Shown here: positions 1 to 64,000 of the stretch, one piece after another
Position numbering within the stretch: the stretch's first letter is position 1
How the letters are laid out: each line of letters begins with the position of its first letter
Virus record (IMG/VR): IMGVR_UViG_3300032046_000018
Location: 1 to 64,000 of that record
Direction: 5' to 3' (one strand)
Source: a virus
DNA: 64,000 nt
Program-made: the position numbers and the translations under genes
The notes under the pieces: generated by a model
What the model saw: the letters and a program-made list of their open reading frames with translations, nothing else
Told to the model about the DNA's origin: nothing
Database searches by the model: none

Positions 1-1
1 T

Positions 2-310
2 AAGTGGAAGGATCACTACGTGTTCACTGGCGATACCAGCCCACGCCTATACGAGAGTGATTACAAGACCATCGAGGAGGCGCAGGAGATAGTAAAACAA
101 CGGGAGGATGCGCTTGATAAAGCACTGAAGGAATGCGCCGCCAAGTATAGCCCGAAGGAGCTCACGATAGGTGATGCTATCCAGTTCGCCACGACCGTAC
201 TGGGCGACATAAAGAAAATACCAGGGACATCAGCGGCCATGAAGGAGGCGGTGAGGAAGCTTGTCCATGTCTTGGAGAAGCAGATCGAGGATTGGGGTGG
301 CATGGCATGA
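2..310 (+). CDS. unknown protein, 5'-truncated by window edge
   Basis: The frame is open from base 2, so the first GTG at 20 is probably internal (residues before it, KWKDHY, read as normal coding sequence). What is visible is a charged, mostly helical protein of about 100 residues. It ends in a TGA that overlaps the next ATG (ATGA at 307-310), so the two genes are probably translationally coupled. I recognise no family. Confidence 0.6.
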   Translation, partial: KWKDHYVFTGDTSPRLYESDYKTIEEAQEIVKQREDALDKALKECAAKYSPKELTIGDAIQFATTVLGDIKKIPGTSAAMKEAVRKLVHVLEKQIEDWGGMA

Positions 311-504
311 GCCAGCAGAAACGAATATTTAGAAAATGGGATTGTTACACGCCCTACACGACCGATGCACGAAACGAGCATAATGCCGCCGTGGACGAGA
401 TCGCCACCTTGACCAAGGAGATCGTGCAGTTGAAAGCGAAATTACTCGCGCAGTGGACAGAAATGCACCACGCGTTATGCGAGGCCCTGCCGAGTGATGA
501 TTGA
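307..504 (+). CDS. small helical protein of unknown function
   Basis: A 65-residue protein starting at the ATG that overlaps the upstream stop (ATGA). An in-frame start 15 bases upstream is possible but would lie inside the previous gene. The middle (DEIATLTKEIVQLKAKLLAQ) is a likely coiled coil. No recognised family; position suggests an operon with its neighbours. Confidence 0.55.
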   Translation: MSQQKRIFRKWDCYTPYTTDARNEHNAAVDEIATLTKEIVQLKAKLLAQWTEMHHALCEALPSDD

Positions 505-532
505 GATGAGGTTGTAAAGGAGGTAGAGGTTA

Positions 533-754
533 GTGGGACTGATGGAACGGCTGATAGAGAAGATTAATAAATTCATGCACCGGGCGTGCGATTACATGGA
601 GGAGAAATTGAGCCTGCCATTCTCGGTGGTGGCGGGCATCTTCACGCCCTGGTCATGGTTTTATTTGAAATTCACCAGGAAAGGCAAGGAGTCCATGAAA
701 TTAGCCATGAGACATGGGTATGCGATAATTGACTTTGAAATAAGAGGCGTATAA
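533..754 (+). CDS. small protein with one hydrophobic segment
   Basis: A 73-residue protein with a GTG start preceded by an almost perfect ribosome site, AAAGGAGGT at 517-525, seven bases upstream. This makes GTG at 533 preferable to the ATG at 542. Residues about 27-47 (LPFSVVAGIFTPWSWFYLKF) are aromatic and hydrophobic and may associate with membrane. Function unknown. Confidence 0.6.
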   Translation: MGLMERLIEKINKFMHRACDYMEEKLSLPFSVVAGIFTPWSWFYLKFTRKGKESMKLAMRHGYAIIDFEIRGV

Positions 755-858
755 AAACGGATGATAAAGATGGATTATACACGTGTTTCACCATCTTCTG
801 GGTTGTATTGTTTATTCTTTTAATATTGTACTGCTACAACATGGTGGTGAGAGGATGA
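751..858 (+). CDS. possible single-pass membrane peptide lacking a standard start
   Basis: In this frame a hydrophobic stretch (FTIFWVVLFILLILYCYN) is flanked by charged residues (TDDKDG before, VVRG after) and ends in a TGA overlapping the ATG at 855, the ATGA coupling used throughout this genome. No ATG, GTG or TTG occurs between the stop at 736-738 and the hydrophobic core, so the start would have to be rare (ATA at 751) or the frame is entered by shift from the ATG at 761. It may also be chance. Confidence 0.3.
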   Translation: MKTDDKDGLYTCFTIFWVVLFILLILYCYNMVVRG

Positions 859-1010
859 GCGAAGAGGGCAAATGCCCCGCGTGCGGGGGCGAGAATAATG
901 GCTTGCACGTCTGCATGAGGTGCTGGAATGAATTTAATGAAGTAATGGGTAAAATACAAAGGGTTCCATATCTCATGGAGTGCGCAAAAGGGCGACTCAA
1001 GATTTCTTGA
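855..1010 (+). CDS. small zinc-ribbon protein
   Basis: A 51-residue protein with two cysteine pairs, CPAC and CMRC, about 14 residues apart, typical of a zinc ribbon. I chose ATG 855 because GGTGAGAGG lies just before it and because it overlaps the upstream stop; the frame is open further upstream to a GTG at 783. It ends inside the convergent methyltransferase gene (14-bp tail-to-tail overlap). Likely nucleic-acid or protein binding; specific role unknown. Confidence 0.55.
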   Translation: MSEEGKCPACGGENNGLHVCMRCWNEFNEVMGKIQRVPYLMECAKGRLKIS

Positions 1011-2061
1011 CCCAATCCAACACCCATTCTTTTTTTATCTGGCGAGGGCGATATTTCTGTTTCGGGTCGATCACCCGTTCAGTATCCTCGACGCACGTGA
1101 ACCCTGCCCTTGATAGAATCGTGCGGGTTTCGGTTACCCAGTCATCCGAGTTTGAGGGCGCCACCACGACGACACAATGGCCACCGGGTATCACGCGGCC
1201 ACACCACTTGTCGAGGTATAAATCAAGCTCGGCGGTGCTCTGGATGAAGGCCGACGGTGGCGGGGATGGCTCGTCGAAGAAGAAGAGATGCGTGAACTTG
1301 TGCATCTCCGGGTAGTTAACGACTCGAACGAGCTTCCCGTATGGCGGGGACGTGACGATGAGATCGACAGGTGGGAGTGCCTCAGATAAATGCTTTGAGG
1401 AATTGATGATGGTGGGCACCTTGCCATTAAGGAACTTGGGATTCTGCGTGTAATACTTCAAGAACACGTTTCGCATGCGAGAGGCGTAGTCCATGAACAC
1501 CTTGATAAAATCCGTGTGGATAACATGTGTATCTGGCTCCCAATGCGAGGCTTGGATGATGGCACTGGCGACGCGGCCGAGGCACTGGCCCGCGCAAACC
1601 CGCATGAAGTCTTTTGCAGGGCTATCATCAAGCTTGAAGATCGCATCTCGCACTGCCATTATCTCGCCAATAGCCTCATCCTTGAAGTATTCATAATCAC
1701 CCTCTTTACCATGGCACACCAATTCAGGGAGCATCCATTCCTCAGCATCATCAATCTTGGGCACTTTGAGCATGATGCGGAGATTGACGAGGGTGAGATG
1801 CAATTCACGGGGGGAGAACTCGTGACACTTGACACGAGCAAGGGCAAAGGAGATTGGCATGATATCGACGTGGATAGGCTGGCAACCGTGGCGCTTGGCC
1901 TCGACGGCGGTAGTGCCGCTGCCACCGAAACAATCCATGACAACGCGTGGCTTGTACTTCTCGATAAAAAAAGAAGGGATTTGGGGAATGAACTTGGCGG
2001 GGTACGAGTAAATAGTGTGCACGCCCGTCGAGCCTTCTCCCTCGAAGTCGAGGTTTGTCAT
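997..2061 (-). CDS. site-specific DNA methyltransferase (amino-methylating, TSPPY type)
   Basis: A 354-residue SAM-dependent DNA methyltransferase of the class that methylates exocyclic amino groups (N4-cytosine or N6-adenine). Motif I (DCFGGSGTT) is near residue 43 and the catalytic motif IV (TSPPYGK) near residue 236. Motif I preceding motif IV indicates a beta- or gamma-like order. No restriction partner is adjacent, so protection of viral DNA against host restriction is the likely role. It is the last gene of the leftward cluster and overlaps the stop of the next gene upstream by four bases. Confidence 0.85.
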   Translation of the reverse strand: MTNLDFEGEGSTGVHTIYSYPAKFIPQIPSFFIEKYKPRVVMDCFGGSGTTAVEAKRHGCQPIHVDIMPISFALARVKCHEFSPRELHLTLVNLRIMLKVPKIDDAEEWMLPELVCHGKEGDYEYFKDEAIGEIMAVRDAIFKLDDSPAKDFMRVCAGQCLGRVASAIIQASHWEPDTHVIHTDFIKVFMDYASRMRNVFLKYYTQNPKFLNGKVPTIINSSKHLSEALPPVDLIVTSPPYGKLVRVVNYPEMHKFTHLFFFDEPSPPPSAFIQSTAELDLYLDKWCGRVIPGGHCVVVVAPSNSDDWVTETRTILSRAGFTCVEDTERVIDPKQKYRPRQIKKEWVLDWVKKS

Positions 2062-2477
2062 TTTATCGTCTCCATGTATTCGTCAACCATCCCTTTAGCG
2101 TGTTCCACGGTGAGATGGAACACGTCCCTGAAGCAAGTGGCAACATTGAACAGATGTCTGAGGTGGCCGAAGATGCCGATCGTATCAGTTTTCTGCTCTC
2201 TATCCATGAGCACGATGACGAACTTCTTGAGAGCTAGTGCCATGCCAAATTCAACAAACTTCCCCCTTGAAAATGTGTTGGGATCGACGAGGACGAATGC
2301 ATCACATGATACCACGCCATCCATGTCGGCCTTTGCATATTCAAAAGCGCAGTCTGCCTTGCAATGCTCCGTCCAATCAAATATGGAAAGCCCTTCACCG
2401 TATTCCTTTTTTAGATAAATGGCGAGCTCTTTCACGAAAAGACGCTGCTCCCACGTTCCGGCGATGTACACTTTCAT
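2058..2477 (-). CDS. nucleoside 2-deoxyribosyltransferase-like protein
   Basis: A 139-residue Rossmann-like protein beginning MKVYIAGTW and containing DAFVLVDPNTFSRGKFVEFG, the pattern of the nucleoside 2-deoxyribosyltransferase/DUF4406 group (an Asp region followed by a Gly-x-x-x-E-Phe-Gly segment). Such proteins bind or cleave nucleotide N-glycosidic bonds. Whether it is an enzyme of nucleotide salvage or a nucleotide sensor cannot be told. Overlaps neighbours by four bases on both sides (coupled operon). Confidence 0.65.
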   Translation of the reverse strand: MKVYIAGTWEQRLFVKELAIYLKKEYGEGLSIFDWTEHCKADCAFEYAKADMDGVVSCDAFVLVDPNTFSRGKFVEFGMALALKKFVIVLMDREQKTDTIGIFGHLRHLFNVATCFRDVFHLTVEHAKGMVDEYMETIK

Positions 2478-2677
2478 TCCTCGTCAGCCTCTGCATTACT
2501 ATACATGTCAGCGAGAACCTCTTCGTAGACGGTTGCGGCCATGCACAGCTCCTTGATTATCTTGGCCGCGCAGAGAGCCTCCGCGTCGTTGCCGAGCATC
2601 CTGATTGCCTGCACGCGCTCGTCGATGGCCGTGGCAATGCTCTCCAAGACCTTGATTAAAGGGTGGTCGTCACTCAT
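2474..2677 (-). CDS. small helical protein of unknown function
   Basis: A 67-residue, acidic, helix-rich protein with no recognised domain. It begins at an ATG overlapping the stop of the zinc-ribbon gene upstream (2674-2677) and ends overlapping the next gene, consistent with coupled translation in the leftward early cluster. Confidence 0.6.
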   Translation of the reverse strand: MSDDHPLIKVLESIATAIDERVQAIRMLGNDAEALCAAKIIKELCMAATVYEEVLADMYSNAEADEE

Positions 2678-2844
2678 GGTAAAAGCCCCACGAATGGATT
2701 CTCGTCGTGCGAGTTTGAAGGGCAGTCATCGTTCTCGCAGTAGTAATCAACAACGCCATCGCCCTCATCGCTTCCCTCACGCGCTATCATCATCTGCCCG
2801 CACTGCGGGCACGTCTTGCGGGGTGGATTGTCCTGCATGCTCAT
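2674..2844 (-). CDS. small zinc-ribbon protein overlapping its neighbour
   Basis: A 56-residue protein with CPQCG and, 27 residues later, CENDDCP, a clear zinc-ribbon arrangement. Its first 68 bases overlap, in another frame, the 3' end of the upstream gene (2777-3271). Its TGA overlaps the next ATG (ATGA). Two in-frame ATGs (2844 and 2838) could start it. Function unknown, probably nucleic-acid binding. Confidence 0.65.
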   Translation of the reverse strand: MSMQDNPPRKTCPQCGQMMIAREGSDEGDGVVDYYCENDDCPSNSHDENPFVGLLP

Positions 2845-3271
2845 CAGTATCAACCTCCTGGGGTTTTCTCATTTTCCTCTTTGGACTTGCAGCCACCACG
2901 TTATTCACCTCTCCCTTTAACGAGGGGTACTTCCCCTCCATGATTGGGGTGAGCGCGAGCACGAGCTTGTTGAGCGCGAGGTTGAACGAGTCAAACGTCA
3001 CCGAGAGTATGTCGTTCTGCGCTCGTGCCGCTGCCATCTGGGCCTGCAATTCCTTCTTCTTCGGGTCATCTGCCTTCACGTCCTTCCACTGGTCGGACTG
3101 GAGCATGTTGTAGATGCCCATCATCTTCTGCCCGTTGTCATTCATCACGGACGTTAACTGATTGCTCACGATGCTCAAAAACAAGATATCCGTCTTCGAG
3201 TCAATGAGCTGCATTTCCTTAGTCAACAGGTTTAGCTTGTGTATCAGGTCTTTCATCAAGTTTTGCGACAT
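2777..3271 (-). CDS. coiled-coil protein of unknown function
   Basis: A 164-residue protein; residues 1-110 are predicted helical with many Met, Leu and Gln, followed by a basic patch (SPKRKMRKPQ) and an acidic, disordered tail (VDTDEH...RADDDSA). Architecture resembles small accessory proteins of replication clusters, but no family is recognised. The tail is encoded in the segment shared with the zinc-ribbon gene in a second frame. It lies between winged-helix/RFC genes and the deoxyribosyltransferase-like gene. Confidence 0.65.
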   Translation of the reverse strand: MSQNLMKDLIHKLNLLTKEMQLIDSKTDILFLSIVSNQLTSVMNDNGQKMMGIYNMLQSDQWKDVKADDPKKKELQAQMAAARAQNDILSVTFDSFNLALNKLVLALTPIMEGKYPSLKGEVNNVVAASPKRKMRKPQEVDTDEHAGQSTPQDVPAVRADDDSA

Positions 3272-3557
3272 TGTTTTTCACTTTATCCAAGTTTATGATT
3301 ATTTTAGTATCCTTCAACCGGACCATCACCATGGAACTGGTGCCATCCGTGAAGAAGTATTCTTCCGTGAGCCCCGCCTCGGCGAGCTCCTTCAAGTATG
3401 TCCAGGCAGTCGACCACGCCATTTCGCACCTGCCCGCGAGCTCCCTCTTGGGCAATGGAGAGATGGCAAGCGATGCCAGCAGTCTCAACGTCTTGTTTCG
3501 TGATAATATGCGCCCCACTGCCTTGACGTGCTCTAGGTCATTCACCTCCACCAGCAA
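3219..3557 (-). CDS. winged-helix transcriptional regulator
   Basis: A 112-residue ArsR/MarR-like winged helix: ILSRNKTLRLLASLAISPLPKRELAGR is helix 1 and helix 2, MAWSTAWTYLKELAEAGLTEE is the recognition helix, and YFFTDGTSSMVMVRLK is the wing. The start is uncertain: TTG 3557, GTG 3551 and GTG 3545 all lie near GGTGGAGGTG. It overlaps the 3' end of the RFC small subunit gene. It may regulate this leftward cluster or the divergent control region near 6 kb. Confidence 0.75.
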   Translation of the reverse strand: MLVEVNDLEHVKAVGRILSRNKTLRLLASLAISPLPKRELAGRCEMAWSTAWTYLKELAEAGLTEEYFFTDGTSSMVMVRLKDTKIIINLDKVKNNVAKLDERPDTQAKPVD

Positions 3558-4512
3558 TCACCGCGAGCAGGTAGCCCATGTGAACGTCTTTGGAGCCACT
3601 GCCACCAGCACGTATGCGGTCATCGACCTCGGAGAAGGCCTTCGCACTCTTGAGTGCATCCGGGCCGAGCGCGCCGTGCAATTGTTCGATAAAATCCCGG
3701 ACGTTGAACTGGAGGCGGGCGTGCTCCTTCTCGAAGAACTCCCTGGCAGCCGCATATTTGGATTTAGCGTTCTCTCCGGCGATTGTCGTTGGTTGCATGA
3801 GTATGTCCTTCACCTTTTCGACAACAGTACCCATGTCGTCATCGAAGTCGAGGTCAGAGAGCTTGACTGGCTCCTTCCAATGGCGGACCTTCTCCAGGCT
3901 GTCGTTGATAGCCTTGCGCAGGTCACCATGGTAGTGCTTGACGATGGCCTCAAGCACGTCGATGGTAACAGGGATTTTCTCTTGCATGCAGATATCACTG
4001 AGCGCTTTAAACATCGGACCGTCGGGGATTGCCTGGAAACGAAGGGTTGCACCACGAGAGATCATCGGCTCGATGTAATCAGCACGATTACCCGAGAGAA
4101 TGAACCTGCATTTGTGCGAGTTCGTCTCGATGATGTTGCGCATGGCGCCCTGCGCGTCACCCGTGATCTTGTCCGCCTCGTCGAGGAACAAGATGCGAAA
4201 GGGCACGTCGTTGTCGGCCTTGTTAGCACCGGAAAACTCCTTGAATTCACCACGGACGGCGTCGATACCACGTTCATCGGAAGCGTTCAACATCTTGAAG
4301 TCTGGATGCTTGTTATTCCACACGTCGAAGCCATTAAACATCGCGGAGGCTACTGCCTCGGCCCACGTCGTCTTGCCGCTTCCAGATGGGCCTACGAGGA
4401 TGACGTGAGGCATTTCCTTCGCTTCAACCCAATCCATGGTGTACTTGATGATCTTGTCCTGGCCGATGATATCGGTGAGGAGGTGAGGCCTGTACTTTTC
4501 AACGAGCAGCAT
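3538..4512 (-). CDS. rfcS: replication factor C small subunit (clamp loader)
   Basis: A 324-residue AAA+ ATPase that, with the large subunit, opens and loads the sliding clamp at primer-template junctions. It starts MLLVEKYRP, the typical RFC N-terminus, followed by Walker A GPSGSGKT near residue 43, Walker B LFLDEADKI near residue 108 and sensor ILSGN. The RFC-box arginine-finger motif is SRG rather than the usual SRC. ATG 4512 is preferred to GTG 4518 because AAGGTG lies at proper distance. Large subunit gene is two genes upstream in the same operon. Archaeal/eukaryal type. Confidence 0.92.
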   Translation of the reverse strand: MLLVEKYRPHLLTDIIGQDKIIKYTMDWVEAKEMPHVILVGPSGSGKTTWAEAVASAMFNGFDVWNNKHPDFKMLNASDERGIDAVRGEFKEFSGANKADNDVPFRILFLDEADKITGDAQGAMRNIIETNSHKCRFILSGNRADYIEPMISRGATLRFQAIPDGPMFKALSDICMQEKIPVTIDVLEAIVKHYHGDLRKAINDSLEKVRHWKEPVKLSDLDFDDDMGTVVEKVKDILMQPTTIAGENAKSKYAAAREFFEKEHARLQFNVRDFIEQLHGALGPDALKSAKAFSEVDDRIRAGGSGSKDVHMGYLLAVIAGGGE

Positions 4513-4514
4513 GA

Positions 4515-4832
4515 TCACACCTTATCAGTATCTGGCATTATCAGTTTGGTCTCGGTGTTGCCAGGGGTTGGACCAATCTTATCCTCTAATGCGATGAGCT
4601 CTGGTGACTTCGTCACGTCACGCATCATGAAGACGCCATATGGCTGGTGATTCAACACGAGTTTCCACCCTTCCTTGCCGAGGCGATTGAGCGCGTGCTC
4701 TATCATGGTCGCCCTGATTTCCACTTCACTTATAGCCCGAAGCTTGCCTTCGGACTTGAGTTTGCTATACACCTTATGCTCCTCGGAACAGAGTTCCGTC
4801 CAGCTTGTAAATCGCTTGTACTCTACTTGCAT
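4515..4832 (-). CDS. small protein with DUF4177-like core
   Basis: A 105-residue protein: MQVEYKRFTSW followed later by ALNRLGKEGWKLVLNHQPYG, which resembles the DUF4177 pattern (a beta strand, then LN-LGK-EGW-L-V). Function of that family is unknown. ATG 4832 lies just after the stop of the RfcL gene; GGATGAT at the end of that gene could serve as its ribosome site. It is sandwiched between the two clamp-loader genes. Confidence 0.6.
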   Translation of the reverse strand: MQVEYKRFTSWTELCSEEHKVYSKLKSEGKLRAISEVEIRATMIEHALNRLGKEGWKLVLNHQPYGVFMMRDVTKSPELIALEDKIGPTPGNTETKLIMPDTDKV

Positions 4833-4833
4833 T

Positions 4834-5919
4834 TTAAAAATCATCCAGGTTCATTTTTTTCGATTCGAGTTTTTGTTTCTTCTTCACTGCTACTTTTGTA
4901 ACGCCCTCGCTTTCCTCGACTACAGGTTTCTCCTTCTTCTTCTCGGCTCTCATGAGAGTAACCGGGAAGTCGAGCTTGACCCGTCGGTTGAAGCAGGGAA
5001 GGGCAGCCATCATTGATGCAATGTATTTCTGGTTTGTACGCCGTGCCCACGAGTCGATGATGGATAACTCGTTTAACATGGTTGTCGTCGCCTCGAGAGA
5101 TGGTGATACCCTGGGCAGCGCGTTGTCTATCCAGTTAATGGACCACGAGAGTTGGTCCTCCGCGTGATTCATGGCATTGAGTCTCTTCACGGGAGATGGT
5201 TCCCCGATGATGACGCCAGCCAGCGCCTCGGCATTGTACCATCGCTCGGGTTCATGGTCATCCTTGACCCCGTAGAGGATGTGGGTCATTACTTTTCTAA
5301 AATCAGGGTTGTACAAGTCCTGCGCCTTTAATGAGAGGTGCGGAAACTTGGTGGTGATGAAAGCCTGCAAATCCTTCATGGTTGGAGGCTTCATCTTCAT
5401 AACCTTGCATATTTTCTTTATAGATTCTGGTATTTTTTCGATGTAGTTGCAGGTCATCAAGATGGGAGCACGAGATGACTCCACGATGGCCTTGAATGCA
5501 GCGTGCGAACGCCAGTAGAAATTGTCAACCTCGTCAAACAAAAAGCACGTGGTGGAACCGACAAGGTGACCACCGAAAAGTTTGGATTCGAGCATGTCCT
5601 TCGTGCGGTTATCCGAGATGTTTATTTCGTTGATGGTGAAACCAGCATCACGGATGGCCTTGCGAGCAGAAATCGTCTTTCCAATGCCTGGAGGGCCTGT
5701 TATTATGACCTTCTCGCCAGCAAGGACTGCCGATTTCAACTTTGCTATCTCGTCATCATGCCCCACGATGAACAAGGACTCCGGGATGTCCTGCCCGGTG
5801 TACGCCTTGTACATTTCAGGCATGTCGGCAGGTTGGACACCAGTCATCCTAGAAATCTCATCTAAGGTAAATCTGTTCTGGAGAACGAGTTTCTTTAACA
5901 TCTTGGCTTTATCTGTCAT
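4834..5919 (-). CDS. rfcL: replication factor C large-subunit-like AAA+ ATPase
   Basis: A 361-residue AAA+ protein with Walker A GPPGIGKT near residue 74, Walker B FLFDEVDNF near residue 127 and sensor ILMTCNY, in the order of archaeal RfcL. It is the partner expected for the small subunit two genes downstream. ATG 5919 is chosen because the longer TTG frame (5976) would begin at the putative TATA box. An N-terminal helical region (residues 1-35, with LDEISRMTGV) looks like a helix-turn-helix. The basic C-terminus ends KKMNLDDF, where archaeal RfcL often carries a clamp-binding peptide. First gene of the leftward transcript. Confidence 0.85.
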   Translation of the reverse strand: MTDKAKMLKKLVLQNRFTLDEISRMTGVQPADMPEMYKAYTGQDIPESLFIVGHDDEIAKLKSAVLAGEKVIITGPPGIGKTISARKAIRDAGFTINEINISDNRTKDMLESKLFGGHLVGSTTCFLFDEVDNFYWRSHAAFKAIVESSRAPILMTCNYIEKIPESIKKICKVMKMKPPTMKDLQAFITTKFPHLSLKAQDLYNPDFRKVMTHILYGVKDDHEPERWYNAEALAGVIIGEPSPVKRLNAMNHAEDQLSWSINWIDNALPRVSPSLEATTTMLNELSIIDSWARRTNQKYIASMMAALPCFNRRVKLDFPVTLMRAEKKKEKPVVEESEGVTKVAVKKKQKLESKKMNLDDF

Positions 5920-5976
5920 TGTGAATCGGCCGGAATTTGTTAATCTTTTCAATAAATTCCGAATCACCCGACCCAA

Positions 5977-5986
5977 TTTATATTTA
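5977..5986 (-). promoter_or_regulatory. TATA-like box for leftward rfcL transcript
   Basis: On the minus strand the sequence reads AAATATAAAT, a good archaeal TATA box, about 58 bases upstream of the ATG at 5919. With the usual spacing the transcript would begin near 5955, leaving a leader of some 35 bases. A second TATA-like stretch on this strand lies near 6010-6020. Confidence 0.5.
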
Positions 5987-6001
5987 CCTGCCGGAAATCT
6001 C

Positions 6002-6020
6002 CGAAAGAAAAATATAAATA
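6002..6020 (+). promoter_or_regulatory. BRE/TATA promoter for rightward transcript
   Basis: CGAAAGAAAAATATAAATA matches an archaeal BRE (CGAAA) followed by a TATA box. The start site would lie near 6045, just before the inverted repeat at 6051-6075, so a protein bound there could block transcription. The first gene begins at 6130 with no obvious Shine-Dalgarno sequence. Confidence 0.5.
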
Positions 6021-6050
6021 GTATCGGCGTGTGAATTAAATTTGCCGATA

Positions 6051-6075
6051 TGAATCATTGCGTGCCAATGATTCA
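6051..6075. repeat. perfect 10-bp inverted repeat (operator or hairpin)
   Basis: TGAATCATTG and CAATGATTCA are separated by five bases (CGTGC). It sits just downstream of the predicted start site of the rightward promoter. It could be a dimeric regulator operator (the winged-helix protein at 3219-3557 is a candidate), an origin element, or a transcript hairpin. Confidence 0.7.
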
Positions 6076-6077
6076 TC

Positions 6078-6109
6078 TGAATATTTGAATACTTGAATAA
6101 TTGAAAAAA
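6078..6109 (+). repeat. four phased 8-bp iteron-like repeats
   Basis: Four consecutive octamers, TGAATATT, TGAATACT, TGAATAAT and TGAAAAAA, begin directly after the inverted repeat, whose right arm shares the TGA/TCA core. Tandem A+T-rich short repeats next to replication genes are typical of iterons or DNA-unwinding elements. Initiator protein unknown. Confidence 0.6.
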
Positions 6110-6129
6110 TAGCAAAAAAGGCATAGAAC

Positions 6130-7806
6130 ATGGCCACTACAGTAAAAAAGGAATTAACGGACAAGGACCTGGCGAACGAGGCCGCCTGGATAAAAAAGAT
6201 GGCTGAATCCGCCGAGATCGAGGAACCAGAAGTGATCGAGAAGCTGCAGGAGAGATTCTCCGAGTATGCAGCCCTCAACGAGCTGAAGGACAAGCCAACA
6301 GCGTTCATCGTCCAGAAGGTCAAGAACCGCGTGACCGGTGATTTAAAAGGCGCTGGTACGCTCGACAGCTTTCATGGATATCTTGATGCGCCGACAGGAG
6401 AGGCGAAGGACTGGAATGCAGCCGAGATAAAGGCGATACAAGATACCGCCACGAGTGGAGGCCCTGCGAAGGTGCAGGCAATGGCGAACGCCGATCCACC
6501 AGAAATTGCGTTCATCATCGAGATAGTGGATGGAAAGCCAATACGGCGCCCGGTGCGAAAACTCCTGATGCCCATGCGCAAGGGCAAGGACAAGAAGTGG
6601 TATGTCGTCCAGGAAATGATCGTGAATGGCGTCCACAAGAAGGCCTACGAGCTTTGGGAGAAACCTGGTGATCCAATCGTCCCTCTTGACGTGCACCAAT
6701 ACTTGAAGGATGGCACGACCGAAAACTTCGGTTGGGGCGCGGAGCTCAAGCCAAACTTCGGCGTTACACTCGTCGGCACGTTTTTCCCGAGGAAGGAAGC
6801 ATCGGAGTACTGCCCACGCCGCTCCACGATTCAATGCTATGGCGACCTGGCAAACCCGGCAAACAAGGACTTCATCATCAAGACACTCCGGGACAAGGGG
6901 CTATTCGGTGTCCCGGTGTTGTTTAAGGGAGTGCTCGATCAGAACAAGAGCACCGGCAGCCACCTCGTGATAGGGGTGAGGAAACGATACACGTGCCAGC
7001 TTCTCAAGGACATCCCAACCGGGATGTCGCTCGCCACTAGCGTCGATGCATGGACAGGGAATGTGGATTTCACTGCAGACCCATTCGAGGCATTCGAGAA
7101 AGGCGTTCCTGGCAAGGTAACACCAGAAGGGAAGGCCATGCTCGAGGAAGCATACAATTTGGGGATGCGGGCCGTCTACAAGAAGGGGACATCCGAGCGC
7201 GTTGACATGAAATGGAAAGACGCCGAGAAGGCCAATGAAAAGGCCGAGAAGGCAGGGAAGCCTATCCCATACACCGTGCGGGCGCTTCCATTTACCAGGA
7301 TCACCATGGAGAACCTGAGGGAGTGGCACGAGAAATACCAGATGACGAACGACGAGTTCGGGGTCGCCATGAGGCGCACTGCCGATGATTCAGGCGAGAA
7401 GCAGGTCAAGAACTACACGAGATACGCGCTGCTCGAATGTTCAGCCACCCCCGCCGATTCTTCTGGCGAAGGGCAGTCCGTGAGAATGGTACTGCAGGAT
7501 TCAATGAATCCAGACGTGAAAATGAGCGTGTTCCTCCCGCGGCACATCACGCAACTTAGCTTCACCGGCATGGCAGATATCAAGTTCTTGTGCCAAACTC
7601 GCAAGAAGGCTGATTATTGGGACACTGCTGCTAATGCACGGGTCGAGGATGGAGATGGCCGGTTTGGCGAGATCACTGTCGACATCTACAGCATGATGGT
7701 AACGTTCGTGCACCCTGAAGATGATGGAGGAGATGGCGATGATGATGACGAGGAGGAGAAGAAGAAGCCTGAAGACAAATCTGTCGAGGAGAGGCCTGAT
7801 GTTTGA
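6130..7806 (+). CDS. putative single-stranded DNA-binding (RPA-like) protein
   Basis: A 558-residue protein with no obvious enzymatic motif. The centre (about residues 130-290 and 370-540) is rich in alternating beta-type segments compatible with OB folds, and the C-terminus is a strongly acidic tail (DDGGDGDDDDEEEKKKPEDK), a hallmark of viral and bacterial SSBs that use such tails to recruit partners. It is the first gene of the rightward replication transcript and overlaps the RecA-fold gene by one base. SSB/RPA function is inferred from tail and context; another DNA-replication structural role is possible. Confidence 0.45.
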   Translation: MATTVKKELTDKDLANEAAWIKKMAESAEIEEPEVIEKLQERFSEYAALNELKDKPTAFIVQKVKNRVTGDLKGAGTLDSFHGYLDAPTGEAKDWNAAEIKAIQDTATSGGPAKVQAMANADPPEIAFIIEIVDGKPIRRPVRKLLMPMRKGKDKKWYVVQEMIVNGVHKKAYELWEKPGDPIVPLDVHQYLKDGTTENFGWGAELKPNFGVTLVGTFFPRKEASEYCPRRSTIQCYGDLANPANKDFIIKTLRDKGLFGVPVLFKGVLDQNKSTGSHLVIGVRKRYTCQLLKDIPTGMSLATSVDAWTGNVDFTADPFEAFEKGVPGKVTPEGKAMLEEAYNLGMRAVYKKGTSERVDMKWKDAEKANEKAEKAGKPIPYTVRALPFTRITMENLREWHEKYQMTNDEFGVAMRRTADDSGEKQVKNYTRYALLECSATPADSSGEGQSVRMVLQDSMNPDVKMSVFLPRHITQLSFTGMADIKFLCQTRKKADYWDTAANARVEDGDGRFGEITVDIYSMMVTFVHPEDDGGDGDDDDEEEKKKPEDKSVEERPDV

Positions 7807-9089
7807 TGATGCCACAGCCGAAATCAAGCGAAAAGGCATTCTCCAATCCCGCTACGCCTCGTAGCGTCGACACACCAACACAAGCGCCGGTCGATGACAC
7901 TGCATCGAGAATAGAGGATGCACGTGCCAGGCCCACCGCCTTCAAGGAATACGAGAAGGGAAAGGGGACCGGTCTCGTGATTGCCATCATTTCTCTTGGG
8001 AAAGGCAAGAAGACCGTCTTCTCCTGGCTCCCCTGTTACATGAACCTGGATTTCAAGGGCTCCATGGGACCTAAGACATATGAAACACTGCACACTGGAC
8101 AACTCCCGGAGGTCGAGCAGGTATGTGCGGTCGATACGGAGGAATCCATCAAGCGGGACATGGACCACGGATATCTTGGCGAGATAACGAAGGATTTCAG
8201 GAAAAACCACAAGATACACATCGAATCGGCACCCCTCATTCGTACCCGAGAGAAGAGCAAGGATGGGGAGATCATCAAGGTTGATAGGGACTTCGACGCC
8301 GAGAAGATGCGGGAGAACTTCGAGGCCGCAGTATGGCAGGCTGCAGAACGGTACAAGGGAAACACGCTTCTCATTCTCGACTCTTTTAGCGACTACCGTG
8401 ACATGATCACGGATGAGCAGGACGACATGGCTGGAAAGACAGTCGTCAAGAAATACGGCAAGAAGAAGGGTGTGGAGGATGACGAGGAGACTGGCACCGA
8501 CCGGCGGTTCTACCGGTATCGAAACAAGTGGTGGACCAATGTACTGATGAAGCTGCGCACCACCGAATGCTGGGTCGTCGAGACCTTCAAACTCGAGGTG
8601 CGGGAACCAGAATGGCAGTGGAAGGATATAAAGGTCCGTGTTGGTGCCGACCCGAAGAACCCGAATAGCTATGTCATGCACAGCATCAAGCTCCCGGAGA
8701 CGTATCCCGTGATGATCAGCAAGACGGACTACCGGATCGACCAGGGGTACACGCTGCGCCAAGTTTATGACATGAAAACGGGCACGTTCGTGGACAAGAT
8801 ACGGACGGACTGGTATCGACATCCACACAGCACCATGCCGTATCTCAAGATTCCCCAGGAACAGCGGGATTCACTCGAGGAGAAATGCTTCCTTGACTAT
8901 CCACAGTACGATCGGATGGCGTTCACGTATCTCATCGAGGACATGGCACCGTCGATACTACAGAACAGCGGAAAGACAACATGGGGGAAATATGAAGGCG
9001 CTCAATATGCGGACGATGAAAAACAAGAAGCGGTGATTGAGAATGTCAAAGAAAGCAAACCAGCAGCCACACAAAGAAGAAGGAAGTAA
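7806..9089 (+). CDS. RecA/Sak4-like P-loop protein with altered Walker A
   Basis: A 427-residue protein. Near residue 62 ISLGKGKKTVFSWLP occupies the place of a Walker A loop, but the Gly-x4-Gly-Lys-Thr pattern is degenerate; near residue 189 TLLILDSFSDY looks like Walker B. The spacing and the aspartate-serine ending of strand 3 are those of RecA-fold phage proteins such as Sak4-type single-strand annealing ATPases. Start is ATG 7806 or 7809, not the TTG at 7803. It lies between the SSB and clamp candidates, suggesting a role in replication-coupled recombination. The family assignment is tentative. Confidence 0.5.
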   Translation: MMPQPKSSEKAFSNPATPRSVDTPTQAPVDDTASRIEDARARPTAFKEYEKGKGTGLVIAIISLGKGKKTVFSWLPCYMNLDFKGSMGPKTYETLHTGQLPEVEQVCAVDTEESIKRDMDHGYLGEITKDFRKNHKIHIESAPLIRTREKSKDGEIIKVDRDFDAEKMRENFEAAVWQAAERYKGNTLLILDSFSDYRDMITDEQDDMAGKTVVKKYGKKKGVEDDEETGTDRRFYRYRNKWWTNVLMKLRTTECWVVETFKLEVREPEWQWKDIKVRVGADPKNPNSYVMHSIKLPETYPVMISKTDYRIDQGYTLRQVYDMKTGTFVDKIRTDWYRHPHSTMPYLKIPQEQRDSLEEKCFLDYPQYDRMAFTYLIEDMAPSILQNSGKTTWGKYEGAQYADDEKQEAVIENVKESKPAATQRRRK

Positions 9090-10116
9090 ACCGGCTGACG
9101 AGACGCCGAAGGAAGCACCTGTCGAGGAGAAGCCTGCGGCAGTGAGGCCTGTTGATGCGAACGTCGCCGAGGTCCTGGTGAACCGGGAAGCGCTCAAGCG
9201 ATTCGTTGAAGACGTGCGATGCAAGGGTATTTCCGAGGTGAGCGATAAGGAGAAGGTGACGCAGGCCGAGCTCTTCGAGAACTTCCTACTGGAAGCAAAG
9301 AAGGGGCAGGGAGCAATCGTCACCGCGACGGATACACATATCAATCTGGTGATAGCACAACACCTCCTCAAGGAGGGAGATGAACTCAAGGTCGTGAACG
9401 AGGGACGGATTCCCGTCACGAACATAGCCGATTGTCTCACCGCAATAACGCGTGTTGGTGGCGACAAGAAGGGGCGGAACATTCAACTCATCTACCCGGA
9501 TGAGGAGAACAAGGTGCGGCTCACCAGGATTGGCACGGAGACGGCGTGGTCGTTCATCACCGAAGGCGAGGAGAAACTCACGAGCCTGGAGAAGACCGAT
9601 AGCCTGCGGCACAAGTGGTCCCCGGAGAAGGATTGCGTCATCTCGTATTCCAAGGATAACATTGAAATCCCGTGGCCAGTCAAGGTCAAGGTCATCCCGA
9701 GCATGCTTCGTGAATTGGCGAAGGACGTGAGCAGTTTCGTCAAGCAGGGCGTTACCAATCTCAAGCTCGCCGATGGAAAGATGCTCTTCTTCTTAGGTGA
9801 CGCGACCGCGTCGAGGAAGGGCTCGAGAGACTTGCAACCCATCACCAGGAAAAAACTGGAAGTGGAGATGGCCAAGGAGGAGCGGAAAGGAGTGGAGTGG
9901 AATGTCGTGAAATCCACGAAATGGGTGGACGCGGCAGACGACGCTACGCCCATAGAAGCGAGATACTATCACGGGCTGTATGCGGTGATAGGGAACATCG
10001 ACGACAGCTTCACGACCGAGATTCACTTCTGCAACATTCTCGGGGGATGGATGATGTGGGTGCACGCTGAAAATGCAACCGCCCGCATGGACTACATGAT
10101 TCCATACGATAAGTAG
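9043..10116 (+). CDS. putative sliding clamp (PCNA-like)
   Basis: A 357-residue protein. An N-terminal 45-residue low-complexity Lys/Glu/Pro region is followed by about 300 residues of alternating strands and helices; the end (FCNILGGWMMWVHAENATAR then MDYMIPYDK) resembles the final strands of PCNA. No sequence motif is diagnostic, so the call rests mostly on context: the virus encodes both clamp-loader subunits and a PolB, and this gene directly follows the SSB and RecA-fold genes. ATG 9043 is preferred to TTG 9037. It overlaps the previous gene by 47 bases. Confidence 0.45.
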   Translation: MSKKANQQPHKEEGSKPADETPKEAPVEEKPAAVRPVDANVAEVLVNREALKRFVEDVRCKGISEVSDKEKVTQAELFENFLLEAKKGQGAIVTATDTHINLVIAQHLLKEGDELKVVNEGRIPVTNIADCLTAITRVGGDKKGRNIQLIYPDEENKVRLTRIGTETAWSFITEGEEKLTSLEKTDSLRHKWSPEKDCVISYSKDNIEIPWPVKVKVIPSMLRELAKDVSSFVKQGVTNLKLADGKMLFFLGDATASRKGSRDLQPITRKKLEVEMAKEERKGVEWNVVKSTKWVDAADDATPIEARYYHGLYAVIGNIDDSFTTEIHFCNILGGWMMWVHAENATARMDYMIPYDK

Positions 10117-10118
10117 AT

Positions 10119-10230
10119 AACACGCGGAGCCCTGGCGGTAGGTGGTTAGACCGCCATCAAACCATGGACACTTGATGGGGATACGCCAATAGCCGAATCC
10201 CCTAACGCGGTGAAAGCCGCGGGTGTTCCA
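10119..10230 (+). ncRNA. structured RNA candidate, multi-hairpin, upstream of tRNA
   Basis: Between the clamp gene stop and the tRNA the sequence folds into four consecutive hairpins: TGGCGG/CCGCCA (10133-10156), CATCAA/TTGATG (10155-10177), GGGGAT/ATCCCC (10177-10202) and CGCGG/CCGCG (10206-10221), all enclosed by AACAC (10119-10123) and GTGTT (10223-10227), followed directly by CCA. Some adjacent stems share bases, so not all can be full length at once. The layout resembles a type II tRNA but lacks a TTC T-loop and a valid anticodon loop. It may be a degenerate tRNA, a tRNA mimic or a leader structure. Confidence 0.45.
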
Positions 10231-10238
10231 CAAACCAT

Positions 10239-10395
10239 AGCAACGTGGTGTAGCCAGACCAACACGCCAGACTCATAACCGCGAGGGCCACGAATGAGAT
10301 TGCGATTTGGCAACTTATATCAATAATGCCTAGGAATCGTGACCGGGCTTCGGGAAATCTGGAGGTCGGAGGTTCAAATCCTCCCGTTGCTACCA
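10239..10395 (+). tRNA. tRNA with CAT anticodon, initiator-like, with intron
   Basis: Exon 1 (10239-10277) and exon 2 (10357-10395) form a complete cloverleaf: acceptor AGCAACG/CGTTGCT, D stem GTGT/ACAC, anticodon stem CCAGA/TCTGG with loop CTCATAA (anticodon CAT, 10274-10276), T arm GGAGG-TTCAAAT-CCTCC, then A and an encoded CCA. The A1:T72 pair, the AGC...GCTACCA ends and the TAGCCAG D-loop start are traits of archaeal initiator tRNA-Met. However, the three G:C pairs that normally stack under the initiator anticodon loop are absent, and the loop has GA where GG is usual. The coding identity (initiator, elongator Met or Ile2) is therefore open. Confidence 0.88.
10278..10356 (+). other. tRNA intron at canonical position 37/38
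   Basis: A 79-base insertion interrupts the anticodon loop one base 3' of the anticodon, the usual archaeal site. It contains its own stems: CACGA (10289-10293) with TCGTG (10337-10341), extended by GG/CC beyond one mismatch, and TTGC (10300-10303) with GCAA (10310-10313). At the junction CTC of the loop can pair with GGG (10352-10354), leaving AAA as a three-base bulge, a relaxed form of the bulge-helix-bulge cut by tRNA splicing endonuclease. Confidence 0.75.
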
Positions 10396-10418
10396 ATTAT
10401 AACAAAGGTGAAGTAAAA

Positions 10419-10919
10419 ATGGCAGATAAACACGAAAACGAGCAAGAATTTGCAGATGGCATTCCGATGTCAACGGCAATTGCCACGCTAATGGACCACA
10501 TCAACGCTCTGGAGAGCTGGAGGAACGCCGTTATTGAATGCCTTAGCACGCACAAGAAGCGCATGGACGAGTTCATGGGTTTGGCTGACATTTTAAAAGT
10601 GTATGGCCACTTGATTAGTGATGTCGGCAAGGAGGAAGTTAAAAACCTGCTTCTCGAGACAAAGGTCATGGCGCTGGAGGAGCTCCTTGATTCATACGTC
10701 AATGTATTAAGGCCTGCGATCCACGATCACCCGAACTGGTCGACTAATCCCAGCGATTATCTATCGGCGACACTCCCAGGAATAATTGACCGGGCGGCGA
10801 CTCTGGATGACCTGCTCAAGGATATCAAGGACCCCGAGGTAGATAATGGGGAAATCATCTTGAAAATGAATGGCCTCGCGGACAAGTTTGGACCGAAGAA
10901 GGAGGGTGAAAGTAAGTGA
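10419..10919 (+). CDS. unknown helical protein
   Basis: A 166-residue acidic, helix-rich protein starting at ATG 10419 behind AAAGGTG (10404-10410). The open frame extends upstream through the tRNA, which is not coding. It ends with a stop overlapping the next GTG (GTGA). No family recognised. Confidence 0.7.
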   Translation: MADKHENEQEFADGIPMSTAIATLMDHINALESWRNAVIECLSTHKKRMDEFMGLADILKVYGHLISDVGKEEVKNLLLETKVMALEELLDSYVNVLRPAIHDHPNWSTNPSDYLSATLPGIIDRAATLDDLLKDIKDPEVDNGEIILKMNGLADKFGPKKEGESK

Positions 10920-11530
10920 GCGAGCCATACAAGTGCACGAAATGCGGTCGCACGCACGTGAAGGGAAAGATATATGACGATCACAGGGAATTCGCCGAGC
11001 GAAAGCCGACCGAGATACCCGTGAAAGGGCAGGGATCAATGGGGATTGGCGATGACTTCAATGGAGTGAAGGCTGCGCCGAAACCAATAGAGATGGTGAA
11101 GGTCGAGAGCACGCCCAATCCAATGGACCGGTTAAAGTATGTCCATGACATGAAGGGCGCCAATCTCAACGAACTCGTGCAAGGGTTAAAAGTTTCCACG
11201 GTGAAGGAGAATGGAAAGTCGGCGAAAGTCGAGATATCAGGCGAGAAGAAGGGCGGATTCTGGGACACTCACGCACTCGATGCATTCCTGCTCAAGGCCA
11301 CCAGGAGCCAGGTAAAACTCATGCTGGACGAGAATCCACAGGTGGATAGGGGAGGCGTGATGTACAAGGTCAACTGGCGAGCGAACGCTTGGGAAAGCAA
11401 GGATGGCGTGAGAATACCATTCAATGTCGAGGAGATGCTCAAGTATGGTGCCATGATAGCAATGGCCAACGGGAAACATCCAGGGATGCTCGTGAAGCGG
11501 AGAAGCAAGAAAGCTCTTCGAGGTGAATGA
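10916..11530 (+). CDS. unknown protein with N-terminal Cys pair
   Basis: A 204-residue protein that starts at a GTG overlapping the preceding stop. The N-terminus (YKCTKCGRTHVKGKIYDDH) has CxxC followed by two His residues at zinc-finger-like spacing. The C-terminal part (residues 110-200) is a mixed alpha/beta domain ending in a basic patch (KRRSKKALRGE). Likely DNA- or RNA-associated; function unknown. Confidence 0.65.
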   Translation: MSEPYKCTKCGRTHVKGKIYDDHREFAERKPTEIPVKGQGSMGIGDDFNGVKAAPKPIEMVKVESTPNPMDRLKYVHDMKGANLNELVQGLKVSTVKENGKSAKVEISGEKKGGFWDTHALDAFLLKATRSQVKLMLDENPQVDRGGVMYKVNWRANAWESKDGVRIPFNVEEMLKYGAMIAMANGKHPGMLVKRRSKKALRGE

Positions 11531-11531
11531 C

Positions 11532-11687
11532 ATGGCAATAAAATTCAAGATATTTGGGGGCTCGCCAATCGAGCTCGAGAAGGACCTTAACGAGTTCGTC
11601 GCTAAGATAGGAGATTCTAATTTCATCGACATCAAGGTCGTCGAGATAGCGTCATACTTGCATTGCGTGGTGATATATGAAGCATGA
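11532..11687 (+). CDS. small alpha/beta protein of unknown function
   Basis: A 51-residue protein beginning MAIKFKIFGGSPIELEKDLN and ending VVIYEA. Its strand-helix-strand pattern resembles small ferredoxin-like or sporulation-type domains found as stand-alone phage proteins. It starts two bases after the previous stop and its own stop overlaps the next ATG (ATGA at 11684). Confidence 0.55.
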   Translation: MAIKFKIFGGSPIELEKDLNEFVAKIGDSNFIDIKVVEIASYLHCVVIYEA

Positions 11688-12118
11688 GGTGCACGGGGCT
11701 CGCCATCTCCAGAACATTAGGTCCTGGCATCGAGGGAACGTCCACCGGCGTGTGGCTGCGTGATTTCTTTCGCAAGTTGAAGACTGCAGTCATCGTGGTC
11801 CCGTGGAGCAGCAAGGAGATAGTTGAAATGCAGTGTAAATACGCCCCCGGTGCCAGGCTCATCCCGATCCTCCCGAACATGACTAAATATCGAAAAAAAG
11901 CCGAAGCGTACCGGGAGCGGGCAGTGGAATTGTGCGAGGCCGCGCAAGACATGCATGCAATTCACGATTTAGACGATTGGACGAAATCAGCGGTGATGAT
12001 AGCGGATATTTTTTTTAACGTGCACCCTGGATACGAACTCGACACCAAGCTTGTCGTTGATGGCGAGATCGTTGATGTATCACTCGAGGAAATGAAAAAA
12101 AGGAGCGGGTATAAATGA
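11684..12118 (+). CDS. unknown alpha/beta protein
   Basis: A 144-residue protein. Residues 1-60 (ISRTLGPGIEGTSTGVWLRD, AVIVVPWSS, ARLIPILPN) show Rossmann-like alternation with several Gly and Pro, compatible with a nucleotide-binding fold; the rest is helical. No catalytic motif recognised. It is coupled to the small gene before it and overlaps the PolB gene by four bases (ATGA), suggesting a replication-linked role. Confidence 0.6.
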   Translation: MRCTGLAISRTLGPGIEGTSTGVWLRDFFRKLKTAVIVVPWSSKEIVEMQCKYAPGARLIPILPNMTKYRKKAEAYRERAVELCEAAQDMHAIHDLDDWTKSAVMIADIFFNVHPGYELDTKLVVDGEIVDVSLEEMKKRSGYK

Positions 12119-15100
12119 GTGACTGGAGAACTATTTGTCTCATCAACAAGAACCACGAGACCATGGACAAGGATGGCACGGCCGTCCCGGTCTGGATCGT
12201 CGCTGGCAAGGAGAAGGACGGAACGCATCACGTTCTCAGGATACATGGCGAGCGGGTGCGCCCGTCCTTCGGCGTCCCCTATGAGGAGTTCTGGAAGGTG
12301 ATGGACGACCCCAGGATAACAGGGTTTCACCGTGGCCCAGATTCACCATTTGGGGAGCCAGTGATGGAGGTGTACTCGAAACTTCCAAAGGATGTTGGCA
12401 CAGGGCAAAGCGCCATTAGGAATTTCGTGAGCCATTCATACCAGGGCGACATCCGATTCGAGGACAAGGTAGGAATCGACCTTCTCATCTGGGAAGGTTA
12501 CATGATGTTCGATTTCTCAATGGTGGAGCAATATGGATACCTCGACGACAAGTTCGTGCAGCCCCCGCCTGAGGGATACGAGAAATTCTACGTCAACAAG
12601 CACAAGGTGTATTTTGACTCCGAATGGACCATGAAGGCCTTGATTGACGATGTCGGGCGCCTGCGCTTCCGCCAACGTCTCAAGAAGAAGGAGGATGAGG
12701 AGGAGCGATATGTCAAGAGCAAGGTCATCACCATTTCATTTCTCCAGTCGTGGGACTGGACATTCCACGTGTTCACGTGGCACCCACGAGTAAAGGAGAA
12801 ATGCACGTACCAGGAAAGATATATTAGTCGCATCTCGGAGGACGCTCGCCAGAAAATAAAAGTAATGCCAATGGAGTTCCATGTTGAGGTGCACGCGTGC
12901 GAAAATGAAAAGCAGTTATTAACGGGCATGGTCGATTATCTCTCAGGCACGCAAATTGACGCGCTCATCGGATTTAACGCGTTCAGCGGGATACATGGAC
13001 TTGGAGATAGCAAGAAGTGGCAGAATGGGTTTGACATGCCCTGGTTGTACAGGCACTGCATGGTCAAGCCTAACAAGGACTACCAGACCTGGGTACCGAG
13101 AGACCCTGACGTGAATCTCCATCGGATTAGCCCGGCTGGTGTCACGTACTTTAGAGATGACTTTGGCAAGGAGGAGGTCGTCATCAAGATGTTGACGTGC
13201 CTGGACCTCTATCACATGATGGCCTTCTTTGAGTATCACAAGAAGGATAAATTGAAAAACGAGAAGCTCGACACGTACATGGACAGGTACCTGGGAATAG
13301 GGAAGGTAAAACACCCGCAATACAGGTGGGTGTGGGACATGTGGGAGAAGGAGCCCCCATTAGAGAGGCTCTACAACATGGGTGACACCGAGGGAACGGC
13401 TGGCGTCGAGCAAATATTCAAGCCTAGCGAGGACGCATTTAACAGGGCCACGTTCTCGGGGGCGAGCTGGGATGCGGGGATGGCAGCGAGCAGGTTGCAC
13501 GACCTCGTGAACCTTCACCTTTACAAGGATTTATATTATCTCGATACGAAAACATATGGAGATAATAAATATGAACGGATTTGGTTGTGGAATGGATTTA
13601 CTGACGAAAAGGTCGGGGGATTTAACAAGGAAGTCAATAGAGGGATGAAACGGCTTGTTTTTGGGATGGACTTCAACAAGTTCTACCCGATGGCCGGGAT
13701 AGGGTCGAATTGCGCGCCAGAGACGTTCGTCAACATGGCAGGGCTCAGGTTGACGGGGAAAGGGCTCATGGTCGTCGATCGGCGGCCGTGCCTCATCAAG
13801 GAGGTAGAGGATTGGCCTGAATTTGTCAAGGAATGTAAACGCGAGCAGGCGGCCATGGGTGATGACGTGAGCATGGCATTGAAGAGCTTGCAATCCATCA
13901 TCTCGAATAAACTGATCGGTTGGAAGGAGACCCTTTATAATTGGAGCGACCTGGCAATAACCCCGGCGGGGATATTCAGGAAGGACATCATCGCCAGGAA
14001 TGTATTGGCGTTCAAGGCGATGCTGGTCGAGAGGAAGAAGCTACAGAAGGTAGCGGACGCCATCCTCGAAAAGGTAAAAGACATGGATGATTTCGACTAT
14101 GTCGTGGCTGATGGACGGCAGTTCTCCTACAAGCAATACATGAATGGCAGGTTCGGCACGCAGGGAATGGATTGGGATAGGATGTACTTCTTGCCACTGT
14201 TCAACACGTACACGCTCGTCTGCCAGGAAATAATCAAGGAATGCATCGACTACGTCGAGAATGTCCTCGGGTATCCAGTTGATTTGGCGAGCACTGATTC
14301 GATGTATGCGGAGCACAAGCGCCCGATTGAATGGATTTGGAAGGAGATAGTAAACAAGGACGGCACCGTGAAGAAGCTGTGTTACAGCAAGGAAGCGGAG
14401 GAGGTCGTGGAGAAGGTGCAGGCGCACGCCCAGGAATTTGCCAAGCGCGAGTTCAACATCGACGATCCGGGCGTGTTCACGCTCGAATGCGACATGATCT
14501 GCAAGACCATGTTCATCGAGAACATGCGCTTCTACATCAAGAACGTGATGTGGGCCAAGGGGAAGCTGATTGACCCGCCACAACTGGAGTTCAAGGGAAT
14601 GAAGGTGGTGCGCCGGGAAGTTGCAGCCGTTACTGAGGAGGTGCAAGAGAGACTTGGGAAACTCTACATGAATGATGGCACCGCTGACGATATCATGGTA
14701 GAGGTTATGAAGCTCCACGAGGAGTTTATTGCCATGCCACTCACTGAGGTCTGCAAGACACTCCCGGTCAACAAGCCATATCGTGATTATGACGAGAAAA
14801 GCGAGCAGTACAAGGCGTTTGCATTGGCAGATGAATTCTTCGACGTGGACATAGCCGTCGGTGATAGATTCTTCATCGCACCCCTAAAGTACTGTCCGAA
14901 GATGATTCACGGTAAAAAAGTGCCAGATAATCTTGGAGATAAGGTGGCGTTTGACGAGGACTCGATACAACGAATGCTCGACGCCGGTGTCCAGGTGGAC
15001 ATGCACGAGCTCGAGGATTCTGGAGTGGCGTCCCCGGCGGATGAGATACTCGAAGTCTTTGGTACTTCGTATTGGAAGCAAGTAAACAAGAGCAGGACAG

Positions 15101-15123
15101 CAAATACACATGGTGACTTTTAA
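12115..15123 (+). CDS. polB: family B DNA polymerase with 3'-5' exonuclease
   Basis: A 1002-residue replicative polymerase. The exonuclease motifs are present: Exo I FDSEW near residue 167, Exo II in GFDMPWL near 305, Exo III YNMGDTE near 420. Polymerase motif A is MDFNKFYPMAG near 518 and motif B YKQYMNGRFG (KxxxNxxFG) near 672. Motif C reads ASTDSMYAE near 725, so the first of the usual two aspartates (DTD) is Ser, while the second catalytic Asp is kept. The C-terminus ends SRTANTHGDF, a tail shared with other viral proteins. It overlaps the gene before by four bases. The viral clamp and loader are presumed partners. Confidence 0.95.
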   Translation: MSDWRTICLINKNHETMDKDGTAVPVWIVAGKEKDGTHHVLRIHGERVRPSFGVPYEEFWKVMDDPRITGFHRGPDSPFGEPVMEVYSKLPKDVGTGQSAIRNFVSHSYQGDIRFEDKVGIDLLIWEGYMMFDFSMVEQYGYLDDKFVQPPPEGYEKFYVNKHKVYFDSEWTMKALIDDVGRLRFRQRLKKKEDEEERYVKSKVITISFLQSWDWTFHVFTWHPRVKEKCTYQERYISRISEDARQKIKVMPMEFHVEVHACENEKQLLTGMVDYLSGTQIDALIGFNAFSGIHGLGDSKKWQNGFDMPWLYRHCMVKPNKDYQTWVPRDPDVNLHRISPAGVTYFRDDFGKEEVVIKMLTCLDLYHMMAFFEYHKKDKLKNEKLDTYMDRYLGIGKVKHPQYRWVWDMWEKEPPLERLYNMGDTEGTAGVEQIFKPSEDAFNRATFSGASWDAGMAASRLHDLVNLHLYKDLYYLDTKTYGDNKYERIWLWNGFTDEKVGGFNKEVNRGMKRLVFGMDFNKFYPMAGIGSNCAPETFVNMAGLRLTGKGLMVVDRRPCLIKEVEDWPEFVKECKREQAAMGDDVSMALKSLQSIISNKLIGWKETLYNWSDLAITPAGIFRKDIIARNVLAFKAMLVERKKLQKVADAILEKVKDMDDFDYVVADGRQFSYKQYMNGRFGTQGMDWDRMYFLPLFNTYTLVCQEIIKECIDYVENVLGYPVDLASTDSMYAEHKRPIEWIWKEIVNKDGTVKKLCYSKEAEEVVEKVQAHAQEFAKREFNIDDPGVFTLECDMICKTMFIENMRFYIKNVMWAKGKLIDPPQLEFKGMKVVRREVAAVTEEVQERLGKLYMNDGTADDIMVEVMKLHEEFIAMPLTEVCKTLPVNKPYRDYDEKSEQYKAFALADEFFDVDIAVGDRFFIAPLKYCPKMIHGKKVPDNLGDKVAFDEDSIQRMLDAGVQVDMHELEDSGVASPADEILEVFGTSYWKQVNKSRTANTHGDF

Positions 15124-15124
15124 A

Positions 15125-15610
15125 ATGGACATTTTAACGACATTATATCTAATCATTGGAAGCGATTGCGTGTGCTTGGTCCTAGGTGCAGCCATGCACG
15201 CCATGTCAGTAGCCATGCACCACTGGAGAGAAAAGAGAGAATACTTGGAGGAGCACCCAGACGCCCGTGCATTAGAGTTCGTGCAGGCGGTGGACAAGCT
15301 AGAAGATGCCGAGGATTACCTCGCCAGGTGTGATGCAGTATTGGGAAATGAGCCGCGTGAACCAGTGAAGCAATTAACCGAGAACGAAATCTACTGGTTA
15401 GATGCTGCCGATTGGCGCTTGTTCAGGTGGCAGGACGCTTTAAAGATGTTTTACCAAGACGCTTTTGACCGCTTCCACTACTGGCTTGGCGAAAAGCGAG
15501 ATGACATCATTCTACACACCGGTAACTTCCAACAAAAGAACACCATTCGCTCCAAACGCGCCTACCGTGCACTTAAAATAAGCGAGATGTTTCCAAATGG
15601 GAAGGAGTGA
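15125..15610 (+). CDS. membrane-anchored helical protein
   Basis: A 161-residue protein with one N-terminal transmembrane segment (ILTTLYLIIGSDCVCLVLGA) followed by a helical, charged domain with many aromatic residues (YWLDAADWRLFRWQDALKMF). ATG 15125 follows GGTGAC, which encodes the Gly-Asp of the PolB C-terminus, at ideal spacing; ATG 15110 is inside polB. Function unknown; could tether replication to the membrane. Confidence 0.6.
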   Translation: MDILTTLYLIIGSDCVCLVLGAAMHAMSVAMHHWREKREYLEEHPDARALEFVQAVDKLEDAEDYLARCDAVLGNEPREPVKQLTENEIYWLDAADWRLFRWQDALKMFYQDAFDRFHYWLGEKRDDIILHTGNFQQKNTIRSKRAYRALKISEMFPNGKE

Positions 15611-15614
15611 TACC

Positions 15615-16028
15615 GTGAGAATGGGATTCACTGGAACGCAGTTGGGAATGACCAGGGCGCAGAAATCGGAAGTCGCCCGTGTCCTGGTGAATGCGAAAGC
15701 GACAGAGGTGCACCATGGCGATTGCATTGGTGCGGACGCTGAGTTCCACGACATCGTGCGGATGGTCGATCCGAAAATCAAGATACACGTCCATCCTCCA
15801 GCGGAAGACAAGAAGCGAGCGTTCAAGCGAGGCGACGTGCTCTACCCCGAAAAACAATATCTCGAGAGAAACCACGACATTGCGAAAGCGTGCGAGATAC
15901 TCATCGCAACACCGGCGCAGAAAAACGAGGTGTTGAGAAGTGGCACGTGGGCCACGATAAGATACGCCAAGAAGATTGGAAGGAGCACGATCATCATCTC
16001 GCCTAACGGGAATAGTGAACTGAAATGA
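15615..16028 (+). CDS. SLOG/Rossmann-type nucleotide-binding protein
   Basis: A 137-residue protein starting at GTG behind AAGGAGTGA (15602-15610). The order MGFTGTQLGMT at the N-terminus, then HHGDCIGADAEFHDI and later GTWATIRYAKK is typical of SLOG proteins (DprA/LOG-like folds found as stand-alone phage proteins), which bind nucleotides or nucleic-acid ends. The exact ligand is unknown. Its last codons lie in the first copy of the 25-bp direct repeat, and its stop overlaps the next ATG. Confidence 0.7.
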   Translation: MRMGFTGTQLGMTRAQKSEVARVLVNAKATEVHHGDCIGADAEFHDIVRMVDPKIKIHVHPPAEDKKRAFKRGDVLYPEKQYLERNHDIAKACEILIATPAQKNEVLRSGTWATIRYAKKIGRSTIIISPNGNSELK

Positions 16029-16039
16029 TACAATCATTC
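16015..16039 (+). repeat. 25-bp direct repeat, left copy of HNH cassette
   Basis: Matches 16695-16719 at 23 of 25 positions. It contains the palindrome AATGATACAATCATT and the start (MIQSF) of the zinc-ribbon gene, just as the right copy contains the same start codons before the Dam gene. The two copies bracket the zinc-ribbon plus HNH genes. Confidence 0.85.
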
Positions 16040-16234
16040 AATAACTTCTGCCCGAAATATGCAATTGGAGACTATGGACCCGCTAAATGTAATGGCCCAA
16101 GCATGGAAAACGAGGACGGTACTTTCACGTGCACGAAATGTGGATATACAAACAGTACACCTATCCTTTCTACTAATTGGAAGCGAGAGGGTGTAAAATG
16201 GGTGAAAAAAGAGAATGCCAAGCTGGAAAAATAG
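16025..16234 (+). CDS. small zinc-ribbon protein in HNH cassette
   Basis: A 69-residue protein with Cys at FCPKY, KCNGP and the pair CTKCGY, fitting a zinc ribbon. It begins MIQSF inside the left direct repeat and overlaps the HNH gene by 20 bases. It may be a DNA-binding helper of the endonuclease or a captured fragment; function unknown. Confidence 0.6.
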   Translation: MIQSFNNFCPKYAIGDYGPAKCNGPSMENEDGTFTCTKCGYTNSTPILSTNWKREGVKWVKKENAKLEK

Positions 16235-16703
16235 AGGAGAGTTAAAACCCTGGAGTGATGAGGAAATACGAATCATCAATGAGAATTATGATAAAATGAC
16301 CTGGGGTGAAATAGGAGCATTGCTTGGCAGGACGGCTATTTCCGTTAGACAAAGGGCATTGAGACTCGGCCTGAAGCATGGATTAAAAGGGAGAATGAAT
16401 CCAGCATATAAGAATGGTAATCTTGTTGATAGATATGTCAAACTATATGGAAAGTATGAATGCCCTTATGCTGATGAAAAGGGTAATGTTAATGAGCATG
16501 TGTATGTATGGTGGCTTAATCATGGCGCCACAATAGAAGATGGTGAAGTTATACATCACAAGGACTTGAATCCTTTAAACAATAACATCGAGAATCTTGT
16601 AAAAATGACAAATGAGGAGCACTGTAGAATGCACTCTATAGAAAATAGCAAGCAAAAATTCCGTGACGCTTCCGGGAAATTTGTGAGGTTGGGGGTGAAC
16701 TAG
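16215..16703 (+). CDS. HNH homing-type endonuclease
   Basis: A 162-residue protein. Residues 10-50 (LKPWSDEEIRIINENYDKMT and GEIGALLGRTAISVRQRA) form a Myb/SANT-like DNA-binding domain. The HNH core is VIHHKDLNPLNNNIENLVKM followed by EEHCRMH, with the metal and catalytic histidines visible. This is the layout of phage free-standing homing endonucleases (HNH_3 group). Its base composition is clearly more A+T-rich than the flanking genes and the cassette is bracketed by direct repeats, both consistent with recent transfer. Confidence 0.85.
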   Translation: MPSWKNRGELKPWSDEEIRIINENYDKMTWGEIGALLGRTAISVRQRALRLGLKHGLKGRMNPAYKNGNLVDRYVKLYGKYECPYADEKGNVNEHVYVWWLNHGATIEDGEVIHHKDLNPLNNNIENLVKMTNEEHCRMHSIENSKQKFRDASGKFVRLGVN

Positions 16704-16719
16704 AATGATACAATCATTC
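16695..16719 (+). repeat. 25-bp direct repeat, right copy of HNH cassette
   Basis: Near-identical to 16015-16039. It spans the end of the HNH gene (codons Val-Asn-stop), and an ATG (16705) with a strong ribosome site GGGGGTGA at 16691-16698, giving MIQSF, the expected first residues of the Dam-type methyltransferase in the shifted frame. Confidence 0.85.
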
Positions 16720-16737
16720 GGCTGGTTTCGGTGGTAA
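16705..16737 (+). other. probable true 5' end of the Dam gene, needing a +1 shift
   Basis: From ATG 16705 the frame reads MIQSFGWF then CGG TGG TAA (stop). Skipping the single C after TTT (16726-16729) joins it to GGKAWLVP in the frame of the downstream gene and restores MIQSFGWFGGKAWLVP, the FxGGK N-terminal motif of Dam-family enzymes. No start codon precedes the FGGK codons in the downstream frame. TTT-C is a known type of +1 slippery site, but a sequencing error or real mutation is equally possible. Confidence 0.6.
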
Positions 16738-16747
16738 AGCTTGGCTC

Positions 16748-17548
16748 GTGCCAACGCTAATCAAGCTAACACCATCACATCTCGTGAGCATAGAAGCGTT
16801 TGGTGGAGCAGCGTGGTACACGCTTAACAAACCCAAGTCACACGCGGAGGTTATAAATGACGTGAACGACTTGCTCGTCAATCTCTGGCTCACGTTACAA
16901 TCTGACATCGAGAGATTCAAGGAACGCAATACATACATCATAGACGCTCGAAAACTCTACATCGACTACGAGAAGAGTTACAAGGAGAATAAATGGGAGA
17001 ACTGCGATAACGTGGAGAAGGCGTTTCGATTCTACTATCTCATCACCCATAGTTTCTCGTTCATGCTCCACGGATTCCACGCGGTAAGATTTGACAAGGC
17101 GCCAAGCCAGCAAGGCAGTTACCTCCACAAGATCGAAGCAATCGACAACATCTACGAGCGCATCAAGGAGATACAATTCCGCAACGAAAACGTGTTTGAC
17201 ATGCTCCCCAGGTACGACAAGGAGGGAGCATTCATGTACCTGGACCCTCCATACGTCCAGGGAGGGTATGCGTATGCCGAGATGCTCGGGGGGAAGCCAT
17301 GGACTGAGGAGGATAAGTACAATCTGAGAGAAATGATCTGGGGTTTCAAGAATGCGAAAATCTTGCTGAGCGTCGACAATGGAGAGTACTACATGACGGA
17401 TGGGTGGACGATGCGGGTCATGGACAAGGGCGGGCGCTTGACACGGGCGGGAGCAACCCCGAACCGGGAATGCCTCGTGATGAACTACGAGCCACCAAAG
17501 CGCCAGTTCAAGGAAACGAATGCTGCGGACACGGGTGGTGATTTCTGA
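16748..17548 (+). CDS. Dam-type N6-adenine DNA methyltransferase (D12 class)
   Basis: This open frame has 266 residues from a GTG, but the family's N-terminal FxGGK SAM-binding motif lies upstream (16727-16738) and needs a frame change. Visible motifs: VSIEAFGGAAWY (motif I) and the catalytic MYLDPPYVQGG near residue 163. Typical alpha-class order. It methylates adenine in short sites such as GATC in related enzymes; here the target is unknown. With the TSPPY enzyme at 997-2061 it probably gives the virus two methylation specificities. The C-terminus ends ETNAADTGGDF, nearly the same as the next gene's. Confidence 0.85.
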   Translation: MPTLIKLTPSHLVSIEAFGGAAWYTLNKPKSHAEVINDVNDLLVNLWLTLQSDIERFKERNTYIIDARKLYIDYEKSYKENKWENCDNVEKAFRFYYLITHSFSFMLHGFHAVRFDKAPSQQGSYLHKIEAIDNIYERIKEIQFRNENVFDMLPRYDKEGAFMYLDPPYVQGGYAYAEMLGGKPWTEEDKYNLREMIWGFKNAKILLSVDNGEYYMTDGWTMRVMDKGGRLTRAGATPNRECLVMNYEPPKRQFKETNAADTGGDF

Positions 17549-17549
17549 G

Positions 17550-17705
17550 GTGTGGTGCGTGCATTGCAAATCAAAGAGCTTCCACCAGCATGGCACTGGA
17601 GGATACGTGTTCAAGTGCGACTCGTGTGGCAAGCTCTTCACGAAGACGGAACCAGAATTCAAAGGGCACGAGACGAATGCAGCAAATACATTTGGTGATT
17701 TCTAA
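17550..17705 (+). CDS. small zinc-ribbon protein with -GDF tail
   Basis: A 51-residue protein: CVHC and CDSCG form a zinc ribbon in the first 30 residues; the end is ETNAANTFGDF, matching the Dam C-terminus in seven of nine final residues although codons differ. GTG 17550 is preferred because GGTGGTGAT (17534-17542) is at ribosome-site distance; the frame is open further upstream. It abuts nrdG (TAATG junction). A zinc ribbon plus docking tail suggests an adaptor protein. Confidence 0.65.
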   Translation: MWCVHCKSKSFHQHGTGGYVFKCDSCGKLFTKTEPEFKGHETNAANTFGDF

Positions 17706-18382
17706 TGGTGCTGATGATAGCAGCGATTGAAAAGTGTGCCATCGCGGAGTTTGATGGCGCCATAACATGCGTGATATTCTTGCAGGGCTGCGACATGAAG
17801 TGCTCCTACTGCCAGAATAGCGCTCTTATCAAGCCCTACAGCGAGAAGGCCATGGAGGCCACTGCAGAAGAAATAATCGAGGAAATACCATGGGACGAGA
17901 TCGACGCCATCTCCATCACTGGTGGCGAGCCTCTCTGGTCAGCATTAGGTACCCAAGAAGGAGGAGCGGATTTAATGCGGCTTCTTATGCACGCCAGGGA
18001 CCGGCGAAAGAAGACGAACATCGACACGAATGGAAACTTTGCCAACGAGGAGAAGATGCGCCTGCTCGAGCACGTGGCTCCCTACCTTACTTCTATTAGC
18101 GTTGACATTAAATATGGAGCACCGCCGTACATCAACCAGATGGCGATGTCACTCCGCAAAGCCATGCTTTTCTCTCAGGCACGATTTCGGATGGTGTTGT
18201 TCAAGGGAAGGTGGCAGCCGAAGAATTGCATCGAAAGCGGGATATCAGCACTGCTCCTCAACAATATCAGGCTGATAACTGGCGTGAGAAACGAGAACGT
18301 GGCGCCGATGATGACGGATGAGGAGTGCAAGGAAATGAAAGAGGCGTGGCACAAGCTCGGGATAGAGTTGGTGATAAAATGA
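17705..18382 (+). CDS. nrdG: anaerobic ribonucleotide reductase activating protein (radical SAM)
   Basis: A 225-residue radical SAM enzyme. GCDMKCSYCQN near residue 28 holds the CxxxCxxC that binds the 4Fe-4S cluster, and ISITGGEPLW is the SAM-binding GGE motif. The N-terminus (FDGAITCVIFLQGC) is typical of NrdG/PflA activases. It abstracts hydrogen from the C-terminal glycine of NrdD to make the glycyl radical. The partner nrdD is 17 kb away at 35778-37745 rather than adjacent, which is unusual. Works only without oxygen. Confidence 0.88.
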   Translation: MVLMIAAIEKCAIAEFDGAITCVIFLQGCDMKCSYCQNSALIKPYSEKAMEATAEEIIEEIPWDEIDAISITGGEPLWSALGTQEGGADLMRLLMHARDRRKKTNIDTNGNFANEEKMRLLEHVAPYLTSISVDIKYGAPPYINQMAMSLRKAMLFSQARFRMVLFKGRWQPKNCIESGISALLLNNIRLITGVRNENVAPMMTDEECKEMKEAWHKLGIELVIK

Positions 18383-18948
18383 ATGATGCGGTGAAGAAGG
18401 CCAAGGAAAGATATCCTGGGGAAACATGCTTGCACGGCACTGATGATTTCATCATCATGTTCGCCATATATGGAGTTGGAAACAAGAAGGCGTATTTCGA
18501 GGATGTTAAGGCTGCATCCATTGATGGAATCAAGGTGCTGTTCGAGGAGAATGTGGGGGTCAAGCGCCCGGAAGCCAAGATAAATAGCGGCGATTATTTC
18601 ACGTGGCACGGGTTCGCGTATCTCATGTATCCCCTTGCAGACATGGACTTGATAGGCCCAGTCGTGAAGGCGAGCATCGTTGAATACACGATCAAGCAAA
18701 AGAAGGATGAATCAGAAGACGAATTTAGCGAGATTTATGATACCTTCTACAAGAGCGAGGAGGAGAAGGCGTTCTTCAGCGATCCAACTGCCAGGACACT
18801 TGTCCTCGAGGACAACAGGGGAGATTGCCTGTGCATAGCGACGTGTGGCAAGGCGGAAGGACGAAGGAAATATGTAGAAGATTTCGAGGCTAACATGGAC
18901 CTCAGTTCATTAATGGTAAAAACGGCAGACCCGTTTGGTGATTTCTAA
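18379..18948 (+). CDS. unknown protein with -GDF tail
   Basis: A 189-residue alpha/beta protein, start at the ATG overlapping the nrdG stop. No family recognised. The last residues, VKTADPFGDF, belong to the C-terminal tail pattern shared by PolB, Dam and the zinc-ribbon protein. The final codons GGTGATTTC also serve as ribosome site for the next gene, which starts immediately after the stop. Confidence 0.65.
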   Translation: MNDAVKKAKERYPGETCLHGTDDFIIMFAIYGVGNKKAYFEDVKAASIDGIKVLFEENVGVKRPEAKINSGDYFTWHGFAYLMYPLADMDLIGPVVKASIVEYTIKQKKDESEDEFSEIYDTFYKSEEEKAFFSDPTARTLVLEDNRGDCLCIATCGKAEGRRKYVEDFEANMDLSSLMVKTADPFGDF

Positions 18949-19332
18949 ATGATCATTAACGACGAGAACGATTTCGAGGAGTGGAAGGCTGAAGTACTCG
19001 CCACCAAGATGTCACACGATGGATGGCAGAGGGACCCTACAAGACAAGTGATCTCGTGGATAGAACACGATCCACATGAATGGGTGTTGAAACTTGAATG
19101 GCACGTCGCCATCCCCGATGTACGAGGTAATAACTTCACGGGGATGCTTTCAAGACATAGTATCAATGGGATAACAGAATTCAGGACGCCATTGGAACCT
19201 GGGCCCCACGAGCCAGCGGTGATGACTACAGTGAGATTGTGCCACAAGGTGTTTGCTGGCTTCTTTAAAATTGAAGAAATATTCAATCGTGCAATACAAT
19301 TTGTAAAAGATTCGGTATTTTCAACAAGATGA
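18949..19332 (+). CDS. unknown alpha/beta protein
   Basis: A 127-residue protein starting directly after the previous stop (TAAATG). The middle (ISWIEHDPHEWVLKLEWHVA) is beta-rich with many Trp and His. No recognised family. Confidence 0.6.
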   Translation: MIINDENDFEEWKAEVLATKMSHDGWQRDPTRQVISWIEHDPHEWVLKLEWHVAIPDVRGNNFTGMLSRHSINGITEFRTPLEPGPHEPAVMTTVRLCHKVFAGFFKIEEIFNRAIQFVKDSVFSTR

Positions 19333-19344
19333 GATGATGAAAAA

Positions 19345-19569
19345 ATGGCAAGCATAGAACAAATGAAAGAGTTTTTGGATAGCGTCGAGGAAACATGCAA
19401 GGAAAACGGACGGATAGACTCGAAAGAAGTGCGCCGTCTCTGGGAGGAAATAACTGGAGATGGGTGCATTGCCATCAGCATTGGCAGGATGCTCTGCACC
19501 ATGAGAATCTTTACCAGATGCGTCGAGGGGCTCTTCGTCTACTACAAGCTGAAGGATGAGAAAAAATGA
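19345..19569 (+). CDS. small helical protein
   Basis: A 74-residue protein with a helix-loop-helix-like pattern (SKEVRRLWEEITGDGCIAIS then GRMLCTMRIFTRC) that could be a small winged-helix or DNA-binding domain. Overlaps the next gene by four bases. Confidence 0.6.
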   Translation: MASIEQMKEFLDSVEETCKENGRIDSKEVRRLWEEITGDGCIAISIGRMLCTMRIFTRCVEGLFVYYKLKDEKK

Positions 19570-19937
19570 GCGACAATATAAACCATCCTGCGCATTACAC
19601 GCAGGGAAGGATAGAGGTCATCGAGTACATCGAAGACCAGAAGATGGGCTATTGCCTCGGCAATGCCATCAAGTATATTAGCAGAGCCCGATTCAAGGGC
19701 AAGTACAAGGAGGACTTGGAGAAGGCGGCATGGTACATCAACCGTGCCATCAAGGAGTTCGACGAGCTCGGGAGCATTGACATGGAAGTACAGATTCCCG
19801 TGCAACCTGATAACGAGATCAAGGACAAGCTCAACGAGCTCATCAAGATGTTTGACGACCACTACCACGGGATAGCTGAAGGGGCGGACTCGACGGCGTG
19901 CAATGGGTCGGCGTTCAACGTGAAAGAGTTGAAGTAG
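19566..19937 (+). CDS. DUF3310 family protein
   Basis: A 123-residue protein. NHPAHYTQGRIEVIEYIEDQ followed by GNAIKYISRARFKGKYKEDL and AAWYINRAI is the signature of DUF3310, common in phages next to DNA metabolism genes and sometimes labelled nucleotide kinase without proof. Acidic C-terminal extension of about 45 residues. Biochemical function unknown. Confidence 0.9.
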   Translation: MSDNINHPAHYTQGRIEVIEYIEDQKMGYCLGNAIKYISRARFKGKYKEDLEKAAWYINRAIKEFDELGSIDMEVQIPVQPDNEIKDKLNELIKMFDDHYHGIAEGADSTACNGSAFNVKELK

Positions 19938-19940
19938 ATC

Positions 19941-20990
19941 ATGGAGAAAATAGACCTGTCGGCGTACTTGAAGGAGAACGTGGTCGTGGACCACCTCAAG
20001 TTCAGGGACATGCCATGGGTTGACAAGTCGAAATGGCGGAAGCACAAGTGGTGCCCGAAAGCGTTCGAGCTCAAGACCATGGAGGAGATGACTGGAAAAC
20101 TCGTGACACGTGACTTTGACTTCGGCCACGATGCCATGGAGATGGGCAGCGACGCGCATCTCGTGTTCTCGCATTTCTTCAAGGCCATCGTGGACAACGA
20201 CCTCATCGCCAGGTTCATGGAGGTTCCGATAGAACACGAGTTCAAGAAGAGCAGGTTGTACTACACGTTCCTTGATATCTGTAACCAGATTCTCCCGGAG
20301 AATCTCAGGTCTGACCCATATCGACAGCGGATCATTTCAAACTTCTGCGAGTACCAGAAGGACTACTGGAATCAATTATCACAGCAGTTCAACCACAAGA
20401 AGTGGGCGTTCAAGAAGTTTTTCATCCCCATCTACCAGGAACTCTATCTCGAGAATTTTGACATGATGATATACGGCACGCTCGACGCCATGTACCACAA
20501 TCCCCTCTACGGGACAAACACCGACTGGGGTGACAAGAAGTACACGATCATCGACTACAAGGGTGGGAACGTGCCGAAGGGCGTGAAGGAAGGCGAGTCG
20601 TCGACGGACATGAAATCTGCCGATCGGCAGGAGATGCACGTCTACGCGTGGCTCGTCGCCCATGCTCAGAAACAAGTGAAGGACGTTGACCCGGTGACGA
20701 TGGAGGAGGTCATACGAAACGTGAAGGTGTTCCCCGACATCGAGGAATACACGGATGTCATCGCAAACATGTTGTTCCTCGGGGATGACAAGCCATACTA
20801 CCTGCCACCGATGTTGATGCAAAATCGCAGTCTCGAGGCTATATTCAAGGAGATACGGAGAATGCGTGAAACATGGACTGCCGGAGGGAAGTACGCCATG
20901 GTGAAAATGGAATCCGCACCATACAAATGCCCGGCGTGTGAATACGTGAACCACTGCAACTCGATTCGATTAAAGGAGGCGTTTAATTAA
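19941..20990 (+). CDS. Cas4/RecB-like Fe-S PD-(D/E)XK nuclease
   Basis: A 349-residue exonuclease-type protein. Nuclease core: GTLDAMY near residue 180, IIDYKGG near 207 (the D...D-x-K pattern) and a following Gln region. Four cysteines, one in KWCPKAF near 38 and three in KCPACEYVNHC near 330, match the 4Fe-4S cluster of Cas4/AddB-like nucleases. No CRISPR genes are near, so it probably processes viral DNA ends or acts in recombination. It lies directly before the primase group. Confidence 0.85.
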   Translation: MEKIDLSAYLKENVVVDHLKFRDMPWVDKSKWRKHKWCPKAFELKTMEEMTGKLVTRDFDFGHDAMEMGSDAHLVFSHFFKAIVDNDLIARFMEVPIEHEFKKSRLYYTFLDICNQILPENLRSDPYRQRIISNFCEYQKDYWNQLSQQFNHKKWAFKKFFIPIYQELYLENFDMMIYGTLDAMYHNPLYGTNTDWGDKKYTIIDYKGGNVPKGVKEGESSTDMKSADRQEMHVYAWLVAHAQKQVKDVDPVTMEEVIRNVKVFPDIEEYTDVIANMLFLGDDKPYYLPPMLMQNRSLEAIFKEIRRMRETWTAGGKYAMVKMESAPYKCPACEYVNHCNSIRLKEAFN

Positions 20991-21668
20991 ATGGTAAAGG
21001 AAAAAACGTACATTATCCATGTTGAGTTCCCCCCTGCGAAGGAGGACCGCACCATTCACATGGACCGCAAGGAATTGACCATGGATGTGAAGAAGGGCGA
21101 TCCCGTGGTGATGTCGTGGCAGCTTGTCGTTGATGACGACGCTTCCATGGCCAGCATCCAGGAGTTTGATAGTGACATGAATTTCGTGCAGGAATTCACC
21201 CTCGCCGGGAACCCCGCGCCGCCCGCCCTAACCGTCTATTTCGATAGAGAACCGAGAACCGAAGATGACATGGTAATCGTGAAGGATGAGACGGTCGCCG
21301 CCGAGTTTATTCACCAGGACGAAAACACGACTCGATCCGTGCCCGCCGCGACGAAGCCTACAAGTGACGACATCGTGAAATGGGCGTTGGATATCAAACC
21401 CACCCCGAATGCCCCACCCTTTTCGGATAATCTCGTGCTCTGCCCATATTGTGGTGTAGCAGACGTTTGGTTATCCTATCCAAACAGTTACACCATTGCC
21501 GAGTACAAGTGTCACTCGTGTGGCAAGGAGTGGAAACAAGAGAACGCTCAAGATAAGCCAGCGAGTGACATTCCAAACTGGCGGACGTGCAAGCGCCGTT
21601 TCAACGATGACGACATTGAATGCAAGGGCTGCGCCGGGTTTAGCGAGTGCATGAAAATGCTTGGATGA
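20991..21668 (+). CDS. multi-cysteine zinc-ribbon protein
   Basis: A 225-residue protein. The N-terminal 90 residues are beta-rich; then CPYCG and CHSCGKEW form a zinc ribbon (residues about 150-180), and the C-terminus carries RTCKRRF, ECKGCAGF and ECMKMLG, a possible second metal site. Starts at the ATG directly after the nuclease stop. Probably nucleic-acid binding; role unknown. Confidence 0.65.
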   Translation: MVKEKTYIIHVEFPPAKEDRTIHMDRKELTMDVKKGDPVVMSWQLVVDDDASMASIQEFDSDMNFVQEFTLAGNPAPPALTVYFDREPRTEDDMVIVKDETVAAEFIHQDENTTRSVPAATKPTSDDIVKWALDIKPTPNAPPFSDNLVLCPYCGVADVWLSYPNSYTIAEYKCHSCGKEWKQENAQDKPASDIPNWRTCKRRFNDDDIECKGCAGFSECMKMLG

Positions 21669-21680
21669 AGGTGGAATCTC

Positions 21681-21875
21681 ATGCAGAGCGAGAAAACGTT
21701 CAAGAGTAGCAGGGAGTGCCGATTCTGCGACCACCCTCCATTCAAGACCAAGAAGGCGCGGGATAAACACGAGCAGTTTGCAGAAGGTGTTGATCACGGC
21801 TTCGACAAGAAGGGCAAGCGAATACGGAGGGACGACTACACCGAAACAGTAGAGATTGTTGGTGATGGACGCTGA
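21681..21875 (+). CDS. small C2H2-like zinc-finger protein
   Basis: A 64-residue basic protein. CRFCDH...KKARDKHEQF has CxxC followed about 13 residues later by a His and another His further on, like archaeal C2H2 fingers. Overlaps the primase start. Likely DNA-binding. Confidence 0.6.
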   Translation: MQSEKTFKSSRECRFCDHPPFKTKKARDKHEQFAEGVDHGFDKKGKRIRRDDYTETVEIVGDGR

Positions 21876-22947
21876 ATCATTATATTGGGAGACCCTCATA
21901 CCCCAGCGACCAGTCCGGCGGAAATGCTTCGCTGGATGGAACGCTGCACTCCGGGATGCAAAGTGGTGGATGGCCGCTGGAGCCGAAGCATATATATCAA
22001 ACTACGGCTACCGGGAACTTGTTGACGACCCAGGATCGTACGGATACGACCGGTCGATGGTCCCCGACTACGCCACAGCAGTTATCAATTGTATATTTAT
22101 TGATATTGACTACACGCTCGTCATAGACGGCGAGAATGAAATCATCGAATATAGGCCGGATATAAACATGGATGTCGTGAAGATGGATGACTGGTGCGCC
22201 GCGAATGGCGACCTCAAGCGAAAGTGGCGATTCACGGGCGGAGGCTTTCACGGCCTCATCAAGGCCGAAGGTCCCGCCTCGAAGCTCGATGACGCTGTCC
22301 GGTTCATCGCCAGCGAGACCCATGCCAGGATTGACCCAGGAAGCGAGACGACTGCCACGTGCAAGCGGGTCATTAATTCGGTCAATCGCAAGCATGGCAA
22401 TCACGTCATCCCGGTATCCATTGACGAAATACGTTCAAGTACCCAAGATAAATTGCTACAACTGGCGTCGATGCCCAGGGATGACGAGTTCTCTCTTGGG
22501 CACGGCACCTGGTATTTTGAAGGGGTGAAATCTTCAATGAAGAAGCAAATGGATATAATTGGGAAGTACAGCAAGAAGATCATTGCTGACAGCAAGGATG
22601 CAACACTGGAGAAGTATGGGCTCTCGTGGAATGACGATTTCTGCCCTGCACTCCAGCATTTGATAATGAAACAAAATCCAGGAAACGACGATAGGAGATT
22701 TGTCATAAAGTATCTGCGGGACGTGCTAAAAATCCCATTCGTTGACCTGGTAGACGAGACGAAGACGGTGATAAATCTCTTCATTAACATCATGGAAAAC
22801 AAGGCCAAGGCGAAACACGCGGCGGTGAAGGAAAAACAATGTATAATGATTTACAGACGGAAACGACGGTTCCATCCATACGAACTGCGATTGGAAGGTT
22901 TGTGCCCGGAGGGATGTGCTGAATGCCTGGAGAAGAGGAATGCGTGA
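21865..22947 (+). CDS. archaeo-eukaryotic primase, PriS-PriL-like fusion
   Basis: A 360-residue primase. The catalytic part has FIDIDYT (two metal-binding aspartates, near residue 80) and FTGGGFHGLI (near 123), the AEP motifs I and II. The C-terminal 110 residues look like the Fe-S domain of the large subunit: FCPALQHLI, then NDDRRFVIKYLRDV, a Cys in EKQCIMIY and two or three in GLCPEGCAEC. The two parts in one chain resemble compact fused archaeal-virus or plasmid primases. ATG 21865 is preferred; TTG and GTG lie just upstream. It would make RNA or DNA primers for PolB. Confidence 0.82.
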   Translation: MDAESLYWETLIPQRPVRRKCFAGWNAALRDAKWWMAAGAEAYISNYGYRELVDDPGSYGYDRSMVPDYATAVINCIFIDIDYTLVIDGENEIIEYRPDINMDVVKMDDWCAANGDLKRKWRFTGGGFHGLIKAEGPASKLDDAVRFIASETHARIDPGSETTATCKRVINSVNRKHGNHVIPVSIDEIRSSTQDKLLQLASMPRDDEFSLGHGTWYFEGVKSSMKKQMDIIGKYSKKIIADSKDATLEKYGLSWNDDFCPALQHLIMKQNPGNDDRRFVIKYLRDVLKIPFVDLVDETKTVINLFINIMENKAKAKHAAVKEKQCIMIYRRKRRFHPYELRLEGLCPEGCAECLEKRNA

Positions 22948-23108
22948 GTGAATCGCTTGCCGAGTTGATGAACGAGATGAAGGAGCGATTCTTGTCACAC
23001 GGGTTCGCGTGCAGGATAACAGTGGATGAGACGACATCAGTAGAGACGATAGAATTCAAATTTGTAAGGGATAACACGAGGGATGTAGCATGGGGGATGG
23101 TGACTTGA
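22944..23108 (+). CDS. small unknown protein
   Basis: A 54-residue protein starting at GTG overlapping the primase stop (GTGA), with GGAGAAGAGG just upstream. An in-frame ATG at 22923 lies inside the primase. The second half is beta-type (CRITVDETTSVETIEFKFV). Overlaps the next gene. No family recognised. Confidence 0.55.
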   Translation: MSESLAELMNEMKERFLSHGFACRITVDETTSVETIEFKFVRDNTRDVAWGMVT

Positions 23109-23428
23109 TAGACTTTAGCGTGCGCACCTCGCCAGAGTGGGACTCGTTTATTAACAGGTTTGATTGCCCCGCGTGCGGGCAGGGTCTCGTGCTGGTAGCG
23201 GTGACCGCGACGATAGAATGCGTGATGGAATTGACACACCCGCCAGAACTCGTGACGCTCGGACTTGATCCACCAGACCTGGTGCACAAAGGATTCAGGT
23301 TCTTGATCAATGCATTTGATAGGTGCCCGGCGTGCATGGGGGAATTCAGGAAAACGTATCACATCGAGGACAACGAGCAAAAGGCGCTGCTCAACTTGAT
23401 AGCGACGGTGGTGACGAAAAATGGCTGA
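23090..23428 (+). CDS. zinc-ribbon protein
   Basis: A 112-residue protein with two cysteine pairs, DCPACGQG near residue 25 and RCPACMGE near 78, plus a Cys between them. The widely spaced pairs suggest one zinc site closing a beta domain. Overlaps the genes on both sides. Function unknown. Confidence 0.6.
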   Translation: MGDGDLIDFSVRTSPEWDSFINRFDCPACGQGLVLVAVTATIECVMELTHPPELVTLGLDPPDLVHKGFRFLINAFDRCPACMGEFRKTYHIEDNEQKALLNLIATVVTKNG

Positions 23429-24062
23429 AAAGGTAACGACAAGAGAATTAATAAAAAAAGTGCTGACCGAGTCTGGCGTTCCTATGACGGCAACGCAGAT
23501 TTATAATGAAAGCAAGGCGATGAAGATACCATGGGAAAGTGTGCATGAGCATCCAGAGGCAATTATAAATTCATTTATCTCCAAGGATGTGAAGGGGGAG
23601 AAATCTGAATTTATGAGGACCTCATCAGAACCAAATACATATGCGATGAACACACCCGAGATAAAGGACGCCACACCAGCAAGAGAGACTGCAAAAATAT
23701 CAGATGGGCCAAGCGCCAAGAAGGTTGTAAATCTTCTACAGAAAATAAACATCTCCAAACTCTCCATTTCTAATGAGCATGAGCTTGAATTGGTTATGTG
23801 GGGTGCTTTGTGTGGTAGGTGGCCCGACTGGATAAAATGGCGCAAGAATATCGGTGGGAGGACGTGTGATGTTGGATTGTCTGGTGTTGCAGTTGAAATG
23901 AAATACATCAAGACAATGGCAGATAGAGATAGATTGGTAGGGCAGGTCCTCGATTACCTGAAGGAAGTGGACGAGGTCGTCGTGGTAGCTGTTGATGATA
24001 AGGGGCTACTAAGGGAGTCTCCCCTGAATACATTTGATAATGTGTTTATGATGATAGTATAG
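23421..24062 (+). CDS. HARE-HTH fused to restriction-like nuclease domain
   Basis: A 213-residue protein. Residues 5-80 (TTRELIKKVLTESGVPMTAT then IYNESKAM and FISKDV) match a HARE-HTH winged domain, used by restriction and modified-DNA-sensing proteins. Residues 105-205 have a nuclease-like order: NEHELELVMWGAL, then CDVGLSGVAVEMKYIK (D...E-x-K) and DRLVGQVLDYLKEVD. This is the layout of modified-cytosine-related endonucleases, so it may cut host or competitor DNA or act in repair. More A+T-rich than its neighbours, suggesting later acquisition. Confidence 0.7.
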   Translation: MAEKVTTRELIKKVLTESGVPMTATQIYNESKAMKIPWESVHEHPEAIINSFISKDVKGEKSEFMRTSSEPNTYAMNTPEIKDATPARETAKISDGPSAKKVVNLLQKINISKLSISNEHELELVMWGALCGRWPDWIKWRKNIGGRTCDVGLSGVAVEMKYIKTMADRDRLVGQVLDYLKEVDEVVVVAVDDKGLLRESPLNTFDNVFMMIV

Positions 24063-24079
24063 ATACTGAGGAGAGGAAA

Positions 24080-24919
24080 ATGGTTGAAACTATCTACATG
24101 GATGATGGCGAGAAGAGCTCCGATGGTGTCGTGAAGATACTGGAGGAGGATAGAGAGTTTGCTGATGAAGGATACCGCGTGGAACGAGCCCGGCTCAGGG
24201 CCGTGCAATGCCCATGCGGGAAGTGGTACCATGCCCTCCTCGACCTCGGGTACAAGTGTCCCGTGTGTGGTGTTGGCGAAGACAAGGCCGTCGACTCGGA
24301 ACGGGTAGCCGACTTCTCGCAGGCCAGCGGAAAATGGGCGATTGAAAAGAAGCTCGCAAGCAATTACTACTCGTCATTGAAAAACAAGGAGATATACCCG
24401 CAGCTGGAGAAGTTAGGGGCGGTGTATGGGACCAGCGCATGCATCGCGTTCCAGGGATACATGAGCCTGCTCATCGAGCAGTACCCGGCGTTGTCAGCGT
24501 GGATTTCAAGCATCCAGGCGGCGGCCCCACTTCGATATGGCGTGCCATTCACGATAGTCGAGGACGACATCGGCATGGCCAGGTTGATAGATGCATACGT
24601 GAAGCAGGCTCGCCATGATGGCGTCCAGGCGAGATTCAAGATTGATGAGGTAAAGAAGGAGAGCTCGAAACTCGCAGGCTTGAGAGCCAACAAAGGGGTA
24701 GGTGATGCAATCGGGATAAAAGCATTCATCAAGTTTGGCAACATCACGAACATGGCGAACGCCACGAGGTTTGATCTGGAGTCGGTGTTTCACTCGAAAA
24801 CCGACATGATGTGGGAGTTTTTCCATGGCGATGGGAAGCAGGAAATGCTCGACTTGATAGAGGAGCGGAGAAAAAAGAAGGAGGAACGCGACGCGTGGAA
24901 AGCAAATCGAAGCATGTAA
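24080..24919 (+). CDS. ERCC4 (XPF/Hef)-like nuclease-fold protein with HhH
   Basis: A 279-residue protein in three parts. A zinc ribbon (CPCG near 44, CPVCG near 60). A region resembling the ERCC4 nuclease: IEKKLASNYYSSLKNKEIYP near residue 88 matches the ERKxxxD-x-x-x-S pattern, then SACIAFQGYMS and a long domain. Finally LRANKGVGDAIGIKAFIKFG, a helix-hairpin-helix. The usual ERK-x3-D reads EKK-x3-N, so the key Asp is Asn and activity is doubtful. It overlaps the XPD-like helicase gene by 25 bases, so the two probably form a repair or fork-processing pair. Assignment is by pattern only. Confidence 0.6.
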   Translation: MVETIYMDDGEKSSDGVVKILEEDREFADEGYRVERARLRAVQCPCGKWYHALLDLGYKCPVCGVGEDKAVDSERVADFSQASGKWAIEKKLASNYYSSLKNKEIYPQLEKLGAVYGTSACIAFQGYMSLLIEQYPALSAWISSIQAAAPLRYGVPFTIVEDDIGMARLIDAYVKQARHDGVQARFKIDEVKKESSKLAGLRANKGVGDAIGIKAFIKFGNITNMANATRFDLESVFHSKTDMMWEFFHGDGKQEMLDLIEERRKKKEERDAWKANRSM

Positions 24920-27126
24920 TGCCGTGGGAAGCAGTCCAGCAGAAGGTGCTTGACTATCTCGTGAATGGTGACCCCCACCATCCCCTGGTCATCAGCGTGT
25001 ATCCAGGCGGCGGGAAAACCACGAACACGCTCGCCGTCCTTTTTGGCTACGCCGAGAAGGTAAACGAGGACAAGAAGGGCGAGAAGATACGGGAGATAAT
25101 AACCGTCGCCCTTGGTCCTCATTCGTTTAGATTTGCTTATCTCGCGCCGCGCCACAATGTCGTCTATGACGCAATGGATAGGGTCTATGGAGATGACAGC
25201 GTTCATTTCGAGAGCAGGCTCCGTCTCTGTGATCATCCAGAAGTTAAACGACTGCTCGGGGAACTCGAGGGCGAGAACCGCTCATTCTTTCCCCTTCAAT
25301 ACTTTTGCCATTCGTGCCAGTATAGACACGTGTCTAAGAATGAAATTGTACTTGCTAATGGTGTCGAGGCTGAGGCCGGGATTCAATCACAATGCCCATA
25401 CGAGCGCCGCAAGTATGACGTGGAGAACCAGGACATGGTACCATGGGGCGGCGTGCACCACCACATCATCACGTATCTCAAGGACTACTTGGATGGAGAG
25501 ATAAACGACATCGGACATGGGAACGTGAAACGAGAGTCAAGAATGGACGCCCTCATCATCGAAGAGAATCCAATGAAGACACTCATGGAGACCCAACACA
25601 TGGACAAGGATGACATTGTCATGGTTCGAGATGAGGTGTACAGGTTCGGGTTGTTCACAGCCGCTAACAGGGAGAGGTTCTGCGAGAACATGGATTTCTC
25701 CGGCCACGTGGGAGTGTACAGGGACATCATGGAGTTTCTCCTCAAGGAAATTCACGAGGTCATCGACCACCCATCCCTTCAGAAGGGAACGAGAAGTAGC
25801 AGCAAAACACCGCGCCCTCCAGACTGCATCGGCAAGGGGATGATAATACCGGCGGCAAAAACTAATTGGAACGAGTTCGAGAACCTGGTGAACGAGTGGC
25901 GCCTCCTCGACTGGGAGGATTTTGACCGGTACTGGGGCAGATACCTTGGCATGCGCATGTTCGAGGACATCGAGAAGTATGGCGTGGATGATGACGTTAT
26001 TCAAGTTACACTGCCACGTCTAAGGTACGTGAGCAAAGCGCTAGGCTTGTTTCATAGGCTGCTTGGAAAGATATTTTCGGTGAGCAATGTAGAGACCATG
26101 CAGCATCACTTTTCGATGGTTGACGAAAATTGGACAGTTGATAGGGACGTGTATTACAACGTCAACTATTTTCATGGAGACGTGCTCCCGTCAATCAAGT
26201 GCAAGATAATAGCACTGGATGGGACGGGGGACAAGGACACGTGGGATAGGATACTTGGGAAGGAGTGCGAGTTTTTCCCGGAGAAGGGGTTCTATGACAA
26301 CGTGACAAGGGTGACGTTCAAGAATGATAAAACGTGTGCCTACTACTACACGAGCACGTACCTCAACCACGGGAAGCTCACCTCGACGGGGAAGGATATC
26401 CTCGACCTGGTAGCACTCATCGTGAAGACACACGCGGTCGAACCAGGTGAGGAGGTTGCAATAATCGGACCAAAATCACTGGCAAGATTCGTGAAGGACG
26501 CGTGCGACTCCATGGACATCTCCAAGGATAAATACAGGTATGAGCATTACTATAATCTCACGAGCGATAACCGGATGCAAGGATGTGACACGATCATCAC
26601 GTTAACAACACCTCAGGCGCCGGAAGGGCAGGTGAACGCGTCGATAGCCCTTAGTGGATGGCCAAAGGACGTGTGGATGAAGCACTACGTGGATAATGAG
26701 ATGGTGCAAGCCATCGCCCGCGTGCGGCCAGTCCTCGACACGAAACCGCATGGCCATGGATTGCAGTCGGTGAAACGTCTCAAGCCGGTGAAGATATACG
26801 TGCTCGGCTCCCAGGATATTTTCAGCGGCTCCAGGAAAGAGGAGGTCGTGTGGGAGCATTACCAGGAAATGACACGCACGCAACTCGAGGGAAAACTTAA
26901 ATATGGTGGGGATGGTAGTATAGCATGGACAAAGAAGGAGCTACAGTCCGTAGCGACTGTCATGGCAATGACCAGCAACATCCCATGTACCAAGACCGAC
27001 ATACAGGCGCATGCCGGGTTGACGTGGGGCATGGCCAAGCGTGTCGTGTTCAACCTCGTGAAGCTAGGTTACCTATCATTCACGAAGGGTGAGAAGGTGG
27101 TGAAAGTAAAAGATGTCAAAGCCTGA
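24895..27126 (+). CDS. XPD/DinG-like Fe-S superfamily 2 helicase
   Basis: A 743-residue helicase. Walker A is YPGGGKTTNT near residue 37; a cysteine set between motifs I and II (LCDHPE near 112, FCHSCQY near 138, QCPYERRK near 166) matches the 4Fe-4S domain of XPD and DinG; the Walker B box is ALIIEENP, DEAH-like but EEN; motif VI is QAIARVRP. The last 60 residues form a winged helix (NIPCTKTDIQAHAGLTWGMA). GTG 24895 is preferred because of AAGGAGGA just upstream. Likely 5'-3' DNA unwinding at forks. Probably the replicative or repair helicase; no MCM is seen. Confidence 0.85.
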   Translation: MESKSKHVMPWEAVQQKVLDYLVNGDPHHPLVISVYPGGGKTTNTLAVLFGYAEKVNEDKKGEKIREIITVALGPHSFRFAYLAPRHNVVYDAMDRVYGDDSVHFESRLRLCDHPEVKRLLGELEGENRSFFPLQYFCHSCQYRHVSKNEIVLANGVEAEAGIQSQCPYERRKYDVENQDMVPWGGVHHHIITYLKDYLDGEINDIGHGNVKRESRMDALIIEENPMKTLMETQHMDKDDIVMVRDEVYRFGLFTAANRERFCENMDFSGHVGVYRDIMEFLLKEIHEVIDHPSLQKGTRSSSKTPRPPDCIGKGMIIPAAKTNWNEFENLVNEWRLLDWEDFDRYWGRYLGMRMFEDIEKYGVDDDVIQVTLPRLRYVSKALGLFHRLLGKIFSVSNVETMQHHFSMVDENWTVDRDVYYNVNYFHGDVLPSIKCKIIALDGTGDKDTWDRILGKECEFFPEKGFYDNVTRVTFKNDKTCAYYYTSTYLNHGKLTSTGKDILDLVALIVKTHAVEPGEEVAIIGPKSLARFVKDACDSMDISKDKYRYEHYYNLTSDNRMQGCDTIITLTTPQAPEGQVNASIALSGWPKDVWMKHYVDNEMVQAIARVRPVLDTKPHGHGLQSVKRLKPVKIYVLGSQDIFSGSRKEEVVWEHYQEMTRTQLEGKLKYGGDGSIAWTKKELQSVATVMAMTSNIPCTKTDIQAHAGLTWGMAKRVVFNLVKLGYLSFTKGEKVVKVKDVKA

Positions 27127-27484
27127 CCCTGATAAAGCCGCGAGGAAGCGCATCGAGGATATCCTGAAAGCGAGGCGCCGTGGTAAGGAGGAGATGCCAA
27201 CGTTTCGAGGGGGTAGAAATACCAATCAAATCGCTGATGATTTCTCCACGAAGATCATCGCAAAGATGAACAGGGACAATATTAGCAGTCTCACGATTAC
27301 TGGAAGCGTGATGAGAGCTGAAGTAGGCGACCCTGAAAACCAGGTGTTCAGGAGCAGGTGCAGGGTACATGGATTGAAAATAGTAAAGGACAATTACACG
27401 AATTCATACACGGTAAGTAAATTTGATAGAGTAGAAAAGGAGTTGAAAAAAATTGGCAAGCAATCGAAAAGTACTGGGCTGTAG
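27113..27484 (+). CDS. small basic unknown protein
   Basis: A 123-residue, Lys/Arg-rich protein with a basic N-terminus (KAARKRIEDILKARRRGKEE) and a beta-type core. It overlaps the helicase by 14 bases and the first glycosyltransferase by 32. May bind nucleic acid. No family recognised. Confidence 0.6.
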   Translation: MSKPDPDKAARKRIEDILKARRRGKEEMPTFRGGRNTNQIADDFSTKIIAKMNRDNISSLTITGSVMRAEVGDPENQVFRSRCRVHGLKIVKDNYTNSYTVSKFDRVEKELKKIGKQSKSTGL

Positions 27485-28673
27485 CGATTACTTCGAGAAC
27501 TTCGGGTCGAGCTACGCCCGGCAGTCGAGGCTGGTCCTCGAGATGCTGAATGACTTTGACTGGACATACGTGGCACTGGCGTACCATGGTCCTATAATAG
27601 AAATGAGCGAAAAGCCTCCAGTGCCACGATATCTCCTGTATCCACAAACATTTTTCTATGAACCTCACGAGGAACCAAATCTCCAGGGGATTATCAATAC
27701 CGAGAAGCCGGAGGCTGTTTGGATATACGAGGACGCGCAACACGTTGCTTCATACAAGAATCGGAATCTCACGGGCGCCCCAACCATCGGATATTTCGCA
27801 TGGGACGTGGATTACCATGGTGCCATGCTTGATAATGTCATGCATGCAGTTGATGTCCCCGTGTGTTTCTCGGACTTCGCGGAGAACCTTATCCATGACC
27901 ATGGATATGATGTGGATAAGGTGTACAATTGTGTTGACGAGAACGCGTTTGGAAACATTGGCACATTCGAGGATGATGCTGCATTTATCCGCAACAAGCT
28001 TGGCATCGCACCTGAGAAGAAGATTATATTATACGTGGGTGCATTGCACGCGAGGAAAAACCCTGAGACGCTCATCGCCATGGCGAGGGAACTCAAGCGA
28101 CTCAGGGGAGATGATTTTGTACTCGTCATTCACGGGAACCCGGACTTCAGCCTGATGACGTGTGATATCAGGGTTGAGGTATTCTCTCATGGAGTGCAGG
28201 ACGTGGTCATGTTCACGCCCCATGTCGACGATTGGAATATTGGAATCCCGCCGAGGAGTCTCAACGCTATATACAACATGGCAGACGTGTTCGTGAGCGC
28301 CCACGGTGGAGAAGGGTTTGGATTGCCAGCGTGCGAGGCGGGACTGTGCGGGAAGCCTTTCGTGATGACCGACTGCACCACGACAAGGGAGTTCTCGGAT
28401 GGCGGGAGAAATGGTGTCGCCGTCCCGGTCGCATATCATAGGATGAGCGAGAAGAATGTAATGCCACCAGGCGTCGCTCGCCCGGTGCCGGATCACGTGA
28501 AGTTCGCCGAGGAAGTATCCGCGTTGCTTGATGATGGGCCGAGGCGCAGGGTAATGGGGCAGAGGTTCAAGGAGCACGTGCAGTCCAAGTACACGCAACA
28601 CGTCCTGGCACCAAAGTGGAAGGCGGTGTTCGAGAAGTGCTTCGCTAATCACGTGGGGGTGAAAGAGATATGA
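27453..28673 (+). CDS. GT4-type glycosyltransferase
   Basis: A 406-residue GT-B glycosyltransferase starting at TTG with GGAG 11 bases upstream. The C-terminal nucleotide-sugar domain shows ILYVGALHARKNPETLI and SAHGGEGFGLPACEAGLCGK (E-x7-E motif) near residue 285, with TREFSDGGRNG after it. Family members transfer a hexose from a nucleotide sugar. First gene of the glycosylation island. Likely decorates virion proteins or alters the host surface. Confidence 0.85.
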   Translation: MASNRKVLGCSDYFENFGSSYARQSRLVLEMLNDFDWTYVALAYHGPIIEMSEKPPVPRYLLYPQTFFYEPHEEPNLQGIINTEKPEAVWIYEDAQHVASYKNRNLTGAPTIGYFAWDVDYHGAMLDNVMHAVDVPVCFSDFAENLIHDHGYDVDKVYNCVDENAFGNIGTFEDDAAFIRNKLGIAPEKKIILYVGALHARKNPETLIAMARELKRLRGDDFVLVIHGNPDFSLMTCDIRVEVFSHGVQDVVMFTPHVDDWNIGIPPRSLNAIYNMADVFVSAHGGEGFGLPACEAGLCGKPFVMTDCTTTREFSDGGRNGVAVPVAYHRMSEKNVMPPGVARPVPDHVKFAEEVSALLDDGPRRRVMGQRFKEHVQSKYTQHVLAPKWKAVFEKCFANHVGVKEI

Positions 28674-28858
28674 GCATGAACAACCTTTTCAATTCAGTAG
28701 GGAAGGAACTCCTCGACGCCATCAATTACATACGTGAACTGGAGGAGTTCTTTGATATCATCTCCGAATGTGGCACGCTCGAGGAGAGGTTGAAAAATGA
28801 TACAGGCCCCATCATCGACAAGCTAAGGGCGGCGAGAAACAAGGTGAACCTGGAATGA
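28670..28858 (+). CDS. small helical protein
   Basis: A 62-residue protein, almost entirely helical (LLDAINYIRELEEFFDIISE), overlapping both neighbours by four bases. Function unknown; may be a partner of an adjacent enzyme. Confidence 0.55.
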   Translation: MSMNNLFNSVGKELLDAINYIRELEEFFDIISECGTLEERLKNDTGPIIDKLRAARNKVNLE

Positions 28859-29271
28859 TGGAAGTGACGATGTTCGTTGATGGCAGCGTGAGGAAGGCGA
28901 GCCAGGCAGATTCTCGTGGTAGAGGGGCGTACAAGTTTGTCGTCACCAATAAAGGAGGCCAACTCCTGCACGACCAGGCATTCCGCGAGGAAAACCAGAC
29001 GGTTCCCGAGACCGAGATCAAGGCATTGATCAAAGGGCTTGAATGGTTTGACAAGTGCGCGTACTGCAAAAATGATACCATGTTACACGTGCTCATCGAC
29101 AGCGAGCTCGTGTACAAATGGATGATCTCAGAGTACCGCGTGAAGGCAGAGAACATCATGCCCTTTTACTACAAGGCAAAGGGATTGATAGAGACACTCG
29201 AGCGAAAGGGCGTCGCTGTTAAACTTGAAAAGATACGGGGCAAGGCAAACCTTGCCCATCTGGAGGCGTAG
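28855..29271 (+). CDS. RNase H-like nuclease
   Basis: A 138-residue RNase HI fold. FVDGSVRK carries the first Asp, ETEIKALIKGLEWF the Glu, VLIDSELVYKWM the third Asp, and the C-terminal RGKANLAHLEA replaces the usual His/Asp element. Would remove RNA primers or R-loops during viral replication. It sits between two glycosyltransferase genes. Confidence 0.8.
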   Translation: MMEVTMFVDGSVRKASQADSRGRGAYKFVVTNKGGQLLHDQAFREENQTVPETEIKALIKGLEWFDKCAYCKNDTMLHVLIDSELVYKWMISEYRVKAENIMPFYYKAKGLIETLERKGVAVKLEKIRGKANLAHLEA

Positions 29272-29276
29272 AAAAC

Positions 29277-30308
29277 ATGGCTAAAATAGAATGGATGGCG
29301 AACTTCGCCGCCAATAATGGATATGCCGAGGCAGCTCGCCAGTACTGCATCGCGCTCAAGCGCCTCGGCACGGACTTGATACCAACGAGCATGAACCAGG
29401 AGTATCTAAGGGAGTATGCTTGGATGGCCGAGGATTCAAAAAAGAAGAATGATGGGTATTTCAAGATAGTGCACGATATCCCGAGTTGCATGAGCCCCGG
29501 CTTCTACACGACATTCGAGTTCAAGCCAGCGCCAAATGCATGGGCCCAACATCTAAGGAAGGCCCAGGTGGTGATGGTACCGAGCTGGTTTTCCAAGGAA
29601 TGCATTGGTACAGTATGCGATGGCGAGAAAATACACGTCGTGAATCACGGTGTAAACGAAAGATTCGTGCCATTCGGGCCGAGTGTTGAATTACAATTTG
29701 ATGGCAAGCTCCCGGAGTTTAAATTTCTCTCGGTGTTCGAGTGGGTCGATCGGAAGTGCGGGGACCGGCTCATCAAGGCATTCCAGCAAGCGTTCACGCA
29801 GGATGATGACGTGGGGTTGTTCATAAAAACCAGGAACGTGAGGAACATCCCGATGTTCATTAACAAGGTACCTGGCTGCAGGATATACGTGATTGATGGA
29901 TTTGTCAATGACATGAGCCAACTTTACAGGGCTTTTGACGCTTACATCTCCTGCAGTTCTGGTGAGGGATGGGGCGAAACCCTTAGCGAGGCGATGTCCT
30001 GCGGTCTGCCCACGATAGCATCAAGACATAGTGGTAACTTGGAGTTCATGAATGACGAGAACTCCTTCCTGGTCGATGTGGAGCAATGGCAGCCGATCGG
30101 GTACAACAATCTCGAGCCACTCGTCACCCCGTGGATGCAACACCGCCCACCACGATTGGATTGCATGGTAAAAATGATGAAGGACGTGAGCGAGAACTCG
30201 AACGAGATCAAGAGTATAGCCAAGAAGGGGCGCCGAGTGTCCCAGGATTTCACGTGGGAGAAGGCGGCGAAGAAGATAATTGAAATAGTGGAGACGATTC
30301 AACAATGA
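29277..30308 (+). CDS. GT4-type glycosyltransferase
   Basis: A 343-residue GT-B enzyme. FDAYISCSSGEGWGETLSEA with MSCGLPTIASRHSG is the nucleotide-sugar binding region near residue 225. The N-terminal acceptor half (ANNGYAEAARQYCIAL) has the GxxG-type loop of GT4 enzymes. Different from the enzyme at 27453-28673, so a second linkage is likely. Stop overlaps the ATG of the ribbon-helix-helix gene. Confidence 0.83.
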   Translation: MAKIEWMANFAANNGYAEAARQYCIALKRLGTDLIPTSMNQEYLREYAWMAEDSKKKNDGYFKIVHDIPSCMSPGFYTTFEFKPAPNAWAQHLRKAQVVMVPSWFSKECIGTVCDGEKIHVVNHGVNERFVPFGPSVELQFDGKLPEFKFLSVFEWVDRKCGDRLIKAFQQAFTQDDDVGLFIKTRNVRNIPMFINKVPGCRIYVIDGFVNDMSQLYRAFDAYISCSSGEGWGETLSEAMSCGLPTIASRHSGNLEFMNDENSFLVDVEQWQPIGYNNLEPLVTPWMQHRPPRLDCMVKMMKDVSENSNEIKSIAKKGRRVSQDFTWEKAAKKIIEIVETIQQ

Positions 30309-30454
30309 GAAAACTCCTAACAGTGGATATTGACGAAGAACTCCTGGATACTTTCATCGAGTACGTGGCAGAAAATGGCACGACCAGGAGCAATGTCGTC
30401 GAGAAATTGATACGTGGACTGGTTCGAGGTGAAATACAATGTGCGGACAAATGA
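30305..30454 (+). CDS. ribbon-helix-helix regulator
   Basis: A 49-residue protein: KLLTVDIDEELLDTFIEYVA is the strand and helix 1, NGTTRSNVVEKLIRGLVRGE the loop and helix 2 of a CopG/Arc-like fold. Dimers bind DNA through the paired strands. It starts at ATG overlapping the upstream stop. It could control this glycosylation island. Too short for many gene finders. Confidence 0.75.
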   Translation: MRKLLTVDIDEELLDTFIEYVAENGTTRSNVVEKLIRGLVRGEIQCADK

Positions 30455-30534
30455 GCGTGTGGTGGCTCACGAAGCCACCCGAAAAGAAGGATGCTGAAAC
30501 AAGGCGCGTTGAAGATGAAACGAGCGATCATTAA
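30451..30534 (+). CDS. possible very small protein
   Basis: A 27-residue frame starting MSVWWLTKPPEKKD at an ATG overlapping the previous stop (ATGA) and ending inside the next gene. The junction matches the coupled style of this genome, but the length makes it uncertain; it may simply be leader sequence. Confidence 0.3.
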   Translation: MSVWWLTKPPEKKDAETRRVEDETSDH

Positions 30535-31414
30535 CATTGCCTTCAGCCGCCCGCAGTACCTGGAGCGGGTGCTTGAAGGAATAGAGAAGCAGGATTGGGA
30601 GCCGCAGAAATACAGTTTTATATCATTCGTGGACGGCCCCCGCAACGACAACAAGGGAGACAAGGCTGCAATAAGCGAGAACTGCAAAGTCCTGCAGGAT
30701 TTCATTTCCCGCCAGGACGACACGTTCGCCAGCGCCACGATCATTAACAGGGTCGAGAACGTCGGCGTCAATGCGAACATTCTCGACGCCTTGTACAAGG
30801 TATTCGTGACGAACAACTATGACGAGGCAATCATCATCGAGGAGGACGTTGTCCCCCTCAAGGGCTTCAAGGAATGGATTGAATGGGGCCTGGAGAACCT
30901 CGTCGGAAAGGCAGTGGATAAATGCTGCAACAAGGGCACCATTCTCAACGTGCTCGGCTTCGGAGAACCCAAGAGTAAGGATTGCGACCCATCGGAGTAC
31001 CAGGTACGCAGGTGGTTCACCCCGTGGGGGTGGGCCACGAAAGGTGAGGTCTGGCGAGAACATTTCGAGCCCATGCTCATCCCAATGTACGTGGATGGTT
31101 GTCTAACAGAAGCAACTTACTCTAAGGTACATGAGGAAGCTTTCAGGCTGCACCCGTTTAAGGGAAAGAGCAAGTTCATAACTTACATGGGCGGGAGACC
31201 TGTTCAGTATCAGTGGGGCTGGGATAATTTCACGAACATGACTGGTGAAGTGAAGAACTTGTACGAGGCCCACCCGGTCGTACCAAGGACGATCAACATA
31301 GGAAAGGTAGGAATACACCAGGATGGGAATCAAGTCTACCCGGAACTGGTGGAAAGGAAATGCACCAGCGAGGACTTCGAGTTGGTGAATGAAGGATTTC
31401 ACGAGGTGGAATAA
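30515..31414 (+). CDS. GT-A type glycosyltransferase
   Basis: A 299-residue protein. It begins MKRAIINIAFSRPQYLERVL, a GT-A nucleotide-binding start, with SFISFVDGPRNDNKGDKAA and AIIIEEDVVPLKGFKEWIEW, where EED stands at the DxD metal site as in the N-acetylglucosaminyltransferase I-like group. The RRWFTPWGWATKGEVW segment is typical of that acceptor region. Start at ATG 30515; ATG 30491 has its ribosome site too close. Third sugar transferase of the island. Confidence 0.78.
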   Translation: MKRAIINIAFSRPQYLERVLEGIEKQDWEPQKYSFISFVDGPRNDNKGDKAAISENCKVLQDFISRQDDTFASATIINRVENVGVNANILDALYKVFVTNNYDEAIIIEEDVVPLKGFKEWIEWGLENLVGKAVDKCCNKGTILNVLGFGEPKSKDCDPSEYQVRRWFTPWGWATKGEVWREHFEPMLIPMYVDGCLTEATYSKVHEEAFRLHPFKGKSKFITYMGGRPVQYQWGWDNFTNMTGEVKNLYEAHPVVPRTINIGKVGIHQDGNQVYPELVERKCTSEDFELVNEGFHEVE

Positions 31415-32176
31415 ATGGTAAAGTATGTAGAAGAGAGTTTCGAGATTCTCACGCAGAGAGAGGTTATTGACAACGCGCTGTTCCTGATAGAGCTTGCTGG
31501 CAGGAACTGCTACCAATCGACGCACAAGATTGGCTTGTATTGTGTCGAGTGCCAGGTGAAGGTTGAGAATGCCAGTAGCTCGGATACATGGGCTTCTTTT
31601 GGAGGATACACGTGTCCCAAGTGTGGCAAGAGCACGCTGGATAGTACGCTGAGGACGGAGTCGTCTGGTAGAGTATTTGCAAAGCGGCTCATCGCTTTGG
31701 ACCACGAATCGGTGATGGAGCACGTGAACATCACGGTGGAATTCATAACGTGCAGGGGCATGACCCACGAACTCGTGCGACATCGTCTTGCGGCATACTC
31801 GCAAGAATCGACGCGTTATTGCAATTACAGTGGCGACCAGTTTGGGAACGAGATCACGGTCATCGACCAGCGCCCGCACATCAAATCTTCGGACGCGAGG
31901 CTCGCGTGGATGGAAGCCATGGAGAGGGCGGAATGCGCGTACCTGGAGATGATCAGGCTTGGTGAACCGCCAGAGACCGCGCGGGGGGTCCTGCCAAATG
32001 ATCTCAAGACGGACATCGTGATGACGGCCAATCTAAGGGAATGGCGGCACGTCTTCGAGCTGCGAACCGCGAAGAAGGCGCACTTCAACATACGAGGTCT
32101 CATGCGCGAGCTATGCGAGCAGTTCAAGAAGATGATACCTATCATCTTCGATGACATCACGTGGGAGGAGGATTGA
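31415..32176 (+). CDS. thyX: flavin-dependent thymidylate synthase with zinc-ribbon insert
   Basis: A 253-residue ThyX. It makes dTMP from dUMP with methylenetetrahydrofolate and FADH2. The signature RHRLAAYSQESTRY (RHR-x5-S-x2-S-x-R) is near residue 121. Unusually, residues about 40-75, between the first conserved helix and the HESVMEH segment, contain CVEC and CPKC pairs forming a zinc ribbon absent from ordinary ThyX. This could stabilise the tetramer or mediate binding. It begins directly after the glycosyltransferase stop. Confidence 0.92.
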   Translation: MVKYVEESFEILTQREVIDNALFLIELAGRNCYQSTHKIGLYCVECQVKVENASSSDTWASFGGYTCPKCGKSTLDSTLRTESSGRVFAKRLIALDHESVMEHVNITVEFITCRGMTHELVRHRLAAYSQESTRYCNYSGDQFGNEITVIDQRPHIKSSDARLAWMEAMERAECAYLEMIRLGEPPETARGVLPNDLKTDIVMTANLREWRHVFELRTAKKAHFNIRGLMRELCEQFKKMIPIIFDDITWEED

Positions 32177-32177
32177 A

Positions 32178-32459
32178 GTGTTCGAGATAACAAACAAGAC
32201 GGATGGCGAAACGATAACCATCACGAAGCTCTTCGAGATAATGAGAGACCGCGCGCTCAAGATGATACTGAGCAGGGAGTATCATTATTATTGCGACACG
32301 CTCGGCTTCCGGGATATATACTTCTACAGGCATGATAACCAATGTCTCTTGAAAATAGCACCTGAGTATTGGTGGGGGATGAAGGAAGAGCTGGAGAAAT
32401 ACAACCACGAGCTTGAGCACGATCCACACGTGGTAGTAATGCCGGTGATGATGGAATGA
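32178..32459 (+). CDS. small unknown protein
   Basis: A 93-residue protein starting at GTG with GGAGGAGGAT just upstream (the upstream frame to 32151 overlaps thyX). It is rich in Tyr and His (SREYHYYCDTLGFRDIYFYR). No family recognised. Overlaps the methyltransferase gene by four bases. Confidence 0.6.
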   Translation: MFEITNKTDGETITITKLFEIMRDRALKMILSREYHYYCDTLGFRDIYFYRHDNQCLLKIAPEYWWGMKEELEKYNHELEHDPHVVVMPVMME

Positions 32460-33019
32460 TGATCGACGAGAACGAGTTCAATGCCATCGAGGGATGGCTT
32501 ACACTGCCAGAGGGAAAGAAGCTTGCCGAGCTTGCCGAGGACGTGGGAATGTTCTCCATCATCGTGGAGATAGGTTCGTGGAAAGGCAAGAGCACGTACT
32601 GCCTCTCCAGAGGAGTTGGGGAGAATGGTATCGTGTACGCCATCGACCATTTCAAGGGGAGCAAGGAACATGGTGATGTGTGGACGTTCCCCCAATTCCA
32701 TGTGAACATGGAGCGGTACAAATGCAATAATGTCGTTCCCATCGTTGGCAAGTCAACCGAGATACGATGGCTCATCAAGGATGATTTCGTGGACCTGCTG
32801 TTCATCGACGGGAGCCACGAGTACGCTGATGTTGCAAATGACTATGCCATGTATTCCACCGTGGTTAAGAAGGGTGGTATTATATGTCTTCACGACACGG
32901 GGCCTAATGGATGGGAAGGCCCGAACAAGCTCCTCGACAAGATAATGGCACAGGACAGCGAGAAGGTCGTGAACATGGTTCTCGTGGATTCGCTGACAGT
33001 ACTCAGGGTGGTTGCATGA
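32456..33019 (+). CDS. class I SAM methyltransferase (Methyltransf_24-like)
   Basis: A 187-residue methyltransferase. IIVEIGSWKGKSTYCLSRGV near residue 35 is motif I, VYAIDHFKGS motif II and VDLLFIDGSHEY near 115 motif IV, typical of the Methyltransf_24 group found in glycan and antibiotic clusters. In this island it probably methylates a sugar or related small molecule. Coupled to the next gene by ATGA. Confidence 0.85.
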   Translation: MMIDENEFNAIEGWLTLPEGKKLAELAEDVGMFSIIVEIGSWKGKSTYCLSRGVGENGIVYAIDHFKGSKEHGDVWTFPQFHVNMERYKCNNVVPIVGKSTEIRWLIKDDFVDLLFIDGSHEYADVANDYAMYSTVVKKGGIICLHDTGPNGWEGPNKLLDKIMAQDSEKVVNMVLVDSLTVLRVVA

Positions 33020-34026
33020 AAACGATAGCATATACCATCGGCGTGTGGGACCTTCTACACGTTGGCCACATCGACGCACTGCGCATGGCGAGCAAGTTTG
33101 CCGATATCCTCATCGTAGGCGTGCAGCACGATGAGGATGTTGTCAGGCAAAAGGGCAAGCCACCTGTCATAGGCTTTAGTGACAGGGTGAAGGCACTCGA
33201 GGCCCTTGAATTCGTGGACATCGTCGTCGGGTACAATAGTAATGATTATGTTAGCAACCTGCAGAACTTCGACGTGGACGTGCTCGTGCTCAACGATCAA
33301 TACGCCATCGAGCCCAGGTTCTACGAGGCGAGGAAATGGATACTTGATAACAAGAAAAGGATTGCTTACATGCCATACAACAACACGATATCCAGCACGA
33401 GCCTCAAGAAAACCTGGAAGGATATATGGGCAGACGTGGGTGGCAGGGCTGACTTGAGCGATGAGCAAGTCGGAGGTCCAACGATGTCCATGGAAGCATA
33501 TGGGAGAATGGCAGCCATGCTCGTCAAGTTTGCCGATCTCAATGATGGACTTGGTGGTACAGTCGTTGACTTCGGCTGCGGCTCTGGATTGCTGATGAAG
33601 GCGCTCATGGACGCCACAGAGAATATCGAGGTGGTTGGCATGGAACCATCACCAAGCATGGCTGCCAGGGCGAGAACAAATAACCCGGGGTGCAAGGTGT
33701 ATGTCGGTGATGGACTCCTCACTGGAGGGAACATCCGACTCTATATTGCGGCCGGTGTCATGCATTATCTCGACTCACCCGAGGAAGCAATGGAAAGGAT
33801 AGAGGGCATGAAGTGGGCTGCACGACACGTCGCACTCATATCACTCCCGAATGCTAGCTTCTACACCGAGCGTGAAACGGCCAGGTCGTTGGCAGGAAAG
33901 AACAAATGGCCGAAGCACGTGTACTTCAACACGAAAGACATGGAGAAGAGTGGCTTTGTCATTCACCCTTCCACGTTCTTTGACTTCCCGGATTGCGCAT
34001 TTGACGCGTGGTGGTCGACAACATGA
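33016..34026 (+). CDS. cytidylyltransferase-methyltransferase fusion
   Basis: A 336-residue two-domain enzyme. Residues 1-130: IGVWDLLHVGHIDALRMASK has the HxGH of glycerol-3-phosphate/choline-phosphate type cytidylyltransferases, and TISSTSLKK the matching C-terminal STS motif. Residues 150-336: a SAM methyltransferase with VVDFGCGSGLLMKAL near 183. Together they suggest synthesis and methylation of a CDP-activated group (glycerol, ethanolamine or similar) for glycan decoration. Starts at ATG overlapping the previous stop; the open frame further upstream is inside the other methyltransferase. Confidence 0.85.
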   Translation: MKTIAYTIGVWDLLHVGHIDALRMASKFADILIVGVQHDEDVVRQKGKPPVIGFSDRVKALEALEFVDIVVGYNSNDYVSNLQNFDVDVLVLNDQYAIEPRFYEARKWILDNKKRIAYMPYNNTISSTSLKKTWKDIWADVGGRADLSDEQVGGPTMSMEAYGRMAAMLVKFADLNDGLGGTVVDFGCGSGLLMKALMDATENIEVVGMEPSPSMAARARTNNPGCKVYVGDGLLTGGNIRLYIAAGVMHYLDSPEEAMERIEGMKWAARHVALISLPNASFYTERETARSLAGKNKWPKHVYFNTKDMEKSGFVIHPSTFFDFPDCAFDAWWSTT

Positions 34027-35201
34027 GAATAGCACTTGTCCACACCGATGGCCCGACGGAGACCAGGATCAACCACGAGAGTGGCATGTCAGCCTTGGTG
34101 GTAGAACTGGTCAGGAGTGGTCACTCCCTCGATATTATTTCTCTTTTACAGGTAGACCCGGTCAAGGCGGCAAACCTGGTAAATGAGAAGTATGACTGCT
34201 GGATGACGAGCGCCCATGGAAGTGACTACATTGGAAAATTCCTGGTTAACGTCAAGAAGCCATACATTTTCTACCCACACGATTTGTACAACGAAAAGGA
34301 CGACTACACGCGCTTGTGGGATTATCTCCTGCCAAATGTCATCGCATGCGCCACGGCGCCACAACTCGCTGCCGCATCGAAAGTGCGGTCCGACGCCAGG
34401 CCTATCCAATGGTTCAAGAAGGAGATATATGAAGGAATCACCCCCACGCAAGAGGGGTACAACATGTACACGAGAAGGGTGCTAACTCCTGAGGAGAAGC
34501 GTAGGAACATTCTCCTTGTCGTCGAAAGAGGCAACTTGAAACCTGGTTCAACAATGACCACCCCCGAGGGAATAGTGTATGTGCACCCGGACTACGAGGT
34601 GATAACCCGTGATCTCGAGAGACATGGATATAGGGTGTTCAAGAAGCAATTCACGTTCAAGACAAGCCACTTGTTCCATGGAGGATCATGGGACCCTGCT
34701 TTCGCTGACTCCTTCGGCCTGGCCATGCTCCTGCATTGGTGTGACTTTGTTCTCTCGTATGAGTCGAGCATCCTCGTCGAGGCTATCCTCGTTGGCAAGA
34801 TACCCATGCAATACGTGCCCGCGGGTAGTAGCAAGGAGCTGATAAAATTCGTCCCGGATACTCCAACACATGATCTGGTAAACGAGTTCATGTCCACGCA
34901 TCTTACCGCATACCAGGACAACAGGGTATTCAAATCGGTGATGCCAGCGTGCTGGATACCGGGAGTAACAGAAAAGATAGCAGCACCTACTTTATATGAC
35001 AAGCTAGAAGCCCTTGAGAATGATGATGTCTACAAGAAGGTGTCAAGGAGACTCCTTGATTACTGGGCTCTCCCTGATAATGCACCACCATTCTCCATGG
35101 GCATGGCAAAAGCAATCGAAGATATTGAAGGCGCCGAAATGAATGGCACGGTACCGGATAACGTGAGGTCGATATTCTATGGCGGAGAAAAACAAGTATA
35201 A
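34023..35201 (+). CDS. GT-B-like glycan enzyme, family unclear
   Basis: A 392-residue protein beginning MRIALVHTDGPTETRINHES, a GT-B-like start, with an N-terminal Rossmann half and a C-terminal half containing HGGSWDPAFADSFGLAMLLH and CDFVLSYESSILVEAILVGK, which resemble donor-site segments of glycosyl or glycerophosphate transferases. Coupled by ATGA to the cytidylyltransferase fusion, so it may use that CDP-linked product. Specific reaction unknown. Confidence 0.6.
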   Translation: MRIALVHTDGPTETRINHESGMSALVVELVRSGHSLDIISLLQVDPVKAANLVNEKYDCWMTSAHGSDYIGKFLVNVKKPYIFYPHDLYNEKDDYTRLWDYLLPNVIACATAPQLAAASKVRSDARPIQWFKKEIYEGITPTQEGYNMYTRRVLTPEEKRRNILLVVERGNLKPGSTMTTPEGIVYVHPDYEVITRDLERHGYRVFKKQFTFKTSHLFHGGSWDPAFADSFGLAMLLHWCDFVLSYESSILVEAILVGKIPMQYVPAGSSKELIKFVPDTPTHDLVNEFMSTHLTAYQDNRVFKSVMPACWIPGVTEKIAAPTLYDKLEALENDDVYKKVSRRLLDYWALPDNAPPFSMGMAKAIEDIEGAEMNGTVPDNVRSIFYGGEKQV

Positions 35202-35460
35202 TGGCAATGCACTGAACTGCCGGGTAGATACCGCTCTCCTGAAACTCAAGAAGGATGGCGAGACTAACCGGGAGTTCGTGGAGCGAGCCCTTATCTGTCT
35301 ACGTGATGGGGCTAAGAAAGGTACCGAAGATGAATTGCAATATAGCATCTTGTTAAAACTTATCAAAGCGTTTATTGACAAGAGACTCGTGGTTAAAACC
35401 ATCACCGAGCAAGAAGGCGATGTGCTGGTGAAATTGATCGAGAAGGAAGGATTAGCATGA
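35179..35460 (+). CDS. small helical protein
   Basis: A 93-residue helical protein. The second half (QYSILLKLIKAFIDKRLVVK then EQEGDVLVKLIEKEG) is amphipathic. It overlaps the previous gene by 23 bases and the next by four. No family recognised. Confidence 0.6.
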   Translation: MAEKNKYNGNALNCRVDTALLKLKKDGETNREFVERALICLRDGAKKGTEDELQYSILLKLIKAFIDKRLVVKTITEQEGDVLVKLIEKEGLA

Positions 35461-35777
35461 CACCGACACCTAAAGGATTCGACTTCGGTAAATTCACTCC
35501 CGTGGCCCAACCATCACCGGTCCAGGATAATGAAGAGACCGAGGAGGTAGAAGCCGCCGATGAAGCCCCCCGGAAAGCACCAATGGGGAAGCGGAGCACT
35601 GGAGTTGATTTGAAAACAATGCTACGGTCCGTATCACTACTGTCCGAGGCTCTACCCTATCTCCGAAAGTTCGCAGATTACAAGATGAACTCTAAAAAGA
35701 AGGGCACGAAGCAAGGTGAGGAATGCAAGCAATTGGTCGAAAAGATAGACGTATTCATCGCATCAAGCGATTTATAA
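35457..35777 (+). CDS. unknown protein with acidic linker
   Basis: A 106-residue protein: N-terminal FDFGKFTPVAQPS, an acidic linker (NEETEEVEAADEA) and a helical C-terminus. The N-terminal peptide FDFGKF has a short-linear-motif look. Immediately precedes nrdD (TAAATG). Function unknown. Confidence 0.6.
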   Translation: MTPTPKGFDFGKFTPVAQPSPVQDNEETEEVEAADEAPRKAPMGKRSTGVDLKTMLRSVSLLSEALPYLRKFADYKMNSKKKGTKQGEECKQLVEKIDVFIASSDL

Positions 35778-37745
35778 ATGCACGATGACAGGGACATTTT
35801 GCCCTTGTTTATTTTACCTGGTGATACAATGGTAGTTGAACTTCAACAAATCTCACTTCCAGGCATGGACAGCGAACCCGATACACTTGACGAGTTCATG
35901 TCCATCATGGATAACCTTGATCCTTTTGTAAAGCATAACCTCGGCTTGGACGCCGAGGAACCTCTTAAATGGCTGCGCCGATATGATGCTGCTGCAACAG
36001 TCGGCGAGATGACGAGTAGCCCGAACGCAAGTGTCGGCAATCAAAAGAACTCGAGAAACAGGGCGTCAGAAATGGCGGCGCCCTGGCTCAAGATGAGGGC
36101 TTTTGATGAAATGCATTCATGGGGCACCATGGCGTTCGGAAACGAGTTTTCGTTAGACCCTATTTTTAATGGCTTGGTGTACATTCACAAGGCCTCGAAA
36201 CTGGATCGCCCGTATTGTGTCGGCGCGTCCGTCCTGGACATCATGCAGGATGGCCGCCCATATGCGGACATTCCAGGAATGAAGCCGAAACATTTCTCCG
36301 CGTTCATGGGCCAGGTATTCGAGTACGTCCTCAACATGGTAGGAGATTGGAATGGTGCCATCGCGGTTTCTGATTGGATGCCAGGAATGGCTTACTACGT
36401 GCAGAAGGAAGGTATCCCGATGAGTGCTGTGCGCCAGGAGTGGCAATCCATCGTCCACAAATTTCATAACAAGTGGCGCGAGGATGGCGACCCTCCATTC
36501 ACGAACACGAGCTTCAATTCCCCTGCGGTGATGCAGCAAATATTCAAGACAGCCGTGTTTCCAGATGGCTCCAACATTCTCGATTACATGGACACCATCA
36601 TGGAAGTACAAGACACGATTCTCCAGTTCATGCACGAAGGTGACCCGTCGAAGGCAGGTATCCAGTACAAGTTCCCGGTGATGACAGCTAACTTCACGCC
36701 CACCGATGTCGGCACTGATTGGTGGAAGCGAGTTGCCCGGTTGAACCACAACGGGTTCCTCAACATCTGCCACGCCGCCATGTTCTCCAGTTGCTGCCGC
36801 GTCCTCTCTGATTATGAAACCATGCTCAAGATGAAGCAGTACTCTAACGGTGGCGGCGGAATAAAGACAGGTTCCCACTTGGTTGCTGCACTCAATCTCC
36901 CAGGAATAGCAATTCACGCAAACTATAACTACACCAAATTCATGGAACTTCTCGATGATCTCATTGACCACTGCGTCAGGTATCTCTACATCCACAAACA
37001 CTTCATCTTAGGTAAGAGAGCTCGTAGCGGATACAATCCATTCCTTGCTAAGTTCAGGGATGAGGCAGGAGATATTCTTGATGTAGGTCCGTGGCTCCAT
37101 CTCAACATGTTCTTCTCGACAATAGGAGTTCATGGCATTCCAGAGATGGTGGAATACCTCGGAGAGGACATCGTTGAAAAGGATGGCGTGAAACTCGCAT
37201 CCAGCATCCTCTCACACATCGTGAAGCGTGCCAATGATTATAGCAAGCACTTCACCGAGAATGTTGGTGACGATCATATCATCATGGTATTCAATGTCGA
37301 ACAGATACCTGCTGAGTCGGCCAGCCATACGATGGCTGCTTTTAATGGCGATGATATCTACAGCAACCAGTTCGTCCCGCTCGATAGACCTGTTGACATC
37401 TGGAAACGTGTAGAGATAGAAGGCGAACTCTCGAAAGTACTCACTGGAGGGAGCATGACATTCCTGCATCTCGGCACGATGATGGACCAGGACCAGTCGG
37501 AGATTTTTCACGAGCGCGTGATGAAGAAGAGTAATTTCAACCTCAATCAATTCTGCGTGGACTACGGGTTCTCGCTGTGCAAGCCGTGTAATAGAAAAGA
37601 AGTAGGCCGCGTGGAGAGATGCTCGTGTGGGAGGCTCATGCGACCATACACGCGGGTTGTTGGATACATGGTACCAGAGGCAAGTATAAATGAGCCACGT
37701 GCCATTGGAGACGTGCAAAAAAGGTTCGGATACACGCAGTGGTGA
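35778..37745 (+). CDS. nrdD: anaerobic (class III) ribonucleoside-triphosphate reductase
   Basis: A 655-residue glycyl-radical enzyme that reduces ribonucleotides to deoxyribonucleotides without oxygen. Matching family segments in order: GLVYIHKASKLDRPYCVGAS, GAIAVSDW, PPFTNTSF, FPVMTANFT, SSCCRVL, TIGVHGIPEMVEYLG, FNVEQIPAESA, YSNQFVPL, LTGGSMTFLHL. A zinc site (CKPC near 600, CSCG near 615) is followed by the glycyl-radical peptide TRVVGYM near 625. No N-terminal ATP-cone regulatory domain is seen. Start ATG 35778 directly after the previous stop; ATG 35829, behind GGTGAT, is an alternative. The activase nrdG is at 17705-18382. Confidence 0.93.
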   Translation: MHDDRDILPLFILPGDTMVVELQQISLPGMDSEPDTLDEFMSIMDNLDPFVKHNLGLDAEEPLKWLRRYDAAATVGEMTSSPNASVGNQKNSRNRASEMAAPWLKMRAFDEMHSWGTMAFGNEFSLDPIFNGLVYIHKASKLDRPYCVGASVLDIMQDGRPYADIPGMKPKHFSAFMGQVFEYVLNMVGDWNGAIAVSDWMPGMAYYVQKEGIPMSAVRQEWQSIVHKFHNKWREDGDPPFTNTSFNSPAVMQQIFKTAVFPDGSNILDYMDTIMEVQDTILQFMHEGDPSKAGIQYKFPVMTANFTPTDVGTDWWKRVARLNHNGFLNICHAAMFSSCCRVLSDYETMLKMKQYSNGGGGIKTGSHLVAALNLPGIAIHANYNYTKFMELLDDLIDHCVRYLYIHKHFILGKRARSGYNPFLAKFRDEAGDILDVGPWLHLNMFFSTIGVHGIPEMVEYLGEDIVEKDGVKLASSILSHIVKRANDYSKHFTENVGDDHIIMVFNVEQIPAESASHTMAAFNGDDIYSNQFVPLDRPVDIWKRVEIEGELSKVLTGGSMTFLHLGTMMDQDQSEIFHERVMKKSNFNLNQFCVDYGFSLCKPCNRKEVGRVERCSCGRLMRPYTRVVGYMVPEASINEPRAIGDVQKRFGYTQW

Positions 37746-37758
37746 CCTAAATTTGACG

Positions 37759-38196
37759 ATGAATAACGAGGATAATGTAGAGGTCGATGATGACGCGATA
37801 TTACAGGAAATCGCGTTGGATGAGCCCAAGGAAGGCCCTCAAAAAGGCGAGGGATTGAAGCCCGAGATACCCATACGGGGTCTTATCGACGAGTCGACAT
37901 TCCCGGAAATCGTGCTTCATGGTGCGGAGGCTATATTCCCCGATGATTTTGAATATGTCCTGTGCATCCCGAAGCAGAATAAATATGAGAAGCCCAAAGT
38001 CGTGGATGGTGACAACCCAAATCTTGCTCGCCCGGAGAATGTAGTGCCGCAGGATTGGCAAGCGGGCGTGAAGTTTTTCATCAACGGTGTTCAGAAGACG
38101 TTCCGCAATCTCGTGATCACCATCGACGACAAGATGGAAATTGACGCCATGAACCGGGTGATCCCGAAGTTCGTGAAGGTGGACATCTATGGCTGA
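37759..38196 (+). CDS. unknown acidic protein
   Basis: A 145-residue protein with an acidic N-terminus (NNEDNVEVDDDA) and a beta-rich C-terminus (GVKFFINGVQKTFRNLVITI). ATG 37759 lies 13 bases after nrdD; the open frame upstream is inside nrdD. Function unknown. Overlaps the next gene by eight bases. Confidence 0.6.
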   Translation: MNNEDNVEVDDDAILQEIALDEPKEGPQKGEGLKPEIPIRGLIDESTFPEIVLHGAEAIFPDDFEYVLCIPKQNKYEKPKVVDGDNPNLARPENVVPQDWQAGVKFFINGVQKTFRNLVITIDDKMEIDAMNRVIPKFVKVDIYG

Positions 38197-38674
38197 GGAG
38201 CAGGAATACATTTCAGACGCGGAGATTCCCACGGCCGAGGGAGGTGCCATATTCGCTGGCGCCGACAAGATCAAGGGATTGAGACATTTTGACAAGGTCC
38301 CGACCGTCAAGATTAACAAATGCCCCTGGTGCGGGGGTCTCGACAGCATTGTTAATAACCAGTGCCAGATGCCTGGGTGTGGCAAACCCGTCATCTACAA
38401 AGGCCCACGACCAAGGGAGGAACCCGCGCTCTCTGAACAAGAGATAGCAATCATCGTGGCGCAGAAGCAAGGAGAGATGCAAAAAATCCTTTCCATGGGT
38501 TCCCTCCCTGGTGACTTGAGAAGCATGCGAGCCGAGATCAACAAGCGCAAGGACGTGATACGTGGAAAGGCAGATATCATCGAGGATGAAAAACCTGTAC
38601 CTAAGAGAGAGATGAAGATTCGCAGGAGCTCGTCAATAAGCGTGGGCCCTGGCGATCCTTTCAAGGATTTCTAA
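38189..38674 (+). CDS. zinc-ribbon protein with -DPFKDF tail
   Basis: A 161-residue protein: zinc ribbon CPWCGG...CQMPGCGK (residues about 45-68), a charged helical region, a basic Ser-rich stretch (EMKIRRSSSISV) and the C-terminus GPGDPFKDF. The end resembles ADPFGDF of the protein at 18379-18948, extending the shared tail pattern to this distant gene. Function unknown; likely nucleic-acid or replisome associated. Confidence 0.65.
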   Translation: MAEEQEYISDAEIPTAEGGAIFAGADKIKGLRHFDKVPTVKINKCPWCGGLDSIVNNQCQMPGCGKPVIYKGPRPREEPALSEQEIAIIVAQKQGEMQKILSMGSLPGDLRSMRAEINKRKDVIRGKADIIEDEKPVPKREMKIRRSSSISVGPGDPFKDF

Positions 38675-38695
38675 TAACAACGAGATGACAACGAC

Positions 38696-39049
38696 ATGGA
38701 CAATTTCGCAGACTTACCAATGAGAGAAAACATGGATGGCAAGGATTACTTCTTCAAGGCGTTCACGATAGTACAAGACACGCCACAGGATATCCTCGCT
38801 GACGCGATTGGTGAACTAGGGGAAGTAACACACGTGAGACTGACATCTGATGGGGTCGTTAACCTTCAGGTTAACGGAATCCCTGTGGTAGTCGCCAATG
38901 GGAAAACTGTTCCAGCAGCCACGATGATAGGGTTGACACACGCGCTGATTAGTGCATGGGAGGCCCGCATGCTTTTCACGTCTCTCATGGCGACATCAAA
39001 TAGCGGGAGCCCTGACATAGAAGTGGAGTACTGGAACACGCACAGTTGA
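38696..39049 (+). CDS. beta-rich protein, first of a tandem pair
   Basis: A 117-residue protein. It shares with the next gene the segments DGKDYFFKAF, GELGEVTHVR, QVNG, ANGKT, SAWEARMLFTSL and IEVEYWNTHS, so the two are recent paralogues. Beta-rich with no enzyme motif. It could be a virion surface or decoration protein, though it lies on the strand opposite the virion module. Confidence 0.7.
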   Translation: MDNFADLPMRENMDGKDYFFKAFTIVQDTPQDILADAIGELGEVTHVRLTSDGVVNLQVNGIPVVVANGKTVPAATMIGLTHALISAWEARMLFTSLMATSNSGSPDIEVEYWNTHS

Positions 39050-39053
39050 TGAG

Positions 39054-39419
39054 ATGGTGAACATGGTCAACAATTTAGGAAACCTGCTAATGGCGCAGAA
39101 TGAGGATGGCAAGGATTACTACTTCAAGTCATTCTTTATAAACGCTTTGGAGGACATTGACATTCTCGCTGATGCACTCGCCGAGCTTGGAGAGGTAACA
39201 CACGTGAGAATAACAGCAGGGGCTAAGGTTAAAATACAGGTTAATGGAAGCCCTGCAAGCTCGGCGAATGGAAAAACGATCCCGACCGCGCAGTCAATCG
39301 GGTTGGCGTATGGACTGATCGGAGCGTGGGAAGCACGCATGCTTTTCACGTCCCTACACGCGTATGGCGCCAGCCAGGCAACCATCGAGGTCGAGTATTG
39401 GAATACACACAGCGATTAG
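39054..39419 (+). CDS. beta-rich protein, second of a tandem pair
   Basis: A 121-residue paralogue of the preceding gene (DGKDYYFKSF, AELGEVTHVR, IQVNGSP, ANGKTIPTA, GAWEARMLFTSL, IEVEYWNTHS). It is the last gene of the rightward arm; its TAG shares the bases TTAG with the stop of the convergent leftward gene. Diverged between the shared blocks, consistent with duplication followed by specialisation. Confidence 0.7.
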   Translation: MVNMVNNLGNLLMAQNEDGKDYYFKSFFINALEDIDILADALAELGEVTHVRITAGAKVKIQVNGSPASSANGKTIPTAQSIGLAYGLIGAWEARMLFTSLHAYGASQATIEVEYWNTHSD

Positions 39420-40111
39420 GGATGGAATACATCGCACAATTTTTTCTTTATTTTTTCCAAATCAAGGTCCTTCTCCTTTGCGCGTAGATCATCATTTATG
39501 GCCTCGATTTGCTTTCGTTTCTCCCTGTTCTTCATTATGTTCTCATCATTGCGGATGCACTTGATGAGTGTCTCGACCTGGTCTCGTGCAGCCTTCTTCC
39601 TAGAAGAAGCCGCCTGGAGATTGTATCTTTCCATCATGGTGTTGAGTATGGCGTCGAGTGCCTTATCTATCGCAGGATCGTGACGTACACGTCGCCACTG
39701 CTTCTTGTTTTTCAAGACACCATACTCCTTCCTTCTCCGGTACTCGCGGAGTACCGCATTGACATTTGGCTTGTTGAGTTCTTTGTTTATTGTGAATATA
39801 GCGGAGAGGTCAATTGCAGCGCCCTTCATTTCCATTTTCACCATGTATTCCTTCTTGAACTCGGTGATGAACTTGTCCATGTCGTCGATGGTCATGTCCT
39901 GCGTCATCTCGTTGAGCTTGAGAAGGAGGTCCATGAGTTTTTGCTTGCCTATCGTGCGCACGGTCTTGTACACGATATCACTACGGAATTTCAAGACAAC
40001 TCCTATCAGGATGCATGCGACGGTGACCCATCCACCAATCTTGTTAGCGAACTCGATGAGCAGGTCAACGATATTCTCCACGTCCTGAAATAAAAAGAGA
40101 AAAAAACTCAC
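39416..40111 (-). CDS. membrane protein with long basic coiled-coil domain
   Basis: A 231-residue protein starting at GTG near AGAGGTGAG. One N-terminal transmembrane segment (GGWVTVACILIGVVLKF) is followed by a 190-residue very basic helical domain (KKQWRRVRHDP, REKRKQIEAIN). Last gene of the virion transcript, following two other membrane proteins. Position suggests a role in host exit, but the basic domain could also bind DNA. No family recognised. Confidence 0.6.
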   Translation of the reverse strand: MSFFLFLFQDVENIVDLLIEFANKIGGWVTVACILIGVVLKFRSDIVYKTVRTIGKQKLMDLLLKLNEMTQDMTIDDMDKFITEFKKEYMVKMEMKGAAIDLSAIFTINKELNKPNVNAVLREYRRRKEYGVLKNKKQWRRVRHDPAIDKALDAILNTMMERYNLQAASSRKKAARDQVETLIKCIRNDENIMKNREKRKQIEAINDDLRAKEKDLDLEKIKKKLCDVFHP

Positions 40112-40114
40112 CTC

Positions 40115-40654
40115 TTACTTGCCAAATATCTGCATGACAAGAACCACGAGCGTGAGCATGGTAATTATGACACCGAGAAGTGATCCCACGAATGTCGTGT
40201 ACCTGATCGTGATCTCGCCTTTCCCATTTTTCAAGTCCTTGTATTTCTGGCTGAGGTCGCCTATCTGGTAGACGATGTCGGGTATCATCTTGATACCCTC
40301 GACAATCTTCGGGTCCAAGGTCATGGCATTTGCCCAGTCCGACATGGCATCCGAGATGGCCTGTGCAGAAGTCTTCTGCTTGCTGGCAATCTCATCCGCC
40401 GCTTCATTAAGTTCCTTCTTGAGCTTAGCGAGGGCGTCCACTCCAGCGGCTGTTATTTCACTCGCCGTGCTCTTTCCTTCCTTCTTCAGGCCATCCAGGT
40501 AACCTGAAAGCGTTTTCTTGAGAGCTGCTTCCATGCGATCTTTCACATCATCCGTGATCGATGGGAGTAGCCCCGTGACGACGCTGGTCACCTGGTTAAA
40601 CAACGCGTCCTTGACCGCCGTCGCGGTCGTTTCTTGTTGTGCATCTGCAGACAT
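40115..40654 (-). CDS. coiled-coil protein with C-terminal membrane anchor
   Basis: A 179-residue protein: helical Ala/Lys/Glu-rich region (KKELNEAADEIASKQKTSAQ), a short linker and a C-terminal transmembrane segment (LLGVIITMLTLVVLVMQIFG). This spanin-like or tail-anchor topology, between two other small membrane proteins at the end of the late operon, suggests a lysis or egress role; archaeal virus lysis proteins are poorly known, so this is inference. Confidence 0.6.
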   Translation of the reverse strand: MSADAQQETTATAVKDALFNQVTSVVTGLLPSITDDVKDRMEAALKKTLSGYLDGLKKEGKSTASEITAAGVDALAKLKKELNEAADEIASKQKTSAQAISDAMSDWANAMTLDPKIVEGIKMIPDIVYQIGDLSQKYKDLKNGKGEITIRYTTFVGSLLGVIITMLTLVVLVMQIFGK

Positions 40655-40657
40655 TGT

Positions 40658-40870
40658 TCATGTCACCACCAATAACACGTAGTAAACAATGATGACCATT
40701 AGAATAACAAATACCACCAAAGGCACGAGTATTTTCAAACAATCATCAATATTTTTTCTCATTTCTGTTCCCGCGCTTGATATGGCGTGTATGACAAACC
40801 TTGAAACTTCCCTCCGATTATGTATTCCATCCTCATCATCCAAGAACTCAGAAATGTTATGTTCTTTCAT
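40658..40870 (-). CDS. small C-terminally anchored membrane protein
   Basis: A 70-residue protein with a charged N-terminal half and one C-terminal transmembrane helix (ILVPLVVFVILMVIIVYYVL). ATG 40870 is taken; GTG 40879 is possible. Holin-like size, located directly after the tail-spike gene and before two more membrane proteins. Function inferred from place only. Confidence 0.6.
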   Translation of the reverse strand: MKEHNISEFLDDEDGIHNRREVSRFVIHAISSAGTEMRKNIDDCLKILVPLVVFVILMVIIVYYVLLVVT

Positions 40871-42390
40871 GCCGTCCACGACCCATCGAGATCGTTCGCA
40901 GCCTTCCCCTTCGTCGCGTTTATCGGCGTGGTAAGTACAGCGCTGCCAGCGCCTTTATATACCTTGTTCCCGGTAGCTATGGTACACAAGACACCAATCG
41001 CGCATGTTTTTGCGGCTCCTGGATTGTAGTACACCGTGCACGAGTTAAATTTAGTACTCCCAGCCGAATAGAAGAGGGCCGTGTTTATATTGCGGGCGCC
41101 AGTAACAACGATATCGCAATTTGATACGTAGGAAAAATCGTTGGTTTGCCCGACAAAAAGCACATTGGCGACATCCGCCGTGAGAACTATATTGAAAGTG
41201 CACCTGGAAATCATTATCTTGGTATAAAAGATACCCCCATCCACCGTAAAAGCACACGCTCCATACGTGAGGTTAAATTCACATCCATCAATGTAAACGC
41301 GTGAGGATGAGTACATGTCAATGTAGGTCCCGGTGAACTTGCTCCCTGTCATTACCACGACGGACATGGGTTGTAATTGGTGGAATGGAGACCCCGCCGT
41401 GTTACAAGTTACCACCGTGTTCGTGATGTACACTCTATTCACCACGGTACCAGGGTCCCAACACTCGATACCATTCCCGCTAGTCGTCGTTATGGCGCAA
41501 TTCATAACTCTCAAGGTCCATTCTGATGCACCGGACGTTACCCCTATGTAAATTGCCTTCTGTGCGTTATCCCCGACAATGGTACAACCATCAATAATAA
41601 TCGTGCCAGGATCAAAATTGCCACTCGATGCGATTGATTTGATGGTAACCGATCGAAGCATAAAATTCCCAGCAGTTAGAGTTATTGCACCGGATATGAT
41701 CGTGTTGCTAGCGCCACTACCAAATATGGATATTCCAGCACTGCCAATAGTTATATTTCCAGTGTATGTTCCTGGCAGTAGTATTATATTACCTGCCCCT
41801 CCAAGCGCAGCAACCGCGCTAACAAGACTGTCGCCACTCTTGAGGACGATGGTTCGATATCCGACGGAATCCACGCCCATCTTGTACACCGTGGACAATC
41901 CATCCACGCGGAGATTCCCACCGAGTGCCATGCTCAGGATGTCGTCCTCGGTCTTGATATTGCGAACATCCACGAGTGCATTGTCAACAGGGCCTCTCGT
42001 GGCGACGATAACATCGGTGGATAGCACGCTGGTCTTTGCCTTCACGGTCGAAGTGCCATCATTGCTGGCCACGACACACTTGGCCACGGCATCAATGTTC
42101 AAGCCGGTTGCAGCGGCGACAGGCACTATCCTTGATAACCCGTCGGAATCCCTCGTGAGGATGTTCCCGGCAGCCACGTCACAATCACCATACGTGCCAC
42201 TCGGCTCCAGGTTGGAAGTACCCGAGAGCAAGAGCTGCGCTGTTTCCCGGCTGTGCATGATGTTGCGAATCGCTGCCTGGACGCCGCCCTGGCCCAGATT
42301 ATCTAGTTCGTTGTTGACCTGCTCTGGAAGGATTTTCCCCTTGCCATACGCGTTGAACGTCCACCAGTTATTTCCTTCGGGTTGCACCAT
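40867..42390 (-). CDS. right-handed beta-helix tail spike
   Basis: A 507-residue protein. The N-terminal 190 residues (attachment part) are followed by repeated short strands with Asn/Gly/Ser ladders (GNIILLPGTYTGNITIGSAG, ISIFGSGASNTIISGAITLT, VYITNTVVTCN) typical of pectate-lyase-type parallel beta helices of viral adhesins and depolymerases. GNIILLPGTY is the standard first coil. ATG 42390 is preferred (AAAGGA upstream) over TTG 42414. Likely binds or degrades a host surface glycan. Confidence 0.8.
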   Translation of the reverse strand: MVQPEGNNWWTFNAYGKGKILPEQVNNELDNLGQGGVQAAIRNIMHSRETAQLLLSGTSNLEPSGTYGDCDVAAGNILTRDSDGLSRIVPVAAATGLNIDAVAKCVVASNDGTSTVKAKTSVLSTDVIVATRGPVDNALVDVRNIKTEDDILSMALGGNLRVDGLSTVYKMGVDSVGYRTIVLKSGDSLVSAVAALGGAGNIILLPGTYTGNITIGSAGISIFGSGASNTIISGAITLTAGNFMLRSVTIKSIASSGNFDPGTIIIDGCTIVGDNAQKAIYIGVTSGASEWTLRVMNCAITTTSGNGIECWDPGTVVNRVYITNTVVTCNTAGSPFHQLQPMSVVVMTGSKFTGTYIDMYSSSRVYIDGCEFNLTYGACAFTVDGGIFYTKIMISRCTFNIVLTADVANVLFVGQTNDFSYVSNCDIVVTGARNINTALFYSAGSTKFNSCTVYYNPGAAKTCAIGVLCTIATGNKVYKGAGSAVLTTPINATKGKAANDLDGSWTA

Positions 42391-42394
42391 CGTC

Positions 42395-42745
42395 TCATTC
42401 CTTTGTCTCGTCAATCATCTTGTGTTCAAAGAGCCAGTTGTAATGCTCGTCCTCTGCATACGGGAGCCGGTGACCATGCTCCTTCTCGTACTCGATCTCC
42501 AGGATACGAAGCTCTCGGGATGCTATCCCTGTTCTCAGTAATCTGAGATCGTCCTCCATGGACATGCTCGCCACGTCCTTTCGCTTCTTGTGAATTGAGT
42601 CTGCTGTTGCTGCTGCCATGATTTCTTTCCTCGAATTTGCTTCTATTTTTCCACATATCTTGCTTGATACATCATCCGAGTAGCCCTTCTTCTTTTGATC
42701 CGCGACGCACGCGGCGAAGTCAGTGTATGGGCCAATCGGCATCAT
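42395..42745 (-). CDS. small virion-module protein with Cys motif
   Basis: A 116-residue protein beginning MMPIGPYTDFAACVADQKKK and GYSDDVSSKICGKIE, a short motif (FxxCV...ICG) often seen at the ends of phage head proteins and proteases. The rest is helical and charged. It lies between two tail genes. Function unknown. Confidence 0.6.
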   Translation of the reverse strand: MMPIGPYTDFAACVADQKKKGYSDDVSSKICGKIEANSRKEIMAAATADSIHKKRKDVASMSMEDDLRLLRTGIASRELRILEIEYEKEHGHRLPYAEDEHYNWLFEHKMIDETKE

Positions 42746-42748
42746 TCA

Positions 42749-43405
42749 TCACCCGAACGTGAGCTTGTACTCGAATAACAATGGGTTCCCATCCTCGATC
42801 TTGTAGAACGGGCGGTCCACGTATTTCGTTGGTGTTACCTCATCATCAACGCCATAATACACGCGGCGTGCTACCATCGCTCGTGGCTTCTGCGTCGGAT
42901 CGACCTGTGGGTTATTTTCCGGCTCGGTGGTTAAATGCAGGAATATGCCACACTCCCGAATTTTACACACGTGGCTGGCGAACGTGAGACTGGCGTCCAG
43001 GAAAATGGCGACCGCCGTGGTTGCCTGGTCGACCCTTGCTTTCGAGGAAATGGCGCTTCTCGCCATCTCGGTCGTGAGATGCCAGTCATCCTCGTCAACG
43101 CCAAACCAATCACCGATGTTAATGTCAACGCCAGCGCTCGGCCCGACGACGCCACCATTGGTATTCGTTGAAGTGCCAATAGCGGCTGCGAGAATCCCAT
43201 CCCCGCTATTCCACTTGCCGTTGTCGAAAATCTCGTCGAGCATGAACTCCTTTCCAGTCTCGACGACCATGTTCTTGTTCCATCCAGTATCACCAGTAAT
43301 TCCATGCTTGGTGAGCCGCATTGGCTGCCGCTTTCCAGTGTTCAAGTCCAGCACGCTCAGCCGCATTTCTCCAGCCGGATGGAGCATTTCATTAAAGTTT
43401 ATCAT
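42749..43405 (-). CDS. tail/baseplate-associated protein
   Basis: A 218-residue beta-rich protein with Gly/Asn/Thr-rich segments (GDGILAAAIGTSTNTNGGVV) and a C-terminus with YKIEDGNPLLFEYKLTFG. Located between the large lectin-like tail protein and the spike, so probably part of the fibre assembly. No family recognised. Confidence 0.55.
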   Translation of the reverse strand: MINFNEMLHPAGEMRLSVLDLNTGKRQPMRLTKHGITGDTGWNKNMVVETGKEFMLDEIFDNGKWNSGDGILAAAIGTSTNTNGGVVGPSAGVDINIGDWFGVDEDDWHLTTEMARSAISSKARVDQATTAVAIFLDASLTFASHVCKIRECGIFLHLTTEPENNPQVDPTQKPRAMVARRVYYGVDDEVTPTKYVDRPFYKIEDGNPLLFEYKLTFG

Positions 43406-43438
43406 CGTGGTTATCCTCGTTTATCAGTCTTTTAAATG

Positions 43439-46279
43439 TTACCAGCAGAACGTTATATCATCAAGTCTCGGTGGCGCCGCCGCGTTGTCGGTTACTGCAA
43501 TGAAGTACTTTACCCCGGCGGTCCACGTGTTCTTGCACCCCAGCTTCGCTGACCAGGTCCAATGATCAGTGTATTTACCGACGCGTATCTGCGTGCTACT
43601 AACAATTGAAATAGCCCATTTCTCTTCAGTACCGGGCGTCCATGATAACCCTGTACTTATTAATGTTACACCAACATCGACATACACGAGATTATCAGAG
43701 TCCTTGAACACGACACGAACCCTGGAGTTCGCCGATGTGGTGAACCCGTTTTCACTCAGGCGAATCTCCAAAGGGTACGTTCCACCCGAGGGAACCGTGG
43801 TGATGAATGTCGTCTTGTACCCGTTGAACGAGGTCCCGCTTGCCACGGGGAACGTTCCTCGAGTCTCGCCGGTGAGCTCGCCAAGGTGGTTCTCGGCGTC
43901 AGGCCCGGCTGATTGCCATGATTGTTTCAGGTCATCGACAGTAAAGCTGAATAATGTTGCAGCGCACGCCGCAAAATAGGACATGAATAGATACGTTGGA
44001 TACCCGCTCGTGAGCGCGTTGTTGTGGTAATGTGCGCCCGCGTGATTATACAGCGTCCCATTTATGGTAACGTCATAATGCGTGTCGTCAATGATGGTAA
44101 AGATGATATCATAATCAGTAGATATCGTGAGAGTGTCAATCGTGTCGTAGTGGTCATTGTCTCGCATCGCGAATTGTCCATTCGTTGCGATGCGGATCAA
44201 TGTCAACCAATTTCCCACGTTGTTTTTCCAGCCAAAATAGAAATTATCACCGGTCGGGAGGGATGCGAAGTTAAGCACGAGTGAGAACCAGCCAGCTGCG
44301 ACGCATTGCGTTGCCCACGTGTAATAAGGCTCCGATACCGGTGCTTCAGCGACCGATTTTATAAACGCCAGCTTGCCACTTGCTTGCTTGAACGTGTAAA
44401 CCACGTGGGCTCCGCCATGCCCTGAGCAACCAGCATCCCAGTTATTCCAGTAAACAGTGTTCTTTACATCCACTCCTTCACCATATATATCAAACCCATC
44501 ATAACCATGCGGGTCGTTAACGCACGTGAAGAGCCCGCTTACCAGTTCCCATAATGCAGGGGCTTGTGGTGGGATGGATGCAGGTTCATATCCATCAAAA
44601 TCGTCGAGGAGGTTCTCGCTGCTCCAGTCATCAAACTCATCCCAGAGGGCCTCGAGCCACTCGCTGCCCTGCCATAAATTTCCATACAAATCTCCCTTGG
44701 TGTCCCATTGTTGCGAGCTACTCCCGTCGGTGATGGACAGTTCATCACCACCAATCTCCATCCCAGGGAATAACCAGGCGAAGTATCCATTGACACCGGC
44801 GGGGCACGATCTCTCGACGAGCCCGTCATAGTCCTCGTGGTTTTCTGATTGGCTGGTATATCTCGGGTTTAGCCAGGAAACCGGGCACCCCGAGTTCCCA
44901 GCGCGTGTTAGATTGATGTAGTTAAGTGGTCCTGGTTGGTAATATCCAAGGCCTAGCGTTTCAACATCATCAACAACCACGTCCCAGGTTTGCGTGTCCG
45001 GGTGAACCGTGATGGTGAAATCATACGTGTGGCCATCGGCAGCCTTGTCCAACAATTTCACGAATGTTGCAGGTGCAGGAATCCCGGCGTGAATAGCCAA
45101 GCCCTTTCCAAACGGATCATTGAGGGTGATGTAGATACTTGTCGATCCCATCCCCTCTCCAAGTTCGCAAATCATTATTCCAAAGATGATCGGGGAGCTC
45201 GTCGGCCAGTACACCTGGATAGAGAACTGGTCTCCCTCGCTTAGTGGTTTTTGCTTATAGAGATATGCAGATTTCTCGGTCGTGTATTCGTTCTCGGTGA
45301 GGACATCCCCCTCGTACAGAAGTGTTATGACCCACTCGAGGAAGTTCTCATCCGAAAGCGCCCCGCCTCCAGGTAGCTCCTGCTGCCACAACGCGCGGCT
45401 TCCAAGGCCTGCATAGTACGCGGCGACCCAGAACACCGGCTCATCATCATCAGGTATATCCCACACGAGCAAGTCATCTGGATTCGTGATGTGCATGAAG
45501 TGAGTGAAATATCGTTCAATTTCAGTTTTCGTCGGTATTACATTCCACCTGTATGCCCATATTCTTCTGCCATATACCTCGTCAGTCTCCCCATTATACC
45601 TGGCCTTCCCCGCGTTTCTCCCATGAAAATCAAGTAGTGGGTACGTGGCATTTAGCCCTGCAAACTTATATCCATCGCATTCTGGGCACGTGGCCCCCTT
45701 ATACAAGCCTGTTCCCATGCACGTCATGCAGAACTCGGGCTGCGGGAATATCCCTCGCTTCACCCTGAGCAAATTCTGCATCAAATCATTCGCCCCGAGT
45801 CCATACAATATCCTGGGGCTCGGACTCGCAAGAGCCAGTATAGAGAACTTCTCCTGGTTCCTTCCAGCCCCTCCAGTAATGGTAACCGTGGTTATCTCGT
45901 ACACGTTATTATCTGGTAACGGGTAGATGGTCTCGCTATCAGTGTATGCAGGTATTGTTATCGTCGTGGTCTTATTTTGAGAATGCGTGAACACCGGAAA
46001 CTGTTGCACCGATCCATTCTTGATCTCTTGTACCCAAGAGGTAATTGCTGCCGTTTTATATGCAATAGTCACGATAGTTGCTACGTCTCGGGTACGCTCA
46101 TTTACCAGCAAAAATAATTGACATGGATTGAGTATTGAGCCGTCGGCAAGAAAAACACCAGATGGCTTCCACTGGCCGTTGAGCCACGTGCCCAGATTCG
46201 GTATCCATGACCCTTTCACCGACGCCGCATAGTACCTTGTCCATGCGGACGTGAACGTTGCTATGCTGTATCGCTCCAT
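43439..46279 (-). CDS. large tail fibre-like protein with zinc and LamG-like domains
   Basis: A 946-residue protein, the largest virion gene here. Near residue 181 FCMTCMGTGLYKGATCPEC has two CxxC pairs like a DnaJ zinc finger. From about 330 on there are repeated jelly-roll lectin-like segments (concanavalin/LamG type) with lines such as YDFTITVHPDTQTWDVVVDD and YDIIFTIIDDTHYDVTINGT. Follows baseplate J, so it is probably a host-recognition fibre binding glycans. Starts at the ATG overlapping the J stop. Confidence 0.65.
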   Translation of the reverse strand: MERYSIATFTSAWTRYYAASVKGSWIPNLGTWLNGQWKPSGVFLADGSILNPCQLFLLVNERTRDVATIVTIAYKTAAITSWVQEIKNGSVQQFPVFTHSQNKTTTITIPAYTDSETIYPLPDNNVYEITTVTITGGAGRNQEKFSILALASPSPRILYGLGANDLMQNLLRVKRGIFPQPEFCMTCMGTGLYKGATCPECDGYKFAGLNATYPLLDFHGRNAGKARYNGETDEVYGRRIWAYRWNVIPTKTEIERYFTHFMHITNPDDLLVWDIPDDDEPVFWVAAYYAGLGSRALWQQELPGGGALSDENFLEWVITLLYEGDVLTENEYTTEKSAYLYKQKPLSEGDQFSIQVYWPTSSPIIFGIMICELGEGMGSTSIYITLNDPFGKGLAIHAGIPAPATFVKLLDKAADGHTYDFTITVHPDTQTWDVVVDDVETLGLGYYQPGPLNYINLTRAGNSGCPVSWLNPRYTSQSENHEDYDGLVERSCPAGVNGYFAWLFPGMEIGGDELSITDGSSSQQWDTKGDLYGNLWQGSEWLEALWDEFDDWSSENLLDDFDGYEPASIPPQAPALWELVSGLFTCVNDPHGYDGFDIYGEGVDVKNTVYWNNWDAGCSGHGGAHVVYTFKQASGKLAFIKSVAEAPVSEPYYTWATQCVAAGWFSLVLNFASLPTGDNFYFGWKNNVGNWLTLIRIATNGQFAMRDNDHYDTIDTLTISTDYDIIFTIIDDTHYDVTINGTLYNHAGAHYHNNALTSGYPTYLFMSYFAACAATLFSFTVDDLKQSWQSAGPDAENHLGELTGETRGTFPVASGTSFNGYKTTFITTVPSGGTYPLEIRLSENGFTTSANSRVRVVFKDSDNLVYVDVGVTLISTGLSWTPGTEEKWAISIVSSTQIRVGKYTDHWTWSAKLGCKNTWTAGVKYFIAVTDNAAAPPRLDDITFCW

Positions 46280-48147
46280 TAGAGGTAGCCTCTCGTGAAG
46301 TCGGTTCCTGCGCCATATGTTCCAGAGTCCATTTCTGCTATTTCGAGTTGGCTGACGATGACATCTGCCTCGGACGCCTTCGTGATTGCTGTATCACCAT
46401 TCCGCTGTATCGTGCAATCCACGAGCTTCAGGACGCCAGTCGTATTCATTATGGCGTACTCGACCTGTGAAAACACGACATTATCTCCTGGACCGAGAGC
46501 GTCGATGTATGATGCTATGTTCTCCCTCATGGCATTCACCACCGAATCCCAGTCCTGTGATGGGTCTATGAACACGGTGCCAGTTACATTTATGTATGCG
46601 GTGGTCGCCTCGATCACGTTTCCCTGGATGCAGATTGGCGAGTAGCATTTCCTTTCAAAATCTATGATCATGTCCTCGATCTGTGTTTGATAGTCGAAGA
46701 GATCATAGCCGGGGTTAGTGGCGACGATGAGATTGTATGACGCGCCTCCCCAGTTGGTCTTGAATGCAATATCTGCGGCTGCTTCATCCGTCCCGTCCAC
46801 GAACATGAGACCGCCTGCATACTCATTCCCTGCAGCCTGGTACTTGAAATCCCAGTGGTTGTCAACATCGGAGTCGTCATCATCACACTCGATGGTGAAC
46901 ATGTACGTGTGCGTCGGGTCTTGCCCACCGAATCTACAGGGTATTTGTATCTCTTGCCAATCATCTGGATTGTCAGGATCGACATCATCAGCCGTGAACA
47001 CCTTGTCAGAGATTGCTGATTTAGAGATGGTCGTTGCATAGTCGGTTTTCCACATGTACAGCTTGAGCCTGAGAGCCCCCGGATAGCCTTCCCGCTTTGC
47101 ATAGATTGTAATATATTTTATCGTGAGCCTGTCGCCGGTAGGCACGAATGTTTGCCCGAAGACGACATCATCGGCGTCATACATGGACATCGTCTCGAAT
47201 GTCGTCCACGTGCCAGCCACGTCCCAATCACTCGTGGGGAATGCGACATCAACTCCTACTGTTTGGAAGCATTTCGCTGCACGCACAGCTTCGAGTTCAC
47301 CAACAATCTGGGCTATCTTCTGGTAGCCAAACTGCACGTTTTGATTGGATTTAATGCGACGCCTGTATGCAGCATTCGATTCGATGTCAGCCCCTCCAAT
47401 GCTCGCATAATTATTCGCCACGCTACTCACGCCACCAAGTCCACCAGTATTCTCGGTGATTTGACCCTCGCTCACGCTACTATCTGCACCTGCCACTACA
47501 GCGATTGCAGATGCATCAACACTCACGTTTTCGGTCGCATCAAGCCCGATGTAATAGTATGTTCCTTCCGCAGGTTCGTCGGCCCCGGTCCAAGTTATCT
47601 GGTCGCCCGCATACCCCCAACCTGTCGTCTCTGCGTATGGCGTGCCAGTCTGGCTCGGGTTCGAGTTAATCCACGAGATCGACGTGACCCCCGAGTATTT
47701 AGTAGGGATATCATCCACGCCAGCCGACACTCCCTTCTTCACCCTGATGATGTTCGGGATCACCACGTCGGAAGTAGTTTGGTATGCAATTCCGGTTCTC
47801 GTTGAAAACGTGCTCCCGGATGCTACTAAATATGCAGCCGCAAGTCCTGTGAGCGTGAGCACGACCGTCGCCCTCGATGCGTTTTTCCGTATCACGCTCA
47901 GCGAGTTGCCCCATGATTCGAGAGACCAGTCCTGAGCGTTATCATAATTGATGATATTTGCAAGTGATCCTATTGCCTTGTCCAACTCGTTATACTCGAG
48001 CGCCTTGCTCTTGTAAACCTGCCATATCCACGTTCCTTTTGTGGTGGCAATCCTGGGATCGATTGCATGTAACCTGGCAAACGCCTCCTCGAGTATGGTC
48101 GCAAGTGGCTTTACCACGTATCCGTTTTCCGTGAATCCATAGCTCAT
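46279..48147 (-). CDS. baseplate J-like protein
   Basis: A 622-residue baseplate wedge protein. The N-terminus (ATILEEAFARLHAIDP, then LDKAIGSLANIINYDNAQDW) and GGADIESNAAYRRRIKS near residue 252 are characteristic of the gpJ/gp6 group. A domain of about 170 residues between the two J parts (from the ADDVVFGQTFVPTGDR segment) is beta-rich and looks inserted. ATG 48147 is preferred: GGTGAATGAG lies upstream and TTG 48159 is inside the gp25-like gene. Confidence 0.85.
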   Translation of the reverse strand: MSYGFTENGYVVKPLATILEEAFARLHAIDPRIATTKGTWIWQVYKSKALEYNELDKAIGSLANIINYDNAQDWSLESWGNSLSVIRKNASRATVVLTLTGLAAAYLVASGSTFSTRTGIAYQTTSDVVIPNIIRVKKGVSAGVDDIPTKYSGVTSISWINSNPSQTGTPYAETTGWGYAGDQITWTGADEPAEGTYYYIGLDATENVSVDASAIAVVAGADSSVSEGQITENTGGLGGVSSVANNYASIGGADIESNAAYRRRIKSNQNVQFGYQKIAQIVGELEAVRAAKCFQTVGVDVAFPTSDWDVAGTWTTFETMSMYDADDVVFGQTFVPTGDRLTIKYITIYAKREGYPGALRLKLYMWKTDYATTISKSAISDKVFTADDVDPDNPDDWQEIQIPCRFGGQDPTHTYMFTIECDDDDSDVDNHWDFKYQAAGNEYAGGLMFVDGTDEAAADIAFKTNWGGASYNLIVATNPGYDLFDYQTQIEDMIIDFERKCYSPICIQGNVIEATTAYINVTGTVFIDPSQDWDSVVNAMRENIASYIDALGPGDNVVFSQVEYAIMNTTGVLKLVDCTIQRNGDTAITKASEADVIVSQLEIAEMDSGTYGAGTDFTRGYL

Positions 48148-48148
48148 C

Positions 48149-48556
48149 TCATTCACCAAAGTCTGTTTTTAACGTTAGAATATTTCCATTCACTGTTCGT
48201 ACCCCAACATCAACATAATATGATCCTTCATTATCCTTGTCCTGTTCAACCTTCTGGACAGAAACTTGTGTTATCTGCGTGATTTTAGACGGGTCCAGGC
48301 ATGCCATGACCGCACTCGTGATGAGGGATACTGGCTCGACGAGGAACGGGTTCCTAATTATCCCGAAGATGTCCAACCCCCAATCCATGTCAAATACCTC
48401 CTCACCGATGATGGTCTTGAGCGCCACGAGACATTCCTGCATCGCCAGGCTCGCATCCTCTATGGTGACGAGATTCCCGTCCTTGTCAACATACACGTCA
48501 CCCGTCCTTTGGTCCTGGAGGACGGCTTTCCCAAGATCGTTAGCTCCTGTTGGCAT
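48149..48556 (-). CDS. gp25/W-like baseplate protein
   Basis: A 135-residue protein. GNLVTIEDASLAMQECLVAL followed by GEEVFDMDWGLDIFGIIRNP is the pattern of the gp25/gpW lysozyme-like baseplate wedge protein, which contacts the sheath end. Placed directly before baseplate J, as in most contractile-tailed viruses. Confidence 0.82.
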   Translation of the reverse strand: MPTGANDLGKAVLQDQRTGDVYVDKDGNLVTIEDASLAMQECLVALKTIIGEEVFDMDWGLDIFGIIRNPFLVEPVSLITSAVMACLDPSKITQITQVSVQKVEQDKDNEGSYYVDVGVRTVNGNILTLKTDFGE

Positions 48557-48559
48557 TTC

Positions 48560-48859
48560 TTATCCCCTTCTTATCCTCCGTATAGTCGAGGTAATTTCTG
48601 GAATTTCATCGCTGCATCCCATCCTGTATCTATCGACATCACTCAGGTCTATACCTCCATCAACCGTCCAGCAATAAAATATTTTATCATCGAAATCCGT
48701 GAAGTTATAAATGTAATTTCCATGCCCGATCTCGATCAACGGGGCATCGCTCACGACGAGCTCGCCAGTATCTATCCTGTGTATTGATATTGTTGGCGTC
48801 AGCCCGGTCCTCGGGACGCCGAGTTCCGTGAACCCTGCCCAGATTGGATATGTTGCCAT
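48560..48859 (-). CDS. small baseplate-region protein
   Basis: A 99-residue beta-rich protein (TPTISIHRIDTGELVVSDAP, GHGNYIYNFTDFDDKIFYCW). AGGAGG at 48869-48874 fits ATG 48859 best; upstream ATGs (48865, 48868) are too close to it. Such proteins often act as small fibre or baseplate parts. Unknown. Confidence 0.6.
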   Translation of the reverse strand: MATYPIWAGFTELGVPRTGLTPTISIHRIDTGELVVSDAPLIEIGHGNYIYNFTDFDDKIFYCWTVDGGIDLSDVDRYRMGCSDEIPEITSTIRRIRRG

Positions 48860-48872
48860 CGCCATCATCCTC

Positions 48873-49205
48873 CTAGTATCCAGCCATGATGAGTGCCTGT
48901 GCATCGTCCACGGCACTCTTCGTCTTCTTCACGACATCACCAGCACTGCCTGAGATTGCGTGCAGCGATAGCAATCTATCCCAGACAGCAGCCGCTATTT
49001 CTGTGGCATTGACATCAACGTCTGGTGTAAGGGCAACTGCATCACTCGTTACCTTCATTGCTACGGTAACCATGTAATCTCCTACCGTGTGTATGAATAC
49101 CTGCTCCCCATATGTTTCAGGTTCGTCAACGAACAGGTTGCCGCCGATATTAAGGCAGTGGTTGCATTTGCCCATGCGTTCATACCTGGCGAGTTTGCTT
49201 TCCAT
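48873..49205 (-). CDS. small tail-region protein
   Basis: A 110-residue protein with an N-terminal CNHC pair, a beta central region (VFIHTVGDYMVTVAMKVTSD) and an Ala-rich helical end. ATG 49205 behind GGTGAC is preferred to GTG 49211. No family recognised; position within the baseplate genes suggests a virion part. Confidence 0.55.
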   Translation of the reverse strand: MESKLARYERMGKCNHCLNIGGNLFVDEPETYGEQVFIHTVGDYMVTVAMKVTSDAVALTPDVDVNATEIAAAVWDRLLSLHAISGSAGDVVKKTKSAVDDAQALIMAGY

Positions 49206-49207
49206 GT

Positions 49208-50008
49208 TCACGTCACCACGATTCCTGTAATTACCCCGTTACCATCCCTGGTGATTGTCCACGTCGTTTCTCCGACGAGGGTAACGTGGTCTATTCCATA
49301 AGCATTCCTGGTTATGGTGTATTGCCTTTCATCATCGAAATCCATTTGCGTTATGTTACCATCGCCATCCCTGGTTATATCCATGTTGCTCGGGACGTGC
49401 GCGTGCTTCTTGGCAATAGCGTCCGCGATGTCGGTATCCGCCTTCACCAGTGGGAGGGTCGTGAACGCGCTCGAGTGCGCCTCGTTACCATGAGATGCGG
49501 GTGTCCTCGAGTTGGTATTTCGCGGATCATTATTCGTCACGTACTTGTTAGTATATCCAGGGGTCCCGGACGTTCCCACCAGCGCAGCCTTCTGCCCTGT
49601 TGTAGGGTCGTTCGTGCTATCATGTTTCTTGCTCACGGCGTCCGAAACTTCGGTATCCGTGTTCGTCGCCTGCGCGGGGAGTCCGTTCGCATCGGCCTTG
49701 AGCATTCTCCCAGGCGTCGCCACGCTGCTATGATCGCTCGTGGACGAGATGGCGTGCAACCGGTCATGGTAGTATTCCCCCGTGCCAGAGATGCTCGATA
49801 CCTTTACTTTTTTCCTGTTATAACTATCAGCACTATCATCAATGGCAATCTCATCATCATTTGCAGGAACTGCCTTGAGTGATAGAGCGTGAATATCAGT
49901 CCCGACATCCAGCTGGCCATGCGTCTTCGTGCCCTTGTTAAGTAGCAACACGTGGTTGTTGGTGCCTTCACCGGCACCATACGGATTCGCTCCTGATCGC
50001 CCTGGCAT
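49208..50008 (-). CDS. tail fibre/needle-like protein
   Basis: A 266-residue protein with repetitive low-complexity segments (KHDSTNDPTTGQKAALVGTS) and two similar C-terminal beta repeats (MDITRDGDGNITQMDF and WTITRDGNGVITGIVV). Such repeats are typical of trimeric fibre shafts. Follows the hub/spike gene with a one-base overlap. Confidence 0.6.
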   Translation of the reverse strand: MPGRSGANPYGAGEGTNNHVLLLNKGTKTHGQLDVGTDIHALSLKAVPANDDEIAIDDSADSYNRKKVKVSSISGTGEYYHDRLHAISSTSDHSSVATPGRMLKADANGLPAQATNTDTEVSDAVSKKHDSTNDPTTGQKAALVGTSGTPGYTNKYVTNNDPRNTNSRTPASHGNEAHSSAFTTLPLVKADTDIADAIAKKHAHVPSNMDITRDGDGNITQMDFDDERQYTITRNAYGIDHVTLVGETTWTITRDGNGVITGIVVT

Positions 50009-51654
50009 TATTCAGCCTTCGTTTTCGATGTATTAGAATTTGACCCACCCATGACCCCTCCAAACGCACCAGGAACGTAAAGCTGCGAGCAGAACACGCT
50101 GGCGAGACTGTGCGTGTGATCGGCAAGCGCCACCATTTTTGCTGCATTTTCCCCGAGATTGATGTGAGTTCCTTCGACATTGATGATCGTGCCCTTCACC
50201 GTCACGCTGCCATCATTTTCTATCTTGATGTACGTTCCAGATTCCGGCGTCGTGTCAGGCTTTGTCGTCGCAGCCGCCGGGGTGGCGGCCTCAATTTTAA
50301 CCGTAGCGGACCGTAGCAACCACGTGGCATTCGCCTTATCAAAGTAAATGTATCCATCTTCTAACCTAAGAAGAAAGTCATCATCTTCCTTCTCGGGTAC
50401 TTGTTGCTTGTCCTTCCCCTCTTTCCATGTCATCGGGCCAATGTAACCATGATTATGATGCTCATTCGGGGAGAATATGAGAGCCCGTGACTTGGTTGTC
50501 TTGGGGAACAAGAGGCCCACGCCATCCCCTGCGAATGGCGTCGTTTTCGTGAGTGGTAACATTTTTATCTCATCACTAAAGTCCCACGCACCAGAATCCT
50601 GCTTGCTGCTATCAGAGGGAGCGACGAGCGCTTGATATCTACCATGCACGTGATCCTTGTCGCTCATGCCATCTCGCTGGCTCACGTCCCCTACTTTTAT
50701 CAGGTCTCCTACTTCCGGGAATGATGAGTGAATATCCTCGTCCTCCAGGACCGCCAGGAGGAGATCATCACACAACACGTCGGCCCTTAGTAGTTTCACG
50801 TGATTCTCCCGCTCGCCATCACCACGTGCATAGTACGACCCTTTCACGACCTTCCACAACCAGCCATCAGCCATGGCAGCGAGTGACCCAGGGAGCGCGT
50901 ACAATGCACCCGGTATCACCGCGTCATACACCACCTTTGCGTCACCGCCCCCACCTGGGATGGCGTACTTCACGTGCCTCCCCGCGCCCGCGAGCCTTCC
51001 AAGTCCTTCAGTGTCGAGTTCCTCATCAGATGGGCTTGGCGATCCAATGTACAAGTCATTTCCGAATGGCGAGTAATAATACTCGAGTTCTAACTCGTGA
51101 GCTATCCTGTTGATGATGAATGCGACGGTCTGGTTGAAGCTGAAGATGTAATCGAACGCCTTGCTAACTTTATCTTTATTATAGTGCACCGTGAACTTGT
51201 CTGGTAATCCATTGGCATCCATGGCCGCCCGCATGAGCTTTGATATTGCTTCGCCATAGTCCTTCGATTTTCCTAGGTCAATGGTTCCGTTGTACTCGCA
51301 ATGTCGCATCCAGTAATAAAGAGGGGCTTCCCCGGTTATCTCCAATCTCCAGTTCTCGTCTCCAAGCGTGTCCTTGTACCTGACATTTGATATGATAAAA
51401 ATCAACGTCCCGTTCTTTATGCCGTGCACCACGACGCTGATCGGGTCCCCTATCTGAGGGATGGATTTTTTCGTGGTTATCGGGTCTATCACGTGGATGC
51501 ATGCTTCGCAATACGTTCCATCAATCCCAAATGACGAGAACACCTGCATCTCATTATCGTCATTGCTAATGATGGCTTTCCCAATTACCTCTCCATCCAC
51601 ATCCCTCATGGGGATGATGAACGTGAGAGCAGTGGTGAACTCGTTGGTAGGCAT
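50008..51654 (-). CDS. baseplate hub/spike protein (VgrG/gp5-gp27-like)
   Basis: A 548-residue protein. The N-terminal part resembles the gpD/gp27 hub (HVIDPITTKKSIPQIGDPIS, then LYYWMRHCEYNG). An OB-like segment (EVGDLIKVGDVSQRDG) leads to a C-terminal spike with repeats such as GTYIKIENDGSVTVKGTIIN and ADHTHS, as in VgrG/gpV spikes. It pierces the cell envelope. ATG 51654 taken; TTG 51660 is upstream. Confidence 0.72.
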   Translation of the reverse strand: MPTNEFTTALTFIIPMRDVDGEVIGKAIISNDDNEMQVFSSFGIDGTYCEACIHVIDPITTKKSIPQIGDPISVVVHGIKNGTLIFIISNVRYKDTLGDENWRLEITGEAPLYYWMRHCEYNGTIDLGKSKDYGEAISKLMRAAMDANGLPDKFTVHYNKDKVSKAFDYIFSFNQTVAFIINRIAHELELEYYYSPFGNDLYIGSPSPSDEELDTEGLGRLAGAGRHVKYAIPGGGGDAKVVYDAVIPGALYALPGSLAAMADGWLWKVVKGSYYARGDGERENHVKLLRADVLCDDLLLAVLEDEDIHSSFPEVGDLIKVGDVSQRDGMSDKDHVHGRYQALVAPSDSSKQDSGAWDFSDEIKMLPLTKTTPFAGDGVGLLFPKTTKSRALIFSPNEHHNHGYIGPMTWKEGKDKQQVPEKEDDDFLLRLEDGYIYFDKANATWLLRSATVKIEAATPAAATTKPDTTPESGTYIKIENDGSVTVKGTIINVEGTHINLGENAAKMVALADHTHSLASVFCSQLYVPGAFGGVMGGSNSNTSKTKAE

Positions 51655-51656
51655 TT

Positions 51657-53693
51657 TCAAACCCCCAATAACGGGTAGAAGAAAAACCCGAGCACGTGGT
51701 AATATTCTCCAGCCAACTCGATTGACTTGAAGTAGAAGTATATCTCGTCCTTGACCGGCTTGTTAACATGTATCATGTAGTCATCGGGATTCATCAACCA
51801 TGATGGGCGTGCTGATGTCCCCATGAAATACGTGAGCCCTGGCTGCACCGGAAACTCCGACCCGCTCGACCCTGCCATGTAGATGGTGAGCTGCTCGCCC
51901 GCGATGTTCTGCTGCAAGTCCACCCGGAACGAGCATTTCACCGGTGTCTCGAACTCGAGCTCGCCATTGTATGGCACGGCCCCTGTTATCTTGAACAGCC
52001 TACATCCACAATAAATGGTTTGCTCCATGTCGAACTGCTTGTTCACGGGAGTTGCAGCGAGAATGTCGATGATATCATCAACTGTATTATCCTCGCCCAT
52101 GAAATCAAGAAAATCCTTCCATTTCACGAGTGGCGTGTTGTATTCCGTCACGCCCGTCTTTCCATTAAGCGTGGTACTTGCCAGTGATGGGTCCTGGTTG
52201 AATGCTGCGACTTGCGTGAATGACGTGCTCGATGCGCTTCCATGATTGATTGATGGTGCCTGATGTGGTGCGGTTGGAACCGATTCATCATCATCCTCTA
52301 TGACATGGGCAAGTATTGGTGGTTCGCTTGATATCCCGGTGATCTTTCGCCCTGCGGCACCTGCATTCGCAGTGCCAAATCCAACAGCACTCAGCATCCT
52401 TCCCATTATCGGATCGGTAGCGAATGGTGATGGGCTGAAGATCATGTTTAATGCCGTGCCCACGGCCCTCCATCCACCATTTATCCACAGTGAAACGGCG
52501 CCCGCGTTAATAATGTCATCTGGATTAACCCCGACAACCTGCCACTTCGTGAGCCCCTCCCCGGCCGAATACCTGGTTCTTGATGATTCTTGAACGAGGT
52601 TCGGGGACCCCGATCTCGCGGCGCCGACCTTATCCATGAGATCAAATTTCTGCCTCTGGACATCTGCGATTTCAGTAACCTTGGACGCCGTGAGCTTCTT
52701 TGACAATCCCTGCAATAACAAGAGCTTTGTCATTTTAGCATCCAGTTTAGCGCCTTGCTTGAGCATTTTATCTATCCCGGCCTTGTCCTTGCTAACTACT
52801 TTTTTGTTGTCAGCGCCTGGGACGGATTCCTTCCCTGCAAGCTTATACAGGTATCTCGTTTTCACCGGTTGCTCGGTGTACTTCCTGAGAAGCATGTCCA
52901 CCTCTATCTCGCCTTTCGCCATGCCATGTCGCTCGGTCCTGAGGAGGTGCTCGATGTACATCCTTGGATAAATTTCATTCTTCGTGATCACGTTAAACGT
53001 GCGTCTTTTTGTAATGAGTTCCCAATCATCATTCTCCACGTCCTGCCCAATGGTGTTCTTGTGTGTCGTCACCTGGCTGGATTCCGCCCCGACAAGGTCA
53101 ACTTCAGCATTCTGTGTCATGTCAAATTTCGTGTCATTCGGGAGCTCCATCGACCCTCCAGACGCCATTTCCTGGTTGAACGTTCCCTGTGTCGCCACGT
53201 CCGAAACTTGCCCGAATCGCATGGTCATGCTGGTCGGCCCTGTTATCGCAGGAATAGCACTGGCAAGCGCCCCTCCAGGGAGATTAGGAAAACTCCCAAT
53301 AGTATTGAAATTTTGTTTTTCAGTGTACTCCGATCCACTGTAATAGTACATCTCGAGTATCTGCAGGTATATCGGCGCAATTGGGCCAACGAGTGAAAAC
53401 TTGATGATGAGCGTGTCCCCGATACTCTTGTTAAACGCCAGCAAGTGGCCGTTTATCCCCCTGAACCGGAGATTCTTTCCAGACTTTCCAGTCTCCAGGT
53501 CTGTCACCAGGTACAATGGAAATATCCCGAGTAACACGTCCGGCACGATACCAACTAATCCCAGTGCCTCATACTCGAGCATTTGCGGTCCAAGGTCGTT
53601 GACCAATTTAAGGAGTTCAACATTAGATGCCTTGTTAAGCTTGTACACGCTCCCGGCATTCGCCAGGCTGCTTGCAATGTTTATCCCCATCAT
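51657..53693 (-). CDS. large tail protein between tape measure and hub
   Basis: A 678-residue protein, rich in Gly, Ala and Ser, with beta segments and an N-terminal region GLVGIVPDVLLGIFPLYLVT. The place directly after the tape measure gene corresponds to baseplate hub or tail-tip proteins that bind the tape measure. No motif is diagnostic. Its ATG overlaps the tape-measure stop by four bases. Confidence 0.6.
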   Translation of the reverse strand: MMGINIASSLANAGSVYKLNKASNVELLKLVNDLGPQMLEYEALGLVGIVPDVLLGIFPLYLVTDLETGKSGKNLRFRGINGHLLAFNKSIGDTLIIKFSLVGPIAPIYLQILEMYYYSGSEYTEKQNFNTIGSFPNLPGGALASAIPAITGPTSMTMRFGQVSDVATQGTFNQEMASGGSMELPNDTKFDMTQNAEVDLVGAESSQVTTHKNTIGQDVENDDWELITKRRTFNVITKNEIYPRMYIEHLLRTERHGMAKGEIEVDMLLRKYTEQPVKTRYLYKLAGKESVPGADNKKVVSKDKAGIDKMLKQGAKLDAKMTKLLLLQGLSKKLTASKVTEIADVQRQKFDLMDKVGAARSGSPNLVQESSRTRYSAGEGLTKWQVVGVNPDDIINAGAVSLWINGGWRAVGTALNMIFSPSPFATDPIMGRMLSAVGFGTANAGAAGRKITGISSEPPILAHVIEDDDESVPTAPHQAPSINHGSASSTSFTQVAAFNQDPSLASTTLNGKTGVTEYNTPLVKWKDFLDFMGEDNTVDDIIDILAATPVNKQFDMEQTIYCGCRLFKITGAVPYNGELEFETPVKCSFRVDLQQNIAGEQLTIYMAGSSGSEFPVQPGLTYFMGTSARPSWLMNPDDYMIHVNKPVKDEIYFYFKSIELAGEYYHVLGFFFYPLLGV

Positions 53694-54823
53694 CCATGCC
53701 TCTGTCTGCCTATTTCTTCAATCGCTGAACGTTTCTTGACGCTTCCACCACCCGTGGAAGGAGCCTCCTCGCCACTGGACGCATCTGCGCTTCCGATGAT
53801 CGGCGCTGGCTGTTTCGAGGTCGCAGTGGCCGCTGCATTCTTTCGATATGCTGACATGAGATCGCCGACCCTGCCCTTGAGCTTGTCAAACTTTTCGCCG
53901 AGCCCATCAGTACTCTTGAATATATTGTCCACCTTATCCCTCATGTCTCCAAATCTATCCGTGAACAATTTCCACTCGCTCGAGAAAAACAGGTCGATCT
54001 TCCCAAGAGCCGTGTCGGTATCCCTATCAAATTTACTCCGTCTGCCTGATGTTACTGCAGGCTGGGTCTGCTGCTGCTGGGGCAACACCTTCAGAAGCTC
54101 ATCAACGATTTTCTGCGCCAATGCAGCCTCATCAATCCCAGCTTGTACTTGCGATAGAGGTACATTTATTTTTTTAATGGCTGACTCTATCGCGGTCATT
54201 ACATTTAGTCCTGCTCGAGTTGCTCTCTCCGATTCAGCCTGAACACGAGAAACCTCACCAGCGAGCGTCGTTATTGGCTCCCGGAACGCGTCTGCGACCG
54301 CTAACGTTACCGTGGTTTGTATATCAGGGCCCTGCGTTCCTCCAGCAGTGGCCTCCTGGCGGGTTGTTGCCATTTCCCCGAGTGCTGATTGCATCCCGAT
54401 GAGGCCCCTCGCCTGTGCCACGATTTCAGTAATTTTTTGTGACACCGCTTCGAGTGACGTGTTCCCCTTTATCTCATCTATCGCTGCACTAATATGGCTC
54501 GTCGCTACTCGTATCCCACCGACGATCCCCCCAATTTCAGCACGCATCTCGGCGATCCCGTCCCTGGCAGCCTCATCAATCCCCTTCCATTGATTAAAAG
54601 TTTGTTGGAAGGCTTGCGAGAATACCTCCAATAAACCCTGCATTTGTGGCGCATTCGCGTTAACCTGTGCAACCTTTGCGCCAAGAACCCCGGCGCTCTT
54701 TGATGCTACCTCGATTGCCGATATCACGGCGCCAGACATCGCCTCCACGTCATGCATGAGCTTCGCTGCCTCCTTGAGGCTTCCCACGTCACTGATACCG
54801 ATTCGCACCGAGATGTCGTCCAA
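53690..54823 (-). CDS. tape measure protein (short)
   Basis: A 377-residue, almost wholly helical, Ala/Gln/Thr-rich protein (AMSGAVISAIEVASKSAGVL, QQQQTQPAV), without strong transmembrane segments. Located after the tail chaperone candidate and before the tail tip genes, as tape measures are. At about 0.15 nm per residue it would set a tail of some 55-60 nm, short for a contractile tail. TTG start at 54823. Confidence 0.7.
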   Translation of the reverse strand: MDDISVRIGISDVGSLKEAAKLMHDVEAMSGAVISAIEVASKSAGVLGAKVAQVNANAPQMQGLLEVFSQAFQQTFNQWKGIDEAARDGIAEMRAEIGGIVGGIRVATSHISAAIDEIKGNTSLEAVSQKITEIVAQARGLIGMQSALGEMATTRQEATAGGTQGPDIQTTVTLAVADAFREPITTLAGEVSRVQAESERATRAGLNVMTAIESAIKKINVPLSQVQAGIDEAALAQKIVDELLKVLPQQQQTQPAVTSGRRSKFDRDTDTALGKIDLFFSSEWKLFTDRFGDMRDKVDNIFKSTDGLGEKFDKLKGRVGDLMSAYRKNAAATATSKQPAPIIGSADASSGEEAPSTGGGSVKKRSAIEEIGRQRHG

Positions 54824-54828
54824 GCTCG

Positions 54829-55527
54829 TTATTGTTCACCTTTTTTGATGGCGTCCAGCTTGGCAATTATGTCAAGCTGTGCGTTGTCATAACTAAATTC
54901 AGGCCTGAAATGAACCTTCCGCATCGCTTCCTCGACGGTGGATGAAATCTCCGACTTCCATTCACCGGTGTACTTGTCCAGGCTCGTCGAAAGGAACTTC
55001 AACTGGAGTTCCGTCACGTCTCCTAGATTCTCGAGTAATGGTATATCCAATTTCCACGTTGCCATTCCAAGGGTCTTTCCATCGGCAGTTTCGAGGAAGC
55101 TGTCCATCCTATCTCCAGGAGAAGTGCTTAGTTCAAGGATTTCAGTAGCGAATGCGTCTACCTCTAAGGCGCATGCGTCTTCTCGCATGGCGTGTATCCC
55201 GAGAGGTAAGCCATCTTGCTCCTGCCTCCATCGAGGTGGTTGGAAATCCTTTACCGCGTGGTACACGATCCACGAGTTAATGATCGACCGGATCGAGTTT
55301 ATCTCCATGGCGAGTTCAACTGTTTGAATAGGTGTTATCTTGTCACCCATGCGATGCATGGTGATAAAATTAACGGCGTCGATGGACCTGCCTTTAAACG
55401 CCTTTTGGTAGCAGTCCTCGACCTCCTTGAGCGTGAGGGGGCGATATTCTATTGCCCCATAATATTTAGAATAAAAAAATGCACGGGTTTTGATACCCCG
55501 CAAGATGGCGTCTATGAGATCGACCAT
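54829..55527 (-). CDS. tail assembly chaperone candidate
   Basis: A 232-residue protein beginning MVDLIDAILRGIKTRAFFYS with LTLKEVEDCYQKAFKG and ending in a helical charged region. It lies between tube and tape measure, the usual site of tail assembly chaperones (gpE/gpG), but no frameshift product is evident. The open frame upstream of ATG 55527 overlaps the tube gene and is ignored. Confidence 0.55.
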   Translation of the reverse strand: MVDLIDAILRGIKTRAFFYSKYYGAIEYRPLTLKEVEDCYQKAFKGRSIDAVNFITMHRMGDKITPIQTVELAMEINSIRSIINSWIVYHAVKDFQPPRWRQEQDGLPLGIHAMREDACALEVDAFATEILELSTSPGDRMDSFLETADGKTLGMATWKLDIPLLENLGDVTELQLKFLSTSLDKYTGEWKSEISSTVEEAMRKVHFRPEFSYDNAQLDIIAKLDAIKKGEQ

Positions 55528-55532
55528 TGATC

Positions 55533-56078
55533 TCACGTCGATTCTTTCGCTTCTGATGGAACGCTTGGTGGTGATACAAATTTCCCATCGCCGATTACCA
55601 TGTATCCCGTGCCTGTCACGTATCCATAGTTCATCCACGTGAACGGAAATGTCCGCATCGGCAAATCATTGTCCCATCGCTCGTCCATCGGGTCTATCTT
55701 GCATCCGAATAATGCCCGCTGCCCGTAGATGAGCTGGCCCTGGCCAGCGTTCTGATCGCCAGGTATCTCGTCGAGATAGATGTCGAAAAACTCGTCGAAC
55801 TGGGCGAGCCAATTTAGCATGGCGAATGCTTGCTCGGTCTGCGCTACCATGAGACGGCCAGACTGGCTTTCATTGCGCTTGGTGACCATCACCTGATTCC
55901 ACACCGACAATCCACCACGCAGGTCGTGGTTGTAGCCAATCCCGTTAATCTCCAGGCCGTCGCACACCGCCACGATGGTGGAGCCTTCCGAACCGGAGCC
56001 ACCATCCTTCACTGACTTGTACGAGATGGTGATCTTCATCCGGTCGTTCCATGATTTTTTTGCTGTCTCTGTTGGCAT
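55533..56078 (-). CDS. tail tube protein
   Basis: A 181-residue protein. The core (VCDGLEINGIGYNHDLRGGL, KRNESQSGRLMVAQTEQAFA, FDIYLDEI) fits the beta-barrel tube proteins located next to the sheath. ATG 56078 directly follows the sheath stop and has GGTGAT at good distance; GTG 56090 overlaps the sheath gene. Confidence 0.7.
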   Translation of the reverse strand: MPTETAKKSWNDRMKITISYKSVKDGGSGSEGSTIVAVCDGLEINGIGYNHDLRGGLSVWNQVMVTKRNESQSGRLMVAQTEQAFAMLNWLAQFDEFFDIYLDEIPGDQNAGQGQLIYGQRALFGCKIDPMDERWDNDLPMRTFPFTWMNYGYVTGTGYMVIGDGKFVSPPSVPSEAKEST

Positions 56079-56079
56079 G

Positions 56080-57621
56080 TTAGATATCACCTAGCGCGCT
56101 GATCACGATTGTTTCGGGGTTTGGACCCCACAGGTATGTTACTTCAATGTTGTCGACTATGGCGCTGTCCTGCGCCGCCGTCACGATTGTCTGGTCCTCC
56201 ACGGTCCGTTTTCCGACCGGGATGGCGAGGTACTCCTCTATCGGGATGGACATGGAGACGAGTCCATCGCACAGGCCTTTTTGCTCGCATTCCGTGATGG
56301 TCGCGGCGATGACCGACTTGATACGCCGGATTCCTCCGATGTCATAGTGCAGGTCTGGTGAAAGCACCAACTGCAAGAGAGCCGCCAGGAGCGCGTGTTT
56401 TATCTGGTACAAGCACCGGACATTATTGATGGTCTTTCGGCGCCCGACGCCAAACGTGTACCCGAAATTCAGGAAGGGCAGTTGCCCCCTCAGATTTTGT
56501 ATCTTGGACCATGTCATTATCTGCGCAACCTGGTACGCCCTGAGAATGGATTCGTTCTCCTCTGGTGTTACCGCTAGTTGTGGCGTGTATCCGGTGAGCG
56601 TGTTGCGGATTTTCGTGTTGCGCACGGCCGCAGCAATCATGGCACTCGTATCCCGTTCACCAAAATATCCACTGGTTGCCAGGGTTTGCTTTTCTCCTGC
56701 CACCATGACATTTTGATTCGCCCCGAGTTCATTCGCTTTGAAATCCGCGAAATACTCGGAATACGACCCACCATACTTGCCGGTCGCGTCCGTGAGCGCG
56801 GCATTCGCCGGAAGCCCACAGCATAGCTGCCGATACCATCCACTGTTCGTTCTCGATGTGCAATGCGCCAGTGCTATTTTCATGTCATCAATGAACGACG
56901 TTCCACCATAAATGCCCTGCGCGCTGGATGCACCACTCATTTTCCCTGGATCATACGCCAAGCACAAGAGCTGCACGTCCTGGTTGTTGAATATCTTGAG
57001 TGCCTCGGATGTCGTCGCCGTCGTGTAGCTAATGAGTACCGTGTCGGTTGCCAGGTTTACTGCTTGCTCCACGGAGCCACCATTTCCCGGATACCCGGCC
57101 TTGAACGTGATCTTGCCCGTGTACTTCCCGGTTTCATCCTGCTCAGCCGTATATCTGGGAGCATCTTGTGACACTGTCTCATCCACGCCGCCATTCCCGG
57201 CGTGATAATGAACCTTCACGCCAGTAACGGCCGTCACCGGAGACGTTACCGTTTTCCATTCCTTCACGCCGCCAGCAGGTATTGCCGTTTGATCGGTGTA
57301 TGTCCCGCCTGCTTCCCCGCCGAACCTGTAGAAAAACACGGTTGCTGGGTCTGCCCCGCTTTTCAGCTCTCCGAAATACGTCGTCATCCACTTGTATAAC
57401 GCCGTGTTTCCTGGCGTTGTACTGTAGAGGGCGTTGAAATCCTCGAGCTTTCCAATCTTGTAACCCTGCCAATTTGCAGGGTCAATGCGAACACCACTCG
57501 CCGAGAGGAAGTAGGCATCGTTGGCAGCGTCATATCCAACAACCGCCACGTTCGCTTTCCCGATCGGCACCCGTGCCGGGATTGGTGTCCGCTCGCTCAC
57601 CCGCACGTACATGTCTGCCAT
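56080..57621 (-). CDS. tail sheath protein
   Basis: A 513-residue contractile sheath protein. The N-terminal strand (VRVSERTPIPARVPIGKANV), GKLEDFNALYSTTPGNTALY and the C-terminal block (FGVGRRKTINNVRCLYQIKH, then LLQLVLSPDLHYDIGGIRRI and GLCDGLVSMSIPI) match the family's layout: variable surface domains in the middle, conserved C-terminal lock. It shows that the virion has a contractile tail. Confidence 0.88.
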   Translation of the reverse strand: MADMYVRVSERTPIPARVPIGKANVAVVGYDAANDAYFLSASGVRIDPANWQGYKIGKLEDFNALYSTTPGNTALYKWMTTYFGELKSGADPATVFFYRFGGEAGGTYTDQTAIPAGGVKEWKTVTSPVTAVTGVKVHYHAGNGGVDETVSQDAPRYTAEQDETGKYTGKITFKAGYPGNGGSVEQAVNLATDTVLISYTTATTSEALKIFNNQDVQLLCLAYDPGKMSGASSAQGIYGGTSFIDDMKIALAHCTSRTNSGWYRQLCCGLPANAALTDATGKYGGSYSEYFADFKANELGANQNVMVAGEKQTLATSGYFGERDTSAMIAAAVRNTKIRNTLTGYTPQLAVTPEENESILRAYQVAQIMTWSKIQNLRGQLPFLNFGYTFGVGRRKTINNVRCLYQIKHALLAALLQLVLSPDLHYDIGGIRRIKSVIAATITECEQKGLCDGLVSMSIPIEEYLAIPVGKRTVEDQTIVTAAQDSAIVDNIEVTYLWGPNPETIVISALGDI

Positions 57622-57636
57622 TTGTGTCTATTCCTC

Positions 57637-58266
57637 CTAATCATTCATTACAGTCGTCGGCTCGTCCTCTGATGCATCGACATCTGAAGCCCCAAACTCG
57701 ATGGTCAAGATACTGCCATCCTCGGCTGTCTCTCCGTCAAGCATCTTTGTCCAGTGCCGCTCATATTTTATTTGGAATCTTAGGAGCCGCATTGACTCCG
57801 TTGTACCTTGCACGAACTCCTGATAATCCCTGGTCTCATCCAAGGTAGCGTCGCTTACCGATCCATAATAATCAATGAGTATCCTGTCCCACGATGCCTG
57901 GACACGCTTCACCACCTTGTCAAACATGGCCTTCGTGATATCTCTCGGGTGAAACATCACTGCACCCTTCTTGTACTCCCTGGCGTGCATCCTCAGTTCC
58001 ACGCTCGCCGTGAACGCCCTTGAGAAGTTATGCACGTTAAACTCATCCACGCTCGCCAAGTTACTTATTCCCCCATAACCAGGGGAGTGATCATAAATCG
58101 CCACCACCACGGTTGGCACTTCCTCGTCAGCGAACTCGTTCCCCGGGAAGCTGTGGATCGTGAATGACTTGGTCTTCGTTACCCCCTTGTCATTCTTTCC
58201 AGTCACGGTAAAAGAGAGACTGTTCAAATCATCGACCAATCTCTCGAAGCACACCTCATCGAGCAA
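57637..58266 (-). CDS. neck/tail-terminator-type protein
   Basis: A 209-residue protein with an alpha/beta centre (TVVVAIYDHSPGYGG, ASVELRMHAREYKKG). Its place directly before the sheath corresponds to tail terminator or neck genes. TTG 58266 is preferred: GGAGGTGGAT is seven bases upstream; GTG 58254 is an alternative. It overlaps the preceding gene's end by 11 bases. Confidence 0.6.
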   Translation of the reverse strand: MLDEVCFERLVDDLNSLSFTVTGKNDKGVTKTKSFTIHSFPGNEFADEEVPTVVVAIYDHSPGYGGISNLASVDEFNVHNFSRAFTASVELRMHAREYKKGAVMFHPRDITKAMFDKVVKRVQASWDRILIDYYGSVSDATLDETRDYQEFVQGTTESMRLLRFQIKYERHWTKMLDGETAEDGSILTIEFGASDVDASEDEPTTVMND

Positions 58267-59236
58267 CGCAATCCACCTCCACGTTATCCAATTCAATGGT
58301 CGCACCACTTGCCGCGATACCACAAGTGAGTAGATGCTTGATAAGCACGGTGAAGCCAGAAATGTCGACATCACTGATCACTTCCTCTCCATTGATCTCG
58401 ACCGAGCCGAGCCCCTTCGAGCCGACGGCTTTCACGTGTACCCAAGATGAAGCAGTGATTGTTTTCGTGAACAGAGTTCCCGTGAAGTCCGTGATGGATA
58501 AAACTCCACCTGTGTTCACCACCAACAAGTAGAGAAGGACATTGCTGCCTAAATCTATAAGGTCAGTTATTTCGCCTAATATGAACCTTGCCACGTTTCC
58601 AGTGGCAAGCGTTCCAGTGATCTTGAAATCAAATTCAATAGTAATTGCCGGTCCTTCGCATTCATCGAGGACGTTGATGGCAACTTGTGAATATTTCGTC
58701 GCGGCACTCGTCATGGCCACCACGTTGGTAGTACCGTCAATTGCTACCGCTGCGGTGGTGCCAGTTGGTACCGTTACCGTGCAGCTCTCTGGCGCCTGGC
58801 CCACGGTATCATCTTCAAAGTCCCACTCGTGTATAAACGTGGGATAGTCATCCCTGGTGCGTTCCGTGAACAGCCTGACGATCCGCTCCCGTCCGAGCGG
58901 TTCCATGGCCGTTACCTTGTGCACCTGGCCAGCATGGAACACCCGCAAGTACTTCTCGTCCGCGAGTGTTATGCCGATAGCGTCGAGATCGCTCTTCACG
59001 ATTTGGAACTCTCTCGAACCGTTAAATCTAACACCATCCTCACCAGGGTTCATGTTTCTCGTTCCTCGCCCCCTCAAACTTAATCCCCTAACAACAGCAA
59101 TGATGTTCGAGAGCGTGGAAACGTGTTTTCCTCCAGCTCGCCGTTCTGCTACCCCTTGTTTCTCGATGATGATGGGGTCCCCGGCATTTCGTTCTCCATT
59201 GAACTGGATCAGCGTGAAGTCGGTGAGCATGCCCAT
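58256..59236 (-). CDS. virion neck-region protein with lectin-like domain
   Basis: A 326-residue protein. Residues about 1-110 are beta-rich (TLIQFNGERNAGDPIIIEKQ); residues 130-320 look like a concanavalin/LamG jelly roll (ITIEFDFKITGTLATGNVAR, TASSWVHVKAVG, GSVEINGEEVISDVDI). A lectin domain between connector and tail genes is unusual and may decorate the head-tail joint. ATG 59236 chosen. Confidence 0.6.
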   Translation of the reverse strand: MGMLTDFTLIQFNGERNAGDPIIIEKQGVAERRAGGKHVSTLSNIIAVVRGLSLRGRGTRNMNPGEDGVRFNGSREFQIVKSDLDAIGITLADEKYLRVFHAGQVHKVTAMEPLGRERIVRLFTERTRDDYPTFIHEWDFEDDTVGQAPESCTVTVPTGTTAAVAIDGTTNVVAMTSAATKYSQVAINVLDECEGPAITIEFDFKITGTLATGNVARFILGEITDLIDLGSNVLLYLLVVNTGGVLSITDFTGTLFTKTITASSWVHVKAVGSKGLGSVEINGEEVISDVDISGFTVLIKHLLTCGIAASGATIELDNVEVDCVAR

Positions 59237-59766
59237 TATGATAACGTCCCTCCAGAAGTGTATATTTCCCACCGGTTCGTGGAAAGATCAAATCTCGCCG
59301 ACCTGCTACCAAATGCAACCTCATCCGGCTTGTTTAGCCTGAATTGCGACATTTTCCACTTCCTGACGAGGTCTGCCGCCATCATCCTATACGAATCATG
59401 CGGGAGAAGCTCGTAGAAACCCGGGGCGTTCCCCTGCGCAAAAAAGAACATTGGTGACCACCGCTGGTACTTGGTGGTCACGTCTCCTACCTGTTGCTCT
59501 GCTACATCACCAGTGTTCCAGTGATATTGGCCTCGCTGGGATATGAGTTCAAGATACATGGCCATCCCCGACCCCCAAATATAAAACTTGGGGTCCGCGA
59601 GGTCAGCAAGAGAAGAAAAATTAATATTGCCACCCTCCTCAACGAGGCCACAAATCCGCCCGGTGACAAGCTTGGTCAGTACGGATGGAAGGTGACTGGA
59701 CGTTAACCCGAGTCCAGCGTACTCGAGCCACTCGAGTACCTCCTCGATTGTTGGGATGGTGGCCAT
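59236..59766 (-). CDS. head-tail connector candidate
   Basis: A 176-residue, helical N-terminal (IEEVLEWLEYAGLGLTS) and mixed C-terminal protein directly after the major capsid candidate, the usual position of the head completion/connector protein. No motif is diagnostic. Confidence 0.55.
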   Translation of the reverse strand: MATIPTIEEVLEWLEYAGLGLTSSHLPSVLTKLVTGRICGLVEEGGNINFSSLADLADPKFYIWGSGMAMYLELISQRGQYHWNTGDVAEQQVGDVTTKYQRWSPMFFFAQGNAPGFYELLPHDSYRMMAADLVRKWKMSQFRLNKPDEVAFGSRSARFDLSTNRWEIYTSGGTLS

Positions 59767-59778
59767 TTGTCATTCCTC

Positions 59779-60909
59779 TTATGCCGTTACTGGACATACG
59801 TTGTCGAGACGCACCATGTTTGCGAAGTCCCCGACACCGAGTGAGAACTTGAGCTCGAAGCGCGTCCGTGCGATGTGCGGGTCGTGATCAACCCACGTGT
59901 ACTCGTACAGGCCATTGCCGTCGTGATACTGGTTGCACCGGCTCGTGAACGTGAAACCGAGGTCGTCATTCGCCAGGAATGCAAACTCGTATCCACCAGC
60001 CCGCATGAACCAATACTTGTTGTCATTGCCCCACTCGGCTGCTGCGTTATCACCCATGTTGGACTCGCCGTTGATGGCGCCCGCATTCGCAGCACTGGTC
60101 TTGTACGTGTGCGCGACCACCTTGTGAATCTTCATGCCGTTGTCGAGACCTGCGTAGAATGCCTGGAGTGTCCCGCCTGAGAGATCACGAACATACTTGA
60201 GTCGCTCGATGATCACGCGGTGATTCTTGAGGACTTTTGCGGCCTTGCTCCCGATGAACAGGTTGTTCAAGGGGAGATCGCCGAGTCCTTCTTGGTGGTC
60301 GATGGCATTGTCGATGTCCCGGAAAGGGTCGCTGGACGTGTAGTTATTCCATGCTGCACCGATCATGCCGTTCGCAGCAGCCGTGAGATCGAAGTGAATC
60401 AGCCTGTTAGTTGATTGATTGCTGAAGTTGCTCACGGTTGCAGGGTTGCCCCACATGTAGTTCACGAGTTCCAGTTCTACACGTCGCTCGATTGCACGTG
60501 CGCACATCTCGGTGAGACGCCGCATCCGTACATCCGTGCCAAAGTTGAACTGTGGCGTGAATTGCACGAGGAATTCCTCGGGCTCCATCATGAAGCCGAT
60601 TTTCGTCATTCGACTCCACCATCTCTCCATGTCAGCCCCGAGACTCAGGTAGTCTTCAGTCCGAGCATACGGGGAGTACATGTTAGAGATTGGTTGGGGG
60701 TCGATCACCAGCGGCCATCCAAAAGTTGAAGCTCCGCCGCCAGGAGCGCGGATACGCTTCATTACAGTGGAGAGCACCGGCTGCCATTTAGAGTCCCACA
60801 TTCGCACCATTTCGACAAATGCTGGGCTCAGGGCCCATATCGGGATGTTTGCGCCGTAGGTAAAATTGGGCAATTGAAGCCCTACCGGATCGTTAAAGTT
60901 CCAGCTCAT
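59779..60909 (-). CDS. major capsid protein candidate (HK97-type)
   Basis: A 376-residue protein placed between decoration/protease-scaffold genes and connector genes. Segments fit an HK97 fold: long helix CARAIERRVELELVNYMWGN, LPLNNLFIGSKAAKVLKNHR, and strands FMRAGGYEFAFLANDDLG and RTRFELKFSLGVGD at the C-terminus. There is no N-terminal delta domain; scaffold function is supplied by the protease gene upstream. Call rests on order, size and pattern. Confidence 0.72.
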   Translation of the reverse strand: MSWNFNDPVGLQLPNFTYGANIPIWALSPAFVEMVRMWDSKWQPVLSTVMKRIRAPGGGASTFGWPLVIDPQPISNMYSPYARTEDYLSLGADMERWWSRMTKIGFMMEPEEFLVQFTPQFNFGTDVRMRRLTEMCARAIERRVELELVNYMWGNPATVSNFSNQSTNRLIHFDLTAAANGMIGAAWNNYTSSDPFRDIDNAIDHQEGLGDLPLNNLFIGSKAAKVLKNHRVIIERLKYVRDLSGGTLQAFYAGLDNGMKIHKVVAHTYKTSAANAGAINGESNMGDNAAAEWGNDNKYWFMRAGGYEFAFLANDDLGFTFTSRCNQYHDGNGLYEYTWVDHDPHIARTRFELKFSLGVGDFANMVRLDNVCPVTA

Positions 60910-60921
60910 GTGTCATTCACC

Positions 60922-61476
60922 TCAAGGCCCGTTATCGAGCCAGCCTTCGCCATTGTTGTTCACGTGTAGTGGCTCGATGATGATGGGTCCCCTAACGTTA
61001 TACGCGATGGGGCCGCTCTTGACGCGACCTAGATATGTCATCGTCGATGTTCTCGGGACAAATCCACCTGGATACGGTGCCACCTCGTCATTGTCGTAGA
61101 CGATTGACCCGGACTTCTTGTTAATCATGTCCCGGACACCATGGACCACGACTGCAATCTCTCGCTGCCCCTGGCGCCATTCTCCCATGGACTTGTAAAT
61201 CAAGTCATATGCTGCGCGACCTATCGAACCAACCAGGCCTCCACGAGTCGGTATTTGACTGTCAGAAACACCAAGACACCGCTGCTTGCTTGCCGTGTCG
61301 TTGTATGGCGCAACAATGATGATGCTGTCATACGGTGGTCCCCCGACTGCCGCTCCCGGCCCCGTGCCCGTGTACTTGAGCGGGTCACCGAAGAACGTGC
61401 TAAACGAGTCGTGAAGCCTCGTCTTGTGCCCCTTCAGATAATCCGCCGGGTCTTGTCTGTTATGCCGAGTGCTCAT
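60922..61476 (-). CDS. capsid decoration-type protein candidate
   Basis: A 184-residue beta-rich protein with Gly/Pro-rich segments (YTGTGPGAAVGGPPYDS) between the protease-scaffold and capsid genes, the place of head decoration proteins. The ATG touches the stop of the protease gene. Not recognised by motif. Confidence 0.5.
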   Translation of the reverse strand: MSTRHNRQDPADYLKGHKTRLHDSFSTFFGDPLKYTGTGPGAAVGGPPYDSIIIVAPYNDTASKQRCLGVSDSQIPTRGGLVGSIGRAAYDLIYKSMGEWRQGQREIAVVVHGVRDMINKKSGSIVYDNDEVAPYPGGFVPRTSTMTYLGRVKSGPIAYNVRGPIIIEPLHVNNNGEGWLDNGP

Positions 61477-62564
61477 TATTTATCAGCCTCCATGCCCTGG
61501 GCCTTGAAAAATTCAGCCATTTTCGGACGGAGGTCAGGAGCACACATCTCCAAGGCCTTCTTCACGTCCGTCTTTGGTGCCTCGAGCTTCTTCCTCTGCA
61601 TCTCAGCCAGGAGTTTCTCCGCTGGATTTCCTTGCGTCGCGGTCTCTGCCTGGCCAGTCGCCGAGTTTACCTCCAATCTCTTTACTTCCTTTTGAAGGTA
61701 CTCGAACGTCTGCTTCTTGTAGAAGTCCTCGAGCTCCGGGCGTTTCTCGAGTGCGATGATCTTGTCCACGAGCGGTTTCTTGGTCTCGGCGTAGTCCAGG
61801 CGATTTGTCAGCGCCTGCACGCCAAGGCTAAGCTTTGCCGTCTCGGCCACGAACTTTGCGTTCTCGGCCTTCACCGTGGAAAGGTCGTCCTCGATCTTAG
61901 CCTTTTCACTCTCAGCGGTCACGAGCTTATTCTCCAGCTCTACCTTCTCTTTCGTGAGCTTTTCGAGCCGGGCCTCGTATTCCGCATGCTTTTTTCCTGC
62001 TTCTGCTTCCACTTGTTCATCTTCCTCTGCCAAGATAGTTTCACCTTGCTCATTAGATTCCATTTCCAACACGTGCCTGCAATCAACACACGCGGGCACG
62101 TGCGTTCCCGAGGCTTCGTACATGTCAATCCAGTACGCTTTACCATCCTCGAGTTGCAGGATAAACGCCATTGAAATGCCAATCGGGTTACCCTCCTCAG
62201 CACTTGCATTTACCCAGTCTGCAAAGAGCTTTTTATCATCCAGCTCGTGCCCGTTGGGAGCCTTCAGGGGAACCTCGTAGTCTATGATCATGTACGAGAT
62301 ATCCTCCTCCTTCTCAATCCGTCCCCCAGTAGCACGGCCAAAGATAGGCACCACCTTATCTTCATTACCAGCAGGATGGCGATGCCTGAAAAGAAGGGGC
62401 AAGCCTTGGACCTGCCCTAATGCAATCTTCATCATTGGTTCGCATAGTTCGTTCGTGGAGATGCTGCGTGCCGTGAATTTGAACACGCTGCCGTCCAGCA
62501 CTCCAGGACCTGTTGATTGAAGATTTAGTCGGCGTACCAGGGTACTTTTCAATGAAGGTCTCAC
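61476..62564 (-). CDS. prohead protease fused to scaffold
   Basis: A 362-residue protein. Residues 1-150 look like a herpesvirus/HK97-type prohead protease: LLFRHRHP near residue 60 supplies the catalytic His and IGISMAF near 130 the Ser. Residues 175-270 form a long coiled coil (KLTKEKVELENKLVTAESEK) with a helical C-terminus, typical of internal scaffold. CVDCRH near 157 adds a Cys pair. Starts at GTG 62564. The protease would cut scaffold and itself during head maturation. Confidence 0.7.
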   Translation of the reverse strand: MRPSLKSTLVRRLNLQSTGPGVLDGSVFKFTARSISTNELCEPMMKIALGQVQGLPLLFRHRHPAGNEDKVVPIFGRATGGRIEKEEDISYMIIDYEVPLKAPNGHELDDKKLFADWVNASAEEGNPIGISMAFILQLEDGKAYWIDMYEASGTHVPACVDCRHVLEMESNEQGETILAEEDEQVEAEAGKKHAEYEARLEKLTKEKVELENKLVTAESEKAKIEDDLSTVKAENAKFVAETAKLSLGVQALTNRLDYAETKKPLVDKIIALEKRPELEDFYKKQTFEYLQKEVKRLEVNSATGQAETATQGNPAEKLLAEMQRKKLEAPKTDVKKALEMCAPDLRPKMAEFFKAQGMEADK

Positions 62565-62590
62565 CTGGTCCTAGGAACGTCCATGTCGTA

Positions 62591-62600
62591 TTTAAATATT
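62591..62600 (-). promoter_or_regulatory. TATA-like box before the protease-scaffold gene
   Basis: On the minus strand AATATTTAAA lies about 30 bases upstream of GTG 62564, so the transcript would begin at or very near the start codon (nearly leaderless). It overlaps the stop of the upstream membrane protein gene. It could give high late expression of head genes. Confidence 0.35.
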
Positions 62601-63044
62601 GGCTACAAGAGCCAGGGCCACGGCCAGGCACGCCGACGCTAGACCATGCCAGAACAGGCACGCGTCAGTTTGCTTTACCGAAAGACGATTCCTTTTAACC
62701 AGGTAAATGAGGTAAGTCCCCCTCTTTCCAGCCCTGCCGATCTTGATGTCGCAGAGCAAATGGACGCCGTGTGACATGCAAAAAAATGCAACGCCCATTA
62801 TATCCCGCACGCTCGTCACAGGCACCAGGATCAAGCACCCGAGAAGAATTGCACAGGGCGCCGATGAATGAAAGAACCAGTGACGATGCATGTCGAGTTT
62901 CAGGTCCGTATCTGCATATGACGATGCGGACATGAAAGAAAATAAAGTGAATGCAGAAACCCACTGCCATTTCAACGATGCACACATTATCGCAAAAACA
63001 ACAAGTGCTGCATTGGAGAACATGAAATGCTGCCAGTAGTTCAT
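62592..63044 (-). CDS. membrane protein, DUF457-like metal-site pattern
   Basis: A 150-residue protein with about four transmembrane segments. DLKLDMHRHWFFHSSAPCAI and CMSHGVHLLCDI carry the Asp/His pairs found in the DUF457/YdjM inner-membrane hydrolase-like family. Placed in the virion operon before the protease, so it may act in egress or superinfection exclusion; function unknown. Confidence 0.6.
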   Translation of the reverse strand: MNYWQHFMFSNAALVVFAIMCASLKWQWVSAFTLFSFMSASSYADTDLKLDMHRHWFFHSSAPCAILLGCLILVPVTSVRDIMGVAFFCMSHGVHLLCDIKIGRAGKRGTYLIYLVKRNRLSVKQTDACLFWHGLASACLAVALALVANI

Positions 63045-63328
63045 CCTTTCTGCATCCTCTCGTAGTCGTGGTTAGCAGGGTTCCATTCCCCTGGCTTCCA
63101 GTTCTTGTTAATTGGAGCAGTTGCCATTATTGGCGGTTTCTCGGTTTGTGCACAAGCTGCGCAAAATTTGAACACGTCATATGCGAGCTGCTTGTCGGCT
63201 TCATTTCGAGTCTTCTTCTCAGGCACGTAGAATTGGTCGGTACATCGCCTGCACTTCAATATCACGTACCCTTCGACATCTTTTAGTACCAGTGATTTTC
63301 TTGGTGTTTGTTTGAAAGGTTGGCTCAT
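63041..63328 (-). CDS. zinc-finger protein
   Basis: A 95-residue protein with CRRC near residue 26 and CAAC near 57, a zinc-binding arrangement, within basic sequence. Overlaps the membrane protein gene by four bases. Function unknown; part of the virion transcript. Confidence 0.6.
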   Translation of the reverse strand: MSQPFKQTPRKSLVLKDVEGYVILKCRRCTDQFYVPEKKTRNEADKQLAYDVFKFCAACAQTEKPPIMATAPINKNWKPGEWNPANHDYERMQKG

Positions 63329-63339
63329 TTTATCACGTT

Positions 63340-63711
63340 TTAAAAGTGTTGTTCCTTTGTTTGCATTGATTTATGTGACTCTCCCATCCTGTACCACTCT
63401 GGCATGTTCGGGTCGTTCTTGCAGCCAGAAGTTGGGCACCCATACAGGATTTCCAAGTCGGTCTCCTCGTAGAAGAACATTTTCGCACCGCACCACCTGC
63501 AGTGAACCTCGTTCTTGTCAAAGATGTCATCCCATCCAAGTTTACCGACGGGGTGATATCCATTCTTCAAGCTCAGCGTTCCAGGAGCTTGGAACCCAGC
63601 GGTGAGCGGGTCCCTCGGCTCGATTGGAATGTCGCGTCCTTTATGATCCTTCTCAAAGAGATTGAAGTGCTTCAATCTCATGGTCAAATCCGTGTCTCTT
63701 GATACTGGCAT
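63340..63711 (-). CDS. zinc-finger protein
   Basis: A 123-residue protein. HCRWCGAKMFF followed by YGCPTSGCKNDP gives a four-Cys zinc site near residues 70-98. The N-terminal half mentions no motif. Starts directly after the next gene's stop. Function unknown. Confidence 0.6.
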   Translation of the reverse strand: MPVSRDTDLTMRLKHFNLFEKDHKGRDIPIEPRDPLTAGFQAPGTLSLKNGYHPVGKLGWDDIFDKNEVHCRWCGAKMFFYEETDLEILYGCPTSGCKNDPNMPEWYRMGESHKSMQTKEQHF

Positions 63712-64000
63712 TCACTTTACCTCCCAGTCACCAGTTGCTTCATTAAATTCTCCACCTTTAGCCATCTTGTCGAAAACTGACTCGAATTCCTCTTCTTGCT
63801 TCTTGTCGGCCTCGTCAAGTATCGCTTCTGTTTTGTGGGTGATTTCCTTACCACCATGTATCACGTCGTTGATATATTTAATTATTGTATCCTTTGCCAT
63901 CTGCCTTACCTTTCCAAGTACCTTTTGGTGTGCCAGGAAGTTAAAATTCTTCAACACGTACCTGGCAACATCATACATCTGATCCCCGGTAACGGGGTGA
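63712..64000 (-). CDS. unknown virion-operon protein, 5' end outside the window
   Basis: From ATG 63978 there are 88 residues, but the frame stays open to the window edge (HPVTGDQ before the Met), so the real gene probably starts beyond 64000. Visible: a helical protein with charged C-terminal half (EADKKQEEEFESVFDKMAKG). The region upstream should hold portal and terminase; this could be the end of such a gene. Confidence 0.5.
   Translation of the reverse strand, partial: HPVTGDQMYDVARYVLKNFNFLAHQKVLGKVRQMAKDTIIKYINDVIHGGKEITHKTEAILDEADKKQEEEFESVFDKMAKGGEFNEATGDWEVK

Follow-up and report, generated by a model that had tools for sequence, protein, structure and literature searches.

A single tRNA gene, which contains an intron and is best read as encoding a supplementary methionine tRNA with an elongator-type middle and an A1:U72 end, was found in the window, i.e., in the whole 64,000-nucleotide stretch that was analysed (positions 1 to 64,000 of IMG/VR record IMGVR_UViG_3300032046_000018). 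It is the sole tRNA gene of the 70,984-base virus record. The gene is real and, judging from its sequence, probably encodes a functional methionine tRNA of mixed character. Its identity as an initiator was not established, and its use as an elongator was given an even chance, the highest of the readings considered; these estimates of class are a matter of judgement.

The gene was detected by two programs. Scanning with cmscan against Rfam gave a tRNA match (RF00005) on the plus strand at 10239-10392 with 50.2 bits (gathering threshold 29, E 9e-8), and a CCA is encoded directly after the matched part, at 10393-10395, which gives a precursor of 157 nt. ARAGORN made no call there when introns were disallowed and returned [10239,10395] with a 79-nt intron when they were allowed; it recognised the spliced form as tRNA-Met(cat). 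The extent proposed in the first-pass annotation was thus exact, as was its 79-base intron (Table 1). Watson-Crick pairs occupy 21 of 21 positions across the four stems, and this complete pairing, together with the encoded CCA, argues for a maintained gene. The gene lies in a gap of 302 bases between the end of one ORF at 10116 and the likely start of the next at 10419. The 122-nt non-coding leader immediately 5' of it (10117-10238) was predicted to adopt a multi-branched fold of -42.6 kcal/mol (z -1.8; 8 of 200 shuffles were equally good) and had no match to an Rfam family. This leader was also considered as a second tRNA, and no tRNA appeared after any single deletion in an ARAGORN single-deletion test.

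Table 1. Features of the intron-containing tRNA gene (positions in the window)
Feature	Position	Strand	Basis
tRNA gene (CAU)	10239-10395	+	Rfam RF00005, 50.2 bits; ARAGORN with introns
Acceptor stem, 5' strand, AGCAACG (A1, G2, C3)	10239-10245	+	7/7 Watson-Crick pairs with 10385-10391
D arm, GTGT-AGCCAGACCA-ACAC; G18 kept, position 19 is A	10248-10265	+	sequence, cloverleaf
Anticodon stem, 5' strand, CCAGA (A29, G30, A31)	10267-10271	+	sequence
Anticodon CAT (CAU), if spliced at 37/38	10274-10276	+	sequence, register test
79-nt intron, canonical position 37/38, one-base ambiguity with A38	10278-10356	+	
Anticodon stem, 3' strand, TCTGG	10358-10362	+	sequence
Variable loop AGGTC, same as in elongator Met of L004/L007	10363-10367	+	
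T arm, GGAGG-TTCAAAT-CCTCC	10368-10384	+	
Acceptor stem, 3' strand, CGTTGCT; discriminator A73; encoded CCA	10385-10395	+	

On an archaeal CAU tRNA, A1:U72 normally denotes an initiator. Archaeal initiators are defined by A1-U72 together with the pairs G29-C41, G30-C40 and G31-C39 (PMC6412873), and G30 has been described as the most crucial of these three G:C pairs (PMC7005279). The acceptor stem of the window tRNA gives A1:U72, as had been claimed from the letters alone, with A73 present, and so lacks the other acceptor pair expected of an elongator (G1:C72 in both of our elongator references). The anticodon stem gives A29:U41, G30:C40 and A31:U39; hence, two of the three consecutive G:C pairs are missing and only G30:C40 is kept, in agreement with the first-pass remark that the stem does not have three consecutive G:C pairs.

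The elongator references were two archaeal-type tRNA-Met genes located in viral contigs (L004 and L007), which were spliced by hand. The anticodon arm and variable loop of the window tRNA (CCAGA-CTCATAA-TCTGG-AGGTC) are identical to theirs at 22 of 22 positions. The intron of these references is shorter and differently placed, and the likeness to archaeal elongator tRNA-Met extends instead to the long 37/38 intron of Haloferax volcanii (75 nt). The differences from the elongators are A1:U72 in place of G1:C72, the D stem GTGT/ACAC and the loss of G19, which is replaced by A in the D-loop. With the archaeal initiator, the window tRNA shares A1:U72, G2:C71, C3:G70, A73, G9, the start of the D-loop (AGCCAG), the CTCATAA loop and G30:C40; it differs in A29:U41 and A31:U39 standing for G:C pairs, in the intron and in a variable loop of AGGTC rather than AGATC. 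G9 and the outer acceptor pairs agree with initiators, and a Haloferax plasmid initiator (L189) fitted better there than the elongators did. Over the full length, the comparison of initiator with elongator was nearly a tie, with 50 of 75 positions identical to the Haloferax plasmid initiator and 51 of 75 to elongator L004. The closest full-length match (55/75) was the initiator-type tRNA L138 of a tailed-virus-like Natronosalvus plasmid.

The value of A1:U72 as a marker was examined in other viruses. This pair was also found on the tRNA-Gln of HSTV-2, HGTV-1 and viral record G003 and on some Val and Arg tRNAs of HGTV-1; therefore, A1:U72 need not mean an initiator, and it is not diagnostic by itself in archaeal viruses. 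The tRNA-Gln of HSTV-2 resembles the window tRNA in its AGC...GCT ends and in an identical TGGTGTAGC at positions 8-16, and differs from it in a TTG anticodon, a GACC-type variable loop and another anticodon arm. The earlier description of the ends as those of archaeal initiators was true, although the same ends occur on a glutamine tRNA. Among the matches listed for a wider 3' initiator pattern, the parsed tRNAs that were inspected resembled bacteriophage CAU tRNAs, and a number of them carried A1:U72, which makes this pair weak evidence in viruses generally.

The reading of the anticodon depends on the splice register. CAU, with A73, is obtained on the assumption of cutting at 37/38, whereas ARAGORN with introns allowed picks another register on the precursor, giving CGA. 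In a bulge-helix-bulge scan, the splice-motif score was highest for 37/38 among the near-canonical registers listed. In this register the exon-side helix has 5 bp, the central helix has 3 of 4 pairs and the intron-side helix has none; the canonical motif (a 4-bp central helix, two 3-nt bulges and flanking helices) is thus absent, and three central pairs were reached by 10% of shuffled introns. Euryarchaeal splicing endonucleases have been described as strict toward this motif and heterotetrameric ones as lenient (PMC4090602). A relaxed splice motif is possible, and splicing of the precursor is plausible from its sequence. In H. volcanii, only the Met, Gln and Trp tRNA genes bear introns; that of tDNA-Met (ATG) is 75 nt long and placed at 37/38, the CAU tRNA with the long intron being the elongator (PMC2584109). 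Pfam searches that covered most of the larger viral ORFs recognised no splicing endonuclease and no tRNA ligase, nor any synthetase or enzyme that modifies tRNAs; splicing by the host would therefore be required, as first supposed.

The virus has tailed-virus core genes (terminase, portal, baseplate J and head protein) of the contractile-tail type, as well as genes for anaerobic NrdD, ThyX, a radical SAM protein and an RFC-type clamp loader. In tblastn its PolB matched haloarchaeal viruses only; this and the clamp loader make the virus look archaeal, and its gene content places it, as predicted from sequence, in the archaeal tailed viruses (Caudoviricetes). An ANME-1 host was considered since PolB, ThyX and NrdD occur in ANME-1 viruses (PMC9894754), and no sequence match supported it. 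Searches of viral contigs with one protein at a time (PolB, terminase and the product of the ORF that precedes the tRNA) yielded no relatives, and distant ones were recovered by PolB alignment. A distant syntenic relative, the 60-kb viral record G001, has similarly ordered genes for terminase, portal, head, PolB, methyltransferase and others, with identities to the window virus of roughly 23-35%. No tRNA is present in it, so the gene is not a conserved feature of this lineage. This relative (loci L197-L199) is of low GC content, and its PolB apparently forms two separate ORFs. Two group 1 glycosyltransferases of the window (27453-28673 and 29277-30308) both have homologues in it.

Initiator-type tRNAs were found on archaeal mobile elements. 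A1:U72 CAU tRNAs were present on ten haloarchaeal plasmid records examined, and most of them keep the three G:C pairs. Plasmid unnamed3 of Natronosalvus rutilus (NZ_CP100358, locus L206), a circle of 58,468 bp, carries the initiator-type tRNA L138 (167-242); its annotation includes a phage tail tube protein as well as a cluster of structural-like genes, and it looks like a tailed-virus genome, so that an archaeal virus-like carrier of such a tRNA exists. L138 resembles the window tRNA in A1:U72, in the D-loop CAGA rather than CAGG and in its virus-like carrier, and differs from it in keeping a GTGGG/CCCGC stem and having no intron. A Haloplanus plasmid (L137, 173-247) has an A1:U72 CAU tRNA with the stem CCAGG/CCTGG (A29:U41) and G37. 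Two genes for MazF-type toxins and one for ribonuclease J are found in the vicinity of this Haloplanus tRNA. Pattern searches, including viral contigs, found no second copy of the mixed combination of initiator-like ends and D arm with an elongator-type stem, and a pattern search for an intronless or short-intron version gave no match. A genome-wide pattern of an initiator-like D arm with an RGA-type stem, with D-loop length fixed, gave one chance match, which was bacterial. The canonical initiator pattern had no match in viral contigs, there were no archaeal viruses among the 23 phage records matching the Haloferax initiator at E 1e-3, and no paper on archaeal mobile elements carrying initiator-type tRNAs was found in the literature searched.

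The gene, its fold and intron, CAU, A1:U72 and the arm of elongator type come directly from the analysis; transcription, splicing, charging and a role in elongation we infer. It would supply an archaeal tailed virus with a methionine tRNA that adds to the host's own. The precursor would be excised from a transcript and then spliced at 37/38 by host enzymes, and charging by the host MetRS would be expected via CAU and A73. The main use would be in elongation; leakage into initiation could occur because aIF2 prefers A1:U72.

The first-pass annotation had left the choice between a modified initiator and an elongator or Ile2 tRNA with unusual ends. The latter fits somewhat better, since the anticodon arm, the variable loop and the intron point to elongator Met. 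Against this, the nearest whole-length relative (55/75) is an A1:U72 initiator-type tRNA of the 58-kb Natronosalvus plasmid, the Haloplanus tRNA indicates that mobile copies can lose one G:C pair, and the retained G30:C40 contains the most crucial G of the three (PMC7005279). The tRNA might be an initiator with a relaxed AU/GC/AU stem that keeps the critical pair, is taken by aIF2 through A1:U72 and begins the synthesis of viral proteins, perhaps while the host's own initiator is in short supply. We consider this possible but doubtful: two of the three hallmark pairs are gone, G19 is missing, and in H. volcanii the long 37/38 intron belongs to tDNA-Met (ATG) and not to the initiator (PMC2584109). 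In addition, replacement of all three pairs left an Escherichia coli initiator inactive (PMC10486304), although that mutant was more drastic since it also lacked G30:C40. The suggestion that such an initiator would favour viral mRNAs with many GTG or TTG starts found nothing in its support. These starts make up a modest share (8 GTG and 8 TTG against 41 ATG among 57 starts that have an SD-like motif), and with ATG mostly used no special need for non-ATG initiation was seen. Some VapC-type anticodon nucleases cut initiator tRNA. Phage tRNAs in general have been proposed to counter host anticodon nucleases (PMC10264068), and a virus-encoded initiator with the AU/GC/AU stem that sustains initiation when such nucleases attack the normal one is conceivable, though unlikely.

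Two further readings do not give a methionine tRNA at all. We know of no Ile2 tRNA with A1:U72. An isoleucine tRNA whose C34 is converted to agmatidine for reading AUA would be compatible with the CAU anticodon and useful to the virus, in which AUA makes up 31% of isoleucine codons; it nevertheless seems improbable, as the anticodon arm is the same as in the elongator Met genes with which it was compared. It is likewise unlikely, although somewhat less so, that the gene is degenerating or unspliced and gives no mature tRNA. Such decay would agree with the A in place of G19, the imperfect splice motif (three of four central pairs, which shuffled introns reach with probability 0.10, and an intron-side helix missing in this register), the absence of a tRNA from the syntenic relative and the lack of an evident archaeal TATA-like box just upstream, as judged by eye. 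The full stem pairing, which includes an unusual A/U-rich acceptor, and the encoded CCA speak against decay, and some archaeal endonucleases accept relaxed motifs (PMC4090602). The preferred reading remains a supplementary methionine tRNA with an elongator-type middle; its weaknesses are the missing G19 and the imperfect splice motif.

Provided that it is spliced and charged, this tRNA would offer a natural test case for the separation of initiation from elongation in archaea, since it has A1:U72 without the three G:C pairs; together with its plasmid-borne relatives, it shows that archaeal mobile elements can carry initiator-type tRNAs. Should it be simply an elongator whose end is unusual, it would be a minor curiosity. 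The mixed character is a real oddity of modest weight.

HGTV-1 is also an archaeal tailed virus with tRNAs (36 in number, PMC8651126), of which one is annotated as Met(cat) and one as containing an intron, whereas only one tRNA is present in the window virus. The Met(cat) of HGTV-1 (50108-50193; L015, 1109-1194) differs from the window tRNA in lacking A1:U72 and in having a long variable arm, as in Leu/Ser tRNAs. A similar CAT tRNA with a long arm was observed at 64153-64235 of G005 (locus L193), a viral record of 123 kb in which 47 tRNA matches were counted.
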